Source of the DNA: Pontivivens ytuae
GTDB taxonomy: Bacteria > Pseudomonadota > Alphaproteobacteria > Rhodobacterales > Rhodobacteraceae
NCBI RefSeq assembly: GCF_015679265.1
Contig: NZ_CP064942.1
Coordinates: 1,954,001-2,018,000 of the forward strand
Direction of reading: 5' to 3'
DNA: 64,000 nt
Shown here: piece by piece, positions 1 to 64,000 of the stretch
Numbering within the stretch: position 1 is the stretch's first letter
How the letters are laid out: the number at the start of each line of letters is the position of its first letter
Translations under genes and position numbers: made by a program
Notes under the pieces: model-generated
Database searches by the model: none
Told to the model about the DNA's origin: nothing
The model's input: the letters and a program-made list of their open reading frames with translations, nothing else

Positions 1-499
1 CCTCCCGGATCCCAATGGCCCGATTTGGATCGGAAGCGTCGAGGAGACGAGCGAGTTGGAGTGCGGCCGCGGCATCTCCATCCTGCGCTGCGGCGTCAAG
101 CAGCTCGCGTCCCCGGATCGGATTGTAGGCGGGCGATGCTTCCGTCAGGTACAGACGCGCCAGAGACGACCGAACGTCCTCGTGCCCGGCCGCCAAGAGC
201 ATTTCCTGGTACTCTGCCGCACGCGCGAGATCTTGGTTGATGTCGGGCCCACGCCGGAAGTGGCGTGCAAGGATGCGCGCTGCGCGCTCATCACCTTGCT
301 GCGCGGCTTGATCCAGCTGCCTTACGGCGTAAGCGCGCTGCGGTTCGTTGTCCGAACTGCGCAGGATGCGATTGGCATCGCCAACCGACAGGCTTGCCTC
401 GAAAAACGGCCGATCAGGCAACGAGTTGCACGCCGTCAGCGCGGTAATGCAGAGAGCGTAAAGGCCGAAAGACGCATGAAACTTCAACCCGGCAAGCAT
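1..499 (-). CDS. SEL1-repeat lipoprotein (partial, 3' end outside window)
   Basis: Reads leftward from an ATG at 499 and is still open at base 1, so about 166 N-terminal residues are visible. Residues 1-24 look like a lipoprotein signal ending in the lipobox LTAC (Cys24), which predicts an envelope lipoprotein. After it come alanine-rich helical repeats (for example AVRQLDQAAQQGDERAARIL and GRELLDAAAQDGDAAAALQL) with the spacing of SEL1/TPR-like repeats. A GGGAGA ribosome-binding site lies at 509-514 in the reverse sense. SEL1 lipoproteins often scaffold polysaccharide secretion (AlgK is one example), and the gene sits beside an exopolysaccharide cluster. That role is inferred; the fold assignment is fairly sure. 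Confidence 0.72.
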   Translation of the reverse strand, partial: MLAGLKFHASFGLYALCITALTACNSLPDRPFFEASLSVGDANRILRSSDNEPQRAYAVRQLDQAAQQGDERAARILARHFRRGPDINQDLARAAEYQEMLLAAGHEDVRSSLARLYLTEASPAYNPIRGRELLDAAAQDGDAAAALQLARLLDASDPNRAIGIRE

Positions 500-738
500 A
501 TTTGAATGTCTCCCGTTGCGTTCATATCTTGAAGCTCTTCTGAGGTGTTATCGTTAAATAACTGTAAATATCAGATTCCCAGTCTCAGAATTTATATTCT
601 TGATTTAGTTATTCATTAACCTCTGCATCATACTGATTTGTAGTGTTTGAGAAATTCCTCGCAGGTCAGCTTTGGTTATTAGGTCGCTGAGAAAGGCTGA
701 TACATCTGTTTCGCGCCAGTCCGTTGGTGAGGGCTGAC
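500..738. promoter_or_regulatory. A+T-rich divergent intergenic region
   Basis: About 240 bases separate two divergent genes, the SEL1 lipoprotein to the left and a glycosyltransferase to the right. The stretch is much richer in A+T than its flanks, especially 550-620. It must carry promoters for both directions, but I cannot assign boxes or a known operator. Confidence 0.4.
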
Positions 739-1824
739 GTGAAAGCGCTCCACATGTCACAAGTGCTGCACGCTGGCGTAGGCAGTGTCATCGAGGAGAT
801 TGTTCCGCATCAGATCGCGCGCTGGGGTGCAGAGAACGTCGCGCTGGTTGTGCCCGAAGACCAGCTCGCGAAGGCTTCGCCGCTACGCGCGGCGCGCCTT
901 TTCACCTTTCCAAGCAGCGATCGGTCTGCAACCAGCCTTCTGCGCGCCTGGCGCACTCTTCAGGGAGCCCGGGCCGTTTTTCGACCGGATATCGAGCACC
1001 TGCATTCGACATTTGCCGGTATTCTCGGCCGCCTCGGTGGGCGCTGCGACGCAGCGCGTGTGTACTGCCCGCACGGCTGGGCCTTCAGCCGTGATGTCCA
1101 AGGGTGGAGCGGGCGTTCCGCTGTGCGCGCCGCCGTTTGGCTGGAGCGCCATCTTGCCCCTTCGACCGACGCGATGGTGCTCGTCTCGACCTCCGAACGC
1201 GACGCGGCTCGCGCCCGCGGGATCCGCAGTCGGTCCGACACCGTGATCCTGAACTCGATTGCGGACCGGCCCGTGAAACTTGCTCCGCCGCGCCTGTCCG
1301 ATCGGCTCGAAATCGTTTTCGTTGGCCGTCTCGTGCGGCAGAAGGCCCCGGAAATTGCGCTCGAGATGATGCGCTCTCTTCCACCGGACCGTGCGCATCT
1401 CACGCTTATCGGCGCGGCACCCGATGGCTCGATCCTTTCGGATACGCCGAATGTAAGTTGCCTCGGCTGGATCTCGCGGGAGGGAGTGCACGCGTGCCTT
1501 GCTGCTGCCGATATCCTTGTCCTGCCGTCGCGGTGGGAGGGCCTCCCCATGTCGGCGCTGGAGGCATTCCGGGCCGGCACCGCCGTTCTGATTTCCGACG
1601 CCGCGAACTCGCCAGAACTGGTGCGCGACGGGGTCGAGGGGCGGATCGTCGCGGACCTCTCGGCGGAGGCGTTTCGCGCGACCCTCCTGTCGCAGTCGGT
1701 CGAGGACTGGAGGGCGCAGGGGCGACGCGCGCGCGCCAGCTACGAAGAGCGCTTCACGTCGCAGAGAATGAACGCCGACCTCGACGCGCTTTACGTGCGT
1801 CTTTTGCGGGCACGGGATCGGTAG
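739..1824 (+). CDS. GT4-family glycosyltransferase
   Basis: A 361-residue cytoplasmic GT-B fold glycosyltransferase. The N-terminal domain has the glycine turn HAGVGSV. The C-terminal half has the GT4 hallmarks FVGRLVRQKAPE (about residue 193) and an EX7E motif inside WEGLPMSALE (about 265-273), which binds the nucleotide sugar. I chose the GTG at 739 because GAGGG lies five bases upstream and the protein then begins MKALHMSQVLH; in-frame TTG 724 and GTG 727 are alternatives. It probably transfers one sugar to the lipid-linked repeat unit of the exopolysaccharide. Its 3' end overlaps the convergent polymerase gene by 71 bases. Confidence 0.85.
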   Translation: MKALHMSQVLHAGVGSVIEEIVPHQIARWGAENVALVVPEDQLAKASPLRAARLFTFPSSDRSATSLLRAWRTLQGARAVFRPDIEHLHSTFAGILGRLGGRCDAARVYCPHGWAFSRDVQGWSGRSAVRAAVWLERHLAPSTDAMVLVSTSERDAARARGIRSRSDTVILNSIADRPVKLAPPRLSDRLEIVFVGRLVRQKAPEIALEMMRSLPPDRAHLTLIGAAPDGSILSDTPNVSCLGWISREGVHACLAAADILVLPSRWEGLPMSALEAFRAGTAVLISDAANSPELVRDGVEGRIVADLSAEAFRATLLSQSVEDWRAQGRRARASYEERFTSQRMNADLDALYVRLLRARDR

Positions 1825-3019
1825 CGGTCCGCATCTCACGGTGTGCAATCATGGCAAAGGCCATGGCAGCATGTGAGGGCAGATCGGCAAAGCCGCCTGC
1901 CCCGCCGAAGGTGATCCGAATAAGGAAGATCGTGCAGCAGAGCACCACAAACGCGGACATGCGATCACCCGTCTTCATCAGTTGCATACAGTGCAGGATG
2001 GCGAGCCTCAGAACCAAGATGTAGAGCGCGCTCGCCAGCACCAGCCCTGGCAGCCCCAACGTCAGCCCGCTGAAGAGGAAGAAGTTGTGGACAACATGTC
2101 CGCCGTAGGTCGTGAGGCTTGAGCCAAGCAGGATGCTGCTATCGATGTCAGAAAGGGAGCCGAGATACTGCGCGATGCGCGATGACCTCGAGTAGATGTC
2201 TCCCGCCAGGATCCGATCGACGAAGCCGCTATCGACGACCGTCAGAGCGACGATGAGCCCAACCAACCCGGCGGTCAAAGCCCATGCTGCGCTTCGATAG
2301 ACAAAAATGGCGAAGAGGCAGAACGCCAGCGTCAGGAGGAAGAGGAGGTAGGCTGTCGAGTTGATCGCGAGCGTCGCGACGGCGACGGCCACGACGGCAG
2401 TCCCCGATGGCGACAAGGGGGCGCGGGAGATCAGCAGAAGTGCTACTGCAACGCTCACTGCGCGGCTGATCTGGTTCACTGAGGATACCGCGTAGCCAAG
2501 GGTGTCCAGCGAGTTCGAGTGGAAATTGAACAGGGGCCGCCAGAAGTTGAAGTTCACGTACTGGAACGCGTACTGACCCGAGATCGCACCAATGATCCCG
2601 TCGAGGATATCGATCTCCGCCGCGATGGCAGAATAGAGCACGCAAATCGCGATTCCGCCTACGATGGCTAAGAACATGCGTGGGCTGCGAAGCTGAGCGG
2701 TGTCGAGCATGTTGTAGAGGCAGAGCGTGGCCAGGATGTAGACGAGGTTTCTGACCGCGACGATCGCCATTCCCGAGTCGCCGCGCACGGCCAAGGCTAC
2801 GCAGATCAGGAATGTCAGCGCGAGGTAAACTACGTAATACGGTGTGAAGTGAAGGCGCTCCGTTCTTAAGATGTGGAGACCGCCTGCGAAGGTCGTCAGC
2901 GCGGCACCGATTGCCGGCAGTTCGATATCGATGCCCGCCACGCGTGCCACGCCGATCCACGCGACACCCATTGTCGCCAGCATGGCCAGTACGAAGGTGT
3001 GGGGACGCCGCGTCTCCAT
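1754..3019 (-). CDS. O-antigen polymerase/ligase-like membrane protein (Wzy-type)
   Basis: A 421-residue, very hydrophobic protein with about ten predicted membrane segments and a large periplasmic stretch in its middle, the usual build of Wzy polymerases and WaaL-like ligases. There is no strongly conserved primary motif to see. The start at 3019 forms a TGATG junction with the upstream glycosyltransferase, implying translational coupling; the frame continues open upstream to 3298 but that part only overlaps the neighbouring gene. It is the last gene of the leftward operon (7372 to 1754), and its basic C-terminal tail runs into the end of the convergent glycosyltransferase. It probably polymerises flipped repeat units in the periplasm. 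Confidence 0.72.
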   Translation of the reverse strand: METRRPHTFVLAMLATMGVAWIGVARVAGIDIELPAIGAALTTFAGGLHILRTERLHFTPYYVVYLALTFLICVALAVRGDSGMAIVAVRNLVYILATLCLYNMLDTAQLRSPRMFLAIVGGIAICVLYSAIAAEIDILDGIIGAISGQYAFQYVNFNFWRPLFNFHSNSLDTLGYAVSSVNQISRAVSVAVALLLISRAPLSPSGTAVVAVAVATLAINSTAYLLFLLTLAFCLFAIFVYRSAAWALTAGLVGLIVALTVVDSGFVDRILAGDIYSRSSRIAQYLGSLSDIDSSILLGSSLTTYGGHVVHNFFLFSGLTLGLPGLVLASALYILVLRLAILHCMQLMKTGDRMSAFVVLCCTIFLIRITFGGAGGFADLPSHAAMAFAMIAHREMRTATDPVPAKDARKARRGRRSFSAT

Positions 3020-4245
3020 CAGCTTGGGAGATTTCCGTAGATGTGGCACAGCTCGCCAACGTGATCCGACAATGATGTTGCAAACTGGTTTCTGTTGGCG
3101 TGTGCCCTCATGCTCATATCGGTCACGGCGGCATCGTCGCGCGCGAGTGAGGCAAGTGCGTTGGCCCATGCGGCTGGCGAACGGTCCTGCAGGATGAGGC
3201 CGGCGCCATCGGGTATGGCCTCGCAGGCTGCATTCCAGGCGCCGCAGATGACGGGAAGGCCGTGGGCCAGAGCCTCCATCGGTACGAGGGGCTGACATTC
3301 GTGCCAGAGCGACGGGAACACGAGCGCGCGGGCGATGCGCATTTGTTCAGCTACGCCGGCGGCATCGCGCCAGCCAGTGAACTCGGCCTCCGGGAGGATC
3401 TGACAGACAATCTCCGCCTCGGGACCGTCACCGACGAACCTGGCATGGATGCCTGCCTGCCGCGCCGCTTTGGCGAAGAGAACGGCACCCTTCTCCGGGG
3501 ACAGACGACCGACGAAGAGGAGGACATCGCTGTGTTCCGCTTCTGCCCGCGGAGCCTGTGGTAGCGCGATGGGGTTGGGAACGTGGTGCAACCGGACATC
3601 TGGTCTGAGATAGGGCGCCATCACGCGCCGCTGCGTCTCACTAATGCAGATGACATCGCGCAAGGCCCGAGGCCATCTCGCGACATGGCGCAGCGCTGCC
3701 GTCCGGGTCGCGCGCCACGCCTTGTGGCTGCGGGCGCGCGCGTCGCAGTGCGTGGCCAAACAGCTTCGGCTGAGCGCGCGGCGCTGACAGATCTCGCCAG
3801 CTTGGAAGTCGAAGAAGCCGCCATTGGGACAGGCCAGGAAGTACTCGTGCATGGTGTAGATATGCCGATGGCCGGACTGCGCGATCACAGGCGCGATCGA
3901 CGGTGTCAGCGACTTCGCCCAACCATGAGTGTGTACGATCGTGCGTTTCGGCTCGCATCTTTCAAGCAGGCTAGTGAGCGCACGGGCGACGCCTCGGCTC
4001 CAGAGGTTTGACGTCATCGCATCGAGTAGCGACGGATTGTCCAGCATGCCGGGGCGGTTCAGACACGTGACCTCTACACCGGCCGCCTGCAGGTCGCGGT
4101 CCACGGGTCCCGCACCGGCGAAGTAGTGGACGCGCTTACCGGCTTGCGCGAGGCCACAGGCCGCGTCGATGGCCACGCGCGCCTGCCCACCCGTAACGGC
4201 GGCATGATCGTTCACGATGACAACGGTATCGAAGTCGGTTGTCAT
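3019..4245 (-). CDS. GT4-family glycosyltransferase
   Basis: A 408-residue GT-B glycosyltransferase. The N-terminal acceptor domain begins with VVIVNDHAAVTGGQARVAI, the Gly-Gly turn typical of GT4 enzymes. The C-terminal donor domain has FVGRLSPEKG (near residue 245) and the EX7E motif in HECQPLVPMEA (near 315). The central section is cysteine-rich (EICQRRALSRSC, THCDAR), seen in some GT4 relatives and possibly structural. The start ATG at 4245 overlaps the stop of the upstream sulfotransferase as TGATG, and the stop overlaps the start of the polymerase gene in the same way, so the three are translationally coupled. The sugar specificity cannot be read from sequence. Confidence 0.87.
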   Translation of the reverse strand: MTTDFDTVVIVNDHAAVTGGQARVAIDAACGLAQAGKRVHYFAGAGPVDRDLQAAGVEVTCLNRPGMLDNPSLLDAMTSNLWSRGVARALTSLLERCEPKRTIVHTHGWAKSLTPSIAPVIAQSGHRHIYTMHEYFLACPNGGFFDFQAGEICQRRALSRSCLATHCDARARSHKAWRATRTAALRHVARWPRALRDVICISETQRRVMAPYLRPDVRLHHVPNPIALPQAPRAEAEHSDVLLFVGRLSPEKGAVLFAKAARQAGIHARFVGDGPEAEIVCQILPEAEFTGWRDAAGVAEQMRIARALVFPSLWHECQPLVPMEALAHGLPVICGAWNAACEAIPDGAGLILQDRSPAAWANALASLARDDAAVTDMSMRAHANRNQFATSLSDHVGELCHIYGNLPS

Positions 4246-5165
4246 CAGGCAGCCGCCGGTATGCGCGCCGTCAAGGCGGTGTCCACGTCATAGGTCAACT
4301 CAAGGACTCGGATGATCTCCTCCTCGGTCAGAACATCCTGCCAATAGGTGTTTGCCGCCGCTACGGAACGGGACCAGTCATGCGTTCGCCGTGGAGAGGG
4401 CAGAGGGGCCCCGTTTGCCTTGTTCCGCTCAGCGAAATGGCGTGTCAGCCTCGGTGACCAGTCGAGACCCAGCTCCTGTAGCAGGCGTCGATAGGTGCCG
4501 ACCTCGTCCTGCTCTAGCTCGGTCGCGTGGACTATGTGCAGTCTCGGCGCCGGTGCAGTTGAGAGCACGGCCCGGTAGCACATGCGCCAGAGGACGGCGG
4601 CGGATGTGACGATATCCGTCGCTGCAGTCTTCAGCGCCAGTTCGATGACGGGATCGCGGCCGAAGCGCGCGGACCAGCGTGGGTAGATCTCGGCGGCACG
4701 GGAGATCCAGCCGAGCCGTTTGTAGCTCGCCGCGTGTGCGGGGGCGCTGCGGACCGTTACGACGCAAGGAATGCGGCGAGCAAGAAGATCAGGCACCAGC
4801 ATTATAGCGTGTGGATCCTTCCAGATGATCCGGCGCAGCCCCGGCGTCAGCGCCGCCATGCGGCGGCTGTGAAGCGTTCGGCTGCCGATGATGACGCTAC
4901 GTGCGGTTGGCCGCTGGCCCTCCCGGGTCTGGGTCTTGAGTGCACCGCGGAGAGTACTGATGTCCTCAAGTGCCATAGTCAGCTCTGCATCATCGAGGTC
5001 GCCCGTGGTTCGCATCGGGAAACGGTTTCGGATGCGCCTGAGTCCCGTTGGGCCGAGTGGTTCGTAGAATGAGCCGGATCCACGGGTGAGCGCGAGCGTG
5101 TTGCCGACGGGCGTCGTTCCGCTGCGCGGTGCTCCGGTAACGAGCAGGAGTTCGCGGTCACGCAT
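4245..5165 (-). CDS. Sulfotransferase-family protein
   Basis: A 306-residue protein opening with a P-loop-like 5'-phosphosulfate loop, TGAPRSGTT (residues 10-18), typical of PAPS-dependent sulfotransferases. A second candidate PAPS-binding stretch is CVVTVRSAPAHAASY near the middle, where Arg and Ser would contact the 3'-phosphate. There is no signal peptide, so it should act on lipid-linked intermediates in the cytoplasm. It overlaps the flippase gene upstream by 8 bases and the glycosyltransferase downstream by one. In this setting it most likely adds a sulfate ester to the exopolysaccharide repeat unit, which is an inference from context. Confidence 0.75.
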   Translation of the reverse strand: MRDRELLLVTGAPRSGTTPVGNTLALTRGSGSFYEPLGPTGLRRIRNRFPMRTTGDLDDAELTMALEDISTLRGALKTQTREGQRPTARSVIIGSRTLHSRRMAALTPGLRRIIWKDPHAIMLVPDLLARRIPCVVTVRSAPAHAASYKRLGWISRAAEIYPRWSARFGRDPVIELALKTAATDIVTSAAVLWRMCYRAVLSTAPAPRLHIVHATELEQDEVGTYRRLLQELGLDWSPRLTRHFAERNKANGAPLPSPRRTHDWSRSVAAANTYWQDVLTEEEIIRVLELTYDVDTALTARIPAAA

Positions 5166-6480
5166 CGATACGATCCGTCTGGCGCAGCAGGAAGAGCAGG
5201 AGCAGGAGCCGGATCGCGGCCATCAGGGCGAGCGAAATGCCTGCGCCGGCTAGTCCTCCGACGTGGATGAGGGTCAGTGTGCACGGGATAGACAGGGTGA
5301 AGAGCGTCGCTTGCAGCGTGCCGAAAGTTTGGAAGGCACGCCGGGACAGGAGGCCGGATTGCGCAATGGCCGATAGAAGTCGGAGGCCAATGGTGAGCAG
5401 CACCCATTTCAGCAGGGCACCTGCGTCTGCGAAGTCCGGGCCGAACGCGATCTCCAGCATGGTCGGGCCCAGAGCCAATCCCAGAGCGCCTCCGAGTAGA
5501 GAGCACGCCGCCGCGAGGGCCATCAGGCTGCGCAGCATTTGACCGAACGCGGCGCGTTGACCCGCATACCAATATCGGGCGAGCCGGGGCGTGATAACCT
5601 GCCCGACTGCGTCGAACACTGTCATCGCTGCTTGCTGCAGGTAGGCGATGACAGTGAAGAGCCCGAGTGCTGCGCTACCGATCATTACTTCGATCAGAAT
5701 GCGGGGCACGCTCATCTGCAGCACGCTCAGGAACTGGCCGAGGCCGAGAGAACTGTTTGTGCGCAGCAGCCTCAGGACACCATGCGCCCGCAGCGATGGC
5801 CGTAGTGACCCCTCTCGCGGGCGCGCGGGCATGTCATGGAGCAGAAAGACGAGCAGCCAGATCAGTGGCTGAGCCCAGAGAGCGGCCTCGACGTCTGTCC
5901 CGTAGAGAAGGAGGATGGCGAACAGACCTGTTCCTGCGACCGATCGTAGGACCAGGGATCGGGCCATGTGGCCCAATGCACCGCTCCGTTGGAAGGCGCC
6001 GTATAGCGTGAGACTGACGAGCTCCACAGCCTTCGCGACTGCGAGTGGGAAGGCCAGTGCCACGATGTCTGGCCGGAAACTCGCCAGAGCTGCCAAACAC
6101 AGCACTGACGAGGCGACGGCCAGCATCAAGGAGAGCCGCAGATAGGTCGAAAGCGCGTAGGTCTGTTCGATTTCCGTCGCGTGGCCGCAACGTAATCCCA
6201 TGCGGCCAAGTACGAACACGGGTTGAAGAATCGCCATTGCGAGGCCGAACTGCCCCACCGTTTCCAGATCGGAGAATCGCGCGATCAGCCAGAGCACGAT
6301 GAACTGAGACAGGACGAACGCGATATTCGCGCCGACCGTGGAGATGACCTCCCCTCCAATCTTGAGAAGGGGACGCGAATCCCCATGCGGGGAGGTTTTC
6401 GTGCTGGCTTGGTTTCCCTCTACCGCACTGTCCAGATCGACAGCGCGAAGCTGATCGAGGTTGGCGCCGTCAGGAGGCAT
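5158..6480 (-). CDS. Wzx-like polysaccharide flippase (MOP/PST superfamily)
   Basis: A 440-residue protein with about 12 predicted membrane helices after a polar N-terminal tail of roughly 37 residues. The first helices (EVISTVGANIAFVLSQFIVL) and the early motif SDLETVGQFGLAMAILQP match the polysaccharide-transport branch of the MOP exporters, where a loop of the form LG/VGxFG follows helix 1. Family members move undecaprenyl-diphosphate-linked repeat units across the inner membrane. The gene overlaps the upstream sulfotransferase by 11 bases and the downstream one by 8. A start nearer residue 38 is possible, because the N-terminal extension is longer than usual for the family. Confidence 0.85.
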   Translation of the reverse strand: MPPDGANLDQLRAVDLDSAVEGNQASTKTSPHGDSRPLLKIGGEVISTVGANIAFVLSQFIVLWLIARFSDLETVGQFGLAMAILQPVFVLGRMGLRCGHATEIEQTYALSTYLRLSLMLAVASSVLCLAALASFRPDIVALAFPLAVAKAVELVSLTLYGAFQRSGALGHMARSLVLRSVAGTGLFAILLLYGTDVEAALWAQPLIWLLVFLLHDMPARPREGSLRPSLRAHGVLRLLRTNSSLGLGQFLSVLQMSVPRILIEVMIGSAALGLFTVIAYLQQAAMTVFDAVGQVITPRLARYWYAGQRAAFGQMLRSLMALAAACSLLGGALGLALGPTMLEIAFGPDFADAGALLKWVLLTIGLRLLSAIAQSGLLSRRAFQTFGTLQATLFTLSIPCTLTLIHVGGLAGAGISLALMAAIRLLLLLFLLRQTDRIDA

Positions 6481-7372
6481 TTGCTTCCCTCCAGGGCGAC
6501 AGGTCGAGGTCGAACTCCTGTGCGAGTGCGGCGTTCTCAGCCGCGAACCTCTCCTTCAGCGTCCTAGCCGCCGCCTCAGAGCCCAGCCGTGTGGCGGGCG
6601 TCGTGTTAAACGCGCGGTAGACGGTGCGGATCGCATTGTAGACCGCGCCCTTTGGCAGTCGCTGGCGCAGGGCAATATTCACGCGCTGAAGAGCGTGGCT
6701 GCGGACCGCATAACTTTCGTTCTCGATAGGAAAATGATAACTGTCGTAGTGACTTGGTGAGATACCGAGGCGTTCGGCGAGCGACCTCATGAAGGCCTTC
6801 GGGTTGGTGCGCATGTCTTCGAACAGGCAGACGATCATGCGCTCGGCACCGACAGCATCGCGCCAGGCGCGCAGGTGGTGAACGTAGTTGGCGGTTCCCA
6901 TCGGATCGCCTGCCAGCTCGTTTCCGCGGAAGGCGGCTGGCCCCGACGTGGTCCCAACCCACTCGTCGAACCGCATCCCTGGCGGAATCCAGTGCCAATT
7001 GTTCCGGAAATAGTCGTAGCTGGATTTGATCTGCGCTACCGGCTCACGAAGGATGAAAAGCACGAGGGGCTTCGAGGGCATGTCCTGGACCGCCGCCCGG
7101 GCGGTCTCGTGAACCATGTAGGCCGGCGTCGCCTCCACCCGCACGCGTCCGTCATTGGCGTCCGTCGGGAACAGGTTGGCATAGCCTTCCAGGCCTCGGG
7201 AGACATGCCGATCCGGGCGATGCATATGCGAGCCGGGATCGACGAGGAAGTAGGTCTCTTTCTCCAGCGAGCCCACCACATCGGGATGATCGCTCAGCCA
7301 TCGGAAGAGCGACGTGCTGCCCGATTTCGGGGCCCCGGCGATGATAAGGTCCGGCAGGACGAGAGAGGACAC
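6470..7372 (-). CDS. PAPS-dependent sulfotransferase (heparan-sulfate sulfotransferase-like)
   Basis: A 300-residue protein with both PAPS-binding motifs in clear form: the 5'-phosphosulfate loop AGAPKSGSTSLFRWL (residues 12-26) and the 3'-phosphate motif FILREPVAQIKSSYDYF (near 105-120). This resembles the N-deacetylase/N-sulfotransferase and carbohydrate sulfotransferase group. No signal peptide or membrane segment is seen, so it is likely cytoplasmic. It is the first gene of the leftward operon, 109 bases downstream of ugd on the same strand. It probably sulfates a sugar in the repeat unit, but the acceptor is unknown. Confidence 0.87.
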   Translation of the reverse strand: MSSLVLPDLIIAGAPKSGSTSLFRWLSDHPDVVGSLEKETYFLVDPGSHMHRPDRHVSRGLEGYANLFPTDANDGRVRVEATPAYMVHETARAAVQDMPSKPLVLFILREPVAQIKSSYDYFRNNWHWIPPGMRFDEWVGTTSGPAAFRGNELAGDPMGTANYVHHLRAWRDAVGAERMIVCLFEDMRTNPKAFMRSLAERLGISPSHYDSYHFPIENESYAVRSHALQRVNIALRQRLPKGAVYNAIRTVYRAFNTTPATRLGSEAAARTLKERFAAENAALAQEFDLDLSPWREANAS

Positions 7373-7481
7373 GTCGAAACACCCCAGGCTGACACACTCA
7401 CTGTGCAGCCCGTGATAGCGGCGGTATCCTTAAGGAGGGGTTACGACGGCCACCGCCCGTGGCGGGACCGCGGTGCGGCCC

Positions 7482-8792
7482 CTAGCTGTTGCCGAAGCCG
7501 ATTCCAACATAGTCGAACTCGGCGGCTGCGGCCTGGTCGGGGCCGTAGATGTTGCGCAGGTCGGCGAGCTTTGGTGTGCGCATGATCTCCTTGAGCTTGC
7601 GCAGGTCGAGGGCGCGGAACTGGTTCCACTCGGTGAGGATGACGACGGCGTCGGCGCCTTTAGCTGCGGAATAGGCATCCTCATGCCACGTCACGCCCGG
7701 CAGCAGCCGCTCGCCCTCGCTGCGCCCCTCGGGATCGACCACGTGCACTTCGGCACCGGCGCCGATCAGGGCGGGGACGACGGCGAGCGACGGCGCCTCG
7801 CGCATGTCGTCGGTGTCGGGCTTGAACGTCACGCCGAGAACGGCGATGCGCTTGCCCGTCGCCTCGTAGTCAACGAGGTCGAGCACCTTGTCGATCATCC
7901 GGCGCTTCACCGCCTCGTTGACGTCGATCACGGTCTCCACGATGCGCATCGGGTGGGCGTGCTCCTGCCCGATCCGGGCGAGTGCGCGGGTATCCTTCGG
8001 AAAGCAGGAGCCGCCATAGCCCGGCCCCGCGTTGAGGAACTTCGGCCCGATCCGGCTGTCGAGGCCCATGCCGCGCGCCACGGACTTCGCGTTGGCACCC
8101 GTGCGCTCGCAGAGGCCCGCGATCTCGTTGATGAAGGTGATCTTGGTCGCGAGGAAGGCGTTGGCGGCGTACTTGATCATCTCCGCCGATTCGAGATCGG
8201 TGTAGATCACCGGCGCGTCGCGGAGGGACAGCGGACTGTAGATCGCGGCCATGACCTCGCGCGCCTGCTCGGTCTCCGCCCCCACGACGACGCGGTCGGG
8301 GCGCATGAAATCTTCGATCGCCGCCCCTTCGCGCAGGAACTCGGGGTTGGAGGCAATGTCGAACTCGGCTTGCGGGTTGGCCTTGCGGATGATCTGGGCG
8401 ACGGCGCGGTTGGTGCCGACGGGGACCGTCGATTTGGTCACGACGACCGTGTAGCCGGACAGGTGCTCCGCGATCTCCTTGGCAGCGGCATTGACGAAGG
8501 TGAGATCCGCGTGGCCGTCGCCGCGCCGCGTCGGCGTGCCGACCGCGATGAAGACGGCGTCGGCTGCGGCCACTGCGCTGCCGAGATCGGTGGTGAAGCT
8601 TAGGCGGCCGCCCGCCACGTTCTTTTCCATCAGCGCATCGAGGCCGGGCTCGTAGATCGGCACGTCGCCGGCGCGCAGTTTCTCGATCTTGCCCGCATCG
8701 CGGTCGACGCAGACGACCTCGTGGCCGAAATCCGAGAAACAGATGCCGGAGACGAGGCCGACATAGCCGGTGCCGATCACGGCGATGCGCAT
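7482..8792 (-). CDS. ugd: UDP-glucose 6-dehydrogenase
   Basis: A 436-residue enzyme that oxidises UDP-glucose to UDP-glucuronate with two NAD+. The Rossmann motif VIGTGYVGLVSG is at residues 5-16. The catalytic cysteine lies in YGGSCFPKDT (about residue 260), and the UDP-binding C-terminal domain contains GVTFKPDTDDMREAPS, all typical of the TuaD/RkpK group. Length is normal. It probably supplies the acidic sugar for the exopolysaccharide made by the downstream operon. About 237 bases separate its start from a divergent small gene, so the promoter must lie there. Confidence 0.95.
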   Translation of the reverse strand: MRIAVIGTGYVGLVSGICFSDFGHEVVCVDRDAGKIEKLRAGDVPIYEPGLDALMEKNVAGGRLSFTTDLGSAVAAADAVFIAVGTPTRRGDGHADLTFVNAAAKEIAEHLSGYTVVVTKSTVPVGTNRAVAQIIRKANPQAEFDIASNPEFLREGAAIEDFMRPDRVVVGAETEQAREVMAAIYSPLSLRDAPVIYTDLESAEMIKYAANAFLATKITFINEIAGLCERTGANAKSVARGMGLDSRIGPKFLNAGPGYGGSCFPKDTRALARIGQEHAHPMRIVETVIDVNEAVKRRMIDKVLDLVDYEATGKRIAVLGVTFKPDTDDMREAPSLAVVPALIGAGAEVHVVDPEGRSEGERLLPGVTWHEDAYSAAKGADAVVILTEWNQFRALDLRKLKEIMRTPKLADLRNIYGPDQAAAAEFDYVGIGFGNS

Positions 8793-9029
8793 ACGGATGC
8801 TCCCTTGCGAATAAAGGCCTCTGATACGGCAAGGGTCTTGGGGCCGACAAGCGGGAGTTTACGAGACCGTTGGTCACGGGTTCGTTCAATAGATGTGATT
8901 TCTGCGTGACTGTTCACGTTCGCAGAACACTGTGCCTCCGCTTCCGCCCCTACTGACGCCACGTCCCCCTGCCCATCTCGGGTGCATCGGCGGCGAAACG
9001 CGCGCCGCCCCAGACAAAGGACCAAGACC

Positions 9030-9233
9030 ATGACCCGTACCATCGCACTCGCCGCCACCGTCGCTGCCCTGCTCGCCACCCCGGTGCTCGCCGACAAGGC
9101 CGGCTATGCCCGCTCGCTCGGCATCGACCCGGCCGTGGCCGAGACCATGACCCTCGGTGAGCTCGCCATCGCGGCCAGCCGCCTCGACAACGAGGGCGTG
9201 CGCAACTCCTACCACGAGCGCAACGCCAACTGA
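9030..9233 (+). CDS. Small exported protein, unknown family
   Basis: A 67-residue protein with a classical signal peptide (MTRTIALAATVAALLATPVLA, cleaved after residue 21), leaving a mature peptide of about 46 residues rich in Ala, Glu and Asn. I chose the ATG at 9030 because the signal peptide starts there and AAAGGA lies upstream; a longer reading from 8982 adds only a basic segment. It is followed about 110 bases later by another small exported protein with a similar MTRT start. No family was recognised. Short exported proteins of this size are common in roseobacters. Confidence 0.6.
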   Translation: MTRTIALAATVAALLATPVLADKAGYARSLGIDPAVAETMTLGELAIAASRLDNEGVRNSYHERNAN

Positions 9234-9342
9234 TCCTGACCCCAAGGCCCGCCCGGCCGGAGAATGCTCCGGCCCGGCGGACCCTCCGGGGCCGATGCCG
9301 GGTGGCGCGACGCGCCTCTCCGGCGAGCCGAAGGAGGATGAC

Positions 9343-9543
9343 ATGACCCGAACCACGCGTTTTCTGACCGTACTGACCCTGGCGCTGGCCGGGATCGCCA
9401 CCGCCGCCGGGGCGCAGAGCACCCCCGCCTCGCTGTTCGCCTCCGCCCAGGACGGCGTCGAGGTGCGCCTCGCGAGCTTCGGGGGCAACCCCGGCGACCT
9501 GGTGACCTGGCCCCAGGGGCGCGACGCGGGCCAGCGGCCCTGA
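9343..9543 (+). CDS. Small exported protein, unknown family
   Basis: A 66-residue protein with a signal peptide (residues 1 to about 24, ending AAGAQS) and a mature part of about 42 residues. A perfect AAGGAGG site (9331-9337) precedes the ATG at 9343 by five bases, which makes the start firm. It shares the opening MTRT and general size with the preceding gene but not obvious mature sequence. A strong rho-independent terminator follows at 9599-9637, so the two small genes form one transcription unit. Function not recognised. Confidence 0.6.
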   Translation: MTRTTRFLTVLTLALAGIATAAGAQSTPASLFASAQDGVEVRLASFGGNPGDLVTWPQGRDAGQRP

Positions 9544-9598
9544 GCGTCGCAACCGATCTCCAGAGCCGGCCTTCCTGTCCTGGGGCCGGCCACTCCCT

Positions 9599-9637
9599 CG
9601 CCCCGCTCGCGGAACACACGCAGCGGGGCGCTTTTTT
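9599..9637 (+). terminator. Rho-independent terminator
   Basis: A perfect 9-bp stem, CGCCCCGCT (9599-9607) with AGCGGGGCG (9622-9630), is followed by C and six T residues (9632-9637). It ends the transcript of the two small exported proteins before the algA-type gene. Confidence 0.88.
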
Positions 9638-9753
9638 GGGTCCCCACTGGTTAACGAAAGCCTTCTACCTATCGAGTGCTTGCGCCTGAGGCGGCGCCCG
9701 GCGTACCTCCGGCAGACGCGGTGTCTGTGCCGCGCGGCCAGGAGGGATGCTTC

Positions 9754-11181
9754 ATGACGACGCCGACGATCACACCCGTCCTGCTCTGCGGTGGCTCGGG
9801 CACCCGGCTCTGGCCCTTGTCGCGGCGATCCTATCCAAAGCAGTTCGCGCCGCTGACCGGACCCGAAAGCCTGTTCCAGTCGTCGGCCCGCCGCCTCTCC
9901 GCCCCCGGTTTCGCGCCGCCGCTGGCCGTCACCGGGGAGGAGTTCCGGTTCATCGTCGGTGAGCAGCTCCGCGCGATCGGGATCGAGGGCGGGACGATCC
10001 TGATCGAGCCCGCCGCGCGCAACACGGCGCCTGCGGTGCTGGCCGCGGCGCTGTGGCTGGAGCGGACCGATCCCGATGGCCTGATGTTGGTCGCACCCTC
10101 GGATCACGAGATCCGCGATCCCGAGGGGTTCCGCCAGACCGTCCTGTCCGCCGTGCCCGCGGCGCAGGAGGATGGCATCGTCACCTTCGGCATCGTGCCC
10201 ACGCGGCCTGAGACCGGTTATGGCTGGCTGGAACCCGAGGCCGCATCCGATGCGAAGGGCCCCGCCCCCCTGCGCCGCTTCGTGGAGAAGCCTGACCTCG
10301 AGACGGCGGAGCGAATGCTCGCCGACGGTGGGTATCTGTGGAACGCCGGCGTGTTCCTGTTCTCCGTCCGCGCGATCATCGCGGCTTTCGAGAAACACGC
10401 GCCTCAGTTGATGCCGCCGGTGCGCGATGCGGTGGGCCACGTCCAGCCCGACCTCGACTTCCACCGCCTCGATGCGGAGGCGTGGGCGAAGGCGGAGGAT
10501 ATCTCGATCGACTACGCGGTCATGGAGAAGGCCGAGCGGCTCTATGTGCAGCCCTGGGCCGGGCACTGGTCCGACCTCGGCGGTTGGGATGCGGTGTGGC
10601 GCGAGGCGGGACCCGATGAGACGGGTGTCGTCACCTCGGGTGCGGCAACCGCGATCGATTGCTCCGACACGTTGCTGCGCGCCGAGGATCCCACGCAGGA
10701 GGTCGTCGGCCTCGGGCTCAAGAACATGCTGGTGGTCGCCACCTCCGACGCCGTGCTCGTCGCCGACGCCGATCGTGCGCAGGAGGTGCGACGTGCGGTG
10801 GATGCGCTGAAGACGAAGGGAGCCGCTCAGGCGACCCAGCATCCGAAGCATCACCGCCCCTGGGGCTGGTTCGAGACGCTGGTGATGAGCGACCGTTTCC
10901 AGGTGAAGCGCATCGTGGTACGGCCGGGGGCGACGTTGAGCCTGCAGTCGCATGTCCACCGCGCCGAGCACTGGGTGGTCGTCTCAGGCACGGCGAAGGT
11001 GCGTGTGGGCGACGACGAGCATCTGCTCACAGAAAATCAGTCGGTCTTCGTCCCGCTCGGGACGGTCCATCGGCTCGAGAACCCGGGCCGCGTGCCGATG
11101 GTCCTGATCGAGGTTCAGACGGGCGCCTATCTCGGTGAGGACGATATCATCCGGTATGAGGACGTGTATGACAGGGTATAG
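9754..11181 (+). CDS. algA: Mannose-1-phosphate guanylyltransferase / mannose-6-phosphate isomerase
   Basis: A 475-residue bifunctional enzyme of the type-II phosphomannose isomerase family. The N-terminal nucleotidyltransferase domain opens with PVLLCGGSGTRLWPLSRRSYPKQF-like residues (signature GGSGTRLWPLSR). The C-terminal cupin isomerase domain contains HRPWGWFE and QSHVHRAEHWVVVSG with metal-binding His residues. It makes GDP-mannose for exopolysaccharide. Start ATG 9754 is chosen because AGGAGGG (9740-9746) is correctly spaced; the frame is open upstream to 9676, but that part does not look like protein. No phosphomannomutase gene is visible in the window. Confidence 0.95.
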   Translation: MTTPTITPVLLCGGSGTRLWPLSRRSYPKQFAPLTGPESLFQSSARRLSAPGFAPPLAVTGEEFRFIVGEQLRAIGIEGGTILIEPAARNTAPAVLAAALWLERTDPDGLMLVAPSDHEIRDPEGFRQTVLSAVPAAQEDGIVTFGIVPTRPETGYGWLEPEAASDAKGPAPLRRFVEKPDLETAERMLADGGYLWNAGVFLFSVRAIIAAFEKHAPQLMPPVRDAVGHVQPDLDFHRLDAEAWAKAEDISIDYAVMEKAERLYVQPWAGHWSDLGGWDAVWREAGPDETGVVTSGAATAIDCSDTLLRAEDPTQEVVGLGLKNMLVVATSDAVLVADADRAQEVRRAVDALKTKGAAQATQHPKHHRPWGWFETLVMSDRFQVKRIVVRPGATLSLQSHVHRAEHWVVVSGTAKVRVGDDEHLLTENQSVFVPLGTVHRLENPGRVPMVLIEVQTGAYLGEDDIIRYEDVYDRV

Positions 11182-11392
11182 GTATCGTTAACGAAACCTC
11201 TAAACGCGCCGGCGGGACTTAGGGAATCATTAAGCATATCAAGCCGATATCTTCACCCGTTATTTAGAGTGACATGATCTTTCTGCTGCCAGTCTTTGGG
11301 CCGGCACGCTGGGTCCGCGCTTCAAGCCGTCGGGATCGATGTGAGCCCGCGCCTCGGCGTCAACCGGCGATGCTCCACAGCTGGATAAGAAT
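11182..11392. promoter_or_regulatory. Intergenic region upstream of the sugar transferase
   Basis: About 210 bases between the algA-type gene and the ExoY-type gene. The first 100 bases are A+T-rich and contain no convincing gene. A short frame starting at 11274 overlaps the sugar transferase in another phase and looks like a shadow. Likely holds the promoter of the sugar transferase, with no box I can assign. Confidence 0.35.
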
Positions 11393-12106
11393 ATGGGTCT
11401 ACATGTTTCGCCAACTCCTGCATCATATGCTCCGGCGACTCCGGGCCGGTCTCTGCGAAGACCAAAGCGTCCAAGTCGCGCGTCGTCTTCCCTGCTCTCC
11501 TATCCTCGCCTCGGCAAACGCCTGCTGGATATCGCAGGCGCCTCCGCGGCTCTCCTGATCCTGAGCCCCATCATGCTGCTCCTTTGGGCGCTCGCGCGGC
11601 TCGATGGCGGCCGCGGACTCTTCGGACACGACCGGGTGGGTCGGGATGGTAAGGTCTTCAAATGCTGGAAGTTCCGGTCCATGCGCGTGGACGCCAATGA
11701 CGCGCTCCAAAAGCATCTGAAGGGGAACCCGGCTGCCGCTGCCGAGTGGCGAAATGTGCGAAAGCTGGCATATGATCCCAGGATAACGCCTATCGGTCGC
11801 ATCATGCGGAAGTACTCGCTCGACGAACTTCCGCAATTCTGGAACGTTCTGCGCGGTGATATGAGTCTGATCGGCCCGCGGCCGGTCTGCTTGGACGAAC
11901 TGCCGCGCTACGGCCGCGCCGCCACCCTTTACCTTTCGGTGCGACCAGGTTTGACAGGGCTCTGGCAGGTAAGCGGGCGCAACGCCTTGAGCTATGCACA
12001 ACGGGTCGTTCTGGATGTTGAGTACTGCAATCGCATGGACGCTCTTCTTGATCTTCGCATCTGCCTCGCCACAGTCCGGGTCGTCATTGCTGGGCATGGG
12101 CGGTAA
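11393..12106 (+). CDS. ExoY/WcaJ-type undecaprenyl-phosphate sugar-1-phosphate transferase
   Basis: A 237-residue polyisoprenyl-phosphate hexose-1-phosphate transferase. After a polar basic N-terminus, one membrane segment (ASAALLILSPIMLLLWAL, about 52-69) precedes the catalytic domain with KCWKFRSM, the DELPQFWNVLRGDMSLIGPRP block and GLTGLWQVSGRN, all signatures of the family. It lacks the N-terminal multi-helix domain of WbaP/WcaJ, so it is of the small ExoY/PssY kind. It should start the repeat unit by loading a sugar-phosphate (often galactose or glucose) on undecaprenyl phosphate. The following galE would provide UDP-galactose. ATG 11393 follows GGATAAGA. Confidence 0.93.
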   Translation: MGLHVSPTPASYAPATPGRSLRRPKRPSRASSSLLSYPRLGKRLLDIAGASAALLILSPIMLLLWALARLDGGRGLFGHDRVGRDGKVFKCWKFRSMRVDANDALQKHLKGNPAAAAEWRNVRKLAYDPRITPIGRIMRKYSLDELPQFWNVLRGDMSLIGPRPVCLDELPRYGRAATLYLSVRPGLTGLWQVSGRNALSYAQRVVLDVEYCNRMDALLDLRICLATVRVVIAGHGR

Positions 12107-12175
12107 TCGTAGATCTCGCGGCCACGGATTGAGCTTTTTCTGCGTGGTGGTGGCGTGGTCTCCGCGGGAGGTAAG

Positions 12176-13153
12176 ATGGCGACAATTCTGGTGACAGGGG
12201 GGGCTGGCTACATCGGCTCCCACGCGTGCAAGGCCTTGAAAAAGGCCGGCCACCTACCCGTGACCTATGACAACGTGTCGACCGGTTGGCGGGACGCCGT
12301 TCGCTTCGGCCCGCTGGAGGAGGGGGACCTCACCGACCGCAGCCGCCTCGATCAGGTGCTGGCGGAGTGGAAACCCGATGCCGTGCTCCACTTCGCGGCC
12401 CTGTCGAATGTGGGCGAGGCAACGCGGAAGCCCGGCCTCTACTGGCGCAACAATGTCGGCGGCTCTCTGACGTTGCTCGAGGCGATGACGGCCGCAGGTA
12501 TCGCAAAAATTGTCTTCTCCTCCACCTGCGCCGTTTATGGCGAGTGTGACCGTCCTGCGGAGACCACGACCTTCTCCCCCCTCAACGCCTACGGCGGATC
12601 CAAGGCGGCAGTGGAGCGCATGCTCGCCGATTTCCGCGCCGCGCATGGCCTGCGCAGCGTCTCGTTCCGCTACTTCAACGTGGCCGGAGCCGATGCGGAG
12701 GCGGAGATCGGCGAGGCCCACGATCCGGAGACACACCTGATCCCGCTCGCCATCCAGGCCGCTACCGGCCGTCGCGACGCGCTCAGCGTGTTCGGCACCG
12801 ACTACGACACGCCCGACGGGACCTGCATTCGCGACTACGTCCATGTCGAGGATCTGGTGGACGCGCACCTGCGCGGCCTCGACTATCTCGGCGCTGATGG
12901 TGCGGAGACGACGTTCAACCTCGGCACAGGACGCGGCTTCTCGGTCCGCGAGGTGATCTGCGAAGTGGGCGAGGTGCTGGGCACTGCCGTGCCGCATGTC
13001 GAGGCACCACGGCGGATCGGCGACGCGACGGCGCTGGTCTCGGGCTCCGACCTCGCGCTGAAGGAGCTCGGCTGGCGGGCGGAGCGGTCGACATTGCCCC
13101 AGATGATCTCGTCGGCGATCGCCTGGCACCAAAAAGGTGGCGGTTACAGCTAG
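12176..13153 (+). CDS. galE: UDP-glucose 4-epimerase
   Basis: A 325-residue extended short-chain dehydrogenase/reductase. The NAD-binding motif GGAGYIGSH lies at residues 8-16, the catalytic Ser/Thr region is SSTCAVYG, and the catalytic pair is in YGGSKAAVE (YxxxK). CIRDYVHVEDL and FNLGTGRGFSVREV are typical GalE blocks. It interconverts UDP-glucose and UDP-galactose. The ATG at 12176 is preceded by GGGAGGTAAG, a strong ribosome-binding site; an upstream in-frame start at 12155 is less likely. About 70 bases separate it from the sugar transferase, so the two are probably co-transcribed. Confidence 0.94.
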   Translation: MATILVTGGAGYIGSHACKALKKAGHLPVTYDNVSTGWRDAVRFGPLEEGDLTDRSRLDQVLAEWKPDAVLHFAALSNVGEATRKPGLYWRNNVGGSLTLLEAMTAAGIAKIVFSSTCAVYGECDRPAETTTFSPLNAYGGSKAAVERMLADFRAAHGLRSVSFRYFNVAGADAEAEIGEAHDPETHLIPLAIQAATGRRDALSVFGTDYDTPDGTCIRDYVHVEDLVDAHLRGLDYLGADGAETTFNLGTGRGFSVREVICEVGEVLGTAVPHVEAPRRIGDATALVSGSDLALKELGWRAERSTLPQMISSAIAWHQKGGGYS

Positions 13154-13332
13154 TCGTTTGTTCAGTGCTTCTATGCCGTGTTCCGCTTTATAGATCCTCA
13201 AAGCGCTTCATTTTAAATATTTCAGGGGCGCGTTTTCTATGATGTGTATGACGCGTTCAGCATCCGTTAAAGCTCCGCTGACACCAGTAGTGATATCTTG
13301 AATGTCCCTGATTTGTTGAGGAGCCCTTCGAC

Positions 13333-13797
13333 ATGTATCGCCTTCCTTCCCTTGTTCTGAGCGCTGCTGCCCTCGCCTTGTCCTCCGCCGCTTCGGCTCA
13401 GAATGCGTCCGACGATGTGTTCCAGGGTCTCGACCTTGATCTGAGTTACGATGCCTTGGTCGAGCAGAGCTGCGGCGCGAGCGCGTCGTCCTGCGCCGCA
13501 GTGCTGGCAACGGCGCCGCCGAACAACCCGGGCCTCGTGCAGTACGGTCTGGATATCGCGGCGCAGAACCCGAACATCTCGACCGAGGAACTTGGGCAGC
13601 TCCGATCCGACGTGGCTGCATCCAATGCGGGTACCGACATCGGAGCTGGTGGTGATGAGACGGCTGACGCACCGGCTGCCGACGACCCGCGAACGCCGCA
13701 GGACATCGCCCGCGACCGCGCGGTCGAGATCGCAGACGCGAACGTGTCCGAAGACCGCGACGACGCCGATGAGGAAGAGGACGCGAGCCCGAGCTGA
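13333..13797 (+). CDS. Exported protein with acidic C-terminal tail, unknown
   Basis: A 154-residue protein with a signal peptide (MYRLPSLVLSAAALALSSAASAQ, cut near residue 22). The mature N-terminal part holds two close cysteines (SCGASASSCAAVL) that could form a disulfide. The last third is strikingly acidic (VSEDRDDADEEEDASPS). GAGGAG lies before the ATG. An A+T-rich leader of about 180 bases precedes it, and its stop is only three bases from the convergent gamma-glutamyltransferase stop. I do not recognise the family. Confidence 0.6.
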   Translation: MYRLPSLVLSAAALALSSAASAQNASDDVFQGLDLDLSYDALVEQSCGASASSCAAVLATAPPNNPGLVQYGLDIAAQNPNISTEELGQLRSDVAASNAGTDIGAGGDETADAPAADDPRTPQDIARDRAVEIADANVSEDRDDADEEEDASPS

Positions 13798-13800
13798 GGC

Positions 13801-15369
13801 TCAGTAGCCGAGCGCGCAGCCGTCCTTCCGTGGATCGCTGGCGCCAATCATGACGCCATCTTCCGTCAAACGGATCGCCTGAGCGCCGCCGATGGCGGTC
13901 TCCGGCTGGCGAAGGACGTGGCCCTTGGCTTCCAGCGCTGCCCGGACCTCGGCTCCGTAGCCGTTCTCGATGTCCAACGGGCCGAGCGCCCCGAAGCAGC
14001 GGGGGCCGTCGATGGCAGCCTGAAGGTCTAGCCCGTGGTCCAGCAGATTCGAGATGAGGCGCACGTGCCCGTTCGGCTGATAGGCCCCGCCCATCACGCC
14101 GAACGACATCTCGATCCGGCCCTCGCGGTGGAGGAGCGCCGGAATGATGGTGTGCATCGGTCGTTTGCCCCCGCCCGCCTCGTTCGGATGGCCGGGTGTT
14201 AGGTTGAAGCCCGCGGCCCGGTTCTGGAACCCGATCCCAAACTTCGCGGAGGCCAGCCCAGAGCCAAAGCTGTGGAACACGGAATAGATGAGGCTGACCA
14301 TCATCCCGTCCCGATCCACGACGGTGATGTAGATCGTGTCCCTGTGCACGGCCTCGGCCAGCGGCGGCGGTGCGGGCATCGCGCGCTCCGGATCGATCAG
14401 ATCGGCGAGCCGCGCCGCGGTCTCCTCCGACAGCATGTGATCGAGGCGTGTGACGTGATCGGGATCGGCGATGAAGCGGTTGCGGGCGTCGTAAGCGAGC
14501 TTCGCCGCCTCCGCCTCCAGATGCGCGCGCTCGGCGCCAAAGGGATCCAGGCTTGAAAGATCGAACCGCTCCAGCATCCGCGCCATGAGCAGCGCCGTCG
14601 CACCCGAACCATTGGGCGGCAGCTCGATCAGCTCGGCACCGCGATAGGGCCCGCTGATCGGTGTGACCCACTCGCAGGACTGGGCGTCCAGATCGTTCTG
14701 GCTGTGCGTTCCGCCGAGGGCGCGCAGGGAGGTTACGAGGTCCTCGGCCACTTCGCCCTCATAGAAACCGGCGCGGCAGTTGCGAGCGATCCGGCGCAGC
14801 ACGTCCGCCTGGCCCGGCAGCGCAAAGCGCGTGCCGGCGGCTGGTGCCTGACCATCGACGAGGAAGTGCCGCCGCCCATCGCCTGACAGATGCGTCGCCT
14901 TCGACCAGTCGTCGGCAACGCGTGGGGCGACCGGAACGCCATTCTCGAAGTAGGGGATCACCGGGCCGAGGATGTCGGCGAGGCCGAGTCGCCCCCGCTC
15001 CTCCGCCAAGCGGCAGAAACCATCCACGGCGCCCGGAACGCTGACGGCATGAACCGAGTAGGGCGGCACGGCATCGTGGCCCTCCGCGCGCAGGGCCTCG
15101 GCATCAAGGCCCGCCGGCGCGCGGCCGGAGGCATTCAGGCCCGAGACCTCTCCGCCCTCCGCGATCAGCGCGAACATGTCGCCGCCCAGGCCCGTCATCT
15201 GCGGCTCGCACACGCCGAGCAGGATGGCGCCTGCGATCGCGGCATCTACCGCGTTACCGCCCCGCTTCAGCGTGTCGATTGCGATCCCGGCAGCGAGGGG
15301 GTGCGACGTCGCGCACATCCCGTTCGTGGCATAGACCGCCGAGCGGCCGGGCAGATGAAAGTCGCGCAT
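13801..15369 (-). CDS. ggt: Gamma-glutamyltransferase family protein
   Basis: A 522-residue N-terminal-nucleophile hydrolase of the gamma-glutamyltranspeptidase family. The large-subunit start GMCATSHPLAAGIA and the GNAVDAAIAGAILLGVCEPQMTGLGGD block are typical. The predicted self-cleavage and catalytic Thr lies in HRDTIYITVVDRDG (about residue 344). These enzymes cleave gamma-glutamyl bonds, for example in glutathione. No obvious signal peptide is seen at the chosen start (ATG 15369), so this is probably the cytoplasmic or non-classical subgroup, often annotated YwrD-like. An upstream open frame to 15672 lacks family similarity. Confidence 0.9.
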   Translation of the reverse strand: MRDFHLPGRSAVYATNGMCATSHPLAAGIAIDTLKRGGNAVDAAIAGAILLGVCEPQMTGLGGDMFALIAEGGEVSGLNASGRAPAGLDAEALRAEGHDAVPPYSVHAVSVPGAVDGFCRLAEERGRLGLADILGPVIPYFENGVPVAPRVADDWSKATHLSGDGRRHFLVDGQAPAAGTRFALPGQADVLRRIARNCRAGFYEGEVAEDLVTSLRALGGTHSQNDLDAQSCEWVTPISGPYRGAELIELPPNGSGATALLMARMLERFDLSSLDPFGAERAHLEAEAAKLAYDARNRFIADPDHVTRLDHMLSEETAARLADLIDPERAMPAPPPLAEAVHRDTIYITVVDRDGMMVSLIYSVFHSFGSGLASAKFGIGFQNRAAGFNLTPGHPNEAGGGKRPMHTIIPALLHREGRIEMSFGVMGGAYQPNGHVRLISNLLDHGLDLQAAIDGPRCFGALGPLDIENGYGAEVRAALEAKGHVLRQPETAIGGAQAIRLTEDGVMIGASDPRKDGCALGY

Positions 15370-15626
15370 GAAACGGTCCCCACGGTTGAGCGTCCCAGAA
15401 GGGGTAGCCACCGCGCGCCGGATTGCAAGCTTGAGGGAGGTGCAACGCACGGACCAACCCGAAATCAGTTTGGGGGCATGAAATTGAGCTGCCCCGCACG
15501 CTGCATCCTCTTTACACTCTACCAGTGCGGCAGCATTCGGCCCGGATTTCGACTCTTTGCAGATCGATTGGGGCAGCGGCGCCACAATCGCTTGCCGACC
15601 CGGAAAAAGGCCGTAATCTCTTTGAC

Positions 15627-15971
15627 ATGAAAATCGTGCCACCCCCGGCGGGGCCTGTCCGGCCCGTGCCATCGTCGGTCCATTTTCACCGCACCGAGCT
15701 TGCGGTCATCCTGTCGCTCTATGGCCGGATGGTCGCAGCCGGGGAGTGGCGGGACTACGGGATCTCGGCGCTGCGGGATGTCGCGGTGTTCTCGATCTTC
15801 CGGCGGACGGCGGAGCATCCGATCTATCGCATCGAGAAACGGCCGAAGCTCGCGCGGGCGCAGGGGATGTACTCCGTGATCGGGATGGACGGGCACATAC
15901 TGAAGCGCGGGCACGATCTGAAGACCGTGCTCCGGGTGCTGGAGCGCAAGCTAATCCGGGCGGTGGACTAG
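15627..15971 (+). CDS. DUF2794 family protein
   Basis: A 114-residue protein matching the DUF2794 family of alphaproteobacteria. Recognisable blocks are FHRTELAVILSLYGRMVAAG, EWRDYGISALRDVAVFSIFR, YRIEKRPKLARAQGMYSV and LKRGHDLKTVLRVLERKL. The function is unknown; the family is small, soluble and widely conserved in Rhodobacterales. The start ATG 15627 fits the family length; the open frame extends upstream to 15525 without similarity. It is convergent with rnr, with G+C-rich hairpins between. Confidence 0.85.
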   Translation: MKIVPPPAGPVRPVPSSVHFHRTELAVILSLYGRMVAAGEWRDYGISALRDVAVFSIFRRTAEHPIYRIEKRPKLARAQGMYSVIGMDGHILKRGHDLKTVLRVLERKLIRAVD

Positions 15972-16003
15972 GGGGCGATGCCCCCTCCGGGTCCCCGGAC
16001 CCG
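15971..16003. terminator. Pair of G+C-rich hairpins between convergent genes
   Basis: Two adjacent perfect inverted repeats: GGGGGC/GCCCCC (15971-15985) and CGGGTCC/GGACCCG (15988-16003). They sit between the ends of the DUF2794 gene and rnr and have no T-run, so termination is plausible but not certain. Such hairpins are frequent between genes in this group. Confidence 0.45.
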
Positions 16004-16036
16004 CTCACCCCCTAGGACATCAAGTAAGAGAAAAGA

Positions 16037-18265
16037 TCAGCGACGGCGGCCGGTCTTGTTCCGCTTGATGCGGGAGCGGGCGAGCTTGCGCTTCGGCGCG
16101 CCCTTCCGCGGCGTGCGGGTCTGCGGCATCGCGCGATCCTCGATGGAGAGGAGCTCCAGCAGCAGACCGCCGGTGACGGGCACAGCCTCGGCAAGCCGCA
16201 CTGTGACCTTCATGCCGAGGCCGATGACGCGTCGGGATTTTTCCGCTGTCAGGGTCTGGGTGTCGGGGTCGTGGTGCCAGTACTCGCGCCCGAGGCGGGA
16301 GATCGGGATCAGGCCGTCCGCCCCCGTCTCGTCGAGCTTCACGAAGAGGCCGAAGCGGGCGATGCCGCTGACCTTTCCCTCGAACTCATTGCCCACGCGC
16401 TCGGACAGGTAAGCGGCAAGGTAGCGGTCGGTCGTGTCGCGCTCAGCGAGCATCGAGCGGCGCTCGGTCTGGGAGATGTGTTCCGCCGTGTCGGGCAGGC
16501 GGTCGACCTCGTCCGGGTCGAGACCGTCATCGCCCCACTTGTGCGCCGAGATCAGGGCGCGGTGCACGATCAGATCGGCATAGCGGCGGATCGGCGAGGT
16601 GAAGTGGGCGTAGCGGGCGAGGTTCAGGCCGAAATGCCCGAAATTCTCCGGCGCGTAGTAGGCCTGCATCATCGAGCGCAGGACGGAGAGGTTGATCATC
16701 TCCGCATGGTCATGGCCCGCACTGTCGTTGAGCAGCGTGTTGAGATGCCGGGTCTTGAGCACCTGCCCCTTTGCCAGTGTCAGCCCCACGCTTTCCACCA
16801 CGTCGCGAAGCTGGTCGAGCTTCTCCGCGCTCGGCTCCTCGTGGACACGGTAGAGGAGCGGTCGGCCCTTCGCCTCCAGCGTTTCGGCGGCGCAGACATT
16901 TGCCAGCACCATGAACTCCTCGATCAGCTTGTGCGCGTCGAAGCGGTCGAGGAAGGCGACGGAGAGCACCTCGCCGCTGTCACTCAGCACGATCTTGCGC
17001 TCCGGCAGGTCCAGCTCCAGCGGCGCGCGGTGGGTGCGGGCGTGGCGCAGCGCGTCGTAGGCTGCCCAGAGCGGGCGGAGAACCCAGTCGAGCAGCGGCT
17101 CGGTGCGGTCCGTCACCTCACCGTCGATGGCCGCCTGCGCCTCCTCGTAGCTGAGCGCGGCGGGGGAGCGCATGAGCGCGCGGGTGAAGCGGTGGCCGAG
17201 CTTCCGCCCATCGGCGTCGAGCACCATGCGAAGTGCGATGCACGGCCGCTCCACCCCCTCGTGCAGGGAACAGAGATCGCCCGACAACTCCTCGGGCAGC
17301 ATCGGTACGACGCGGTCGGGGAAGTAGGTGGAGTTGCCGCGCTTCCGCGCCTCCCGATCCAGCGGCGAGCCGGGTGTGACGTAGTGGGCGACGTCCGCGA
17401 TGGCGACCCAGAGGATGTGACCGCCCGGGTTCTTCGGATCGGTGTCGGGCTCGGCGGCGACGGCGTCATCGTGGTCGCGCGCATCCGACGGGTCGATGGT
17501 GATAAGCGGCAGGTGGCGCAGGTCCTCGCGCTTGCCGAGGGCGACGGGCTTCGCCTTGATCGCCTGCTTGACGACTTCGTCGGGGAAGCTGTCGGGGATC
17601 CCGTGCTCGTGGATCGCGATCAGGCTCACGGATCTGGGAGCGGCGGGGTCGCCCAGCCGCTCGATAACCTTCGCCTTCGGCAGACCCATGCGATCACCGC
17701 GGCCAACGTGCTCCCCCTCCACCAGCTCGCCATCGCGGGCGCCGTTGCGGTCGCCGGGGGCGACGACCCACTCGCGGTCGGACTTCTTGTCGACCGGCAC
17801 GATGCGGCCGCCGAACTCGTGCTGGCGGAAGATGCCGAGCACCTTGGCGGGGCCCGAGCCGATCTTGCGCATGATCCGGCCGGAATAGCCGTCCTCGCCC
17901 CGCTCGATCTTGGTCAGGATGCGGTCGCCGGCGCCGATCGTGGGATCGCCCTTCTTCAGGCGTAGGGCAACACGCGGGACCGCGTCCTCGCCCTCCCAAT
18001 TCTGCGGCTCGGCCCACATGTCGCCGTCCGCGTCCGGCGGCAGAACGCGGAGCACGGTAACAGGCGGCAGCTCGCCGGACTTGCGGAACTGCTTGCGGCC
18101 TTTCTCGATCAGGCCCTCGGCGGCCATCTCGCGCAGCACGCGCTTGAGCTCGACCCGGGCGTTGCCCTTGATGCCGAAGGCGCGGCCGATCTCACGCTTG
18201 CCGCTCGCGCCGGGATGGGCGCGGATGAACTCCAGGATCTCGTCCTTGGTGGGAAAGTCTCTCAT
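16037..18265 (-). CDS. rnr: Ribonuclease R
   Basis: A 742-residue 3'-5' exoribonuclease of the RNase II/R family. The order is an N-terminal winged-helix region (residues 1-70), cold-shock domains, the RNB catalytic domain with IDPSDARDHDDAVAAE (Asp residues for Mg2+) and HFTSPIRRYADLIVHR, then an S1 domain (EFEGKVSGIARFGLFVKL), ending in a Lys/Arg-rich tail. It degrades structured RNA. I chose ATG 18265 (MRDFPTKDEIL); ATG 18274 in the same frame adds three residues. The open frame extends to 18775 over the neighbouring membrane-protein gene, which is not credible. It follows that gene on the same strand. Confidence 0.95.
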   Translation of the reverse strand: MRDFPTKDEILEFIRAHPGASGKREIGRAFGIKGNARVELKRVLREMAAEGLIEKGRKQFRKSGELPPVTVLRVLPPDADGDMWAEPQNWEGEDAVPRVALRLKKGDPTIGAGDRILTKIERGEDGYSGRIMRKIGSGPAKVLGIFRQHEFGGRIVPVDKKSDREWVVAPGDRNGARDGELVEGEHVGRGDRMGLPKAKVIERLGDPAAPRSVSLIAIHEHGIPDSFPDEVVKQAIKAKPVALGKREDLRHLPLITIDPSDARDHDDAVAAEPDTDPKNPGGHILWVAIADVAHYVTPGSPLDREARKRGNSTYFPDRVVPMLPEELSGDLCSLHEGVERPCIALRMVLDADGRKLGHRFTRALMRSPAALSYEEAQAAIDGEVTDRTEPLLDWVLRPLWAAYDALRHARTHRAPLELDLPERKIVLSDSGEVLSVAFLDRFDAHKLIEEFMVLANVCAAETLEAKGRPLLYRVHEEPSAEKLDQLRDVVESVGLTLAKGQVLKTRHLNTLLNDSAGHDHAEMINLSVLRSMMQAYYAPENFGHFGLNLARYAHFTSPIRRYADLIVHRALISAHKWGDDGLDPDEVDRLPDTAEHISQTERRSMLAERDTTDRYLAAYLSERVGNEFEGKVSGIARFGLFVKLDETGADGLIPISRLGREYWHHDPDTQTLTAEKSRRVIGLGMKVTVRLAEAVPVTGGLLLELLSIEDRAMPQTRTPRKGAPKRKLARSRIKRNKTGRRR

Positions 18266-18303
18266 GGGCCGCATGTAGCACGGGCCCTGCGCGAGAACGA
18301 GGG

Positions 18304-18720
18304 TCAGAGCGCCGCGATGGCCCAGCCTGCGGCGAGGATCTGGATGAAATTGATCGCGACCGAGAGGCGGTGGAGCAGATCGAACCGTTTCTTGGCTGTG
18401 GCGTCGCCTGCTAGTTCGCGATCCCGCAGCCGATTGATGGCCGGCATCAGGCCGAAGAGGTTGAGTGCGCCCAGCAGCGACATCGCCAGCAGGACGACGG
18501 CGATCAGCGGCTGCGACAGGCTCAGCACCGCGCCAAGGGCAAAGAGGGCGGCGACCGCGGCGAAGTAGGCCGGAAAGACCTGGCGGATGAACGGCCCCGC
18601 CACCTCGATCGGCAGGCGGATGAAGACGAGCGGCGAGAACAGGAAGGAAAACCCGACCATGCCGCCGAACAGCGTGGCGAGGGTGAGGCTGGATGCAATC
18701 TCGATCATGAGGCGAGACAT
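18304..18720 (-). CDS. DUF4149 (TMEM205-like) membrane protein
   Basis: A 138-residue protein with four predicted membrane helices (SSLTLATLFGGMVGFSFLF, VFPAYFAAVAALFALGAVL, PLIAVVLLAMSLLGALNLF and a C-terminal LSVAINFIQILAAGWAIAAL). The GGMVGFSFLFSPLVF and LHRLSVAINFIQ blocks fit DUF4149, a family related to eukaryotic TMEM205. Function unknown. The start is ATG 18720; a second ATG at 18706 is possible. Same strand as rnr, 38 bases upstream of it. Confidence 0.75.
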   Translation of the reverse strand: MSRLMIEIASSLTLATLFGGMVGFSFLFSPLVFIRLPIEVAGPFIRQVFPAYFAAVAALFALGAVLSLSQPLIAVVLLAMSLLGALNLFGLMPAINRLRDRELAGDATAKKRFDLLHRLSVAINFIQILAAGWAIAAL

Positions 18721-18807
18721 GCGGCGGCGATCCGTGGCGGGCAATGCGGCGGAACGTCCGGCGAGGCCGTCGCATTGGTTGGGCGTGGTGTACCGCAGGA
18801 GGATGCG

Positions 18808-19515
18808 ATGGAGTTCTATGCCCCCAACACGCAGCGGATTGTCGGGCCGGTGGTCATGCTGCCGCAAGAGGGCTCGGCGAGCGGTGGCACGAACCGGCCG
18901 CTCAACTCCTTCGCCATCCTGCGGCCGGGCTATTCGATCCTGCTCGACGCGGCCTATTCGTGGTGCCTCGCCGGGATCCGGCGGCTGGCCGAGGAGGGTC
19001 ATCCACCGCAGGCGCTGGTCCTGTCCCATCGCAACACGGCCGGATCGGGCGACGCGTTCGCCGAGCTCCGCTCGGAGTTCGACATCCCCGTTCTGCTCCA
19101 CCCTGACGATCAGAGGCACGAGGAGGCGCGCGATGCCGGGCCCTACGCCGATCCGGTCGGGGACCCGGCGCTGGAGGAGGCGGGCGTCCGGATGATCCAC
19201 ATGCCCGGCCACACGGACGGGTCGATCATGCTGCATGTCGAGGACGAAGGCGGGATCCTGCTCGCAGGCGACAGCGCCGTCGCGCCCGGCCCGGAGCAGG
19301 ACGCCGAGCCGCCCCGGCTGGAGCGTCCGGTGATGCCCGGCGCCGCCGAGGATCGGTTCATCGCGGAGTGGCAGGAGATCTGGGCCTACGCCCAGCCCGA
19401 CGCGATCCTGCCGCTGCACGGTCACTGCTACCTGAAGCGGGATCTCGGCGACGACGCCTACCGCGCCGCCGTCGAGAACATCTGGACCGGGCCGCCGATG
19501 GATCCGCGCGGCTGA
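18808..19515 (+). CDS. MBL-fold metallohydrolase-like protein
   Basis: A 235-residue protein of metallo-beta-lactamase fold: MPGHTDGSIMLHV and GILLAGDSAV are the third and fourth family motifs, and PLHGHCYLKR the last. The first motif, normally HxHxDH, reads LSHRNTAGSGD, so part of the metal site is missing; activity is uncertain. AGGAGG at 18797-18802 fixes ATG 18808. It is divergent from the DUF4149 gene and convergent with topA. A hydrolase role (lactonase or glyoxalase-II type) is only a family-level guess. Confidence 0.7.
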   Translation: MEFYAPNTQRIVGPVVMLPQEGSASGGTNRPLNSFAILRPGYSILLDAAYSWCLAGIRRLAEEGHPPQALVLSHRNTAGSGDAFAELRSEFDIPVLLHPDDQRHEEARDAGPYADPVGDPALEEAGVRMIHMPGHTDGSIMLHVEDEGGILLAGDSAVAPGPEQDAEPPRLERPVMPGAAEDRFIAEWQEIWAYAQPDAILPLHGHCYLKRDLGDDAYRAAVENIWTGPPMDPRG

Positions 19516-19521
19516 GGCGGG

Positions 19522-22203
19522 TTACTCCGCCGCCTCGCCGGTCGCGGCCTTCTTCTTCGCCGCGGGTTTCTTGGCGGCGGCCTTCTTGGGCCCCGTTTTC
19601 TTCTTCGTCGGCTTCTTTTTGGCCTTGGCGCCCGCCTTCTCCTCGATCAAGGCGAGGGCCTGTTCCATCGTCACGTCCTCGGGCTTCACGTCCTTGGGCA
19701 ACGTGGCGTTCACCTTCTCCCACTTCACGTAGGGGCCGTAGCGTCCCTTCATGACGTTGACCGGCCCGCCGTCGGGGTGGTCACCGAGCGCCTTCAGCGG
19801 CTCGGCCGCCTGCCCTCGCCGACCCGGGTTGAGCTTCTTCTGCTCGATCAGGTCGACGGCCCGGTTCAGGCCGATGGTCAGCACCTCCTCGGGGTCGGAG
19901 AGGTTGGCGTAGATCTTCTTCGGTTTCTCCTTCCCCTCGGTCGGGGCGGTGTGCATTACGTAGGGACCGAAGCGACCGATATTGGCCTCGATCGGGCCAC
20001 CCTCCGGATGGTCGCCGATGAAGCGAGGCAGCTGCAGCCAGTCGAGCGCCATTTCCAGTGTGACGTTCTCCAGCTCCTGACCCTTAGGGACCGAGGCGCG
20101 CTTAGGCTTCGGCACTTCCTCGGTGGGTTCGCCGAGCTGAACGTAGGGGCCGAATCGCCCGGCGCGTAGCGTCACTGGCGTGCCGTGCTCATCCTGGCCG
20201 AGCAGCTTGCCGTCCGGGCCTGCGACATCACCGCCTTCTAGCTCACCCGCGAGCGGCCGGGTGTAGCGGCACTCGGGGTAGTTCGAGCAGCCGATGAACG
20301 CGCCGCCCGAGCGGGCCGTCTTCATCGACAGCCGGCCGATCCCGCAATTCGGGCAGAGGCGCGGGTCGGAGCCGTCCTCCTTCGGCGGGAAAAGGTGCGG
20401 CTCCAGCACCTCGTTGATCTTCTCGAGCACGTCGGTGATCGAGTGCTCCATCGCCTCGTCGAGCGCGGCGTGGAAGTCGCGCCAGAACCGGTCGAGCAGC
20501 TCCTGCCAATCCGCATCCCCGGCGGAGACGTGGTCGAGGTCCTCCTCCAGCTTCGCGGTGAAGTCGTAGCTCACATAGCGGCGGAAGAAGTTCTCGAGGA
20601 AGGCCGTGACCAGCCGGCCCTTGTCCTGTGGAATCAGGCGGTTCTTGTCCTTCCGCACGTAGTCCCGGTCCTGGATCGTCGTGACGATCGAGGCGTAGGT
20701 GGAGGGCCGCCCGATGCCGAGCTCCTCCATCCGCTTGACGAGCGTCGCCTCGGTGTAGCGCGGCGGCGGCTGGGTGAAGTGCTGTTGGCCGAGCACCGCG
20801 CCCTCGCCTGCGAGGATCGCCTTCGTGTCGCCTTCGGAGAGCTTCTTGTGATCCGCGGCGAGCCCGTCGGCGAGCCGCTTCAGCGCCTCGCCCTCCATGA
20901 TCTGGGGCAGCCGCTTCGAATCCTCGTCCTCCGCATCGTCGCGCCCTTCCTCATAGACCTTGAGGAAGCCGTCGAAGGTCACGACCTGGCCGGTGGCGCG
21001 CAGCACGACCTCGCCATCCGTCGAGCCGACATCCACCGTCGTCCGCTCCAGCTTCGCACTCGCCATCTGGGAGGCGATGGAGCGCTTCCAGATCAGGTCG
21101 TAGAGCTTGCGCTGGTCCGCCTCGACGTCGATCTCGTCCGGACCGCGGTTCATCTCGGTCGGGCGGATGCACTCGTGCGCTTCCTGCGCGTTCTTCGCCT
21201 TGTTCTTGTAGAGGCGCGGCTTCTCGGGAACGTAGTTCGTGCCGTAGCGGGCGGTGATCGCCTCACGCGCGCCGGTCACGGCCTCGGGCGCCATGTCGAT
21301 ACCGTCGGTCCGCATGTAGGTAATGTAGCCCGCCTCGTAGAGGCGCTGAGCCACCTGCATGGTCTGCCGCGCACCCCAGGAGAACTTGCGCGACGCCTCC
21401 TGCTGCAGCGTGGAGGTCATGAAGGGCGGCGAGGGGTTGCGGGTCGCCGGTTTCGCCTCGACGCTCAGCACCTTGAGGTCGCGGGAGGCGACGGCGGTCA
21501 CGGCGAGCTCCGCGGCCTCCGCCGTTTCCAGGTCGTAGCGGTCGAGCTTCTTGCCGCCGAGCACCGTCAGGCGCGCTTCGAAGCTCTGGCTGCGGGGCGT
21601 TTCCAGAACGGCGCGGACGGACCAGTACTCGCGTGGACGGAACGCCTCGATCTCCATCTCCCGCTCGACGATGAGCCGCAGGGCGACGGACTGCACGCGG
21701 CCCGCGGATTTCGCGCCGGGCAGGCGGCGCCACAGCACCGGTGAGAGCTTGAACCCGACGAGGTAGTCGAGCGCGCGGCGGGCGAGATATGCCTCCACCA
21801 GCTCCATGTCGACCTGGCGCGGGTTCTTCATCGCCTCGGTCACGGCGGACTTGGTGATGGCGTTGAAGACCACCCGCTCCACCGCCGTGGACTTCTTGAT
21901 CGCGCGGCGCTTGGTCAGCGCCTCCGTCAAGTGCCAGGAGATCGCCTCGCCTTCCCGGTCGGGGTCGGTCGCGAGGATCAGCTTGTCGTCATCCTTCAAC
22001 GCGTCCGCGATGGCGCGGACATGCTTCTGCGATTGGGAGGCCACCTCCCACGTCATCTCGAACCCGTTGTCGGGGTCGACGGAGCCGTCCTTGGGTGGCA
22101 GGTCGCGCACATGGCCGTAGGACGCGAGGACCGTGAAGTCCTTTCCGAGATACTTGTTGATCGTCTTGGCCTTGGCCGGGCTCTCGACAACGACGACTGG
22201 CAT
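19522..22203 (-). CDS. topA: DNA topoisomerase I
   Basis: An 893-residue type IA topoisomerase that relaxes negative supercoils. The Toprim domain opens the protein (VVVESPAKAKTINKYLG) with the acidic triad in ATDPDREGEAISWHL. The catalytic Tyr is in GYITYMRTDGIDM (about residue 296). Downstream come a four-Cys zinc ribbon (CPNCGIGRL and CSNYPECRYTRPL) and three repeats with FGPYV cores (for example GRFGPYVQLG). The C-terminal 40 residues are Lys/Ala-rich, as in other alphaproteobacteria. Length is typical. The start ATG 22203 gives the standard N-terminus. Confidence 0.97.
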   Translation of the reverse strand: MPVVVVESPAKAKTINKYLGKDFTVLASYGHVRDLPPKDGSVDPDNGFEMTWEVASQSQKHVRAIADALKDDDKLILATDPDREGEAISWHLTEALTKRRAIKKSTAVERVVFNAITKSAVTEAMKNPRQVDMELVEAYLARRALDYLVGFKLSPVLWRRLPGAKSAGRVQSVALRLIVEREMEIEAFRPREYWSVRAVLETPRSQSFEARLTVLGGKKLDRYDLETAEAAELAVTAVASRDLKVLSVEAKPATRNPSPPFMTSTLQQEASRKFSWGARQTMQVAQRLYEAGYITYMRTDGIDMAPEAVTGAREAITARYGTNYVPEKPRLYKNKAKNAQEAHECIRPTEMNRGPDEIDVEADQRKLYDLIWKRSIASQMASAKLERTTVDVGSTDGEVVLRATGQVVTFDGFLKVYEEGRDDAEDEDSKRLPQIMEGEALKRLADGLAADHKKLSEGDTKAILAGEGAVLGQQHFTQPPPRYTEATLVKRMEELGIGRPSTYASIVTTIQDRDYVRKDKNRLIPQDKGRLVTAFLENFFRRYVSYDFTAKLEEDLDHVSAGDADWQELLDRFWRDFHAALDEAMEHSITDVLEKINEVLEPHLFPPKEDGSDPRLCPNCGIGRLSMKTARSGGAFIGCSNYPECRYTRPLAGELEGGDVAGPDGKLLGQDEHGTPVTLRAGRFGPYVQLGEPTEEVPKPKRASVPKGQELENVTLEMALDWLQLPRFIGDHPEGGPIEANIGRFGPYVMHTAPTEGKEKPKKIYANLSDPEEVLTIGLNRAVDLIEQKKLNPGRRGQAAEPLKALGDHPDGGPVNVMKGRYGPYVKWEKVNATLPKDVKPEDVTMEQALALIEEKAGAKAKKKPTKKKTGPKKAAAKKPAAKKKAATGEAAE

Positions 22204-22331
22204 GGACGCTCCCTCGATGCGGGTCGACCCCGCGTTGACGCGGGAAAATGGGGACGGGTCTCTGGACTGTCAACGGTTGCCGCAGATGCGGCTCAGCCGA
22301 TCGTGTCGCCCGGTCCATGTCTAAATATGGA

Positions 22332-22362
22332 AGGGCCGACGGTCACTTGTACCGTCGGCCCT
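22332..22362 (-). terminator. Probable terminator of the first dctP-like gene
   Basis: A perfect 12-bp inverted repeat, AGGGCCGACGGT (22332-22343) and ACCGTCGGCCCT (22351-22362), with a 7-base loop, lies just past the stop of the leftward dctP-like gene. The trailing T-run on that strand is weak (TTCCATATTT). Confidence 0.7.
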
Positions 22363-22397
22363 CCGAAAGATGTGGAAAAGAGGATCTACCGGACGTC

Positions 22398-23432
22398 TTA
22401 GAGGCCCGCAGCGCGGCCGGAGGCCGCCTGGATCAGGTCCGCCCCGATCGCATCTTCAAACTGGTCCCACACGGGCAGGAGCGCATCGACCCACGCCTGA
22501 CGCTCTTCGTCGTTCAGCGTGCGGATGACACCGCCATCCTGCAGGATGAGATTGCGGTTCACGTCGGCGAGCTGGTAGGCGAAGCCATTCCGCTCATGCG
22601 TGACCTCGAGGATGATCTGCTCGAGCTCGGCGCGCAGGCCGGGATCCAAGGAGTCCATGAACGCCTCGGAGGTGAACAGCATGTAGGCCAGCACCCCGTG
22701 GTTGGTCTCGGTCACGCCGTCCTGCACGGTGTAGAAGGACTTCGTGTAGATGTTGGACCAGCTGTTCTCCTGCCCGTCGACCTCGCCGGTGGCGAGGGCG
22801 TCGTAGACCTTGGAGAACGACATGGTGATGGTCTCAACCCCAAGCATGTCGTAGTAAACTTCGCCCACAGGGGAGCCGGACAGACGGAAGGTCAGCCCCT
22901 GGACATCCTCGGGCCGGCGGATCGGAACCGTGGCCGACATCTCACGCATCCCGTTCAGCCAGTAGCCGAGGCCGAGGTAACCGTTGAGGGACGCCGCTTC
23001 GAGAATGCTCTCACCCTCGGGCGTGTAGGTGAAGTCGATCAGCTCTTCCATGTTGTCGAACAGGAAGGGAAGATCGAACAGCTGCGCCTGCGGCACGATC
23101 GGGCTCATCTTGGCCAGCGATGGTGCTGCAAAGTGCACTTCGCCATCCAGCATCGCCTGGAAGAGCTCATCGTCGTCTGCGTAGAGCTCGGAGTTCGGGT
23201 AGACGGTCATGCAGGCCTGACCGTTCAGATCGGCATTGATCCGGTCGGCCAGCGCGGTCGCCGCCTCGCCCTTCGGGTGACCCACCGCCGCGGTCACGTG
23301 GGAGAACACCATCTCCAGCTCACCGGGATCGCACGCGGGATTAGATTGAGCCGAAACGGATGCCGCCGACATCGCGGTGGCCAGTAGAACGGTTTTTCCA
23401 ATTAGACGCACGTCTCTCTCCAGCGAAATCAA
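22398..23432 (-). CDS. TRAP transporter solute-binding protein (DctP-type)
   Basis: A 344-residue DctP/TAXI-type periplasmic binding protein. The signal peptide ends near SAASVSAQS (about residue 29). Typical blocks include VFSHVTAAVGHPKGEAATALADRINA, FDLPFLFDNMEELIDF, GLTFRLSGSPVGEVYYDMLG (with the conserved Arg that binds the substrate carboxylate), GEVDGQENSWSNIYTKSFY and HERNGFAYQLADVNR. It should bind an organic acid for a TRAP transporter, but no DctQ or DctM membrane genes are in the window. It is similar to the next gene and ends in its own hairpin, so it is a separate unit. Substrate unknown. Confidence 0.9.
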   Translation of the reverse strand: MISLERDVRLIGKTVLLATAMSAASVSAQSNPACDPGELEMVFSHVTAAVGHPKGEAATALADRINADLNGQACMTVYPNSELYADDDELFQAMLDGEVHFAAPSLAKMSPIVPQAQLFDLPFLFDNMEELIDFTYTPEGESILEAASLNGYLGLGYWLNGMREMSATVPIRRPEDVQGLTFRLSGSPVGEVYYDMLGVETITMSFSKVYDALATGEVDGQENSWSNIYTKSFYTVQDGVTETNHGVLAYMLFTSEAFMDSLDPGLRAELEQIILEVTHERNGFAYQLADVNRNLILQDGGVIRTLNDEERQAWVDALLPVWDQFEDAIGADLIQAASGRAAGL

Positions 23433-23502
23433 AAACCTCGGCGCCAGTTTCCAGAAAAATATGTCGAACAGAAGGCCGACGCGGCACCATGCTTAAGGAA
23501 AC

Positions 23503-23529
23503 AAGGCCCCGCCGCAACGCAGGGGCCTT
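23503..23529 (-). terminator. Terminator of the second dctP-like gene
   Basis: A perfect 8-bp stem, AAGGCCCC (23503-23510) and GGGGCCTT (23522-23529), is followed on the minus strand by TTGTTTCCTT. It separates the two leftward dctP-like genes into two transcription units. Confidence 0.78.
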
Positions 23530-23578
23530 ATCCGGTTCATTTCGTTGCAAATTTTTCTGCAACACTTCGGTACAAATG

Positions 23579-24610
23579 TCAGATGCCGCCCTCGGCGGCC
23601 TGTGCTGCTTGAATCAGGTCGGCCCCGATCTCGTCACGAAACTGGTCGTAGACCGGCGCCAGTGCGGACACCCACGCCTCGCGCTCGTTGTCATCGAGGA
23701 TTCGGATGGTCGCCCCTTCCTGCCGCACGCGGATCTTGTTGAGCTCGCCGAGCTCGAAGGCGAAGCGGTTCCGCTCGTGGGTGACTTCCAGCAGGATCTG
23801 CGCGAGGTCCTCGCGGATGTCGGGCTGCAGCCCCTCCCACCACTCGACAGAGGTGACGACGAGGTAGTCCACGATGCCGTGATTGGTCTCGGTCACGCCG
23901 TCCTGCACGGTGTGGAAGCCCTGGGTGTAGATGTTCGACCAGGTGTTCGCCTGCCCGTCGACGTCACCGCTTTGCAGCGCGTCGAACACGGCGGAGAAGG
24001 CCATCGGGAAGGGCTCGCCGCCCAACGCCTCGATCTGCGCCATCAGCACGGCGGAGCGCTGCACCCGGAACTTCAGCCCGTCGGCATCTGCCGGATCGAC
24101 CAGCGGCACGTTGGCCGAGAGCTGCTTCATGCCGTTGTGCCAGAACTCGAGGCCCAGAAGCCCGTCATCGACCATCGATTCCTTGAGCTCCTGCCCGGCG
24201 TCGGAGTTCTGGAACTCCTCCACGGCGAGGATGTCCTCGAACAGGAACGGAAGGTCGAACACCTGGAGCTGCGGCGTGTACGCCCCGAATTTCGAGAGCG
24301 AGGGCGCGGCCATCTCGACCTCGCCGCGCAGCATGGCGGGCAGCACGTCGTCGTCGTTGAAGAGCTGCGAGCGCGGATAGACCTCCATGCAGGCGCGGCC
24401 GTCCATCTCCTCGTTCACGCGGGTCTGGAGCAGCAGCGCCGCCTCGCCCTTCGGGTGACCCGTCTCGGCCGTCACGTGGCTGAAGCGGATGAGGATCTCG
24501 CCCGGATCGCACTGTGCGAAAACTGGCGTGGATAACGCAATGAAACCGAGGCAGAGCCCCGCAAGAGCTTGGCGTGACACGATTGGAACCCCCTCCAGTG
24601 TCTTGTTCAT
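23579..24610 (-). CDS. TRAP transporter solute-binding protein (DctP-type), paralogue
   Basis: A 343-residue DctP-type protein clearly paralogous to the preceding gene: FSHVTAETGHPKGEAALLLQ, FDLPFLFEDILAVEEF, GLKFRVQRSAVLMAQIEALGG, GDVDGQANTWSNIYTQGFH and HERNRFAFELGELNK align block by block. The signal peptide ends near TPVFAQ (about residue 32). I chose ATG 24610; the open frame upstream to 24733 lacks signal-peptide character. The two proteins differ around the substrate pocket, so they may bind different acids. No transporter membrane subunits are adjacent. Divergent from pyrB, with about 130 bases between. Confidence 0.9.
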   Translation of the reverse strand: MNKTLEGVPIVSRQALAGLCLGFIALSTPVFAQCDPGEILIRFSHVTAETGHPKGEAALLLQTRVNEEMDGRACMEVYPRSQLFNDDDVLPAMLRGEVEMAAPSLSKFGAYTPQLQVFDLPFLFEDILAVEEFQNSDAGQELKESMVDDGLLGLEFWHNGMKQLSANVPLVDPADADGLKFRVQRSAVLMAQIEALGGEPFPMAFSAVFDALQSGDVDGQANTWSNIYTQGFHTVQDGVTETNHGIVDYLVVTSVEWWEGLQPDIREDLAQILLEVTHERNRFAFELGELNKIRVRQEGATIRILDDNEREAWVSALAPVYDQFRDEIGADLIQAAQAAEGGI

Positions 24611-24741
24611 GGTCCGGATGGCCGTGCCTCCCGCGAGAGTATGCGCACCCACTTTCTTATACTTAGAGTGGAATTGCGGCACGACCGTTGCTCCGTGCCG
24701 GGTCTCCTGCCATAACACCTGCCGCAGGGACAAGGCATAGC

Positions 24742-25659
<918 letters not shown>

Positions 25660-25685
25660 GCGGGCGCCCCTTCCTTTCTTTGCGC

Positions 25686-25866
25686 GGCGGCCCCCTCCCT
25701 GTCCCTCCCCCGCAGGCGAGAGAGGGGACGCAGCAGGCGGGCCGTGGGGTTCCGTCTCCGGTATGGCACCAGTCCGCGCGGGCGGAGCGCCCCCGTTCGG
25801 ATGACATCCAAAGCCATCATCCTGCGTTCCTCCCCCTGGCGGGGGGAGGACAGGAGGGGGGCCGCC
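25686..25866. repeat. MITE-like inverted-repeat element between pyrB and pyrC
   Basis: About 181 bases between pyrB and pyrC behave as one structured element. Both ends start GGCGGCCCCC when read inwards, and the similarity runs for about 50 bases with few mismatches: left arm about 25686-25735, right arm about 25816-25866. The right arm contains a perfect CCTCCCCC/GGGGGAGG hairpin (25829-25849), and GGATGA/TCATCC pairs lie further in. No credible gene is inside. The pyrC ribosome-binding site (GGAGG, 25875-25879) lies just outside. No target duplication is visible at the ends. Confidence 0.65.
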
Positions 25867-25885
25867 ATAGGAGCGGAGGCTGCAC

Positions 25886-27157
25886 ATGACCCTGTTCCGC
25901 AACGCCCGCCTGATCGACCCCGAGACCCGCGCGGAGCGCATCGGTGACCTGCGCATCGAAGCTGGAGAGATCGTCGAAACCGGCGCTGGCCTCTCCGAAC
26001 CCGGCGAGGTGATCGACTGCAACGGTGTCTGCCTCGCGCCCGGCATCGTCGATATCGGCGTGAAGATCTGCGAGCCGGGTGAGCGCCACAAGGAGAGCTT
26101 CGCCACGGGCGGCCGGGCCGCGGCGCGCGGTGGCGTGACCACTATCGTGACGCGCCCCGACACGCACCCCGTGATCGATACGCCCGAGATGCTCCGCTTC
26201 CAGATCGAGCGGGCGGAGGATGACGCGGCCGTGCGCGTCCTTCCGATGGCGGCGCTGACCAAGGGCCGTGCGGGCGCCGAGATGACGGAGATCGGCTTCC
26301 TGCTCGACGCGGGTGCGGTCGCCTTCACCGACTGCGATGCGGTCGTCGCCGATACCAAGGTTCTGAGCCGCGCGCTGACCTACGCGGCGGGCCTCGGCGC
26401 CTTGGTCATCGCGCACCCGCAGGAACCGCGGCTGAGTGCGGGCGCCTGCATGACCTCCGGCCAGTACGCCTCGCAACTCGGCCTGCCCGCCGTGTCTCCA
26501 CTCGCCGAGCGGATGGGGCTGGAGCGGGATCTCGCCCTCGTCGAGGCGACGGGCGTGCGCTACCACGCCGACCAGATCACCACTGCAGCCGCCCTGCCCG
26601 CCCTGCGCCGGGCCCGGGCCGCCGGATTGCCAGTGACGGCGGGCACCTCGATCCACCATCTGACGCTCAACCTTCTCGACGTCGCGGACTACCGCACGTT
26701 CTTCAAGGTGAAGCCGCCGCTGCGCTCCGAAGAAGACCGGCAGGCCATCGTAACCGCCTTGGTTGACGGGGAAATCGACCTTATCTCATCCATGCACACC
26801 CCGCAGGACGAGGAGAGCAAGCGTCTCCCCTTCGAGGAGGCCGCAAGCGGTGCGGTCGCGCTCGAGACGCTGCTCCCCGCCGCCCTGCAACTGGTGCATG
26901 GGGAGGCGATGACGCTGCCGGAGCTGTTCGAGAAACTGTCCCTGAACCCGGCGCGCCTGCTCGGCCTGCCGCAGGGCCGTCTGTCGCCGGGTGCGCCCGC
27001 GGACCTCGTGCTGTTCGACCCGGACGCGCCCTACGTGCTCGATCGCTGGTCGCTGGCGTCGAAGTCGAAGAACACGCCCTATGACCTGCGCCGGATGCAG
27101 GGCAAGGTGCTGGGCACCTGGGTCGGTGGCCGCCGGGTCCACGGAGGCGCCGCATGA
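25886..27157 (+). CDS. pyrC: Dihydroorotase-like protein (PyrC', metal site degenerate)
   Basis: A 423-residue amidohydrolase-fold protein of the dihydroorotase family, placed downstream of pyrB. The beta-strand-1 motif, normally DxHxH in active enzymes, reads GIVDIGVKICEPGE, so both metal-binding His are absent. The later motif TDHAPH is replaced by SSMHTPQDEESK. Such PyrC'/PyrX proteins form structural partners of the ATCase catalytic chain in other bacteria; that role is inferred here. Some alphaproteobacterial relatives show the same loss. The gene ends in ATGA with plsY. A true dihydroorotase would have to be encoded elsewhere. Confidence 0.9.
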   Translation: MTLFRNARLIDPETRAERIGDLRIEAGEIVETGAGLSEPGEVIDCNGVCLAPGIVDIGVKICEPGERHKESFATGGRAAARGGVTTIVTRPDTHPVIDTPEMLRFQIERAEDDAAVRVLPMAALTKGRAGAEMTEIGFLLDAGAVAFTDCDAVVADTKVLSRALTYAAGLGALVIAHPQEPRLSAGACMTSGQYASQLGLPAVSPLAERMGLERDLALVEATGVRYHADQITTAAALPALRRARAAGLPVTAGTSIHHLTLNLLDVADYRTFFKVKPPLRSEEDRQAIVTALVDGEIDLISSMHTPQDEESKRLPFEEAASGAVALETLLPAALQLVHGEAMTLPELFEKLSLNPARLLGLPQGRLSPGAPADLVLFDPDAPYVLDRWSLASKSKNTPYDLRRMQGKVLGTWVGGRRVHGGAA

Positions 27158-27795
27158 CGGCCTGGCTTCCGGATATTCTCGGTTGGCACCGGGCGGGACC
27201 GTGGCTCGCATTCTTCGTGTTCTGCGGCTACCTGATCGGCTCGATCCCGTTCGGCGTGATCATCTCGCACCTCTTCGGGCTCGGCGATGTGCGCAAGATC
27301 GGCTCCGGCAATATCGGGGCGACGAACGTACTGCGGACGGGGAACAAGCTCGCGGCGTTCCTCACCCTGCTGCTCGACGGTGGGAAGGGGGCCGCGGTGG
27401 TCTTCATCGCCTACTACAGTTACGGCGAGCTCGCGGCGAAGACCTCGGCGCTGGGCGCCTTCGCGGGCCATCTCTATCCGATCTGGCTGAAGTTCCGGGG
27501 CGGGAAGGGCGTGGCGACCTTCCTCGGCGTGATGCTTGCCCTGCACTGGCCGGCGGGGATCCTGACCTGCCTGACCTGGCTCGCGACGGCGGCGGTGTTC
27601 CGCATCTCCTCGCTGGCGGCGCTGGTCGCGGCACTGCTGACGCCGATCTACCTGGTGTTCACGGGCAAGGAGCCCGTGATCTGGGTCGCGCTCATCATGA
27701 TGGTGATGATCTGCATCAAGCACTGGAGCAACATCGCGCGGCTGGTGAAGGGCACCGAGCCGAAGATCGGGCAGTCCTCCGGCTCCCAGCATTAA
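27154..27795 (+). CDS. plsY: Acyl-phosphate:glycerol-3-phosphate acyltransferase PlsY
   Basis: A 213-residue inner-membrane enzyme with about five helices that acylates glycerol-3-phosphate from acyl-phosphate, the first step of phospholipid synthesis. Three conserved loop motifs are clear: YLIGSIPFGVI and GSGNIGATNVLRTG, LLLDGGKGAAVV, and GHLYPIWLKFRGGKGVAT. The start overlaps the pyrC stop as ATGA, so it is translationally coupled. The order pyrB-pyrC-plsY-dprA is a common alphaproteobacterial arrangement. Confidence 0.96.
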   Translation: MTAWLPDILGWHRAGPWLAFFVFCGYLIGSIPFGVIISHLFGLGDVRKIGSGNIGATNVLRTGNKLAAFLTLLLDGGKGAAVVFIAYYSYGELAAKTSALGAFAGHLYPIWLKFRGGKGVATFLGVMLALHWPAGILTCLTWLATAAVFRISSLAALVAALLTPIYLVFTGKEPVIWVALIMMVMICIKHWSNIARLVKGTEPKIGQSSGSQH

Positions 27796-27845
27796 CGCCC
27801 GGTTAATATCTCTCGCCGTAAGGAGGTGGGTGGAGGTTTCTGCCC

Positions 27846-28943
27846 GTGTCCCGACTCTCTTCCGATCAGGTGGAGGCGCATCTCGCGCTTGCCCGCTCAC
27901 CGCGTGTCGGGCCGGTCACCTTTCGCCGGTTGATCGAGACCTATGGCGATGCCGTCTGCGCGTTGGAGGCGTTGCCGCAGCACGCCGCGCGGGGCGGGAT
28001 GCGCAGCTACCGCCCCGCGCCGATGGACCGGGTGCGAGAGGAACTCGCGCGGGGTCAGGACAGTGGAGCGCGTCTGCTCGTCATGGGTGGCCACGGGTAT
28101 CCCGAGCGGCTGATGGAGCTCAATGACGGCCCGCTGGTCTTGTGGGCCCGCGGCGATGTCGCGCTGGTGGAAAGGCCGGTCACCGCGCTGGTCGGCGCCC
28201 GCAACGCCTCGGCGCTGGGCCTGCGCATGGCGCGGCAACTCGCGCTGGACCTGGGGGCGGTGGGCCACGTGGTAGCCTCCGGCCTCGCCCGCGGCATCGA
28301 CACGGCGGCGCATACGGCGAGCCTCGAGACCGGGACCGTCGCCGTGATGGCCGGCGGGATCGACGTGATCTACCCGGCCTCGAACCAGGAGCTCGCCAGG
28401 CAGATCGCCGACACCGGTCTGCTGTTGAGCGAAGCCCCGCCGGGCCTGCAGCCGATGGCCCGCCACTTCCCCAAGCGCAACCGCATCATCGCAGGCCTCG
28501 CCACCACCGTTGTGCTGGTGGAGGCGGCGGAGCGTTCGGGCTCCCTCATCACCGCCCGGATGGCGCTGGAGCAAGGGCGGGAGGTGATGGCCGTGCCGGG
28601 CCACCCGCTCGACGCACGCGCAGCGGGATGCAACCGCCTGATCCGAGAGGGTGCCGGGCTGGTGCGAAGTGCGGAGGATGTGCTCGACGCCCTCGCCCTG
28701 CCCGTGCGGCCCGTCACCGGCTTTCACGAGGATACCGGTGAGTGGCTCGGCGACCGGCCCCTGCCCGACGAGACGCGGCAGATGCTGGTCGGCCTCATCT
28801 CGCCAGCACCGGTGGCGGAGGACGAGCTCATCCGCAATCTCGGCGTGCCCGCGGGTCAGGTCCTCGCCGCGCTGATGGACATGGAACTCGCCGGGCAGAT
28901 CGAGCGTCACCCCGGTGGCCTCGTCGCGCGCCGCATCGCCTGA
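27846..28943 (+). CDS. dprA: DNA-processing protein DprA
   Basis: A 365-residue protein that loads RecA on incoming single-stranded DNA during natural transformation. It has an N-terminal helical (SAM-like) region, then the Rossmann-like Smf domain with ALVGARNASALGLRMA, VASGLARGIDTAAH and FPKRNRIIAGLA, and a C-terminal winged-helix-like DML1 domain (APVAEDELIRNLGVPAGQV). It starts with GTG 27846, preceded by GGAGG. The gap from plsY is 50 bases, so it probably belongs to the same operon. Confidence 0.95.
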   Translation: MSRLSSDQVEAHLALARSPRVGPVTFRRLIETYGDAVCALEALPQHAARGGMRSYRPAPMDRVREELARGQDSGARLLVMGGHGYPERLMELNDGPLVLWARGDVALVERPVTALVGARNASALGLRMARQLALDLGAVGHVVASGLARGIDTAAHTASLETGTVAVMAGGIDVIYPASNQELARQIADTGLLLSEAPPGLQPMARHFPKRNRIIAGLATTVVLVEAAERSGSLITARMALEQGREVMAVPGHPLDARAAGCNRLIREGAGLVRSAEDVLDALALPVRPVTGFHEDTGEWLGDRPLPDETRQMLVGLISPAPVAEDELIRNLGVPAGQVLAALMDMELAGQIERHPGGLVARRIA

Positions 28944-29007
28944 AGCTTTCGCTCCGCCGCCGTCGTTCGCGCTGGCAGCCCCCGGCGCGCCCGGATAGGG
29001 TCGCGCC

Positions 29008-30549
29008 ATGTCGACCCCCATCATCTATTCCGACGACCAGGCCGAGGCGTGGGACAGCATCGCGGAGGCGCTGCTCGCCGCCGGTGTCGACCTGACCGAG
29101 AGCACGACGCTGCCCCCGGTCGAGGGCAAGACGAGCGTGATGGCGGTCCTCGGTAAGGCGGGCTCGGGCAAGACGCTGCTGCTCGCCGAGCTGGTGAAGG
29201 CGCTGCAAGCGGCGGGCCTCGAAACCGTCTCCGGCGATTGGGAGAGCCGCAAGCGTGGCGACAAGCGCACCCTCGCGATCCTCGCCCCCACCAACAAGGC
29301 GGCGAGCGTGCTGCGCAACCGTGGCGTGCCCGCGACGACGATCCACCGGATCATCTACACGCCGGTCTACGACCCGGAATACGAGAAGATCGCGGAATGG
29401 CTAGCCGGCGACGGTGACCGTCCCACGATCGAGGGCCTGACGGAGGAGGCGCTGGACCGCGCCGCTGCATTCTATGCCCAGCAGCCCAGCGTGCCGGGAG
29501 CGCTCGCTGCCGCGGGGCTGCGCGGCTCGGATTTCATCACCGGCTGGAAGCGGCGGGACGACCCGCTGGACATCGGGTTCGTCGACGAAAGCTCCATGCT
29601 CGACGACAAGCAGATGGAGGACCTGAAGGAGATCTTCTCGACCCTCGTGCTGTTCGGCGACCCGGCGCAGCTCGCTCCCGTCGGTCAGTCCGGCTCGATG
29701 GTCTTCGATGCGCTGCCCGAGGGGCGGAAGCTGAACCTCTCCCGCGTGCACCGGCAGGAGGCGGACAGCCCGATCCTCGACCTCGCCCACGCGCTGGCCG
29801 ATCCGGAACTGGAGTTCCACGACTTCGAGCGGATGATTGAGGAGGCGGCCGCGAACGATGACCGCGTCGTGATCGCCCCGCGGGTCGATGCGGCGCTGAT
29901 GGCCCGCTCCCCCGTTCTGGTCTGGCGCAACGCGACGCGGGTCCGCCTGATCACCGCCTTCCGGGCTGCACATCAGGCGCCCGAGATGGCGCTGCTGCCC
30001 GGCGAGCCGCTGATCTGCGACGGGGTGGAGCTGCCGCTCAAGCACCGCAAGAAGCGGATCGACCTGGAGGCCCGCGGGCTCATTAAGGGCGCGCAATGCG
30101 TCTTCATGGGCGAGGGGCGGAAGCCTGGCTTCTCGCGGCTCTTCGTGATGGGCGCGGAGGAGCCGCAGGTGAACGCCGCCACCATCATCAAGATCGAGAA
30201 GCCGGACGAGGAGGAACCCTTCATCCCCTCGGCGGCCCGCATGGGCGCGGCCTTCGTCCACGGCGCGGCCTGCACGATCCACAAGGCGCAGGGGAGCCAG
30301 TGGCCCGAGGTGCAGGTCTTCGCCCCTGATTTGTATGGTGCGGCCCGGATGGGGCGCAGCGAGGCGGGCATCCCGCTATGGAAGCGCCTCGCCTATGTCG
30401 CGATCACCCGGGCGGAGCACCGCATGCACTGGGTGACGAAGTACCGCCTCGCCCGCCCCGCGGAACCTCTGGGGATCGAGGATCTGCGAAAGCCCGAGCC
30501 ATCCACCCTGGTGCTGGAGGCGGAGAGCGATCAGCCTTCCATGAGCTGA
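29008..30549 (+). CDS. RecD-like SF1B DNA helicase/ATPase
   Basis: A 513-residue superfamily-1 helicase. Walker A is GKAGSGKT (residues 49-56); LAPTNKAASVLR is motif Ia; IGFVDESSMLD is Walker B; LFGDPAQLAPVGQSG is motif III. The UvrD-C-like end has HGAACTIHKAQGSQWPEV and LAYVAITRAEHRMHW. This order suits RecD2/Dda-like enzymes. A likely role is DNA repair or recombination. It lies 64 bases after dprA on the same strand and may be co-transcribed. Its stop is followed at once by a run of ten G residues. The exact subfamily is not certain. Confidence 0.85.
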   Translation: MSTPIIYSDDQAEAWDSIAEALLAAGVDLTESTTLPPVEGKTSVMAVLGKAGSGKTLLLAELVKALQAAGLETVSGDWESRKRGDKRTLAILAPTNKAASVLRNRGVPATTIHRIIYTPVYDPEYEKIAEWLAGDGDRPTIEGLTEEALDRAAAFYAQQPSVPGALAAAGLRGSDFITGWKRRDDPLDIGFVDESSMLDDKQMEDLKEIFSTLVLFGDPAQLAPVGQSGSMVFDALPEGRKLNLSRVHRQEADSPILDLAHALADPELEFHDFERMIEEAAANDDRVVIAPRVDAALMARSPVLVWRNATRVRLITAFRAAHQAPEMALLPGEPLICDGVELPLKHRKKRIDLEARGLIKGAQCVFMGEGRKPGFSRLFVMGAEEPQVNAATIIKIEKPDEEEPFIPSAARMGAAFVHGAACTIHKAQGSQWPEVQVFAPDLYGAARMGRSEAGIPLWKRLAYVAITRAEHRMHWVTKYRLARPAEPLGIEDLRKPEPSTLVLEAESDQPSMS

Positions 30550-30590
30550 GGGGGGGGGGCTTTTGACGCCTCGCCCGGCGGCACCGCCGG

Positions 30591-30715
30591 GCCGCGCCCG
30601 ACCTCCCCCCCGGAGGGCGCGTTGGTGATGTCGCTCCCAGATTGAGCGGCATGGATACTTGAGAGCGCGGACCCATCAACCCGGTGCCAATAGCGCCCTC
30701 CAGGTCGGGCGCGGC
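30591..30715. repeat. Dispersed inverted-repeat element, copy A
   Basis: A 125-base non-coding element between the helicase and the DUF3179 gene. The left end (30591-30620) is GCCGCGCCCGACCT, seven C, then GGAGGGCGC. The right end (30693-30715) is the reverse complement of the same ends without the C-run. The copy at 49720-49842 has the same termini in the opposite orientation and shares inner sequence such as GCGTTGG followed by ATGTCG. A CCCGGCGG/CCGCCGGG hairpin (30574-30591) abuts the left end, and part of it is also conserved in copy B. No gene is inside. Confidence 0.75.
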
Positions 30716-30720
30716 CCTCG

Positions 30721-32085
30721 TCACTCCGAAAACAACTCGCTGCGCGTGCCAAGGTATCCGTCCCACGCGAACCAGTAGGCGATGTGGCCCGCGACTCGCG
30801 GCAGGGCGCGTCCGTCGGGTGCGGTCAGCGCCTCCTCACTTACCGACCAGACCGCGCCGCCCTCGTCGGCGACGCCCCCCGCGACGGCCGTGAAGTGGTG
30901 CGGACCGCGTTCAAAGGCGCGCACGCTGCGGGTGCCCTCGTCGCCGATCAGCACCAGCGCCTGATCCAGCATCCCGTCGTTCAGCACCCGCCCTCCGGCG
31001 AAGGCGTCGAGCGGCCAGGCCTTCGCGCCGCCGAACTGCCGGATGCCGAAGACGTAGTCCTTCTGCGCATGCTGCCGCTGATCGACGAGCGTCGGGAACA
31101 TCAGATCCGGCGAGGCGAAGTACTCGCGATAGACCACGCCCGATCCGTAGTTCCGGTTGTGCCCGGTGCTCAGCGACAGGACCTGCGTGGCCGGGTTCGC
31201 CCGCTTCCAGTTGGCCCAGGTGTCGATGACGACGGGCCGCTGCTCCAGCCGGATGCCGCTGTCCACGAGCGGCCCGCTGACCGGCTCCCCGGTGAACTGG
31301 TTCCAGAGCGAATGCGTCGCCCGGTCGAACATCAGCTTGTTGGAGCGGTAGAGGAAACCGGATGAGCCGAAGACGAGGGGCTCCGCCCGCCCCTCCACCG
31401 CCGTCTCGAACAGGATGCCGGAGCCGCAGAGCGTGCAGTAGGCCAGCGCGACGGGCACACCGCCGATCAACTCGTTGAACATCTCGTGCCAGCCCATGAT
31501 CCGCAGCGGATAGGCGCGCACGTCGCCGTTGATCTCCACCCCGAAGACGAGATCATCGCCGCGCAGGTAGTCGGCCTCGTCCGCTGAGATCAGGCGCGGG
31601 TTGTCCAGGGACGGGATGCCGTCCTTGCGCACACCACCCCAAGTGATCTCCTCCAGCCGGATGCGCATGCGGTCGCGGGCGAGGTGCTCGGGCTGCAGGA
31701 ACACGTCGAAATTCGGGTCGATCGACAGGAAGAGCCGTCGCTTGTAGGGCATGTAGCTGGCATGCGGCACGACCTGCGGATTGGCCTCCTGCCAGAGCAT
31801 CCACTCGAACCAGTCGGGTCCGGTCGGCTCACCGGTGATGTCACGCAGGACGCGGGCGACTTCGTCGCGTGGGCCGCGCGTGAAGCGCAGGGCGGTGATG
31901 AGGCCTGCGGCCATGTCGGGCGTGCCGACGGCGGCGATGTCGGCGAGGCCGTCGCGAAAGCCATCCGGGCGGCCCATCGTGACCTCCCACAGCGCGCCGG
32001 TGATCGGATCACGGGTCTGGGCGGAAAGCGGGGTTGCCGCGGCGGCGAGGCCGATGGCGGAGAACTGGCGGCGGGTGAAACGCAT
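30721..32085 (-). CDS. DUF3179 domain-containing exported protein
   Basis: A 454-residue protein with a Tat-type signal peptide (MRFTRRQFSAIGLAAAATPLSAQ, twin Arg at 5-6). The large mature part matches DUF3179: VFGVEINGDVRAYPLRIMGWHEMFNELIGG, VALAYCTLCGSGILFE with a conserved CxxC, and LMFDRATHSLWNQFTGEPVSG. The CTLC pair may bind metal or be redox-active. Function unknown. Both ends are bordered by inverted repeats rather than genes on the same strand, so it is likely monocistronic. Confidence 0.82.
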   Translation of the reverse strand: MRFTRRQFSAIGLAAAATPLSAQTRDPITGALWEVTMGRPDGFRDGLADIAAVGTPDMAAGLITALRFTRGPRDEVARVLRDITGEPTGPDWFEWMLWQEANPQVVPHASYMPYKRRLFLSIDPNFDVFLQPEHLARDRMRIRLEEITWGGVRKDGIPSLDNPRLISADEADYLRGDDLVFGVEINGDVRAYPLRIMGWHEMFNELIGGVPVALAYCTLCGSGILFETAVEGRAEPLVFGSSGFLYRSNKLMFDRATHSLWNQFTGEPVSGPLVDSGIRLEQRPVVIDTWANWKRANPATQVLSLSTGHNRNYGSGVVYREYFASPDLMFPTLVDQRQHAQKDYVFGIRQFGGAKAWPLDAFAGGRVLNDGMLDQALVLIGDEGTRSVRAFERGPHHFTAVAGGVADEGGAVWSVSEEALTAPDGRALPRVAGHIAYWFAWDGYLGTRSELFSE

Positions 32086-32181
32086 GGGCGGGGCTCCTCG
32101 GGACGACTGTTCCGAGGATGGCGCGTGTGCCGTTCACGTGCACTGCAAAGGGTTGCGAGGTTGGGGTTCCCCCCTTCCCAA

Positions 32182-32203
32182 CCCTCCCCCCGAGGGGGGA
32201 GGG
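32182..32203. repeat. Perfect G/C-run hairpin downstream of dnaJ
   Basis: CCCTCCCCCC (32182-32191) pairs perfectly with GGGGGGAGGG (32194-32203) across a GA centre. It lies just past the dnaJ stop and may serve as its terminator, although no T-run follows. The core resembles the hairpin inside the pyrB-pyrC element. Confidence 0.6.
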
Positions 32204-32214
32204 AGATGTGCGCC

Positions 32215-33372
32215 TTAACCGGTGCCGCGCATGCCGTCCCAGAAGCCCTTCACCTTGGTGAAGAAGTCCTCGCTCTCCGGGTGGTTTTCCTTGCTCTCGG
32301 CCTCGAACTCCTTGAGGAGCTCCTTCTGCCGAGCCGTCAGGTTCACTGGCGTCTCCACCGCGAGCTCGATGTAGAGATCGCCCGTGCCCTGTCCGCGGAG
32401 CTGCGGCATCCCCTTGCCGCGCAGGCGGAGCTGCTTGCCGGATTGGACGCCCGACGGGACCTTCACGCGGGAGCGGCCGCCGTCGAGGTTCGGGGCCTCG
32501 ATCTCACCGCCCAGTGCGGCCGTCGCCATGGGCACCGGGATGCGGCAGAAGAGGTTCACGCCCTCCCGCTCGAAGATCGGATGAGCGGCGACGTCGATGA
32601 AGATGTAGAGGTCGCCCGACGGGCCACCCTGAACCCCGGCCTCGCCCTCACCGGCCAGCCGGATGCGCGTGCCGGTCTCGACACCCGCGGGGATCGTGAC
32701 GTTGAGCGTGCGCTCCTTCTCGACCCGGCCCGCGCCGCCACAATTGCTGCAGGGGTTCTTGATGATCTGGCCGCGGCCGTCGCAGGTGGGACAGGTCCGC
32801 TCGATGGTGAAGAAGCCCTGCTGCGCGCGCACCTTGCCCATGCCCGAGCAGGTGGGGCAGGTCACGGGCTCCGCACCGCCCTCGGCGCCCGTCCCGTCGC
32901 AGACCTCGCAGGTTGCGGAGCCGGGCACGGTGATCTGGGCCTGCTTGCCGTTGAAGGCCTCCTCCAGCGTGATCCGCATGTTGTAGCGCAGGTCGGAGCC
33001 GCGCGTAGCGCGCTGCCGCCCGCGGCCGCCGCGGGCCCCGCCCATGAAGTCGCCGAAGAGATCGTCGAACACGTCGGAGAAGGCGGACTGGAAATCCCCG
33101 CCGCCCTGCTGGCGATAGCGCGCTCCGCCGCCACCGCCCATGCCGCCTTCGAAGGCCGCGTGGCCGAAGCGGTCATAGGCCGCGCGTTTCTCGGCGTCTT
33201 TCAGGACGTCGTGCGCCTCGTTGGCTTCCTTGAACTTCGCCTCCGCCTCCGGATTGTCCGGATTGCGGTCGGGATGGTACTCCATCACCTTCTTCTTGAA
33301 GGCCTTCTTGATCTCGGCTTCGGACGCGCCCTTCGAGACGCCGAGCACTTCGTAGTAGTCGCGTTTCGACAT
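32215..33372 (-). CDS. dnaJ: Chaperone protein DnaJ
   Basis: A 385-residue type-I Hsp40 that stimulates the DnaK ATPase and delivers substrates. It has the J-domain with HPD at residues 33-35, a Gly/Phe-rich region ([17 protein letters not shown]), four CxxCxGxG zinc motifs ([32 protein letters not shown]) and the C-terminal substrate-binding domain. It lies 146 bases downstream of dnaK on the same strand, the classical dnaK-dnaJ order. Confidence 0.97.
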
Positions 33373-33518
33373 ACGGTTTCCGTGTTTCTGAGCCGGAGCG
33401 CACAGCCTACCGGGATGCCCGGAAGATAGGCGGCGGCGCGCGGCTTTCCCAGACCGAACGTGAAACGGCCCCCCGGCAGTGCGGGAGGCCGGTCACAATC
33501 ATCCGGTCGCTGTGGCGA

Positions 33519-35447
33519 TCAGGACGCTTTCTTGTCGTCGTCGACGTCGGTGTAGTCGGCGTCGACCACGTCATCGTCACCACGCATCGCCTCGTCGGCC
33601 GCCTGCGGCTCGTCCTCGGTCTCGCCGGCCTCCTCGGCCTGCTGCGCCTGGTAGATCGCCTCGCCGAGCTTCATGGCGGCTTCGGTCAGGTTCTGCATGG
33701 ACGCCTTGATCTTACCGGCGTCGTCGCCCTCGGTCGCTTCCTTGAGCTGTGCGGAGGCAAGCTCGATGGCCTCGACCGTGGTGGAGCTGACCTTGTCCTT
33801 GTGCTCCTCCAGCGACTTCTCGGTGGAGTGCAGCAGGCTCTCGGCCTGGTTCTTCGCCTCCACGAGCTCGCGGCGGGCCTTGTCGGCCTCGGCGTTCTCC
33901 TCGGCTTCCTTGACCATTGCCTCGATGTCGTCGTCGCTGAGACCACCGGACGCCTGGATGGTGATCTTCTGCTCCTTGTTCGTGCCCTTGTCCTTGGCGG
34001 AGACGGACACGATGCCGTTGGCGTCGATGTCGAAGGTCACCTCGATCTGCGGCAGGCCACGCGGGGCCGGCGGGATGTCCTCGAGGTTGAACTGGCCGAG
34101 CATCTTGTTGTCGGCCGCCATCTCGCGCTCACCCTGGAAGACGCGGATCGTCACGGCGTTCTGGTTGTCCTCGGCCGTGGAAAAGATCTGCGACTTCTTC
34201 GTCGGGATCGTGGTATTGCGGTCGATCAGACGGGTAAATACGCCGCCCAGCGTCTCGATGCCGAGGGAGAGCGGGGTCACGTCGAGCAGGACCACGTCCT
34301 TCACATCGCCCTGCAGAACGCCGGCCTGGATGGCCGCACCCATGGCGACGACCTCGTCCGGGTTCACGCCCTTGTGCGGCTCCTTGCCGAAGAATTTCGA
34401 CACTTCCTCGTAGACCTTCGGCATGCGGGTCATGCCGCCGACCATCACGACCTCGTCGATGTCGGAGGTGGACAGGCCCGCATCCTTCAGCGCCGCCTTC
34501 ACCGGCTTCATCGAGCGTGCGATGAGGTCGGAGACGAGGCTTTCCAGCTTCGCACGTGTCAGCTTCATCACCAGGTGCACCGGCTGGCGGGTGTTCGGGT
34601 CCATCGAGATGAACGGCTGGTTGATCTCGGTCTGGGAGGAGGACGACAGCTCGATCTTCGCCTTCTCGGCAGCTTCCTTGAGACGCTGCAGGGCGAGCTT
34701 GTCGTCGCGCAGGTCGATGCCGTGCTCTTTCTTGAACTCGTTGGCGAGGTACTCGACGATCCGCATGTCGAAGTCTTCACCGCCGAGGAACGTGTCGCCA
34801 TTGGTGGACTTCACCTCGAAGAGACCTTCGTCGATCTCGAGGATCGAGATGTCGAAGGTGCCGCCGCCGAGGTCATAGACCGCGATCGTCTTGGAGCCTT
34901 CCTTGTCGAGACCGTAGGCGAGTGCGGCCGCCGTCGGCTCGTTGATGATGCGAAGCACTTCGAGGCCCGCGATCTTGCCCGCGTCCTTCGTTGCTTGGCG
35001 CTGGGCATCATTGAAGTAGGCCGGAACGGTGATGACGGCCTTCTCGACCTTCTCACCCAGATACTGCTCGGCGGTTTCCTTCATCTTCTGGAGGATGAAT
35101 GCGGAGATCTGGGAGGGCGAAAAGTTCTCATCCCGCACGCGGACCCACGCATCGCCGTTCTGACCCTCGACGATCTCGTAGGGGACCATGCCCTTGTCCT
35201 TTTCTACCATCGGATCGTTGATCCGGCGGCCGATCAGGCGCTTGACGGCGAACAGGGTGTTGGTGGGGTTGGTGACGGCCTGGCGCTTGGCCGGCTGGCC
35301 GACGAGCCGCTCTTCCTCGGTGAAGCCGACCATCGACGGGGTCGTGCGCGCACCTTCGGAGTTCTCGATGACCTTGGCCTGGCTGCCGTCCATGATTGCA
35401 ACGCAGCTATTCGTGGTGCCGAGGTCGATACCGATGACTTTAGACAT
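33519..35447 (-). CDS. dnaK: Chaperone protein DnaK (Hsp70)
   Basis: A 642-residue Hsp70 chaperone. The ATPase domain begins [17 protein letters not shown] and has [16 protein letters not shown] and [13 protein letters not shown]. The substrate-binding domain follows ([16 protein letters not shown]), then a helical lid and an acidic tail ([19 protein letters not shown]) of the usual EEVD-like bacterial kind. It folds proteins in the cytoplasm with DnaJ and GrpE; no grpE is in the window. A sigma-32-type promoter is proposed at 35559-35587. Confidence 0.98.
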
Positions 35448-35558
35448 TCACAAAAGTCCCTTCTTACTGGCGATACCGGGGTCCGGGTCCTGCTCGGAGG
35501 CCCCCGCGCCCCATCCCATGCCAATCACGCGAACGCGACCGGCGAACATCTGGCAGGG

Positions 35559-35587
35559 ATATAGGGGGGCGGCTGGCGGGCCGCAAG
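35559..35587 (-). promoter_or_regulatory. Putative sigma-32 (RpoH) promoter of dnaK
   Basis: On the minus strand CTTGCG (35587-35582) and CCTATAT (35565-35559) are 16 bases apart, close to the alphaproteobacterial RpoH pattern CTTG...CCnTAT. Transcription would start near 35552, about 105 bases before the dnaK ATG. Confidence 0.55.
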
Positions 35588-35735
35588 CTTTCCGATCCGC
35601 TCCGGACGGGGCGGAAATCGGAGGGGCAAACCGCTTTCGGGAGCGCGTTTGGGGGGCTGGAAGCGGTGGCTGCAGCGCAGTGCACGCCGTGAGAATGCAG
35701 CGCCACCGCTCCTGCTGAAGCCGCCCTAGCGGCCC

Positions 35736-37400
35736 TCAGCCCCTCGCGTTCAGCTCGTCGATGTACTGGTGCACGGCGGAGACGACGACGGAGCCCTCGC
35801 CCACAGCACTTGCCACCCGCTTGACGGAGCCGGAGCGCACGTCGCCCACCGCGAAGATACCTGGGCAGGAGGTTTCGAACTGCGAGCGTCCGCCGGCCTT
35901 TTCTCCGGTCACGATGAAGCCCTTCTCGTCCAGCATGCAGCGCCCGTCGAGCCAGTTGGTGTGCGGCGCGGCCCCGATCATGATGAAGAGGGCGCGCGTC
36001 GAAATGTCCTGCGTCTCGCCGCTCTGGTTGTTCTTGATCGTCACCTGCTCGAGGCTGCGCTCACCGTGGAGCTGGCAGATCTCGGTATGCGGGCGGATGG
36101 TGATGCGCGGATGGTTCTCCAGCCGCTGCACGAGGTAGCTCGACATGGTCGATTTGAGCCCCGCGCCGCGGATCAGGACGTGCACGTGCTTCGCATGCCG
36201 CGACATGAACATTGCAGCCTGCCCGGCGGAGTTGCCGCCGCCCACGATGATCGCCTCGGTGTTCTTGCAGAACCGCGCTTCGAGGTCGGTGGCGGCGTAG
36301 TAGACGCCCGCCCCCTCGAACTCCTCCAGACGGGTCAGCGGCAGGCGGCGGTACTGCACGCCCGTCGCCACCACCACCGACTTCGCGCAGATGTCGGCGC
36401 CGTTGCAGAGCTTGATGCGCCAGCCCTTTTCCGTCGGCTCCAGTGCTCGGGCCGTGCGGGGCGCGGCGAAGAGCGCACCGAACTTGATCGACTGGATCTG
36501 GCCGCGATAGGCGAGGTCGGAGCCGGAGATGCCGGTGGGAAAGCCCATGTAGTTCTCGATCCGGCTCGACGTGCCGGCCTGCCCGCCGATCGCCGTGTTC
36601 TCGATCGTGATCGTCGACAGCCCTTCGGAAGCGCCGTAGACCGCCGCGGCAAGGCCCCCAGGTCCCGCGCCGATCACTGCGAGGTCGGCATTGGTGCCGT
36701 CATCGACCTCCAGATTCATGCCGATCGCCCAGGCGATGCCGGGATTGTCCGGCGTCTGCACCACGTGATCGCCGCGCAGCACCACGTTCACCGTGTTCGG
36801 GTCGAGCTCCAGCCGCTTCACCATGCGCTTGCCGCTCTCGCTCTCGGGGTCGAGCCAGCGGTGCGGGATCCGGTTTCGGCCCACGAATTCGAGGGCGCGC
36901 ATCACGCCGGGATCGGTCTCCGGCCCCAGGATGGTGAGGTTCGCCGTCGCCGTCTTCATCAGCACCTCGCGCCGGGCGGAGAAGGCGGAGACGACGACAT
37001 CGGCGATCTCGGGGTTCTGGTCGATGGTCTCGCGCAGCTGGGGACAGGTGACGCGAACCACCTCCGCATCCTCCATGACCTTGCAGGTGATGAAGGGCTT
37101 CTGCCCGCTCAGGAGCCCCAGCTCCCCGATGAAAGCATTCTCGTCCGCCTTCCCGATCAGCCCGTCGCCGTCCTCGGTCGGGTCGATGAAGTGGACGAGG
37201 CCCGACAGGATAACGAAGAAGTCGTATTCGTCCCCACCGGCGGTGTAGAGCATGGTGCCCGCGGGCACCTTCTCGACCGTGCCGACGCCCTTGAAGTACT
37301 CGATCTGGTCGGGGGTGAGGGACCGGAAGGCATCCTCGCGCACGAGCGCGCTGAGTTCGTCCTTGATCTCGGCATTTCGGGTGATGGGGCTGAGGCTCAT
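35736..37400 (-). CDS. Cyclic-nucleotide-binding domain fused to thioredoxin-reductase-like flavoprotein
   Basis: A 554-residue fusion. Residues about 25-140 form a cNMP-binding beta-roll (VPAGTMLYTAGGDEYDFFVILSG, NAFIGELGLLSGQKP). A linker with thioredoxin-like secondary structure follows, then a thioredoxin-reductase-like part with FAD motif LAVIGAGPGGLAAAVYGA, NAD motif IIVGGGNSAGQAAMFMS and the C-terminal FAD motif GIFAVGDVRSG. The site of the redox CxxC reads YYAATDLEARFC, so the active disulfide is absent. It is probably an NAD(P)H-dependent flavoprotein gated by a nucleotide or by cell state. I chose ATG 37400; ATG 37442 adds 14 residues. Divergent from alkB. Confidence 0.85.
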   Translation of the reverse strand: MSLSPITRNAEIKDELSALVREDAFRSLTPDQIEYFKGVGTVEKVPAGTMLYTAGGDEYDFFVILSGLVHFIDPTEDGDGLIGKADENAFIGELGLLSGQKPFITCKVMEDAEVVRVTCPQLRETIDQNPEIADVVVSAFSARREVLMKTATANLTILGPETDPGVMRALEFVGRNRIPHRWLDPESESGKRMVKRLELDPNTVNVVLRGDHVVQTPDNPGIAWAIGMNLEVDDGTNADLAVIGAGPGGLAAAVYGASEGLSTITIENTAIGGQAGTSSRIENYMGFPTGISGSDLAYRGQIQSIKFGALFAAPRTARALEPTEKGWRIKLCNGADICAKSVVVATGVQYRRLPLTRLEEFEGAGVYYAATDLEARFCKNTEAIIVGGGNSAGQAAMFMSRHAKHVHVLIRGAGLKSTMSSYLVQRLENHPRITIRPHTEICQLHGERSLEQVTIKNNQSGETQDISTRALFIMIGAAPHTNWLDGRCMLDEKGFIVTGEKAGGRSQFETSCPGIFAVGDVRSGSVKRVASAVGEGSVVVSAVHQYIDELNARG

Positions 37401-37453
37401 CGGGGGATCATCCGCTCTCGTCGTGGTGTGGTTGCGGGACATATAGGTTGCAG

Positions 37454-38068
37454 ATGACAGATCGCCTCCCCCCACTGAACATCGCCGGGTTCGAGATCCA
37501 CAAGGGCTTCCTCGACCGAGCCGCGCAGGCTGCGCTCGTGGAGGCGATCCGCGGGGTGGCGCGGGCCGCTCCCTTCTTTGCGCCCGTCACGCCGTGGGGC
37601 AAGCCGATGCGGGTGCGCATGACCTCCGCCGGGCGTGTCGGCTGGATCACCGACCGGCGCGGCTACCGCTACGAGCCGACCCATCCGAGCGGCACGCCCT
37701 GGCCGCCGATCCCGCAGGAGGTGCTCGCGATCTGGGACGCGGTGGCCGAGGACGCGCGGCAACCGGACTGCTGTCTCGTCAACTTCTACGGCGAGGGCGC
37801 GAAGATGGGGCTGCACCAGGACAAGGACGAGGGGGATTTCTCCTACCCCGTCGTGTCGATCTCACTCGGGGACAGCGCCACGTTCCGCATCGGCGGGACC
37901 GAGCGGGCCGACCCGACGCAGAGCTTGCTGCTCGAAAGCGGCGACGTGGTGGTGATGGGTGGGCCCGCGCGCCTTGCCTATCACGGGATCGACCGCATCC
38001 GCTTCGGCAGCTCGACGCTGCTGCCCGATGGCGGGCGGATCAACCTGACACTGCGGGTGGTGGCCTAG
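37454..38068 (+). CDS. alkB: AlkB-family alpha-ketoglutarate-dependent dioxygenase
   Basis: A 204-residue Fe(II)/2-oxoglutarate dioxygenase that repairs alkylated DNA bases by oxidative demethylation. The iron ligands appear in LHQDKDE (HxD) and AYHGIDRI (distal His); the 2-oxoglutarate-binding RxNxTxR motif is GRINLTLRVV at the C-terminus. NFYGEGAKMGLHQDKDE and VSISLGDSATFRIGG are characteristic. ATG 37454 is chosen; TTG 37448 in frame adds two residues. The stop overlaps that of the convergent SH3 protein by four bases. Confidence 0.95.
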   Translation: MTDRLPPLNIAGFEIHKGFLDRAAQAALVEAIRGVARAAPFFAPVTPWGKPMRVRMTSAGRVGWITDRRGYRYEPTHPSGTPWPPIPQEVLAIWDAVAEDARQPDCCLVNFYGEGAKMGLHQDKDEGDFSYPVVSISLGDSATFRIGGTERADPTQSLLLESGDVVVMGGPARLAYHGIDRIRFGSSTLLPDGGRINLTLRVVA

Positions 38069-38658
38069 GGCGCCATCGTGCAGCATCCGGCCAGGAGCTG
38101 CGGCGGCGTGCCGTCCTTCTCTATTAAAAGTCGGCTCGTGAGGCCGTAGAGGCGGTCCGACGCGCCGTCGCTGCACTCCATCGCCGTCGACATCAGCGTC
38201 ATGCGGCGGTCTGAGAGCTCGACGATCACCGTCTCGCCCAGCGCGTCGGGAAGCGGATCGGGCAGCACCGTCATCAGGCCGCTGCGCCGCCGCTCCTCGG
38301 GCGTCTTCCACACGGCCTGTTCGTCGTCGTGGCTCAGCTCCCAGAACGGCTCCACCCCGAAGCAGCGGGGGCCGTTCGCCGGGGCGGGTTGCCGCTCCAT
38401 GAAGCGCAGGCTTACCCAGCCGATCCCGTCGCGATGGTTGATGCGGCCCCAACCTTCCGCATCCTCCACCGTCACCTCGATCGCGACCGCGTCATGGGCG
38501 AGGCGCCCGATGATGTCCGCCTCGATCGTCGGCTCGGCCCGGATGTTGAGCACGTCGTCCGGCTCCACATCCACGACCCGGAACAATGCGGGCAGCGTGT
38601 CCTGCGCCGTGACGGCGGTCGGCAGAAGCAGGATCAGAACGGTCAGAAGCAGTTTCAT
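38065..38658 (-). CDS. Exported SH3-domain protein
   Basis: A 197-residue protein with a signal peptide (MKLLLTVLILLLPTAVTAQ), a bacterial SH3 domain (VLNIRAEPTIEADIIGRLAH and GWGRINHRDGIGWVSLRFME) and a C-terminal domain with ECSDGASDRLYG, a motif found in COG3650-like heat-shock/HslJ-type envelope proteins. Cysteines in PRCFGVEPFWEL and LLAGCCTMAP may pair. It probably acts at the cell envelope, perhaps binding peptidoglycan. Its start overlaps the stop of the upstream thioesterase gene by four bases, so they are co-translated. Confidence 0.75.
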   Translation of the reverse strand: MKLLLTVLILLLPTAVTAQDTLPALFRVVDVEPDDVLNIRAEPTIEADIIGRLAHDAVAIEVTVEDAEGWGRINHRDGIGWVSLRFMERQPAPANGPRCFGVEPFWELSHDDEQAVWKTPEERRRSGLMTVLPDPLPDALGETVIVELSDRRMTLMSTAMECSDGASDRLYGLTSRLLIEKDGTPPQLLAGCCTMAP

Positions 38659-39062
38659 GGCAAGGCCCTTTTCTGTCCGCCCTCATCCACGGCCACGAAG
38701 GTGAAGACGGCTTGCGTCACCTTCAGATGCTCGCCCGTGGGCTGGCGGCTTACCCACGCCTCCACACCGATCCGCATGGAGGTCGTCCCCTCTTTCAGCA
38801 TGCTGGCGTAAATTGAGACCACGTCGCCGACATGTACAGGTTTGTGGAACGTCATCGCGTCCACTGCGACCGTGGCGACACGCCCGCGCGCCCGGGTCCG
38901 GGCCAGCACCGATGAACCAAGGTCCATCTGCGCCATCAGCCAGCCGCCGAAGATGTCGCCATTGGCGTTCGTATCGGCCGGCATCGCGATGGTCTGGAGC
39001 GTTAACGTGGCGTCGGAGTCGATGGTCATGAAACTTTTATCTGTCCCACTCGTTTCTAGCAT
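38655..39062 (-). CDS. yciA: YciA-type acyl-CoA thioesterase
   Basis: A 135-residue hotdog-fold hydrolase that cleaves acyl-CoA esters. The sequence LQTIAMPADTNANGDIFGGW with the catalytic Asp, LMAQMDLGSS, GRVATVAVDAMTFHKPVHVGD and FTFVAVDEGGQKRALP are nearly those of Escherichia coli YciA, including the family C-terminus PRALP. Start ATG 39062 has AAAGGG close upstream; ATG 39029 (12th codon) is an alternative. It overlaps the SH3 gene by ATGA. Confidence 0.92.
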   Translation of the reverse strand: MLETSGTDKSFMTIDSDATLTLQTIAMPADTNANGDIFGGWLMAQMDLGSSVLARTRARGRVATVAVDAMTFHKPVHVGDVVSIYASMLKEGTTSMRIGVEAWVSRQPTGEHLKVTQAVFTFVAVDEGGQKRALP

Positions 39063-39165
39063 CGTGCCCTTTGGGGCCGAATGTTCAAGTGATTGAGTGT
39101 TACCGGCTTAACGTCGTTTTCATCCCTCATCGTGCATTCGGGGGCCAGCCTGACAAGAGGACGGG

Positions 39166-42100
39166 ATGGCCACGTATATCTATCGCAATGCGATTATTCT
39201 TAATCGCACGAATAACACTGTTCTTGATACCGGCATCACGATCCGGATCACGGATGACGACGACGCCTATTCGGGCTCCGGCACCGGTGGCGGCAATTAT
39301 TCGGACAGCGACACCAATCAGCGGATCGAGGTTTTCGGTGCGGGCGGCAATCGCAGCGGGTCCAGCACGCAGGACGGGCAGACCGGGCGCACGACCTTCA
39401 TCGACGCCAACGGGAACGAGATCACGGGGACGTATATCTTCGTCAATCTGCCCAACTCCGGGGCGGACTACCGCGTCTTCATCCCCGATGACCCGAATGC
39501 AAACTTCTCCACCGGCGACAGCTACAGCGAGCAGGACCGGACCGTCGAAAGCGTCCGATACGGTGACTTCTCGGGCGAGGGCCGGGACAGCGCGCAGTTC
39601 GACGCGGACGAGGGTCAGCGCTTCGACGCGGGTGGCGGCGCGGACACCGTCATCGGCTCCGATCAGGCGGATGACATCTTCGGGGGCGAGGGCGCGGACC
39701 AGATCGACGCGGAGGCGGGCGCCGACCGGGTTTCGGGCGGCAGCGGCGCGGATCTCGTCTTCGGCGGCAGCGGCAACGACACGCTCAGCGGCGGCACCGA
39801 CGCGGACACATTGGTCGGCGAGACCGGCAGCGACGTCGTGCGCGGCGAAGGCGGTGCCGACTACCTCACCGGCGACGGCTTCGGGGAGACGGGCGCGGCC
39901 GACACGCTCGACGGCGGCGCGGGCCGGGACACCATCGTCGGCCAGGCGGGCGACGACAGCATCTATGGTGGCGCGGGCGACGATTATATCGAGGGCGGCG
40001 TCGGCGCCGACACCCTGATCGGCGATGGCGGCACACCACCGCGCCTCGGCCTGAAGTGGTCGGAACTGCCCGACCCGCAATCCGGCGGCCCGATCGACGA
40101 TGGCGACGACTTCGCCAATAGCGACGACGCGACTGCGGTTTCCACCGATGTCGGCGGCATCCGGGTCACGGTCGGCTACGACCGTCAATCCGGCGGCACC
40201 GTCTTCGAATACGAGAACAACGCCCAGGTCATCGACGGGATCGAGGGGGACGGCCGCCCGGTCGAGAACAACTCCGCCGCCGCCATCCGCGGCTCGCGCG
40301 CAGACGGGCAGGGGCAGAACACCGCGACGTTGGAGTTGTCCTTCGACAGCACGGACGAGACCTATTCCGGCGCGGTCGAGAACGTGCAGTTCCGCGTCAA
40401 CGACATCGATCTTTCCTCCAGCTCCAACGGCCATATCGACCGTGTCACCATCCGGGCCTTCGACGCGGACGGCCAGCCGGTCGAGGTGAACCTGACCTCC
40501 GGCGTCGGCGGCACCACCGGGCCGACGCTTGCCGATGCGGACGGTGTCGCGGGTCAGGAGCGTGCCACCGGGCGCGCCGACGGGGGTGAGAACGACGCAA
40601 CGGGCTCGATCCTCGTCCAGATCGACGGGCCTGTCTCGCGGATCGAGATCGACTACGACAATCTCGGCGGCTCGTCCCAGCACGTCACTGTCACCGACGT
40701 CTACTTCACGCCCGAACTGGTCGAGGCGGACGGCGCGGACACGCTGGTCGGTGGTGAAGGCGACGACGTGCTCAGCGGCCTCGGCGGCGCGGACAGCCTG
40801 GTCGGGGGCGCGGGCGACGACACGATCTCCGGCGGTTCTGGCGATGATACCATCGCGCTGACCGACGATTTCGGGGCGGACAGCATCGTCGGCGGCACCG
40901 GGACGGACGTGCTCGACGGCACGCAGATCACCAGCCACGGCATCACCCTCGACTATGCGGGTGACGGCACGGCCACCCTCTCCGACGGGGCGGGCGAGAC
41001 CGGCAGTGTGGAGGGGGTCGAGCGTCTCATCCTTACCTCCCAGGCCGATGTGGTCGAAGCAGCATCGAGCGTTGATCCGCTCGACATCTCCGGCCTCGGC
41101 GGCGCGGATACGCTCACCGGCGGCACGGGTGCGGACACGATCCTCGGCGGTGACGGCGACGATGTGGTGAGCGGCGGCGGCGGCAACGACGTGCTCCGCG
41201 GCGACGGGGAGGGCTTCACCTCCGAACGGCTCGCCTTCCGCTGGTCCGAGCTCGAGGACCCGAACCGCGCCTCGATCAATGCCGAGCCCAACGATGCCAT
41301 CGACGATGGCGACGACCTGAACGACGGAGTGAGCCAGGATACCGGAGGCGTCCGCGTCGACGTCAGCTTCACCGATCAGGGTGACGCGGATCCGACGCAG
41401 GGGTTCGACTACGACAACCGCACCGTGGTCGCGAGCGACATCGCCGGGACGGCGGGCACGACGAACCCGAATTCCTCGGCCTTCCTGCGCGGCTCCGGCG
41501 GCGAGGCGGGCACGCGCACCGATACCTCCACGCTCGAGTTCGACTTCAACGCCACCGATCCGGGGGTGAGCGACGAGGTGTCGAACGTCGCCTTCCGCAT
41601 CAACGACATCGATGCCAACGGCTTCCGTGACATTCTCACGATCCGCGGTTTCGACGCCGACGGGAACGAGGTCACGGTCCGCCTGACTGGCGGCGCCAAC
41701 ATGACCGTCGACGGCAACACGGTGCGGGCCAATGTCGGCACCAATTCGACCGCCGACAACCCGGCCTCCTCCCTGCTGGTCGAGATCGACGGCCCCGTAC
41801 AGCGCATCGTCGTCGACTACGACAACGAGGATGCAGGCGGTCAGGCGATCAACGTCACGGATGTCTATTTCGACACCCTGCCCGCCACCGGCTCCGACAC
41901 GCTGACGGGTGGAGAGGGCGACGACGACATCGCCGGAGGCCTCGAAAGCGATGTGATCCGGCTGACGGACGGCTTCGGGCAGGACACGATCGCGGGCGGG
42001 GAGGATGCCGACGGCGAAGATGTCGACCGACTCGACGCCTCCGCCATCACGGAAAGCGGGATCGACGTCGTCCTGAGCGGCGACGAGGCGGGCACGGCGA

Positions 42101-43062
42101 CCGCAGGCGCCAACCGGGCCGAGTTCGTCGAGATCGAGGCGTTCACCCTCACCGAGCAGGCCGACACGTTCGACGGCAGCGCCAGCCGCGAGGGCCGGAG
42201 TGTCGAGGCCGGTGGTGGCGCGGATACGCTGGTCGGGGGCTCCGGCGCGGATACGCTGAGCGGCGGGGAGGGCGACGACGACATCACGATCGGCGTCGGC
42301 GACACCGCAATCGGCGGCGAGAACCCGAACGATTTCGACGTGCTGCGGATCGAGGACAGCGACGAGACCCGCTTTCGCGAGATCATCTACGACGCCGCCT
42401 CCGAACCCGGCAACCTGAGCGGCGAGGTCGTCTTCTACGACCGCGCCGCCGACGATCCGGAGCGGCGGGAGACGGGGCGCAGCAGCTTCTCCGAAATGGA
42501 GGCCGTCGTCTGCTTCGTCGCCGGCACGCGGATCGAGACCGATCGCGGTCCGGTTCCGGTCGAGGATCTTGCCCCCGGCGATCTGGTCGCGACGCTGGAT
42601 CACGGCTTGCAACCGATCCGCTGGGCGGGGTCCCGCGACGTGCCGGCGATGGGGCGCTTCGCCCCGATCCGCTTCTCCGCCGGAATGATCGGCAACCGCC
42701 GCCCGCTCTACCTCTCGCCCCAGCACAAGGTTCTGGTCCGCGATCCGGAAGCGGAGCTGATGTTTGGCTCAGCCGAGGTTTTCGTCCCGGCGAAGGGCCT
42801 GATCGGGGGCCGAAACATCCGGCGCGAGGAGGGGGAGGAGCTGGTGAGCTACCACCACATCCTCTTCGACCGCCACGAGATCATCTTCGCCGAAGGCGCG
42901 CCGACCGAGAGCCTGAACCCCGGATCGATGCTATTCGGGACCGACGACGATACGGCGAAGGAGATTCGCGCCCTCTTTCCGGAGCTGGAAGCGCGACCCA
43001 TGCGCCCCGCCCGCCCGACCCTGCGCCCGCGCGAGTATCAGCTGATTGCGCGGGCGGCCTAA
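39166..43062 (+). CDS. Large RTX-like Ca2+-binding protein with C-terminal Hint domain
   Basis: A 1298-residue, highly acidic, presumably secreted protein without a classical signal peptide. After an N-terminal module (1-145), RTX nonapeptides of the GGxGxDxL type run from about 150 to 290 (GGAGRDTIVGQAGDDSIYGG). Two paralogous modules follow, at about 295-515 (LKWSELPDPQSGG... to TDVYF) and 689-900 (FRWSELEDPN... to TDVYF), each followed by more RTX repeats. The C-terminus (about 1116-1280) is a Hint_2 domain: CFVAGTRIETDRGPVPVEDL, LSPQHKVLVRD. Such domains may self-process. RTX proteins leave by type I secretion; no ABC exporter is nearby. Likely a matrix or adhesion protein. Confidence 0.88.
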   Translation: MATYIYRNAIILNRTNNTVLDTGITIRITDDDDAYSGSGTGGGNYSDSDTNQRIEVFGAGGNRSGSSTQDGQTGRTTFIDANGNEITGTYIFVNLPNSGADYRVFIPDDPNANFSTGDSYSEQDRTVESVRYGDFSGEGRDSAQFDADEGQRFDAGGGADTVIGSDQADDIFGGEGADQIDAEAGADRVSGGSGADLVFGGSGNDTLSGGTDADTLVGETGSDVVRGEGGADYLTGDGFGETGAADTLDGGAGRDTIVGQAGDDSIYGGAGDDYIEGGVGADTLIGDGGTPPRLGLKWSELPDPQSGGPIDDGDDFANSDDATAVSTDVGGIRVTVGYDRQSGGTVFEYENNAQVIDGIEGDGRPVENNSAAAIRGSRADGQGQNTATLELSFDSTDETYSGAVENVQFRVNDIDLSSSSNGHIDRVTIRAFDADGQPVEVNLTSGVGGTTGPTLADADGVAGQERATGRADGGENDATGSILVQIDGPVSRIEIDYDNLGGSSQHVTVTDVYFTPELVEADGADTLVGGEGDDVLSGLGGADSLVGGAGDDTISGGSGDDTIALTDDFGADSIVGGTGTDVLDGTQITSHGITLDYAGDGTATLSDGAGETGSVEGVERLILTSQADVVEAASSVDPLDISGLGGADTLTGGTGADTILGGDGDDVVSGGGGNDVLRGDGEGFTSERLAFRWSELEDPNRASINAEPNDAIDDGDDLNDGVSQDTGGVRVDVSFTDQGDADPTQGFDYDNRTVVASDIAGTAGTTNPNSSAFLRGSGGEAGTRTDTSTLEFDFNATDPGVSDEVSNVAFRINDIDANGFRDILTIRGFDADGNEVTVRLTGGANMTVDGNTVRANVGTNSTADNPASSLLVEIDGPVQRIVVDYDNEDAGGQAINVTDVYFDTLPATGSDTLTGGEGDDDIAGGLESDVIRLTDGFGQDTIAGGEDADGEDVDRLDASAITESGIDVVLSGDEAGTATAGANRAEFVEIEAFTLTEQADTFDGSASREGRSVEAGGGADTLVGGSGADTLSGGEGDDDITIGVGDTAIGGENPNDFDVLRIEDSDETRFREIIYDAASEPGNLSGEVVFYDRAADDPERRETGRSSFSEMEAVVCFVAGTRIETDRGPVPVEDLAPGDLVATLDHGLQPIRWAGSRDVPAMGRFAPIRFSAGMIGNRRPLYLSPQHKVLVRDPEAELMFGSAEVFVPAKGLIGGRNIRREEGEELVSYHHILFDRHEIIFAEGAPTESLNPGSMLFGTDDDTAKEIRALFPELEARPMRPARPTLRPREYQLIARAA

Positions 43063-43146
43063 ACTGCCCTTGGCCCGCAGGCAAAGGCTTCTGGAACGCA
43101 ACGGGCTGGAGAGCCCAAGGCGGCGGCGCTTCTGATGGGAAAAGAA

Positions 43147-43174
43147 GGCGGGCGTCGATAATCGCGCCCGCCTA
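43147..43174. terminator. Bidirectional terminator between RTX and ada genes
   Basis: A perfect 9-bp stem, AGGCGGGCG (43147-43155) and CGCCCGCCT (43166-43174), with ATTTG on one side and, on the minus strand, TCTTTTCCC on the other. It lies between two convergent genes. Confidence 0.78.
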
Positions 43175-43179
43175 TTTGA

Positions 43180-44052
43180 TCAGCCCGCTGTCGCCTCGGC
43201 CAATTCGGGTTCCGCCTCCAGCCGGGCGGCTTCCCAGGCCAGCATTGCCCGCTTGACCGGCAGGCCCCAGTGGTAGCCGCCGAGCCCGCCGGATTTCCGC
43301 ATCGCGCGGTGGCACGGGATCAGCCAGCTCACCGGGTTCCGACCGACGGCGGTGCCGACGGCACGCACGGCCTTCGGGTTGCCGATGGCTTCCGCGATGT
43401 CGGAATAGGTCGTGACGTGGCCCGAGGGGATGCGCAGCAGAGCCTCCCAAACCTTGATCTGGAACGGCGCGCCGATGAGATGCAGCATCAGCTCGCCGGA
43501 GCCGCCGAAGACGCCCTCGACGAAGGGTGCCACGGCCGCCCGATCCTCGACCAACTCTGCGTTGGGCCAGCGGCCGCGCAGATCCTCCATCGCCTCCGCC
43601 TGCCCGGTCTCAGCCGAGAACGCCATGCCGCAGAGGCCCCGGTCGGTGGCCATCGCCAGCACCTCCCCGAACGGGCTGTCGAACCAGCCGTAGCGGATCG
43701 TCAGCCCCGCGCCGCCCCGGGCATAGTCGCCGGGGCTCATCGCCTCCCACCGGATGAAGAGGTCGTGGAGCCGCCCCGGGCTCGACAGTCCCGTCGCATA
43801 GGTGGTGTCGAGCACCGTGTGCCGGTCCTGCAAGAGCCGCCGGGCATGGTCCAGCGTGAGGTACTGGAGGTAGCGCTTCGGGCTCACCCCCACCCACTGG
43901 CTGAACACCCGCTGGAAGTGGGAGGGGCTGAGGCCGATGGCCGCTGCCAGCTCCTCCAACGTCGGTTGGTCGCCGCCGCGCTCCTCGATCACGCGCAGGG
44001 CCGCGGCCATCAGTTCGTACTGGAAACTGCTCTGATCGTCCTGACGGGTCAT
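43180..44052 (-). CDS. ada: Ada-like AraC regulator / O6-methylguanine-DNA methyltransferase
   Basis: A 290-residue protein with an AraC-type helix-turn-helix N-terminal part (TLEELAAAIGLSPSHFQRVFSQWVGVSPKRYLQ) joined to a methyltransferase with the active-site IPCHRAMRKSGGLGGYHWG (PCHR). It lacks the N-terminal zinc domain of E. coli Ada that senses phosphotriesters. It removes methyl groups from O6-methylguanine and may regulate its own expression. Start ATG 44052 is supported by GAGGAG upstream. Divergent from nth. Confidence 0.92.
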   Translation of the reverse strand: MTRQDDQSSFQYELMAAALRVIEERGGDQPTLEELAAAIGLSPSHFQRVFSQWVGVSPKRYLQYLTLDHARRLLQDRHTVLDTTYATGLSSPGRLHDLFIRWEAMSPGDYARGGAGLTIRYGWFDSPFGEVLAMATDRGLCGMAFSAETGQAEAMEDLRGRWPNAELVEDRAAVAPFVEGVFGGSGELMLHLIGAPFQIKVWEALLRIPSGHVTTYSDIAEAIGNPKAVRAVGTAVGRNPVSWLIPCHRAMRKSGGLGGYHWGLPVKRAMLAWEAARLEAEPELAEATAG

Positions 44053-44160
44053 GGATCCGCTCCTCGTTTGCTTGGACCCGAGAATAGGCGTTGGCGCGCG
44101 TCGCACCCACCCGTTTCCTGCGTCGGGACGAACGCTTGCCCGACCCGTGCCGACCGTGCC

Positions 44161-44817
44161 ATGAGGGCGCGGATGACCGCACCGCTGCCATACTCCACGA
44201 TCCGAGAGATCTTCACCCGATTCCGCGACGACTGCGCGGAGCCGGAGGGGGAACTCGAACACCTCAACGCCTTTACCCTCGTCGTTGCCGTGGCCCTGTC
44301 CGCCCAAGCGACCGACAAGGGGGTGAACCGCGCGACCCGCGATCTCTTCGCCATTGCCGATACGCCCCAGAAGATGCTGGCGCTCGGCGAAGAGGGCGTG
44401 ATCGGTTACATCAAGACGATCGGCCTCTATCGCAACAAGGCCAAGAACGTCATCAAGCTGTCCCGCATCCTGGTCGAGGACTACGGGGGTGAGGTCCCCT
44501 CCTCCCGTGCAGCGCTCGAGAGCCTGCCGGGCGTGGGGCGCAAGACCGCCAACGTGGTGCTCAACATGTGGTTCAAGCACCCGGCGCAGGCGGTCGACAC
44601 CCACATCTTTCGCGTCGGCAACCGCACCGGCATCGCGCCCGGCAAGGACGTGGTCGCCGTCGAGCGTGCCATCGAGGACCGGGTGCCGGTGGAGTTCGCG
44701 CTGCACGCCCACCACTGGCTGATCCTGCACGGGCGCTATGTCTGCAAGGCGCGCAAGCCCGATTGCGCCCACTGTCTTATCAACGATCTCTGTGCCTTCG
44801 AGGAGAAGACCATATGA
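44161..44817 (+). CDS. nth: Endonuclease III
   Basis: A 218-residue base-excision glycosylase/AP lyase for oxidised pyrimidines. The helix-hairpin-helix LPGVGRKTANVVLN has the catalytic Lys, VDTHIFRVGNR the catalytic Asp, and CKARKPDCAHCLINDLC the C-X6-C-X2-C-X5-C [4Fe-4S] cluster. The start is ATG 44161 or ATG 44173, four codons in; GAGGG precedes the latter. The open frame to 43270 runs over ada and is not real. Its stop overlaps the next gene's start as ATGA. Confidence 0.96.
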   Translation: MRARMTAPLPYSTIREIFTRFRDDCAEPEGELEHLNAFTLVVAVALSAQATDKGVNRATRDLFAIADTPQKMLALGEEGVIGYIKTIGLYRNKAKNVIKLSRILVEDYGGEVPSSRAALESLPGVGRKTANVVLNMWFKHPAQAVDTHIFRVGNRTGIAPGKDVVAVERAIEDRVPVEFALHAHHWLILHGRYVCKARKPDCAHCLINDLCAFEEKTI

Positions 44818-45803
44818 GCAAACGCTACCAGGTCGTCGGCATCGGCAACGCCATCGTCGACGTGATCGCCCAGACGGATGAGAGCTTTCTGGAGCATATG
44901 GGCATCCACAAGGGGATCATGCAGCTCGTCGAACGCGAGCGGGGCGAGACGCTCTACGCCGCGATGGACGACCGGGTGCAGGCGGCGGGCGGTTCCGTGG
45001 CGAACACGCTGGCGGGCCTCGGGAACATGGGGCGCAAGACGGCGTTCATCGGCCGCGTGCGCGACGATGCGCTGGGCCGGTTCTATGCCGAGGCGATGAC
45101 CGGCGATGGCACGGATTTCCCCAACGGGCCGGTCGGTGCGGGTGAGCTGCCGACGTCGCGCTCGATGATCTTCGTCACCCCGGACGGGGAGCGGTCGATG
45201 AACACCTATCTCGGCATTTCGTCTGAGGTCGGACCATCTGACGTGGACGAGGATGTCGTGGCCGATGCCGAGATCCTGTTTCTGGAGGGCTACCTTTACG
45301 ACAAGGATCAGGGGAAGGAGGCGTTCCACGCCGCGGCCCGCGCGATCCGAAAGGGCGGCGGCATGGCAGGGATCGCCCTGTCCGACCCGTTCTGTGTCGA
45401 TCGGCACCGGGCCGACTTCCAGCGGCTGGTGGCCGAGGAGCTCGACTACGTGATCGGCAACGAGGCGGAGTTCACGACGCTCTACGAGGCGAACGATCTG
45501 GAGGAGGCGCTTGCCGCCGCCTCCTTCGCCTGCCCCTTGGTGGTCTGCACCCGCTCCGGCGACGACGTGGTGCTGATCCGGGGGGAGGAGCGTGTGACGG
45601 TGCCGGTCGAGCGGGTCACGCCAGTGGACGCAACGGGCGCCGGCGATCAGTTCGCGGCGGGCTTCCTGAACGGGCTTGCCACGGGGCGGTCGCTGGAGGT
45701 TTCGGGACGGATGGGCTGCATCGCGGCGGCGGAGGTCATTTCCCACATGGGCGCACGGCCGGAAGCGGATCTGAAGGCGCTGTTCGCACAGGCGGGTCTC
45801 TAG
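44814..45803 (+). CDS. PfkB-family carbohydrate/adenosine kinase
   Basis: A 329-residue ribokinase-fold kinase. The N-terminal GNAIVDVIAQ and AGGSVANTLAGLGNMG, and the C-terminal PVDATGAGDQFAAGFLNGLATG (signature DTGAGD-like with the catalytic Asp), identify it. The sequence type resembles adenosine kinase/sugar kinases common in alphaproteobacteria; the substrate cannot be told here. The start overlaps nth by ATGA with AGGAGAAGA upstream, so it is translationally coupled to nth. Confidence 0.9.
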   Translation: MSKRYQVVGIGNAIVDVIAQTDESFLEHMGIHKGIMQLVERERGETLYAAMDDRVQAAGGSVANTLAGLGNMGRKTAFIGRVRDDALGRFYAEAMTGDGTDFPNGPVGAGELPTSRSMIFVTPDGERSMNTYLGISSEVGPSDVDEDVVADAEILFLEGYLYDKDQGKEAFHAAARAIRKGGGMAGIALSDPFCVDRHRADFQRLVAEELDYVIGNEAEFTTLYEANDLEEALAAASFACPLVVCTRSGDDVVLIRGEERVTVPVERVTPVDATGAGDQFAAGFLNGLATGRSLEVSGRMGCIAAAEVISHMGARPEADLKALFAQAGL

Positions 45804-45811
45804 CGATACCG

Positions 45812-45860
45812 CCCCGGACTTGATCCGGGGCCGTTCCGATCAGTTGCGAAAGGTCCCGGC

Positions 45861-45873
<13 letters not shown>
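45812..45873. repeat. Two small palindromic hairpins between convergent genes
   Basis: CCCCGGA/TCCGGGG (45812-45830, loop CTTGA) and GTCCCGGC/GCCGGGAC (45853-45873). The first, with ACTTGATCCGGGG, is a palindrome type widely scattered in alphaproteobacterial genomes. Together they may act as a terminator for the kinase and dehydratase genes; the second overlaps the end of the dehydratase gene. Confidence 0.55.
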
Positions 45874-46830
<957 letters not shown>

Positions 46831-46850
<20 letters not shown>

Positions 46851-47631
46851 GAACCTCATCGAGGTCGATCTCCTTCGCGGGCGGGTTCCGGTTCGGCTCT
46901 TTCGCGTACTTGAAGAGGTTGAAGTCGCGCCGGTAGATATCGAGCATGATGAAGTTTGACAGGTCGTCGAAATAGTCCTCGATCGGATGCGCCTGCCGCG
47001 GGCCATGATCCGCGCTCTCGTTGAAGCGGGGCATGGTGTCGACATCGATCTCGTGCGCCGTCTCGATCTGGCCGAGCACATGCTTCATCCCGTCCGCGAA
47101 TTGCTCCGTCGGGAAGATGTGGTTGTAGCGCCCGCCGTTGCGGATCATCGTCGAAACGTGGCCGGAGCAGGCCGACCAGTGAATGTCCGGGTCCATCGGC
47201 TTGTGAAAGCGGATGGTGTCGCGCACGAAGAGCAGGAAGCGGCGGAACGACTTGATCTGGTCGAAGTCGCCCTCGACCTCTACGCCGTAGCGCTTGGTGA
47301 GCATCGGCACGAGGTTGCCGCGATACCGCTTTCCGTTGCGCTGGATGCCCGCGATCTTGTCGAAGAAGCTCGACAGGATGCGGCTGTAGGGGTTCCGCAC
47401 GGCGGTGAAGGCGTAGATCTCCCGCTCCGTCACCGCCCTTTCGAGGAGCGGCTTGCTCTCCTCGATCGCCCATTTGTGGATGCCGTCCTGCGCGTCGTGG
47501 ATATCGCCGTCGAAGTACCGCCCGTGATCGGTGTAGTACATGATCTGCCCGATGGTGGAGCAGGCGCATTTGGGCACCACGCGGTACACCACCGAGCGGC
47601 TTTCGGTCATCCAGGTGCCTGGGAAGGGCAT
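46831..47631 (-). CDS. Sulfotransferase family 2 protein
   Basis: A 266-residue protein with the PAPS-binding motifs of the carbohydrate sulfotransferase (HNK-1 type, Sulfotransfer_2) family: VPKCACSTIGQIMYY near residue 20 (5'-phosphosulfate) and TAVRNPYSRILSSF near 96 (3'-phosphate). No signal peptide is visible. It is a third sulfotransferase in the window and shares no close similarity with the other two. It is divergent from a GT14 glycosyltransferase and may sulfate the same glycan. Confidence 0.85.
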
Positions 47632-47717
47632 GAAGCATCCTCGTTCGACGGAGAACCCTTCCTTGACCTCAGCGCCGGACGGGAGTCAAGAAAGCGGGGT
47701 CACCGGACGGGAGCCGC

Positions 47718-49286
47718 ATGGTCCAGATCGCCTATATCCTTCTGTGCCACCGCGACCCGGAGCGCGTGATCGAGCAGGCACGGTTGCTCGTCAGCCACGG
47801 TGACCGCATCGCGATCCACGTGGACAAGAGCGCGCCGGAGGTCTTCGAGAGGATACGCGATGCGCTGAAGGACGACGATCGCGTCACCTTCGCCGAGCGG
47901 GTGAAATGCGGCTGGGGCGAGTGGAGCCTCGTGGCCGCGACCCTCAACGCATTGCGCGCGGCCCGGGAGGCGTTTTCGGAGGCGACGCATTTCTACTTCC
48001 TCTCCGGCGACTGCCTGCCGATCAAGCCGCGCGCCCACATCGCCCGCTTCCTCGCCGACCACGACGCCGATTTCGTGGAGCATCACGACTTCTTCGAGAG
48101 CGAGTGGATCAAGACCGGCATCCGGGAGGAGCGGCTGATCTATCGCCACTTCTTCAACGAGCGCACGCGCAAGCCGCTGTTCTACGGCAGCCTCGCGGTG
48201 CAGAAGACGCTGGGCCTCTCCCGCACGCTGCCCGAGGGCCTGCAGATCCACATCGGCTCGCAATGGTGCGTCCTGCGCCGGGTGACGCTGGAGCGGATCC
48301 TGAAGCTGATCGAGGAGCGGCCCGACATCGTCCGCTTCTTCCGCACGACGTGGATCCCGGACGAGACCTTCTTCCAGAGCCTCGTAATGCACGTCACGCC
48401 GAGGAAGGAGGTTCGGAACCGGACGCTGACCTTCCTCGCCTTCTCCGACTACGGTCTGCCGCTGGTGCTGCATGATGACCATTTCGATCTGATCCGGACG
48501 CAGGGCTACCTCTTCGCCCGCAAGATCTCGCCCAATGCGGATGATCTGCGCCAGCGGTTGACGGAGCTCTATGCAGATCCGGCGGAGGAGGTGGCGACCT
48601 CCGACACCGCACCGCAGCTCTACTCCTACGTCACCGGCCGCGGGCGCATCGGGCGGCGGCATGCGCGGCGGTTCTGGGAGCGCGGCGGCCAGATCGGCCG
48701 CGGGCAGGAGATGCTGGTCGTCGTCTGCAAGAAGTATCACGTCGCCAAGCGCTTTGTCGCGGCCGCCCGCCGCGCCGGCGGCCCACCCGCGCTGGGCTAC
48801 GTGTTCGATGAGGATGCGGGCGCGTTGCCCCCGCTTGGCGGGATCGAGACGTCGAAGGCCAAGCGTGGCCGCCACCGGCGCGCGGTCCTGCGGATGCTCT
48901 TCGAGTATCACGAGACCGACCGGCTGATGATCTGCCTCGACCCCGCCAACATCGACGCGCTGCGCGACATCCGCTCGGACCAGTGCAGCCTGCGCGTGAT
49001 GGAGCTGCGCACCAGTATCGATGATGACTACCTGCTGGGCCACGCCAAGCGGAACCACCTGGTGCCTGAAGGCGCCGCGCTTGCCGAGGCGGGCTCCCTG
49101 ATCGGCACGCTCGACCGCCAGTTCAAGGATGAGAGCGAGGCGATCCGCGACATGGAACTGAGCCGCTTCCACAGCCTCGCACCCTCCGATGGCGCAGATC
49201 GCGCGGCCGAGGAGATCGCCCGCTTCCTCGACCTGCCGCTGGCCGCCGCGCGCGAGATGGCGGCCCAGGAAATCCCCTTCGACTGA
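47718..49286 (+). CDS. GT14 (core-2/I-branching-type) glycosyltransferase with C-terminal extension
   Basis: A 522-residue protein. The first 250 or so residues match GT14: AYILLCHRDPERVIEQARLL, FYFLSGDCLPIKP, GSQWCVLRRVTLERIL and IPDETFFQSLV. The remaining 270 form a separate mixed alpha/beta domain, of the sort called DUF5928 in roseobacters (moderate certainty). The start ATG 47718 has GGGAG upstream. It is divergent from a sulfotransferase gene (86 bases between), suggesting a small surface-glycan unit. Donor and acceptor are unknown. Confidence 0.85.
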   Translation: MVQIAYILLCHRDPERVIEQARLLVSHGDRIAIHVDKSAPEVFERIRDALKDDDRVTFAERVKCGWGEWSLVAATLNALRAAREAFSEATHFYFLSGDCLPIKPRAHIARFLADHDADFVEHHDFFESEWIKTGIREERLIYRHFFNERTRKPLFYGSLAVQKTLGLSRTLPEGLQIHIGSQWCVLRRVTLERILKLIEERPDIVRFFRTTWIPDETFFQSLVMHVTPRKEVRNRTLTFLAFSDYGLPLVLHDDHFDLIRTQGYLFARKISPNADDLRQRLTELYADPAEEVATSDTAPQLYSYVTGRGRIGRRHARRFWERGGQIGRGQEMLVVVCKKYHVAKRFVAAARRAGGPPALGYVFDEDAGALPPLGGIETSKAKRGRHRRAVLRMLFEYHETDRLMICLDPANIDALRDIRSDQCSLRVMELRTSIDDDYLLGHAKRNHLVPEGAALAEAGSLIGTLDRQFKDESEAIRDMELSRFHSLAPSDGADRAAEEIARFLDLPLAAAREMAAQEIPFD

Positions 49287-49304
49287 CCCGTGAGGAGAGC
49301 CCGC

Positions 49305-49691
49305 ATGGCCTACGATTACGACGATCAGAACATCTTCGCGAAGATCCTGCGGGGCGAGATCCCGAACAAGACGGTGATGGAGACGGAGCACTCGCTCGCC
49401 TTCGAGGACATCAACCCGCAGGCACCGCAACACGTTCTGGTGATCCCGAAGGGTGCCTATGTCACCTTCGACCACTTCGCGGCGGAGGCGAGTGACGCGG
49501 AGATCTCGGACTACGTCCGCACGGTCGGGGAGGTCGCCCGCAAGCTCGGCGTGACGCCGGACATGGCCAGCGGCTACCGCATGCTCACCAACGCAGGGCC
49601 GGACGCCCACCAGGAGGTGCCGCACCTCCACGTCCACATCTTCGCCGGGGCGTTCCTGGGGCGGATGATCGACGTGCCGAAGCAGCGTTGA
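49305..49691 (+). CDS. HIT-family (HinT-like) nucleotide hydrolase
   Basis: A 128-residue histidine-triad protein. It has the HIT motif VPHLHVHIF with the catalytic His, and NIFAKILRGEIPNKTVMETE at the start as in HinT proteins, which hydrolyse nucleoside phosphoramidates. TGAGGAGAG lies before the ATG at 49305. It lies 18 bases past the GT14 gene and is probably co-transcribed. Confidence 0.93.
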   Translation: MAYDYDDQNIFAKILRGEIPNKTVMETEHSLAFEDINPQAPQHVLVIPKGAYVTFDHFAAEASDAEISDYVRTVGEVARKLGVTPDMASGYRMLTNAGPDAHQEVPHLHVHIFAGAFLGRMIDVPKQR

Positions 49692-49719
49692 ATTGAAGAA
49701 CCCTCGACGCATGGAGGTC

Positions 49720-49842
49720 CGCGCCCGACCTGGAGGGCGCTTTTGAAACGGATTTGAGGGGCCAGCACCCTAAAGCATCCACGTCGCGCTCTCGGCGTCC
49801 GACATTGCCAACGCGCCCTCCGTGGGGAGGTCGGGCGCGGCC
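49720..49842. repeat. Dispersed inverted-repeat element, copy B
   Basis: A 123-base non-coding element with ends CCGCGCCCGACCTGGAGGGCGC-type (49720-49741) and its reverse complement with a TGGG-like insert (49814-49842). In the opposite orientation it matches the copy at 30591-30715, including the inner GCGTTGG and ATGTCG pieces. It lies between the HIT gene and a glycosyltransferase gene that is convergent with it. Confidence 0.75.
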
Positions 49843-49879
49843 CGGCGGGCAGGCAGGCTGAGTACTCAGATTGCAAACC

Positions 49880-50827
49880 CTATCGCACCCACAGCCGCGC
49901 ATCCTTCAAACGCCGCCGGATAACGGCCTCGTCTTCCGCCACCCCATCGGCAAACATGGCGCGCACCTCGGCGCCGCCACCGCGATAGAGCATCTGGTGA
50001 AACGGTGGATACCGCTTTAGCAGCTTCTTGATCCGCGGCACCTGCGCGACCTCCTCCAGCCGCGCGATCACCGCATCACTCTCCCGCGCATAGGCGAGCG
50101 GCAGAGTGCGCCAGTGACAGGTAATGTCGCCGTCCAGCCCTGGAACGTCCCGCTGCACCCCACCTTCCGCCGCGATGGTCAGCGGTAGCGCGATCTGGTC
50201 GAGCCACGGCGTCAGCGCCTGCTCCTCCAGCACAGGTCCCGGCTCCCGCCAGATCGCCTCCGCGATCTCGTGCCACTGCGCACCGAACCTGTGCGGGCAG
50301 GGCCCCAGAACCCAGCCTGCATTGAAGTAGGGAAAGCGCCGCCAATCGCCGACGGGCCACCGTTCGTCCTCCTGCAACGCGATGCCGAACCGGTTATAGA
50401 GCGCCTGCCATATCTCAGCGCGCTGCTCTTCGGAGCTCACCTTCGGCCAACTCGCCACGCGCCGTAGGCTGGCTGCGGGCCGCTCGAAGAGCTGATCCGG
50501 CAGGTCCGGCTCCCGCAGAAAAAGTGTGTCGGTGTCGAGGAACAGGAACGGCTCGCCCTCGGGCAGGAGACCCAGCGCCTCGATCTTGTTGCCGTGCGGG
50601 TAGGCCGCCCCGAACACCCGGTTGCGCAGGGGAACAACCTCGGCACCCCGCGCGCGATAAAACTCATAGAGATCATCATCCCCGACCCGCGGATCCTCCG
50701 GCCAGAGCGGCCCGGGCTGCGGCTCCGCCAGCAGAACCCGCGTGCTCTTCGGCAGCGATGCGAGCGCCAGAACGGCCTCGTAGGCGAGCCGCCCGCGCTG
50801 CACTACCATCAGGATGTTGAAGCACAT
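49880..50827 (-). CDS. GT-A type glycosyltransferase-like protein
   Basis: A 315-residue protein with FLFLDTDTLFLREPDL near residue 97, a DxD motif placed as in GT8-like glycosyltransferases that use a divalent metal to bind nucleotide sugar. RFPYFNAGWVLGPCP is another typical GT-A block. No signal peptide or membrane segment. ATG 50809 (seventh codon) is an alternative start. Acceptor unknown; it lies away from the main polysaccharide cluster. Confidence 0.72.
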   Translation of the reverse strand: MCFNILMVVQRGRLAYEAVLALASLPKSTRVLLAEPQPGPLWPEDPRVGDDDLYEFYRARGAEVVPLRNRVFGAAYPHGNKIEALGLLPEGEPFLFLDTDTLFLREPDLPDQLFERPAASLRRVASWPKVSSEEQRAEIWQALYNRFGIALQEDERWPVGDWRRFPYFNAGWVLGPCPHRFGAQWHEIAEAIWREPGPVLEEQALTPWLDQIALPLTIAAEGGVQRDVPGLDGDITCHWRTLPLAYARESDAVIARLEEVAQVPRIKKLLKRYPPFHQMLYRGGGAEVRAMFADGVAEDEAVIRRRLKDARLWVR

Positions 50828-50885
50828 ACCCCGCCCGAAGAACCGTTTGCGCTGCCGGCTCTTCTACAGTAAGACCCGCGGCGAC

Positions 50886-50962
50886 GCACCCATAGCTCAG
50901 CTGGATAGAGCGCTGCCCTCCGAAGGCAGAGGTCTCAGGTTCGAATCCTGATGGGTGCGCCA
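50886..50962 (+). tRNA. tRNA-Arg (anticodon CCG)
   Basis: A complete cloverleaf: acceptor GCACCCA/TGGGTGC, D-arm AGCTCAGCTGGATAGAGC, anticodon stem CTGCC/GGCAG with loop CTCCGAA (anticodon CCG, reading CGG), T-arm with GGTTCGAATCC, discriminator G and an encoded CCA (50960-50962). Confidence 0.97.
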
Positions 50963-51196
50963 CCAATTCCTTGAATTGATCCGCTGAATAATCCGTCCAC
51001 CGCAGGCCAGTCGGCACTTTCGTGATGCGGTCCAGATGTTGTCGCTTGCTTGGGGTTCCTGAGGGGCGATCGATCGTCTGCCGGTCATCGCACTTGGTGG
51101 AGCGATGGCTGCAGTACGCCGCGAGATCCGATGCCTTACGACCTCCGCAGACCGGAAAGAATGCCGCTTCCTTCGGATCGCACGCTTGATACATGT
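50963..51196. other. Non-coding stretch between tRNA-Arg and the zinc operon
   Basis: About 230 bases with no credible gene. Long frames on the minus strand here run through the tRNA and contain the typical artefact reading HPSGFEPETSAFGG, so they are rejected. No integrase gene or duplicated tRNA end was seen in the window. Confidence 0.5.
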
Positions 51197-51210
51197 TATG
51201 TTATAACATA
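51197..51210. promoter_or_regulatory. Zur-like operator
   Basis: TATGTTATAACATA is a perfect 14-base palindrome containing ATGTTATAACAT, the core seen in alphaproteobacterial Zur (zinc uptake regulator) sites. It stands alone in an A+T-rich patch just before a set of genes of the zinc-starvation type, which strengthens the call. The likely action is repression when zinc is plentiful. Confidence 0.72.
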
Positions 51211-51242
51211 CTAAGCGTCTATCGAACTCGAAGAGGTGGTTG

Positions 51243-51416
51243 ATGAGCAGGCCTGTGGTCACGCAACAGCGGCTCTCACAGGTGGCGCCTAAGCGTGCCG
51301 TTGGCCTGTCCAAGCAGATCTTCACCAACACAAGCGCGCTGTCCGACCCCGCGCCCGCTGATCCAGACATGATGCGCCACAACGCGACGACGCTCGCGCG
51401 GGCGCTGAGCTCCTGA
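51243..51416 (+). CDS. Short ORF (57 codons) at the head of the zinc operon
   Basis: An ATG at 51243 with GAGG (51233-51236) at good spacing opens a 57-residue frame ending TGA at 51414-51416, 14 bases before the first COG0523 gene. The product ([18 protein letters not shown] start, [13 protein letters not shown] end) is basic and polar with no membrane segment. It lies between the Zur-like box and the operon, so it would be zinc-regulated. It may be a real small protein or a leader; I do not recognise it. Confidence 0.5.
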
Positions 51417-51430
51417 GGAGAGGAAACCCC

Positions 51431-52648
51431 ATGAACGTTCACGATCCCCGCCTGCCCGTCACCGTCCTCTCCGGCTTTCTCGGCGCGGGCAAGACGACGC
51501 TCCTGAACCGCGTCCTGAACAACCGGGACGGCCGCCGCGTCGCGGTCATCGTCAACGACATGTCCGAGGTGAATATCGACGCCGATCTGGTGCGCGCCGA
51601 CACGGAACTCTCCCGCACCGACGAGACGTTGGTGGAGATGTCGAACGGCTGCATCTGCTGCACCCTGCGCGACGACCTGCTGGCCGAGGTGCGGCGCCTC
51701 GCGGCGGAGGGGCGGTTCGATTACCTGCTGATCGAGTCCACCGGCATCTCCGAGCCGCTGCCGGTCGCGGCCACCTTCGACTTCCGCGATGAGGCGGGCG
51801 ACAGCCTGTCCGATGTCGCACGCCTCGACACGATGGTCACGGTCGTGGACGCCGTGAACCTGCTCAAGGACTACTCCAGCCACGACTTCCTGCGCGACCG
51901 GGGCGAGACGCTGGGTGAGGAGGATGAGCGCACGCTCGTCCACCTCCTCACCGACCAGATCGAGTTCGCCGACGTGGTGATCCTCAACAAGGTGGCCGAC
52001 GCGACGCCCGAGCAGGTCGACGCGGCGCGCAAGATCATCCGCAGCCTCAATGCCGACACCCGGATCATCGAGACCAACCACTCGGACGTACCGGCCGACA
52101 CGATCCTCGACACCGGGCTCTTCGACTTCCAGAAGGCGCATGAACATCCGATGTGGGCCAAGGAGCTCTACGGCTTCGCGGATCATGTGCCGGAGACCGA
52201 GGAATACGGCGTGACCAGCTTCGTCTACCGCGCACGCCAGCCCTTCGTGCCGGAAAAGATCATGGAGGTGCTGAACAACGACATGCCGGGTGTGATCCGT
52301 GCGAAGGGACACTTCTGGATCGCGACGCGGCCGGACTGGGTCGCCGAGTTCTCGCTCGCCGGGGCCCTGTCCTCCGTCACCCCGCTCGGCACGTGGTGGG
52401 CCGCGGTGCCCAAGGACCGCTGGCCCGATCACGACGGCGCGCGTGAGTACATGACGCAGCACTGGCAGGAGCCGTGGGGCGACCGCCGGCAGGAGATCGT
52501 CTTCATCGGCAGCGGCATCGATTGGCCGGCGCTGAAGGCGCGGCTCGATGCAGCACTGCTGCCGGCGGTCGTCGCGGGCGGTCTCGATGAGCTGCCCGAC
52601 CTTCCCGATCCGTTCCCGGCCTGGCGCCGGGCGGAGGCTGCGGCATGA
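51431..52648 (+). CDS. COG0523 (CobW/ZigA-type) GTPase, metallochaperone
   Basis: A 405-residue G3E GTPase: Walker [17 protein letters not shown], metal motif NGCICC (CxCC), Walker [11 protein letters not shown] and guanine motif LNKV (VVILNKVAD). The C-terminal CobW_C domain contains GHFWIATRP. The length and the [15 protein letters not shown] end fit the ZigA/YeiR group, induced by zinc shortage and thought to hand zinc to target enzymes. Upstream is a Zur-like box; the stop overlaps the DUF1826 gene start (ATGA). Confidence 0.92.
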
Positions 52649-53280
52649 CGCTGGTTCGGGAAGTCGTCGAAGACGCCGCGATCGGCGTTGGAGTTGCCGA
52701 CACGGCGGAAGGTCTGTCGGCGCTGCACCAGCCGGGATGCGCCGCCGTGATCTGGCGGCGTCAGACCCCGCCGCACGTTCAGCACTGGCTCGACACGCTG
52801 AAGCCCCAGCAACTGCCGCGCGGCCGCATGATCCTGCATGCGGAAGATGTACGCGATGCGGTGGTGAAGACCTGTGATCTCGCCGGACTGCCGGAGGGGG
52901 CGGAGCGGAACTGGCTGATCGACGACGCCGTGGACCTCGCCGACATGTTCACGGGGCTGGTGAAGGCGCGCCACCTCCGACTGCGGTTCGACGTCGTGAC
53001 CACGAATGCCTGCGAGCGGTTTCACATCGACGCGGTCACGTCGCGGCTCGTCTGCACCTATCGCGGCACCGGGACGCAATACGGGATCTCCCCCGACGGG
53101 GCCGAGCCGCGCCGCGTCTTCACCACACAGACCGGTGCGCCAATCGTCCTGCGCGGCACGCTCTGGCCGGAGCATCCCCGCTCCGGCCTCCTGCACCGTT
53201 CCCCGCCGATCGAGGGAACGGGTGAGACGCGGCTGGTCCTCGTGCTCGATCCGATCTCCGATCCGGAGGAAGAATCCTGA
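52645..53280 (+). CDS. DUF1826 family protein
   Basis: A 211-residue protein with the DUF1826 signature [22 protein letters not shown], in which His and Cys could bind metal. [24 protein letters not shown] closes it. Its function is unknown, and it sits here in a zinc-type operon beside COG0523 genes. It is linked by ATGA and TGATG overlaps to both neighbours, so all three are co-translated. Confidence 0.85.
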
Positions 53281-53570
53281 TGTCAGGAAACCGCGGCCGG
53301 ACGAGCCTCAAGTGCCGCCGCCGATCCGAAGACCCGATGCGCGAATACGACCGCCTGCCGACGGAGCTGCGGGCGTGGCTCGCCTCCGCAGCCCTACCGT
53401 GGCGCCCCCGCTCGGTGCGGCGCGCGTTCGAGGCCGCTTACGCTCGCACGCGGGACGAAGCGAGCGCCCTGCGCGAACTCGATCGCCTTCAGAGCAGACT
53501 TCTGGCAAAGGATGCTGGTAAGATCTGGGGGCGAGGGCATCCCCTCGCGATGGGGGAGTTCGAGACATGA
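53280..53570 (+). CDS. Small basic protein (DUF6525-like)
   Basis: A 96-residue, Arg-rich protein. The pattern TSLKCRRRSEDPMREYDRLPTELRAWLASAALPWRP resembles the small roseobacter family DUF6525. It has no signal peptide or cysteine cluster. TGATG joins it to the DUF1826 gene, and its end overlaps the next COG0523 gene. Function unknown. Confidence 0.65.
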   Translation: MSGNRGRTSLKCRRRSEDPMREYDRLPTELRAWLASAALPWRPRSVRRAFEAAYARTRDEASALRELDRLQSRLLAKDAGKIWGRGHPLAMGEFET

Positions 53571-54679
53571 CGCGTATTCCGGTCACGATCCTGACCGGCT
53601 TTCTGGGAGCCGGGAAGACGACGTTGCTCAACCGCCTGATGACGGAACCGGGTTTCGGTGACACGGCGGTGATCGTGAACGAATTCGGTGAGGCGGGCGT
53701 CGACGGCGGTCTTATCGCGCAGGCCGATGACCGCGCCTTCGCCATGTCGACGGGATGCCTGTGCTGCACAGTGACGGGCGACGTCCGGCTGACCCTGCTG
53801 CGCCTGCTGGATGAGGCCGAGCGCGGCGTCGGCCCCAGCTTCTCGCGTGTGGTTATCGAGACGACGGGTCTCGCCGATCCGGCGCCCGTGCTGCAGACCT
53901 TCATGACGAACGACTACATGCTCAGCCGCTTCACGCTGAACGGCGTCGTGACGCTGGTCGACGCCGTGGGCGGTGCGGACGCCATCGAGCGCTTCGATGA
54001 GGCGCAGCGGCAGGCCGCGGTCGCGGACCTCATGATCGTGACGAAGGGCGACCTCGCGCGGGACCCGGCGTCGCAACGGGAACTGGCGGAGCTGCGCCAG
54101 ACCCTCAGCCGGTTGAACCCGAACGCACGTGTGCTCGACGCCGATCAGGTGTCCGCGGAGACGGTCTTCTCCCTCGCCGCCTTCGATCCGTCGGGGAAAG
54201 CGCCGGACGTGCAAGGCTGGCTGCGCTTCGGCCACGACGACCATGCTGGATCCGGCCATCATCACGGTCACGGCCATGATCACCACGGGCACGACCACCA
54301 TCACCACCACGACATCAATGCCCACGGCGACACGGCGTCGGCCTTCTGCTTCTCCGCCACAGGACCGATCGATCCGTGGGCGCTGGAGGATGCGATCGCG
54401 GCCCTTCAGGCGAGCTTCGGCCGCGACCTGTTGCGCATCAAGGGCTTGGTGGAGATCACCGGCCAGCCCTCCAGACCCCGCGTGCTCCATGTCGTGGGCC
54501 ATATCGCCAGCCCACCGCGGCTCATCGACGGGTGGCCGGAGGGGATCGACGCAACGCGCATCGTGGTGATCGTCAGTGGCGATGGCCGCGCGGCCCTGCC
54601 CGAGATGCTCGGACGGTTCCTGCCCGAGCTCCGCCCGTTCGACCGCCTTGCCGCCGAGCCGGTCGCCGCACCCGCATGA
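53567..54679 (+). CDS. COG0523 (CobW-like) GTPase with His-rich metal-binding loop
   Basis: A 370-residue G3E GTPase with Walker [18 protein letters not shown], metal motif TGCLCC, Walker B VIETTGLADPAP and TKGD guanine motif. Between the GTPase and CobW_C domains is a strongly His-rich run (about residues 223-257, with HHHGHGHDHHGHDHHHHH), absent from the first COG0523 protein of this operon. It could store or sense zinc (or Ni/Co). Overlaps the previous and next genes by ATGA. Confidence 0.93.
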   Translation: MTRIPVTILTGFLGAGKTTLLNRLMTEPGFGDTAVIVNEFGEAGVDGGLIAQADDRAFAMSTGCLCCTVTGDVRLTLLRLLDEAERGVGPSFSRVVIETTGLADPAPVLQTFMTNDYMLSRFTLNGVVTLVDAVGGADAIERFDEAQRQAAVADLMIVTKGDLARDPASQRELAELRQTLSRLNPNARVLDADQVSAETVFSLAAFDPSGKAPDVQGWLRFGHDDHAGSGHHHGHGHDHHGHDHHHHHDINAHGDTASAFCFSATGPIDPWALEDAIAALQASFGRDLLRIKGLVEITGQPSRPRVLHVVGHIASPPRLIDGWPEGIDATRIVVIVSGDGRAALPEMLGRFLPELRPFDRLAAEPVAAPA

Positions 54680-55326
54680 TGCCTTCCCTCAGGAATATCG
54701 GCCTGGCGCTTGGCGCCCTCGCGGCGGCGCCCGCCTTCGCCCATCCCCACGTCTTCATCGACGGCGGTGTCGACTTCGTGCTGCGCGAGGGGGCGGTTCT
54801 CGAAGCGCTCGAGGTGACCTGGCTCTACGACGAGTTCGAAACGCTCTACATTCTGTCATCCTACGATATCAGCCTGAACGACGAGGGGGGGCTCGATGAG
54901 GCGGATCGACAGCAGTTGGTGGGGCAGCAACGCGAATGGCCGGAGGATTTCGAGGGCACCGCGCACCTCACGGTGGAGGGCGAAGACATCGCCCTTGAGC
55001 GGCCGAGCGCGCTCGGCGCCCGCCTCGTCGAGGGTCGTCTGGAATTGACCTTCACCCGGCAACTCGAGAGGCCCATCGCGCTGGAGCAGAAGGACGTCGA
55101 ACTCGCCTTCTACGAGGCGACCTATTTCTACGCTCTGTCGATCGCCAATGCGCCGCAACTGCTTGGCGAGCCCGGCGGCTGCGCGGCGCAGGTGGTCCCC
55201 TTCGAGCCCGACACGCAGCTCGCGGCGTTGGAGATGACCCTCTTCGAGCTCGGCCGCGAGGAAACCCCCGCGATCGAGAATGTCGGCGCCCTCTTCGCCG
55301 ACAGGATTGCCCTGCGATGCGACTAA
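54676..55326 (+). CDS. DUF1007 family periplasmic protein (ZevA-like)
   Basis: A 216-residue protein with signal peptide (residues 1-23, cut after PAFA) and the DUF1007 start HPHVFIDGGVDFVL just after it, whose His residues could bind metal. DUF1007 proteins pair with NicO-type permeases; Haemophilus ZevA/ZevB is the described zinc-uptake example. It overlaps the following permease gene by 10 bases. ATG 54676 and ATG 54679 are both possible. Confidence 0.85.
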   Translation: MMPSLRNIGLALGALAAAPAFAHPHVFIDGGVDFVLREGAVLEALEVTWLYDEFETLYILSSYDISLNDEGGLDEADRQQLVGQQREWPEDFEGTAHLTVEGEDIALERPSALGARLVEGRLELTFTRQLERPIALEQKDVELAFYEATYFYALSIANAPQLLGEPGGCAAQVVPFEPDTQLAALEMTLFELGREETPAIENVGALFADRIALRCD

Positions 55327-56198
55327 TCCTCCCCTTCATTCTGGTTGCGGCCGCGATCCTCGCCGTGTCCCTCAGCGTCGATTTCGACAGCGTCGCGCGG
55401 TGGGCGGCCGAACAGCAGCGCAGCTTCCAGAACCACATGGCGACTGCGATCCGCGCCCTGCGATCCGGGGATGCGGGCGCTGTCGCGGCACTTCTCGCGG
55501 CGGCAGGGGCCTATGGCTTCGTCCACGCCGTGGGGCCCGGGCACGGCAAGTACCTGATCGGCGGCGTCGGCCTCGGGACCTCAGTCTCCGCCACCCGCCT
55601 GTTGGGCATCGCGCTCGTGTCGAGCCTGATGCAGGCGCTCTGGGCCATCGCGCTGGTCTATGGCGGCTTTCTGCTGCTGGAGGTCTCGGCCCGCCAGATG
55701 ACCACGCTGGCGGAGGACATCCTCGCCCCGGCCAGCTACCTTGCCATCGCCGCCGTCGGCCTGATCCTCGTCTGGCGCGGCGGGCGGGCTCTCATTCGGC
55801 GCAATGCGCCTGAGCCGAGCCACCACCACGCGGAACACGATTGCGGCTGCCATTCGCACGGGCCGTCCCCGGACCAGGTCGCCCGCCTCGCATCGTGGCG
55901 CGAGGCTGCCGTTCTGGTCGCGAGCATCGCGATCCGCCCCTGCACCGGCGCGATCTTCCTCCTCGTGATCGCCTGGCAGATGGACATCCGCCTGGCCGGC
56001 GCCGCCGCCGTCGTGGTCATGGGCATGGGCACCGCCGCCCTGACGAGCATCGTGGCGGTGTCGAGCACCGCCGCCCGGGGCCTCACATTCGCCTCGGCCG
56101 GCGGCAGGGGCATGTCACTCGCGGTGCCAGCGCTTCAGATCGCAGCCGGTGCTGCCATCGCCTGGATCAGCATGGTGACGCTCAGCCTTTCGCTCTGA
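55317..56198 (+). CDS. NicO/RcnA-like metal permease (ZevB-like)
   Basis: A 293-residue membrane protein with about seven helices. The NicO blocks are FVHAVGPGHGKYLIGGVGLG (with the HAVGPGHGK His motif) and ASIAIRPCTGAIFLLVIAWQ. The middle cytoplasmic or periplasmic loop is His-rich (EPSHHHAEHDCGCHSHG). RcnA exports Ni/Co, but with the ZevA-like partner and a Zur-type box, zinc uptake is more likely. It is the last gene of the operon, followed by a shared terminator. Confidence 0.87.
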   Translation: MRLILPFILVAAAILAVSLSVDFDSVARWAAEQQRSFQNHMATAIRALRSGDAGAVAALLAAAGAYGFVHAVGPGHGKYLIGGVGLGTSVSATRLLGIALVSSLMQALWAIALVYGGFLLLEVSARQMTTLAEDILAPASYLAIAAVGLILVWRGGRALIRRNAPEPSHHHAEHDCGCHSHGPSPDQVARLASWREAAVLVASIAIRPCTGAIFLLVIAWQMDIRLAGAAAVVVMGMGTAALTSIVAVSSTAARGLTFASAGGRGMSLAVPALQIAAGAAIAWISMVTLSLSL

Positions 56199-56243
56199 CG
56201 ACGAGGTGGCGCTTTACGCCACAACAACGGCTTCTAAAGAGAA

Positions 56244-56266
56244 AGGCCCGGCGCAATGCCGGGCCT
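56244..56266. terminator. Bidirectional terminator
   Basis: A perfect 9-bp stem, AGGCCCGGC (56244-56252) and GCCGGGCCT (56258-56266), with CCCTTT on the plus side and TTTCTCTTT on the minus strand. It lies between the convergent metal permease and phoX genes. Confidence 0.85.
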
Positions 56267-56288
56267 CCCTTTGGATCAGCCGATAGGG

Positions 56289-58313
56289 TCAGACCGCGAT
56301 GGGCTCGCCGTCTTCCTTGGTGACGACCACAACCGACGGGCGCGGCGGCATGTTGTCGTCGAAGTCGGGCCAGCGGGTCGCCGGGTCCTCAAACGTGGAG
56401 TCCCGCTCGAAGCCCGCGAAGTCCGACGTGCCGTCCGTGCCCGGGTGCTGGACCGCGAGGAACAGCGTCCGGCTCTCATCCGCGAAGTACGGCCCGCAGA
56501 GCTCACCGCCGACCGGGCAGCGGAAGAAGAGCTTGGAGTGGCCGCGCAGCTCACCTTCGGTCTCCAGCGAGTAGAGGCCGTCGGACTTGCCCGTCCTGCC
56601 CCAGTTGCCGCCCTGATCGGTCGAGATCCAGAGCCGACCCGCATTGTCGATCGCGCAGTTGTCCGGCGAGCCGAACCAGCCGTTCTCCGAGGTTTCGGGG
56701 TTCCACTGGGCGCCCACCTCCTCGATCTCGGGATCACCGCAGAGGACGAGGATCGACCAGGTGCCAAACTCGGCGGAGTGGTTGCCGCCTTCTTCCTTGA
56801 TCTCGATGATGTGGCCGAAATTGCTCTCGGGCCGCGGGTTGGCGGCATCCACCTGCTCCGGCGCCCGGCGGGAGTTGTTGGTGAGCATGATGTAGGCCGT
56901 GCCGTCGCCGCGCGGCTGCGCGTCCTCGGGCCGGTCCATCGGCGTCGCACCCAAGAGGTCGGCGGCGAGGCGCGTGTCGATGGCGATATCGGCCTGGCTC
57001 TCGAACCCGTTCTCCGCGGTCAGCGGGCCCTGGCCGTGGACCAGCGGCAGCCAGTGCACCGTGCCGTTGTCGTCGAACCGCGCGACATAGAGCGTGCCCT
57101 CCGACAGCAGCGTCGAGCCGAAATGGCTGTTCTCCTCCGTCACTGGCTCGGCGGAGACCCACTTGTACTGATAGTCGAAGCGGTTGTCGTCGCCCGAGTA
57201 GATCACCAGCCGCCCGTCGGAGGCGATGGTGGTCTCCGCGCCCTCGTGGCGGAAGCGGCCAAGCGCGGTGTGCTTGATCGGCATCGCGTCGGGGTTCAGC
57301 GGATCGACCTCGACGATGTAGCCGAAGCGGTTGGGCTCGTTCGGCTCGCGGTCGATGTTGAAGCGGTCATGGTACTGGCCCCAGGCATACCAGCGGCCGG
57401 GCACGCCGTAGCGCTCCATCGACGCGGCCTCGGGCTGGGCGGAGACGTCCGGATCGCCCTCGCCATCGAGCACGTCGGTCCAGAAGTAGCCGTGGAAGTT
57501 CTCCTCGGCCATCAGGTAGGTGCCCCAGGGCGTCATGCCGCCGGCACAGTTGTTGATGGTGCCCAGCACCGTCATGCCCGCGGGATCGGCGGAGGTGCGC
57601 AGGCGCGGGTGACCGGCGGCAGGGCCGTCGAAGGTGATCGGGGTGTTCGCGGTGATCCGGCGGTTGGCCGGGTTGTTGCGGTTGACCGACCAGCGGCCGT
57701 CGTCGCCCTTCACGATCTCGAAGACGGAGCCGCCATGGGCCGCCATCTCGATGTTCACCAGCTCCTCGGTCATGCCCTCGAACCCGGCGCGGTCCTGACG
57801 GCCGAGACCCGGGAACATGACCTCCTCGTTGGTGTATTCGTGGTTGACGCAGAGCATGCCGCGGCCCGGCTCGATCTCGGCAAAGCCCACATAGTCGTTG
57901 TTGTAGCCGAACTGCTGGGACTGTGCCTCGGCCGTCTGGTTCATGACGTCGAACTCGGGCGCGTCCGCGGTGATCGGATCACCCCAGCGAACCAGGATGT
58001 CGGCGTTGTAGCCCTCCGCGATGTGGTGGTTGACGTCGTTGCCCCAGGCAAGCTCGTTGAACACGTACCGGCTGTCGGCGGCGGTCTGTGCAGCCGCCTG
58101 GCGCGGCGCGGTCAGGGCCGTCGCACCGAACAGTGCAGTGGTCGCGGTGACGCCGAGCGAGCCGCGCAGGAAGTCCCGGCGACCATAGCGGCGCGCGATC
58201 ACATCCCCGATCGTATTCCCCAGATTCGGGTTGGTCGGGATATCGTCGAACGCCTCGAATGCTTCGGCCTTGTTGCCGTGCTCGGGGCTCGCAATGATCT
58301 CTCTTCGGGACAT
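56289..58313 (-). CDS. phoX: PhoX-family alkaline phosphatase (DUF839)
   Basis: A 674-residue PhoX-type Ca2+/Fe3+ phosphatase that frees phosphate from organic esters in the periplasm. A long N-region contains a Tat motif RRDFLRG (residues 45-51) and a hydrophobic segment. Typical blocks include LCVNHEYTNEE, FDGPAAGHPRLRTSADPAG, INNCAGGMTPWGTYLMAEEN and GDDNRFDYQYKWVSAE. A Pho box lies 76-93 bases upstream. Monocistronic. Confidence 0.93.
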   Translation of the reverse strand: MSRREIIASPEHGNKAEAFEAFDDIPTNPNLGNTIGDVIARRYGRRDFLRGSLGVTATTALFGATALTAPRQAAAQTAADSRYVFNELAWGNDVNHHIAEGYNADILVRWGDPITADAPEFDVMNQTAEAQSQQFGYNNDYVGFAEIEPGRGMLCVNHEYTNEEVMFPGLGRQDRAGFEGMTEELVNIEMAAHGGSVFEIVKGDDGRWSVNRNNPANRRITANTPITFDGPAAGHPRLRTSADPAGMTVLGTINNCAGGMTPWGTYLMAEENFHGYFWTDVLDGEGDPDVSAQPEAASMERYGVPGRWYAWGQYHDRFNIDREPNEPNRFGYIVEVDPLNPDAMPIKHTALGRFRHEGAETTIASDGRLVIYSGDDNRFDYQYKWVSAEPVTEENSHFGSTLLSEGTLYVARFDDNGTVHWLPLVHGQGPLTAENGFESQADIAIDTRLAADLLGATPMDRPEDAQPRGDGTAYIMLTNNSRRAPEQVDAANPRPESNFGHIIEIKEEGGNHSAEFGTWSILVLCGDPEIEEVGAQWNPETSENGWFGSPDNCAIDNAGRLWISTDQGGNWGRTGKSDGLYSLETEGELRGHSKLFFRCPVGGELCGPYFADESRTLFLAVQHPGTDGTSDFAGFERDSTFEDPATRWPDFDDNMPPRPSVVVVTKEDGEPIAV

Positions 58314-58388
58314 GACTTCCTCGCTACTTCATCTGGCTTGGGGGGACCGGCTGTGCGCCGGTGCGCGAGCGCATCCTGAAAAGCGACC

Positions 58389-58406
58389 GTTACAGTTGTG
58401 TGACAA
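58389..58406 (-). promoter_or_regulatory. Pho box upstream of phoX
   Basis: On the minus strand TTGTCAC-ACAA-CTGTAAC: two 7-base half-sites spaced by four bases, the pattern of PhoB sites (CTGTCAT repeats in 11-base phase). This predicts induction of phoX under phosphate limitation. Confidence 0.75.
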
Positions 58407-58618
58407 AACCTTCGGGGCGCAACTTTGACGCGCCTGCTAGCCTAGCTCGGAGGCCAACCGCCGATGCTGATTGGCGGCAAGATCGCTGCCTGCGCGCCCG
58501 AGATTTTCGGTTCGCGTAACTTATCAATAGCGCAGGACAGGTGCTCAATCCTACATGCGTCCTTGTCCTTCCCCCCTAGAACTGGGCCATTACATTGGCC
58601 GCGAGAGGGGGATTGGGC

Positions 58619-58906
58619 ATGGCGAGGAAGCGACATTCAGACGAAGACATCTTGAAGCTGCTGCGTGAGATCGAGCTGAAGCTGACGGCGGGCGATGACG
58701 TGGCCACTGCATGCCGCGGCGTCGGGATCAGCGACGCGACATACTACAACTGGCGGAAACGGTTTGGCGGGATGGGCCGGTCGCAGCTGTCGGAGATGAA
58801 GAGTTTGGAGAAAGAGAACGCCCGACTGAAGAAGATCGTCGCCGAGCTCGAACTGGACAAGCTCATACTCAAGGAAAGCCTGAACCACCTAAAGCCCAGG
58901 GCCTGA
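58619..58906 (+). CDS. IS3-family transposase OrfA
   Basis: A 95-residue DNA-binding protein with a helix-turn-helix (DVATACRGVGISDATYYNWRKRFGGM) and a C-terminal leucine-zipper-like helix (EKENARLKKIVAELELDKLIL), the typical OrfA build. ATG 58619 is preceded by GAGAGGGGG. The frame shifts by -1 into OrfB in the overlap, where full transposase OrfAB would be made. Confidence 0.9.
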   Translation: MARKRHSDEDILKLLREIELKLTAGDDVATACRGVGISDATYYNWRKRFGGMGRSQLSEMKSLEKENARLKKIVAELELDKLILKESLNHLKPRA

Positions 58907-59760
58907 CCACAGAGGAGCTTCGTCAGGCCGTCCTTCACACACGCCAGAAGCTTGCCACGTCTGAGCGGCGGACCTGCCGGGTGATTGGCCTGGCGCGGAG
59001 CTCCCTGCAATATCAGCCAACACAGAGAGACGATGATGCGCTACGGTTGGCTCTGATCCGGTTGGCGAAGCAGTACGGGCGATATGGCTACCGCAAGATC
59101 ACGGAGCTGCTTCACATGGAAGGCTGGCGGGTCAATCACAAGAAGGTCGAGCGGCTCTGGCGTGAGGAAGGATTGCAGCTTCCGCAGCGGCACAAAAAGC
59201 GCAAGCGGCTCTACCACAAGGGCAGCTCGATCATCCGGCTTCGGCCCACGCACCCGAACCATGTTTGGGCAATAGACTTCGTGCATGACAAGCTCAGCAA
59301 TGGGCGCAGTTACAAGATGCTGACGGTTCTCGACGAGTTCACGCGGCAGGCCTTGGCTGTTGTGGTCCGCACCAAGATGGGTGCCGACGAAGTTCTCGAA
59401 GCACTCTATCCGCTCCTGCTGCGCCACGGTTCCCCGGAGTATATCCGGTCCGATAACGGACCCGAGTTCGCAGCAGAGGCGATGCAGGGCTGGCTTCGGC
59501 GTGTTGGGATCAAGCCCATCCGCATCTACCCAGGATCACCCTGGGAGAACGGATACAACGAGCGCTTCAATGGGACATTACGGCGAGAGGTTCTCAATGC
59601 GGAGTGGTTCACGACGACCAAGCAAGCTCAGATCGTCATCAATCACTGGCTCAGGCAGTACAATCACACCCGACCGCATCAGGCACTCAACATGCGCCCA
59701 CCCGTTCCTGAAACAATATTAGAGAAACCCCTGATCAGTGGCCCAGACACAGGGGGCTAG
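58711..59760 (+). CDS. IS3-family transposase OrfB (rve integrase domain)
   Basis: The frame is open from 58711; true OrfB sequence begins near the end of OrfA (LTTEELRQAVLHTRQKL) in the -1 frame. The HTH_21 region (YRKITELLHMEGWRVNHKKVERLWREE) precedes the DDE integrase: Asp in WAIDFVHDKL, Asp in IRSDNGPEF and Glu in WENGYNERFNGTLRRE, with HYTRPHQAL-like NHTRPHQALNM at the end. All three catalytic residues are present, so the element looks functional. Confidence 0.92.
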   Translation: MPRRRDQRRDILQLAETVWRDGPVAAVGDEEFGERERPTEEDRRRARTGQAHTQGKPEPPKAQGLTTEELRQAVLHTRQKLATSERRTCRVIGLARSSLQYQPTQRDDDALRLALIRLAKQYGRYGYRKITELLHMEGWRVNHKKVERLWREEGLQLPQRHKKRKRLYHKGSSIIRLRPTHPNHVWAIDFVHDKLSNGRSYKMLTVLDEFTRQALAVVVRTKMGADEVLEALYPLLLRHGSPEYIRSDNGPEFAAEAMQGWLRRVGIKPIRIYPGSPWENGYNERFNGTLRREVLNAEWFTTTKQAQIVINHWLRQYNHTRPHQALNMRPPVPETILEKPLISGPDTGG

Positions 59761-59839
59761 ACAACTCTGAGGTCGATTTCTCGGCTTCGGGAGGCAGGTT
59801 TTTGGGTGTTTCGGCCACGTTTGCTAGTCTATCTGATAC

Positions 59840-59868
59840 ATGTCCGATAAGGCAAGCTTATTGGACGT
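59840..59868. repeat. Imperfect inverted repeat between the IS and the DUF1403 gene
   Basis: ATGTCCGATAAG (59840-59851) and CTTATTGGACGT (59857-59868) pair at 10 of 12 positions around a five-base centre. It may be an operator or recombination site of the accessory region; nothing similar was seen elsewhere in the window. Confidence 0.5.
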
Positions 59869-59944
59869 CAAATAGAGCTGCAGAGTAGGGCGGTTTGCAC
59901 ATCATATTGTGGACGAAAGCGCCGTAAAGGGATAGTGTTGTGCT

Positions 59945-60898
59945 ATGACATACCAGCCCGCCACCATTTCCGACGACTTGAGCAAGCTACCGCACCTACC
60001 CCGTTGGGTCACCTCCGGGCGATTGCAAACGCTTGAAACTGTGGCCTTTCGGTCCGGGGTAGCCCTAACGGTGCTCGACCAGCTCGTCAGCGATCCCAGG
60101 TATGGCGTGCCGGTGAAACTGCTGGCCAACCGGCTGGCGCTGAGCGCGGCGACGGCGACCTCGAAACTGGAAGGCCGCATGGCACGAGGGGCAGATATCC
60201 GCGACGCCTGGTACCTGACGCCACCCGGCGAGGCCCGAGGCCCGGACGGTGATCTGCTTGCCTTGTGGCGCGAGACTGTGCGGCTTCGGCTGAACGGACC
60301 CGGCGAGATCGCCGACTTGGTCGGAGCGGAGTTTGCAGACGAGGTGGGCGTCTGGCTCGATGCGGGTTTGGAGGAGGCAAGGGCCCATGGACCGCTGTCG
60401 GGTTGTCTGGCCATCCTGCGCGCCGTGCTCGACGCCGACGACCGGGCGGAGCGGGTCGCCTGCCTGTTGTCTGATATCGTCATGGCACGGACGCTGAATT
60501 GGAAGCGGGTGCTGCCCGTGACTGCGCAGCGTCTGACAAAGACGGTTCTGCGCGACCTGACCGCAGGAGGGCAGGGGGCCGATCTGCCAGCCGAGGTGCG
60601 GATCCTCGAGGCCATCGAAGAGTCGGTCCGGGTGGCGCGGGATCTGACCCGACGCGCCGAGGCCCTTCGCGCCGTTGCGCCGAAGCTGCGGGCCAAAGGG
60701 TCGGACGCTGCGGTCGAGCTGTTCCTGACCGAGGATGCCGTGGCGCCGGCCTCAATGCTCTCGCCGAGAGTCCGCGGCACGTCGATTCCCATGTCGCCGC
60801 GCGCTGCGCGGCGGTTTTGTGACCGCTTAGTCGAACTCGGTGTCGCGCGGGAACTGACCGGGCGGCCGACTTTCCGGCTGTATGGGGTCACGCCATGA
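59945..60898 (+). CDS. DUF1403 family protein
   Basis: A 317-residue, helix-rich, alanine-rich soluble protein. PRWVTSGRLQTLETVAFRSGVALTVLD and RVACLLSDIVMARTLNWKRVLPVTAQRL match the DUF1403 family of alphaproteobacterial accessory DNA. The C-terminal part (RRFCDRLVELGVARELTGRPTFRLYG) resembles the winged-helix end used in Fic/DUF4172-type proteins. Function unknown. It overlaps the ScpB-like gene start by four bases; the pair usually travels together. Confidence 0.72.
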   Translation: MTYQPATISDDLSKLPHLPRWVTSGRLQTLETVAFRSGVALTVLDQLVSDPRYGVPVKLLANRLALSAATATSKLEGRMARGADIRDAWYLTPPGEARGPDGDLLALWRETVRLRLNGPGEIADLVGAEFADEVGVWLDAGLEEARAHGPLSGCLAILRAVLDADDRAERVACLLSDIVMARTLNWKRVLPVTAQRLTKTVLRDLTAGGQGADLPAEVRILEAIEESVRVARDLTRRAEALRAVAPKLRAKGSDAAVELFLTEDAVAPASMLSPRVRGTSIPMSPRAARRFCDRLVELGVARELTGRPTFRLYGVTP

Positions 60899-61518
60899 CG
60901 ACTGCGACACGGAAACGGAAACCGGCGGATGATAGTGAAGCCGTTTTTGACCAGGAACTCGAGGACCTGCCACAGGAACTGCGTTGGCGCGAATGGATGG
61001 GGCGGATCGAGGCGGTGCTCTTTGCCAGTGCCTCGCCGGTGAGCCGGGAGGACCTGGCCCGCGTGGTGGGGCAGGGGGCGTCGGTCGAGATGCTGATCGA
61101 AGACATCCAGACCGAGCTGGCCGGCCGTCCCTATGAGTTGGCCCAGGTCGCCGGTGGCTGGATGTTCCGGACGAAGACTCAGTTTGCCGATGCCATCAAG
61201 GCCGCGGCCGACCTAGGCGACCCGTCGCTCGCCTTCACCGAGATGGAGATGAGGGTACTCTGCGCAATCGCCTACCACCAGCCGATCGACCGGGCGGGTC
61301 TCAAGGACATCTTCGGCAAGGACGTGAGCCGCGATCTATTGGCCCGGCTGCGGTACAAGGATCTGATTGCCAGTGGTCCGCGCTCACCGCGGCCCGGTGC
61401 GCCGCATACCTTCGTGACGACGGAGACGTTTCTCGTGACGTTCGATCTGCAGAGCCTGCGAGACCTGCCGGAGTTGACCAGTGATACAGCGGCGTGCTCG
61501 GGCGATACATCTGAGTAG
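60895..61518 (+). CDS. ScpB-like (segregation and condensation) protein
   Basis: A 207-residue protein with the two winged-helix domains of ScpB: RIEAVLFASASPVSREDLARVVGQ and MEMRVLCAIAYHQPIDRAGLKDIFGKDVSRDLLARLRYKDLI. In chromosomal ScpB it bridges ScpA and SMC; here it pairs with DUF1403 instead of scpA, suggesting a mobile-element variant. ATGA overlap with the DUF1403 gene. Confidence 0.78.
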   Translation: MTTATRKRKPADDSEAVFDQELEDLPQELRWREWMGRIEAVLFASASPVSREDLARVVGQGASVEMLIEDIQTELAGRPYELAQVAGGWMFRTKTQFADAIKAAADLGDPSLAFTEMEMRVLCAIAYHQPIDRAGLKDIFGKDVSRDLLARLRYKDLIASGPRSPRPGAPHTFVTTETFLVTFDLQSLRDLPELTSDTAACSGDTSE

Positions 61519-61624
61519 CTCGTGTACAGCTTGTTGTAGTGGAAGCTTACAGCTTTCGAGGGTATTGTTGGTCGAAAGAATGTTCACTGTTTCAGGAGTT
61601 TGGATTTTTCAGGGATGATTTTGA

Positions 61625-62518
61625 TTGTTTGACGCCGAACCACTCTACGTGCTTCTCAAACGCGTGTTCTCAAAGTATCCAGAAGCCCATGTTGATCAGC
61701 AGTCTCAACTTGCTGAAAAGTTGCAGCTCATTCGCGCCCTGTCCGGAGAAAAACCGTCTTTCTTTGCGATGACACATCAACCCGCGCGCCGAGAGATGTA
61801 CGATGACCTTGCAAAGGAGATTAGTGATCAAAACTGCTTCTATGGTGCAGGAGAGCTTCCAGTATACTTCGTCGGACGTGAGCTAAAGATCGATGACCCT
61901 CGTGTCAAAAAAGCTTTCACAGATCGTATGTGCTTTCCTCAGCCAATTTTCTGGCTCACATGCGTTGAAAGTATCGCGCATTCCTACAAGTCTGGGCAGC
62001 TTCACTCCCAAAGTGAAGAGCTGACCCTTGGCTATCCACGCTGCTGCAGTGATTGGCATTTCGACTGCTATCTTGCCCGTGGTGTCGAGGCCTTTTGCGC
62101 GGTTTTCCAACGCAGTGCTACACCAGATGACCTCGTCAGATATGCAAGGTCAGAGTGGGTGCCGAACTCCGGCTTTTTCCTACCCGACGAACTGTACCTT
62201 ACGGGCTTGCTGGCAGGAGAGCAGCGCTTCCCGTTTCTAGGTCACTTGGCATGTCCTGACTGTCGCCTCCGAGAGGATAGCCCTTCAGCAGTCTTGAACG
62301 AGACATACCGCCGTTTTGCACACGAAGTTGATCCTGCCGAAGCAGAGCAAGTTGCAAAATGGGCAGATGAACTGAAGACAGGTCTGGAAAGCAGGATGAA
62401 TAGCATCCCGAGGTTAATCAGGGAGGCCTCCAGTGAAACCGGCCTCTCCGGAGTAGATAGGGAAACCTACGAGCGACACAGCAGATATTTATCAAAAGCA
62501 CTTGGTCTCAAGAAGTAG
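61625..62518 (+). CDS. Cysteine-rich protein of unknown function (GYPxCC motif)
   Basis: A 297-residue protein starting at TTG 61625 (AGGGA nine bases upstream; a TGA in frame lies just before). The middle has LGYPRCCSDWHFDCYL, a motif reminiscent of DUF483 proteins, and LACPDCRL follows later; these cysteines could bind metal or an iron-sulfur cluster. The base composition is clearly lower in G+C than the left of the window, a sign of transfer. In-frame sequence continues after the TAG stop (see findings). Family not firmly identified. Confidence 0.6.
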   Translation: MFDAEPLYVLLKRVFSKYPEAHVDQQSQLAEKLQLIRALSGEKPSFFAMTHQPARREMYDDLAKEISDQNCFYGAGELPVYFVGRELKIDDPRVKKAFTDRMCFPQPIFWLTCVESIAHSYKSGQLHSQSEELTLGYPRCCSDWHFDCYLARGVEAFCAVFQRSATPDDLVRYARSEWVPNSGFFLPDELYLTGLLAGEQRFPFLGHLACPDCRLREDSPSAVLNETYRRFAHEVDPAEAEQVAKWADELKTGLESRMNSIPRLIREASSETGLSGVDRETYERHSRYLSKALGLKK

Positions 62519-62521
62519 TCC

Positions 62522-62656
62522 TTGGCAACATATAAGTATCCTTTTGATGTACCTGTTTGGTCAAAACAATCACTTGAAGAAGAAATGAAAATCGCTGCTT
62601 CAACGGGCGGCTGTTTCAATGCTACCGGTTTGGGCAATTGGAAGCACAACAAATGA
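62522..62656 (+). other. Short open frame following the TAG stop
   Basis: A 44-codon frame beginning TTG 62522, in the same phase as the upstream gene, separated from it by the TAG and one codon. The product (ATYKYPFDVPVWSKQ... GNWKHNK) looks protein-like. It is either a separate small gene or the original C-terminus of the upstream protein after a nonsense mutation. Confidence 0.35.
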
Positions 62657-62672
62657 ATGAGGCATTCTAGCA

Positions 62673-64000
62673 ATGACCATCGATGTTAAGGATTCTTTTC
62701 GGGCGAATCCGCGTAGTGTTCGAGAATTTTTACTTGAGCCAGGGCAAGGCTGCTACATCCCAGCGTATCAGCGCGAGTATCGGTGGGATAAGGGAAACGT
62801 TGATCGGTTATTCGAAGATGTCGTGATGGGGCTGTGTCAACTTCCCGACCGAGCCAAGACGATCAGCTTTCTTGGTACGGTGATCGCCATCCACGACACG
62901 ACTTATGCGACAGTTAAGCCAGTTCATCGAAACGAAATGCCTCGTTCGGTCATGACAATCATTGATGGGCAGCAAAGACTTTCGACATTTATTTTGATTT
63001 TCATAGCTCTCCACGATCAACTTTGTCGACACAGACGAACCTTCGATCGCATCGAAGGTGAAGCCGAAACCTGGCTCAAAACCGAGATCGACAAACTATC
63101 ACCCGAGCTCCAAGACTGCGTCATTCTCGATAGAAGGACCGGCAGTGGTCTCAATCGGTACTACCCGCGGATCATCAGGTCGTTCGTGGATGTCTGGTCG
63201 TCGCAACCGGATACTGCAAAATATGATGGCGCGATCGCGAGCATGATATGGCAATACATCTCACACGTTCTCGGAGAAGAGCAATCGCAGCGAGAATTTC
63301 GGCCTAGTAACCTTGGCGATGACGACGGACCTTCTGCTAACGTGCTGCGGGTGTATTCGCACATTGTGAATAGGCTTAAGCGTTTGGGCCGGCAGTCAGA
63401 AGACCAACCGGAGTTACTCGACTATGCAGTTAAGCCTGGATTCGGAATGCAATTGTTGGGCTACGAAATTGATGAAAGCGTCGTATCACGACTTCAATCG
63501 CTCGAGGATAATCCTGCGGATAGACGTTTCCGAGACGCATTTTGTGGCCTTATATTTGGCCACTATGCGCAACAGCGGATGGCCTTTACGGTGGTGCAAA
63601 CCGGTAGCGAAGATGATGCATTCGATATGTTCGAAGCGCTGAATACGACAGGCGAACCGCTCACAGCATTCGAAACATTTGAGCCAAGAGTTATCGAAGC
63701 AGAGGGTCTAGAAGCTTATGAAGCCTCCGAGGCACATAGGCAGATGAAGCGGGTCAAGACCTATCTCGATCAATTCATCGAACAGACTGACAAAGTTCAA
63801 AAAGCTACTTCGAGTATGCTCGTTTCTTTCGCACTTGCAGATACTGGTGAGAAGCTCGGCGCGAAATTGAATGAGCAACGTCGATATCTGAGAAAGCGTT
63901 TCGATGATCCGGATGGCGGCGAAGGCTTTCGGGCAGCTTTCATTGAACGTCTAGGAGACGTTGCTGACTTCATGGCCGTTGCCTGGACAGCAGATGGTTT
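62673..64000 (+). CDS. DUF262 (GmrSD-like) protein, partial (runs off right end)
   Basis: Reads from ATG 62673 without a stop to the end of the window (442 codons). The N-terminal DUF262 motifs are present: IPAYQREYRWDKGNVDRLFED, IIDGQQRLSTFI (DGQQR) and FEALNTTGEPLTAFE. DUF262 is the ParB/Srx-type NTPase-nuclease domain of GmrS-like and other anti-phage restriction proteins; the C-terminal part (often DUF1524 HNH) lies beyond the window. Composition is lower in G+C, as in the preceding gene, fitting a genomic or defence island. Confidence 0.85.
   Translation, partial: MTIDVKDSFRANPRSVREFLLEPGQGCYIPAYQREYRWDKGNVDRLFEDVVMGLCQLPDRAKTISFLGTVIAIHDTTYATVKPVHRNEMPRSVMTIIDGQQRLSTFILIFIALHDQLCRHRRTFDRIEGEAETWLKTEIDKLSPELQDCVILDRRTGSGLNRYYPRIIRSFVDVWSSQPDTAKYDGAIASMIWQYISHVLGEEQSQREFRPSNLGDDDGPSANVLRVYSHIVNRLKRLGRQSEDQPELLDYAVKPGFGMQLLGYEIDESVVSRLQSLEDNPADRRFRDAFCGLIFGHYAQQRMAFTVVQTGSEDDAFDMFEALNTTGEPLTAFETFEPRVIEAEGLEAYEASEAHRQMKRVKTYLDQFIEQTDKVQKATSSMLVSFALADTGEKLGAKLNEQRRYLRKRFDDPDGGEGFRAAFIERLGDVADFMAVAWTADG

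Follow-up and report, generated by a model that had tools for sequence, protein, structure and literature searches.

Organization of the locus

The window analysed here, a stretch of 64,000 nucleotides from Pontivivens ytuae, carries six long genes in close succession behind a Zur-type box. The order after the box is a ZigA-like COG0523 GTPase, a DUF1826 protein, a DUF6525 protein, a His-rich COG0523 GTPase, a DUF1007 protein and a NicO-type permease, and all six match Pfam families above the curated cut-offs. With the starts chosen, each an ATG, successive genes overlap by 4, 1, 4, 4 and 10 bases, although a start further upstream is also possible for the DUF1007 frame. A G+C-rich hairpin recognized by eye at 56244..56266 (no strand assigned), in the gap that separates the operon from the convergent phoX gene, is a possible terminator and is absent from the output of the terminator scan. 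The original prediction had counted seven genes in the set; the six long ones stand, by their Pfam matches and overlaps, while the short open reading frame (ORF) that precedes them falls away as a member. The gene set is real and is very probably switched on when zinc runs out.

This short ORF, of 57 codons (51243..51417, + strand), is very probably the remnant of a gene for an AztC-like zinc-binding protein, of which its alignment to AztC-like C-termini would represent the 3' end. The best of these alignments has an E-value of 3e-6 (obtained with a small database and without composition correction), with 43% over 56 residues, and reaches the extreme C-terminus; the genes of the matched proteins lie immediately 5' of COG0523 or zigA genes in relatives. 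No Pfam or NCBIfam profile matches the ORF above its cut-off. Against the AztC model NF040870, the 57 residues cover only profile positions 238-277 of 277 (E 0.02; 14.3 bits against a cut-off of 350) and do not amount to a complete AztC protein, and five of five full-length relatives tested likewise score best in NCBIfam with the AztC model, at 297-319 bits, also below that cut-off. The ORF looks like a deletion remnant and is probably without function.

The Zur box and its copies in the genome

The box at 51194..51213 (no strand assigned) is the 20-mer TGTTATGTTATAACATACTA, within which TATGTTATAACATA forms a perfect palindrome of 14 bases (51197-51210), itself inside the 17-mer TGTTATGTTATAACATA (51194-51210). 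An operator of the TGTTAY-N3-ATAACA type is situated immediately 5' of the operon. With up to three mismatches, the 17-mer has eight matches at six places genome-wide, against one for a backwards control. The core TGTTAYN3ATAACA occurs in the 4.2-Mb genome exactly at two places and with at most one mismatch at five, its backwards control giving one match per strand genome-wide. The two exact copies belong to this operon and to the region upstream of an SBP_bac_5-type ABC operon (genome position 1601136). Copies with one mismatch lie in the gap between zur-znuC and znuA and at the promoter of a second zur-like gene, and both Zur-type genes of this genome, the zur of the znu cluster and the second one, have a similar box at their own promoters. 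The palindrome originally predicted at the head of the genes is borne out by the sequence and the control-backed search, and Zur-type zinc control is well supported by the box, the controls and the linkage, in relatives, of genes of this set with zur and znu. Counts of related loci refer to the best 80 of 505 relatives and lean to close ones, and P values treat genomes as independent although they are not.

Two further Zur-like matches were judged not to be operators, namely genome position 2359271, within a frame that is purK-like by eye, and window position 59936, with four mismatches in 20. The copy at genome position 651976 differs from the core by one mismatch. It overlaps with the end of a frame and is situated approximately 25 bases 5' of another that resembles triosephosphate isomerase by eye; it was left out of the regulon, of which it may be a member.

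Control of zigA loci is not always by Zur, because those with Rrf2-family neighbours mostly lack the box. Of 120 loci, counted with duplicates, 22 have an Rrf2-family gene near zigA, which is divergent in all 18 measured, and in 21 of the 22 no box with up to five mismatches is present within 400 bases of the Rrf2-family gene. Zinc repression through Zur is published for related bacteria only, by analogy with which the operon of P. ytuae would be repressed in the same way.

The GTPases and the DUF1007/NicO pair

The first GTPase (51431..52648, + strand; 405 residues) contains CobW (PF02492, 181.6 bits) and CobW_C domains and the GCxCC motif as GCICC. ZigA is its best subfamily model, at 592 bits (NF038288) against 155 for CobW, but it is termed ZigA-like here because it misses the NF038288 cut-off of 600 by 8 bits; this cut-off is passed by 7 of the 60 host-family genomes that have a strong match. 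The second (53567..54679, + strand; 370 residues; CobW, 153.7 bits, and CobW_C) has a His-rich linker by eye at about residues 225-258 and finds its best PDB match in YjiA of Escherichia coli (1nij). Both carry a CxCC motif, as CICC and CLCC respectively, and together with the Pfam and subfamily models these motifs give good support to the claim of two distinct COG0523 GTPases.

The DUF1007 gene (54676..55326, + strand) is followed directly by the NicO gene (55317..56198, + strand), an arrangement like that of ZevAB. The ZevA-like product of the former has 216 residues, a Pfam score of 133.9 bits and an N-terminus that by eye resembles a signal peptide; the ZevB-like permease has 293 residues, a score of 40.7 bits (cut-off 27.7) and a His-rich loop by eye. 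The pair, as predicted, is well supported at the level of sequence. It probably imports zinc in the manner of ZevAB, a direction suggested by family, Zur box and linkage. As only 13 of 114 loci carry either gene, the pair is an optional addition.

DUF1826 as a predicted oxygenase

The DUF1826 protein (52645..53280, + strand; 211 residues; Pfam 193.7 bits) is predicted to adopt the double-stranded beta-helix fold of Fe(II)/2-oxoglutarate (2OG) oxygenases, and its predicted structure is closest by Foldseek to hydroxylases and related oxygenases. Among the matches listed, TM-scores normalized by query length are low (0.35-0.52), many VIA rows represent one protein, PHD2, and a fold does not demonstrate activity. 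The candidate iron ligands are H127, D129 and H184, with R196 as candidate 2OG-binding residue, presumably placed where 2OG enzymes carry their 2OG-binding arginine; C123 is also conserved. By sequence position, H127 and D129 are kept in 59/59 aligned rows and H184 and R196 in 58/59, the single exception being an interrupted frame. In a set of 75 rows, the second copy at L209 lacks C123 and H127 and that at L158 lacks H184. The predicted fold and the HxD...H...R order match those of prolyl-hydroxylase-type Fe(II)/2OG oxygenases (PHD2; bacterial P4H, 4j25). Unlike these enzymes, none of 15 DUF1826 members matches a Pfam 2OG family at E ≤ 10, and a sequence search of the PDB returned no relative, only one unrelated row at E 0.24. 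DUF1826 looks, from its modelled fold, like an iron-dependent oxygenase, and is probably an iron/2OG hydroxylase. In a phylum sample, 9 of 34 genomes with DUF1826 gave no match to ZigA at the chosen threshold.

The zinc link of this family is published. DUF1826 stands in a Zur-linked cluster in the Figure 4 legend of Haas 2009 (PMC2770081), FTN_1758 of Francisella is a further published Zur-linked member (PMC5786701), and PA5534 of Pseudomonas aeruginosa has a table value of 57.5, taken here as fold change (PMC4542158). PA5534 responds to zinc shortage, and papers from 2025 describe it as unannotated or give its function as unknown (PMC11761036, PMC13083405). The original prediction saw candidates for new zinc factors in both unexplained proteins; the zinc link holds for both, but DUF1826 is not a new factor because it already occurs in published Zur-linked clusters (PMC2770081, PMC5786701, PMC4542158).

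DUF6525, a small protein of one bacterial family

DUF6525, the newer of the two unexplained proteins, is a small, basic and predicted helical protein (53280..53570, + strand; 96 residues) whose PF20135 score of 96.9 bits exceeds the gathering cut-off of 23.5. Its predicted structure gave no fold match, and a literature search by name returned no paper. In the genomes sampled, DUF6525 exceeds the cut-off only in the host's bacterial family; the class sample holds six further matches below it, and with at most 18 candidates scored per genome a distant relative may be missed. The box survey covered 67 of 68 fetched DUF6525 places, L244 being dropped as the profile used yielded no DUF6525 there. 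Where zigA is followed by DUF6525, 13 of 37 copies lack a box within five mismatches. The copies scored as without zigA (n = 30) comprise 17 with a box, four that follow a DUF1826 gene and nine with neither, L096 included, although DUF6525 there overlaps zigA by approximately 9 bases; the DUF6525 matches at L250 and L259 are weak and incomplete, and the DUF1826 flag of L094 is doubtful. DUF6525 seems to be a zinc-starvation protein peculiar to a single bacterial family.

Proposed function and alternatives

The locus is read here as a Zur-repressed zinc-starvation operon that joins an uptake pair, GTPases, a DUF1826 hydroxylase and a DUF6525 accessory protein, with a probability of about 0.75 for the whole. 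Box, gene order, conservation, predicted fold and linkage across many genomes were computed for this reading. From them we infer Zur repression here, the direction of transport, the activity and target of the hydroxylase and the role of DUF6525. While zinc is present, Zur would occupy the 51194-51213 box and block transcription; as zinc falls, the operon would be expressed as a single transcript. The DUF1007/NicO pair would then probably carry zinc across the inner membrane, and the two CxCC GTPases would probably store the scarce metal and pass it along. DUF1826 would probably hydroxylate a protein or peptide in the zinc-delivery pathway of the ZigA-like GTPase encoded immediately 5' of it, and DUF6525 would be a small basic accessory protein, a member of the zinc-starvation response in its own right.

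The regulator might be the second zur-like protein (genome 3259445-3259771) and not the zur of the znu cluster, an assignment held at somewhat below even odds: this Fur-family gene carries a box of its own, a COG0523 gene follows it directly, and its relatives precede ABC-zigA operons, but the similar boxes at the promoters of both genes do not separate them by sequence. It is doubtful that DUF1826 has an oxygenase fold without enzyme activity, holding zinc through H127, D129 and H184 (with C123) as a metal carrier or store that partners the ZigA-like GTPase. HxD...H triads can hold Zn(II), and C123, four residues N-terminal of H127, is unusual and a possible extra ligand; retention of R196 outside the one interrupted frame and the modelled proximity to hydroxylases and related oxygenases speak for the enzyme. 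PA5534 has also been named a possible zinc-sparing paralog or possible zinc chaperone or, by annotation, a metallochaperone in the excerpts concerned (PMC11761036, PMC13083405).

A function for the 57-codon ORF, as a leader or as a small protein, would fit its start codon, its open frame and a stretch that by eye resembles a ribosome site, but is unlikely against its alignment to the AztC-like tail, with the same end residue, where relatives have full genes. An operon for cobalt or nickel is already disfavoured and very improbable. NicO is named after nickel transport and COG0523 includes CobW, but the Zur-type box, the zur/znu linkage in relatives and the preference of the first GTPase for the ZigA over the CobW model point to zinc; moreover, cobalt represses Zur-controlled genes of P. 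aeruginosa, including PA5534/PA5535, and no such repression is reported for Cu, Ni or Mn (PMC13083405, in excerpt).

The zinc-starvation reading bears on the clients of COG0523 zinc metallochaperones and on the roles of uncharacterized co-induced proteins. Hydroxylase activity of DUF1826, if real, would turn this question into one of direct biochemical testing and would link the physiology of iron to that of zinc. DUF6525 is a compact zinc-starvation gene amenable to deletion in common laboratory strains. A tentative generalization, set well below even odds, is that in zinc-starved Proteobacteria post-translational iron/2OG hydroxylation by DUF1826, with a ZigA-type GTPase, steers scarce zinc to selected clients, and that one family adds DUF6525 as a small basic zinc-sparing factor, perhaps with ribosome or RNA as its target and with no recognized counterpart elsewhere.

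Comparison with known systems

Most of this gene set is of a kind already known. ZevAB of Haemophilus influenzae, reportedly the subject of work by Rosadini in 2011, is a system that we take to consist of a DUF1007-type protein and a NicO-type permease, and on these domains the Pontivivens pair has the same content; unlike ZevAB, it lies in an operon that also encodes two GTPases, DUF1826 and DUF6525. In Caulobacter crescentus, promoter sites bound by Zur in vitro have the TGTTAT-N3-ATAACA layout of the 51194-51213 box (PMC4176598). Zur-controlled COG0523 clusters likewise combine Zur sites, more than one COG0523 subfamily per regulon and DUF1826 in a cluster, but in the main text DUF1007 is absent and DUF1826 is the sole DUF, given no function in the excerpts (Haas 2009, PMC2770081).

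Paracoccus denitrificans offers pden1338-1344, seven genes induced 7.7-16-fold (Neupane et al. 2017, PMC5387054), which likewise include a COG0523 gene, two hypothetical genes and a promoter Zur motif. There, a Ni/dipeptide-type ABC transporter follows that has a separate Zur motif (PMC5387054), whereas in Pontivivens the His-rich COG0523, DUF1007 and NicO genes follow and such an ABC operon, with its own box, lies elsewhere (genome position 1601136). The hypothetical genes pden1339/1340 may be DUF1826 and DUF6525, an identification made through two other Paracoccus. The excerpted EMSA affinity order does not name pden1338 (PMC5387054), and the published P. denitrificans 15-mer occurs in none of seven genomes from the genus of G150, guessed to lie near Paracoccus.

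In P. aeruginosa, PA5532-PA5536 comprises dksA2, zigA, PA5534 as DUF1826 and a second CobW gene. This unit differs in having dksA2, and the excerpts describing it mention neither DUF6525 nor DUF1007 nor NicO; as in Pontivivens, zigA adjoins DUF1826 and another CobW-type gene lies close by, and its genes are reported as elevated in data on zinc shortage or in related data (PMC4542158, PMC9431628, PMC10393844).

Operon architecture and probable zinc control

This is a genuine zinc-starvation operon. Its kind is known, and the combination of its parts is unusual. It is headed by a Zur box, TGTTATGTTATAACATACTA (51194–51213), which contains a perfect 14-base palindrome and is followed, all on the forward strand, by a 57-codon ORF (51243–51417) and then by genes for a ZigA-like COG0523 GTPase, DUF1826, DUF6525, a His-rich COG0523 GTPase, DUF1007 and NicO, the six long genes overlapping their neighbours by 1–10 bases. 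A tRNA-Arg gene (50886–50962) lies upstream of the box, and a promoter scan of 50850–56400 gave no sigma-70-like site. Downstream, phoX (56289–58313, reverse strand) is convergent to the operon; the PhoX alkaline phosphatase family is zinc-independent. Two frames at 58595–59760 resemble, by eye, an IS3-type transposase pair.

The genome contains two exact copies of the core TGTTAYN3ATAACA, one before this operon and the other just upstream of an SBP_bac_5-type ABC operon (genome position 1601136). Copies with one mismatch are situated in the zur/znuA gap, upstream of a second zur-like gene and at genome position 651976, while the core read backwards matched once per strand. The copy at 651976 lies about 25 bases upstream of a frame that by eye resembles triosephosphate isomerase. 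The second zur-like gene is accompanied by its own box, a COG0523 gene and a divergent DUF1636 gene, the whole set corresponding to genome positions 3259338–3260379 and to 945–1394 of fetched locus L011. The layout of the core is shared by Zur sites of Caulobacter, and the promoters carrying them are bound by Zur (PMC4176598).

Among 114 deduplicated DUF6525/DUF1826 loci, 67 contain, at any position in the locus, a site within five mismatches of the 20-base consensus (60 control palindromes: mean 1.0, maximum 7). Within the 300 bases upstream of zigA alone, 24 of 37 copies have such a site, against a control mean of 0.04 and a control maximum of 4, and zur, zur-like or znu genes share the locus in 21 of the 114. 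Some relatives probably use a regulator other than Zur, because 21 of the 22 loci with an Rrf2-family gene close to zigA (120 loci, duplicates included; e.g. 5259–5687 of locus L236) lack a Zur-like site of five or fewer mismatches within 400 bases of that gene. One member scores 105.9 bits against PF02082 (Rrf2). The Rrf2-family gene is divergent from zigA in the 18 cases measured, across gaps of 3–106 bases in which the words GTAACT, AGTTGC and AGTTAC recur, and a change of regulator at these loci is possible.

A probable remnant of an aztC-like gene

The coordinates and gene list of the original prediction are correct, but the short ORF, which it had counted as a member of the set, is very probably no gene of the operon. 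Its 57 residues align with the C-terminal end of AztC-like proteins from other fetched loci and finish at their last residues (best E 3e-6, 43% over 56 residues, in a small database searched without composition correction). AztC is the top NCBIfam model for all five full-length relatives tested (297–319 bits), none of the five passing its cut-off of 350 bits; no protein of the Pontivivens ytuae genome exceeds that cut-off either, the best scoring 200 bits. In the genomes of those relatives, the full-length aztC-like gene precedes a COG0523 or zigA gene. The fullest relative (loci L108/L209) encodes, behind a perfect palindrome, a zur-like gene, an ABC ATPase, a zinc-binding protein, COG0523, zigA and DUF1826, and then alcohol dehydrogenase, a second DUF1826, DUF6525, a COG0523 relative of the His-rich GTPase in two pieces, DUF1007 and NicO. 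Given the short-ORF match and this gene order, the operon resembles the right-hand portion of an arrangement of this type, in which a deletion would have joined the Zur box to an aztC-like stump, in a comparison whose samples contained no genome of the same genus. A zur-like and a COG0523 gene are adjacent elsewhere in the genome (3259445–3260379). The correction of the short ORF to an aztC-like remnant is new with respect to the literature searched.

DUF1826 and DUF6525

A ZigA match is found in 31 of 33 family genomes with DUF1826, vs 60 of 198 overall (P=3e-17), and in 25 of 34 such genomes of the phylum sample, vs 56 of 299 (P=6e-14), P values that are optimistic because the genomes are related to each other. 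A ZigA relative of more than 50% identity lies within the 1.5-kb flanks of DUF1826 in 16 of 28 phylum loci. Placing DUF1826, by prediction, in the iron/2-oxoglutarate oxygenase superfamily is likewise new to the searched literature. In second copies at L209:8840–9463 and L158:558–1169, H127 or H184 of the predicted iron triad has been lost.

DUF6525 occurs in 66 of 198 family genomes, 49 of which also carry ZigA (P=3e-21). In the class sample it exceeds the cut-off in 3 of 289 genomes, all from the family of Pontivivens ytuae, with six more matches below it; among plasmids it appears in 20 of 72,556 records, attributed to Paracoccus, Roseivivax and Pseudosulfitobacter among others. Thirty-seven of 67 copies examined lie at most 1.9 kb downstream of zigA. 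A Zur-like site stands within 250 bases upstream of 17 of the remaining 30 (200 control palindromes: mean 0.03, maximum 2), and DUF6525 is therefore very probably a zinc-starvation gene on its own account rather than a mere passenger of zigA; its recognition as a Zur-box gene has no precedent in the literature searched. The protein is basic (pI 8.7–11.9, median 11.3, n=37) and predicted to be all-helical, and a fold search of its predicted structure returned no convincing match. A role on RNA or the ribosome is a low-confidence guess.

GTPases and transport

The first GTPase falls 8 bits short of the ZigA cut-off, which only 7 of 60 in the family pass, and is thus like most. The second, with a long His-rich linker, has YjiA as its closest PDB relative by sequence. 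Of 114 loci, 11 carry both DUF1007 and NicO and 13 carry at least one of them; repression logic and likeness to ZevAB suggest that the pair imports zinc. A gene for a zinc-type alcohol dehydrogenase is situated in or near the zigA-DUF1826 operon at L108:6678–7841 and in 11 more loci (12 in all, 10 once duplicates are removed), and a class III alcohol dehydrogenase is annotated nearby in P. versutus. This enzyme is a possible client of the GTPase.

Comparison with Paracoccus and Caulobacter

In the available portion of a P. denitrificans study (PMC5387054), zinc depletion or chelation raises expression of the COG0523 gene pden1338 (13.2/9.8-fold), the hypothetical genes pden1339 (10.6/9.6-fold) and pden1340 (8.6/8.3-fold), and a Ni/dipeptide ABC transporter. 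Zur motifs are reported there upstream of pden1338 and pden1341, the former being GTAACGTAATAACAT, 19–33 bases upstream of the start; the EMSA affinity order, as it appears in that portion, names zur/znuA, aztA, pden1341 and norC, pden1338 being absent from it. Since these 15 bases are found, with identical spacing, upstream of genes for a GTP-binding protein, DUF1826 and DUF6525 in P. versutus and P. ferrooxidans (in the latter, the third gene carries no more than a hypothetical annotation and was recognised as DUF6525 by tblastn), pden1339 and pden1340 are likely DUF1826 and DUF6525. On the plasmids of these two species arsH lies downstream, whereas P. denitrificans has different downstream genes.

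An SBP_bac_5 ABC gene is immediately 3' of zigA-DUF1826 in six fetched relatives, with DUF6525 between in five, and its product shares 45–48% identity with the binding protein behind the second exact Zur core of Pontivivens ytuae. That core (L277:12137 in the fetched locus) precedes an operon of apparently five genes (L277:7196–12130), its SBP_bac_5 member assigned by similarity to locus L224 and the others by eye. By analogy with pden1341–1344, this operon may import zinc in complexed form or a peptide. Its core is identical to that of the site upstream of Caulobacter zrpW, TGTTACTTTATAACA (PMC4176598).
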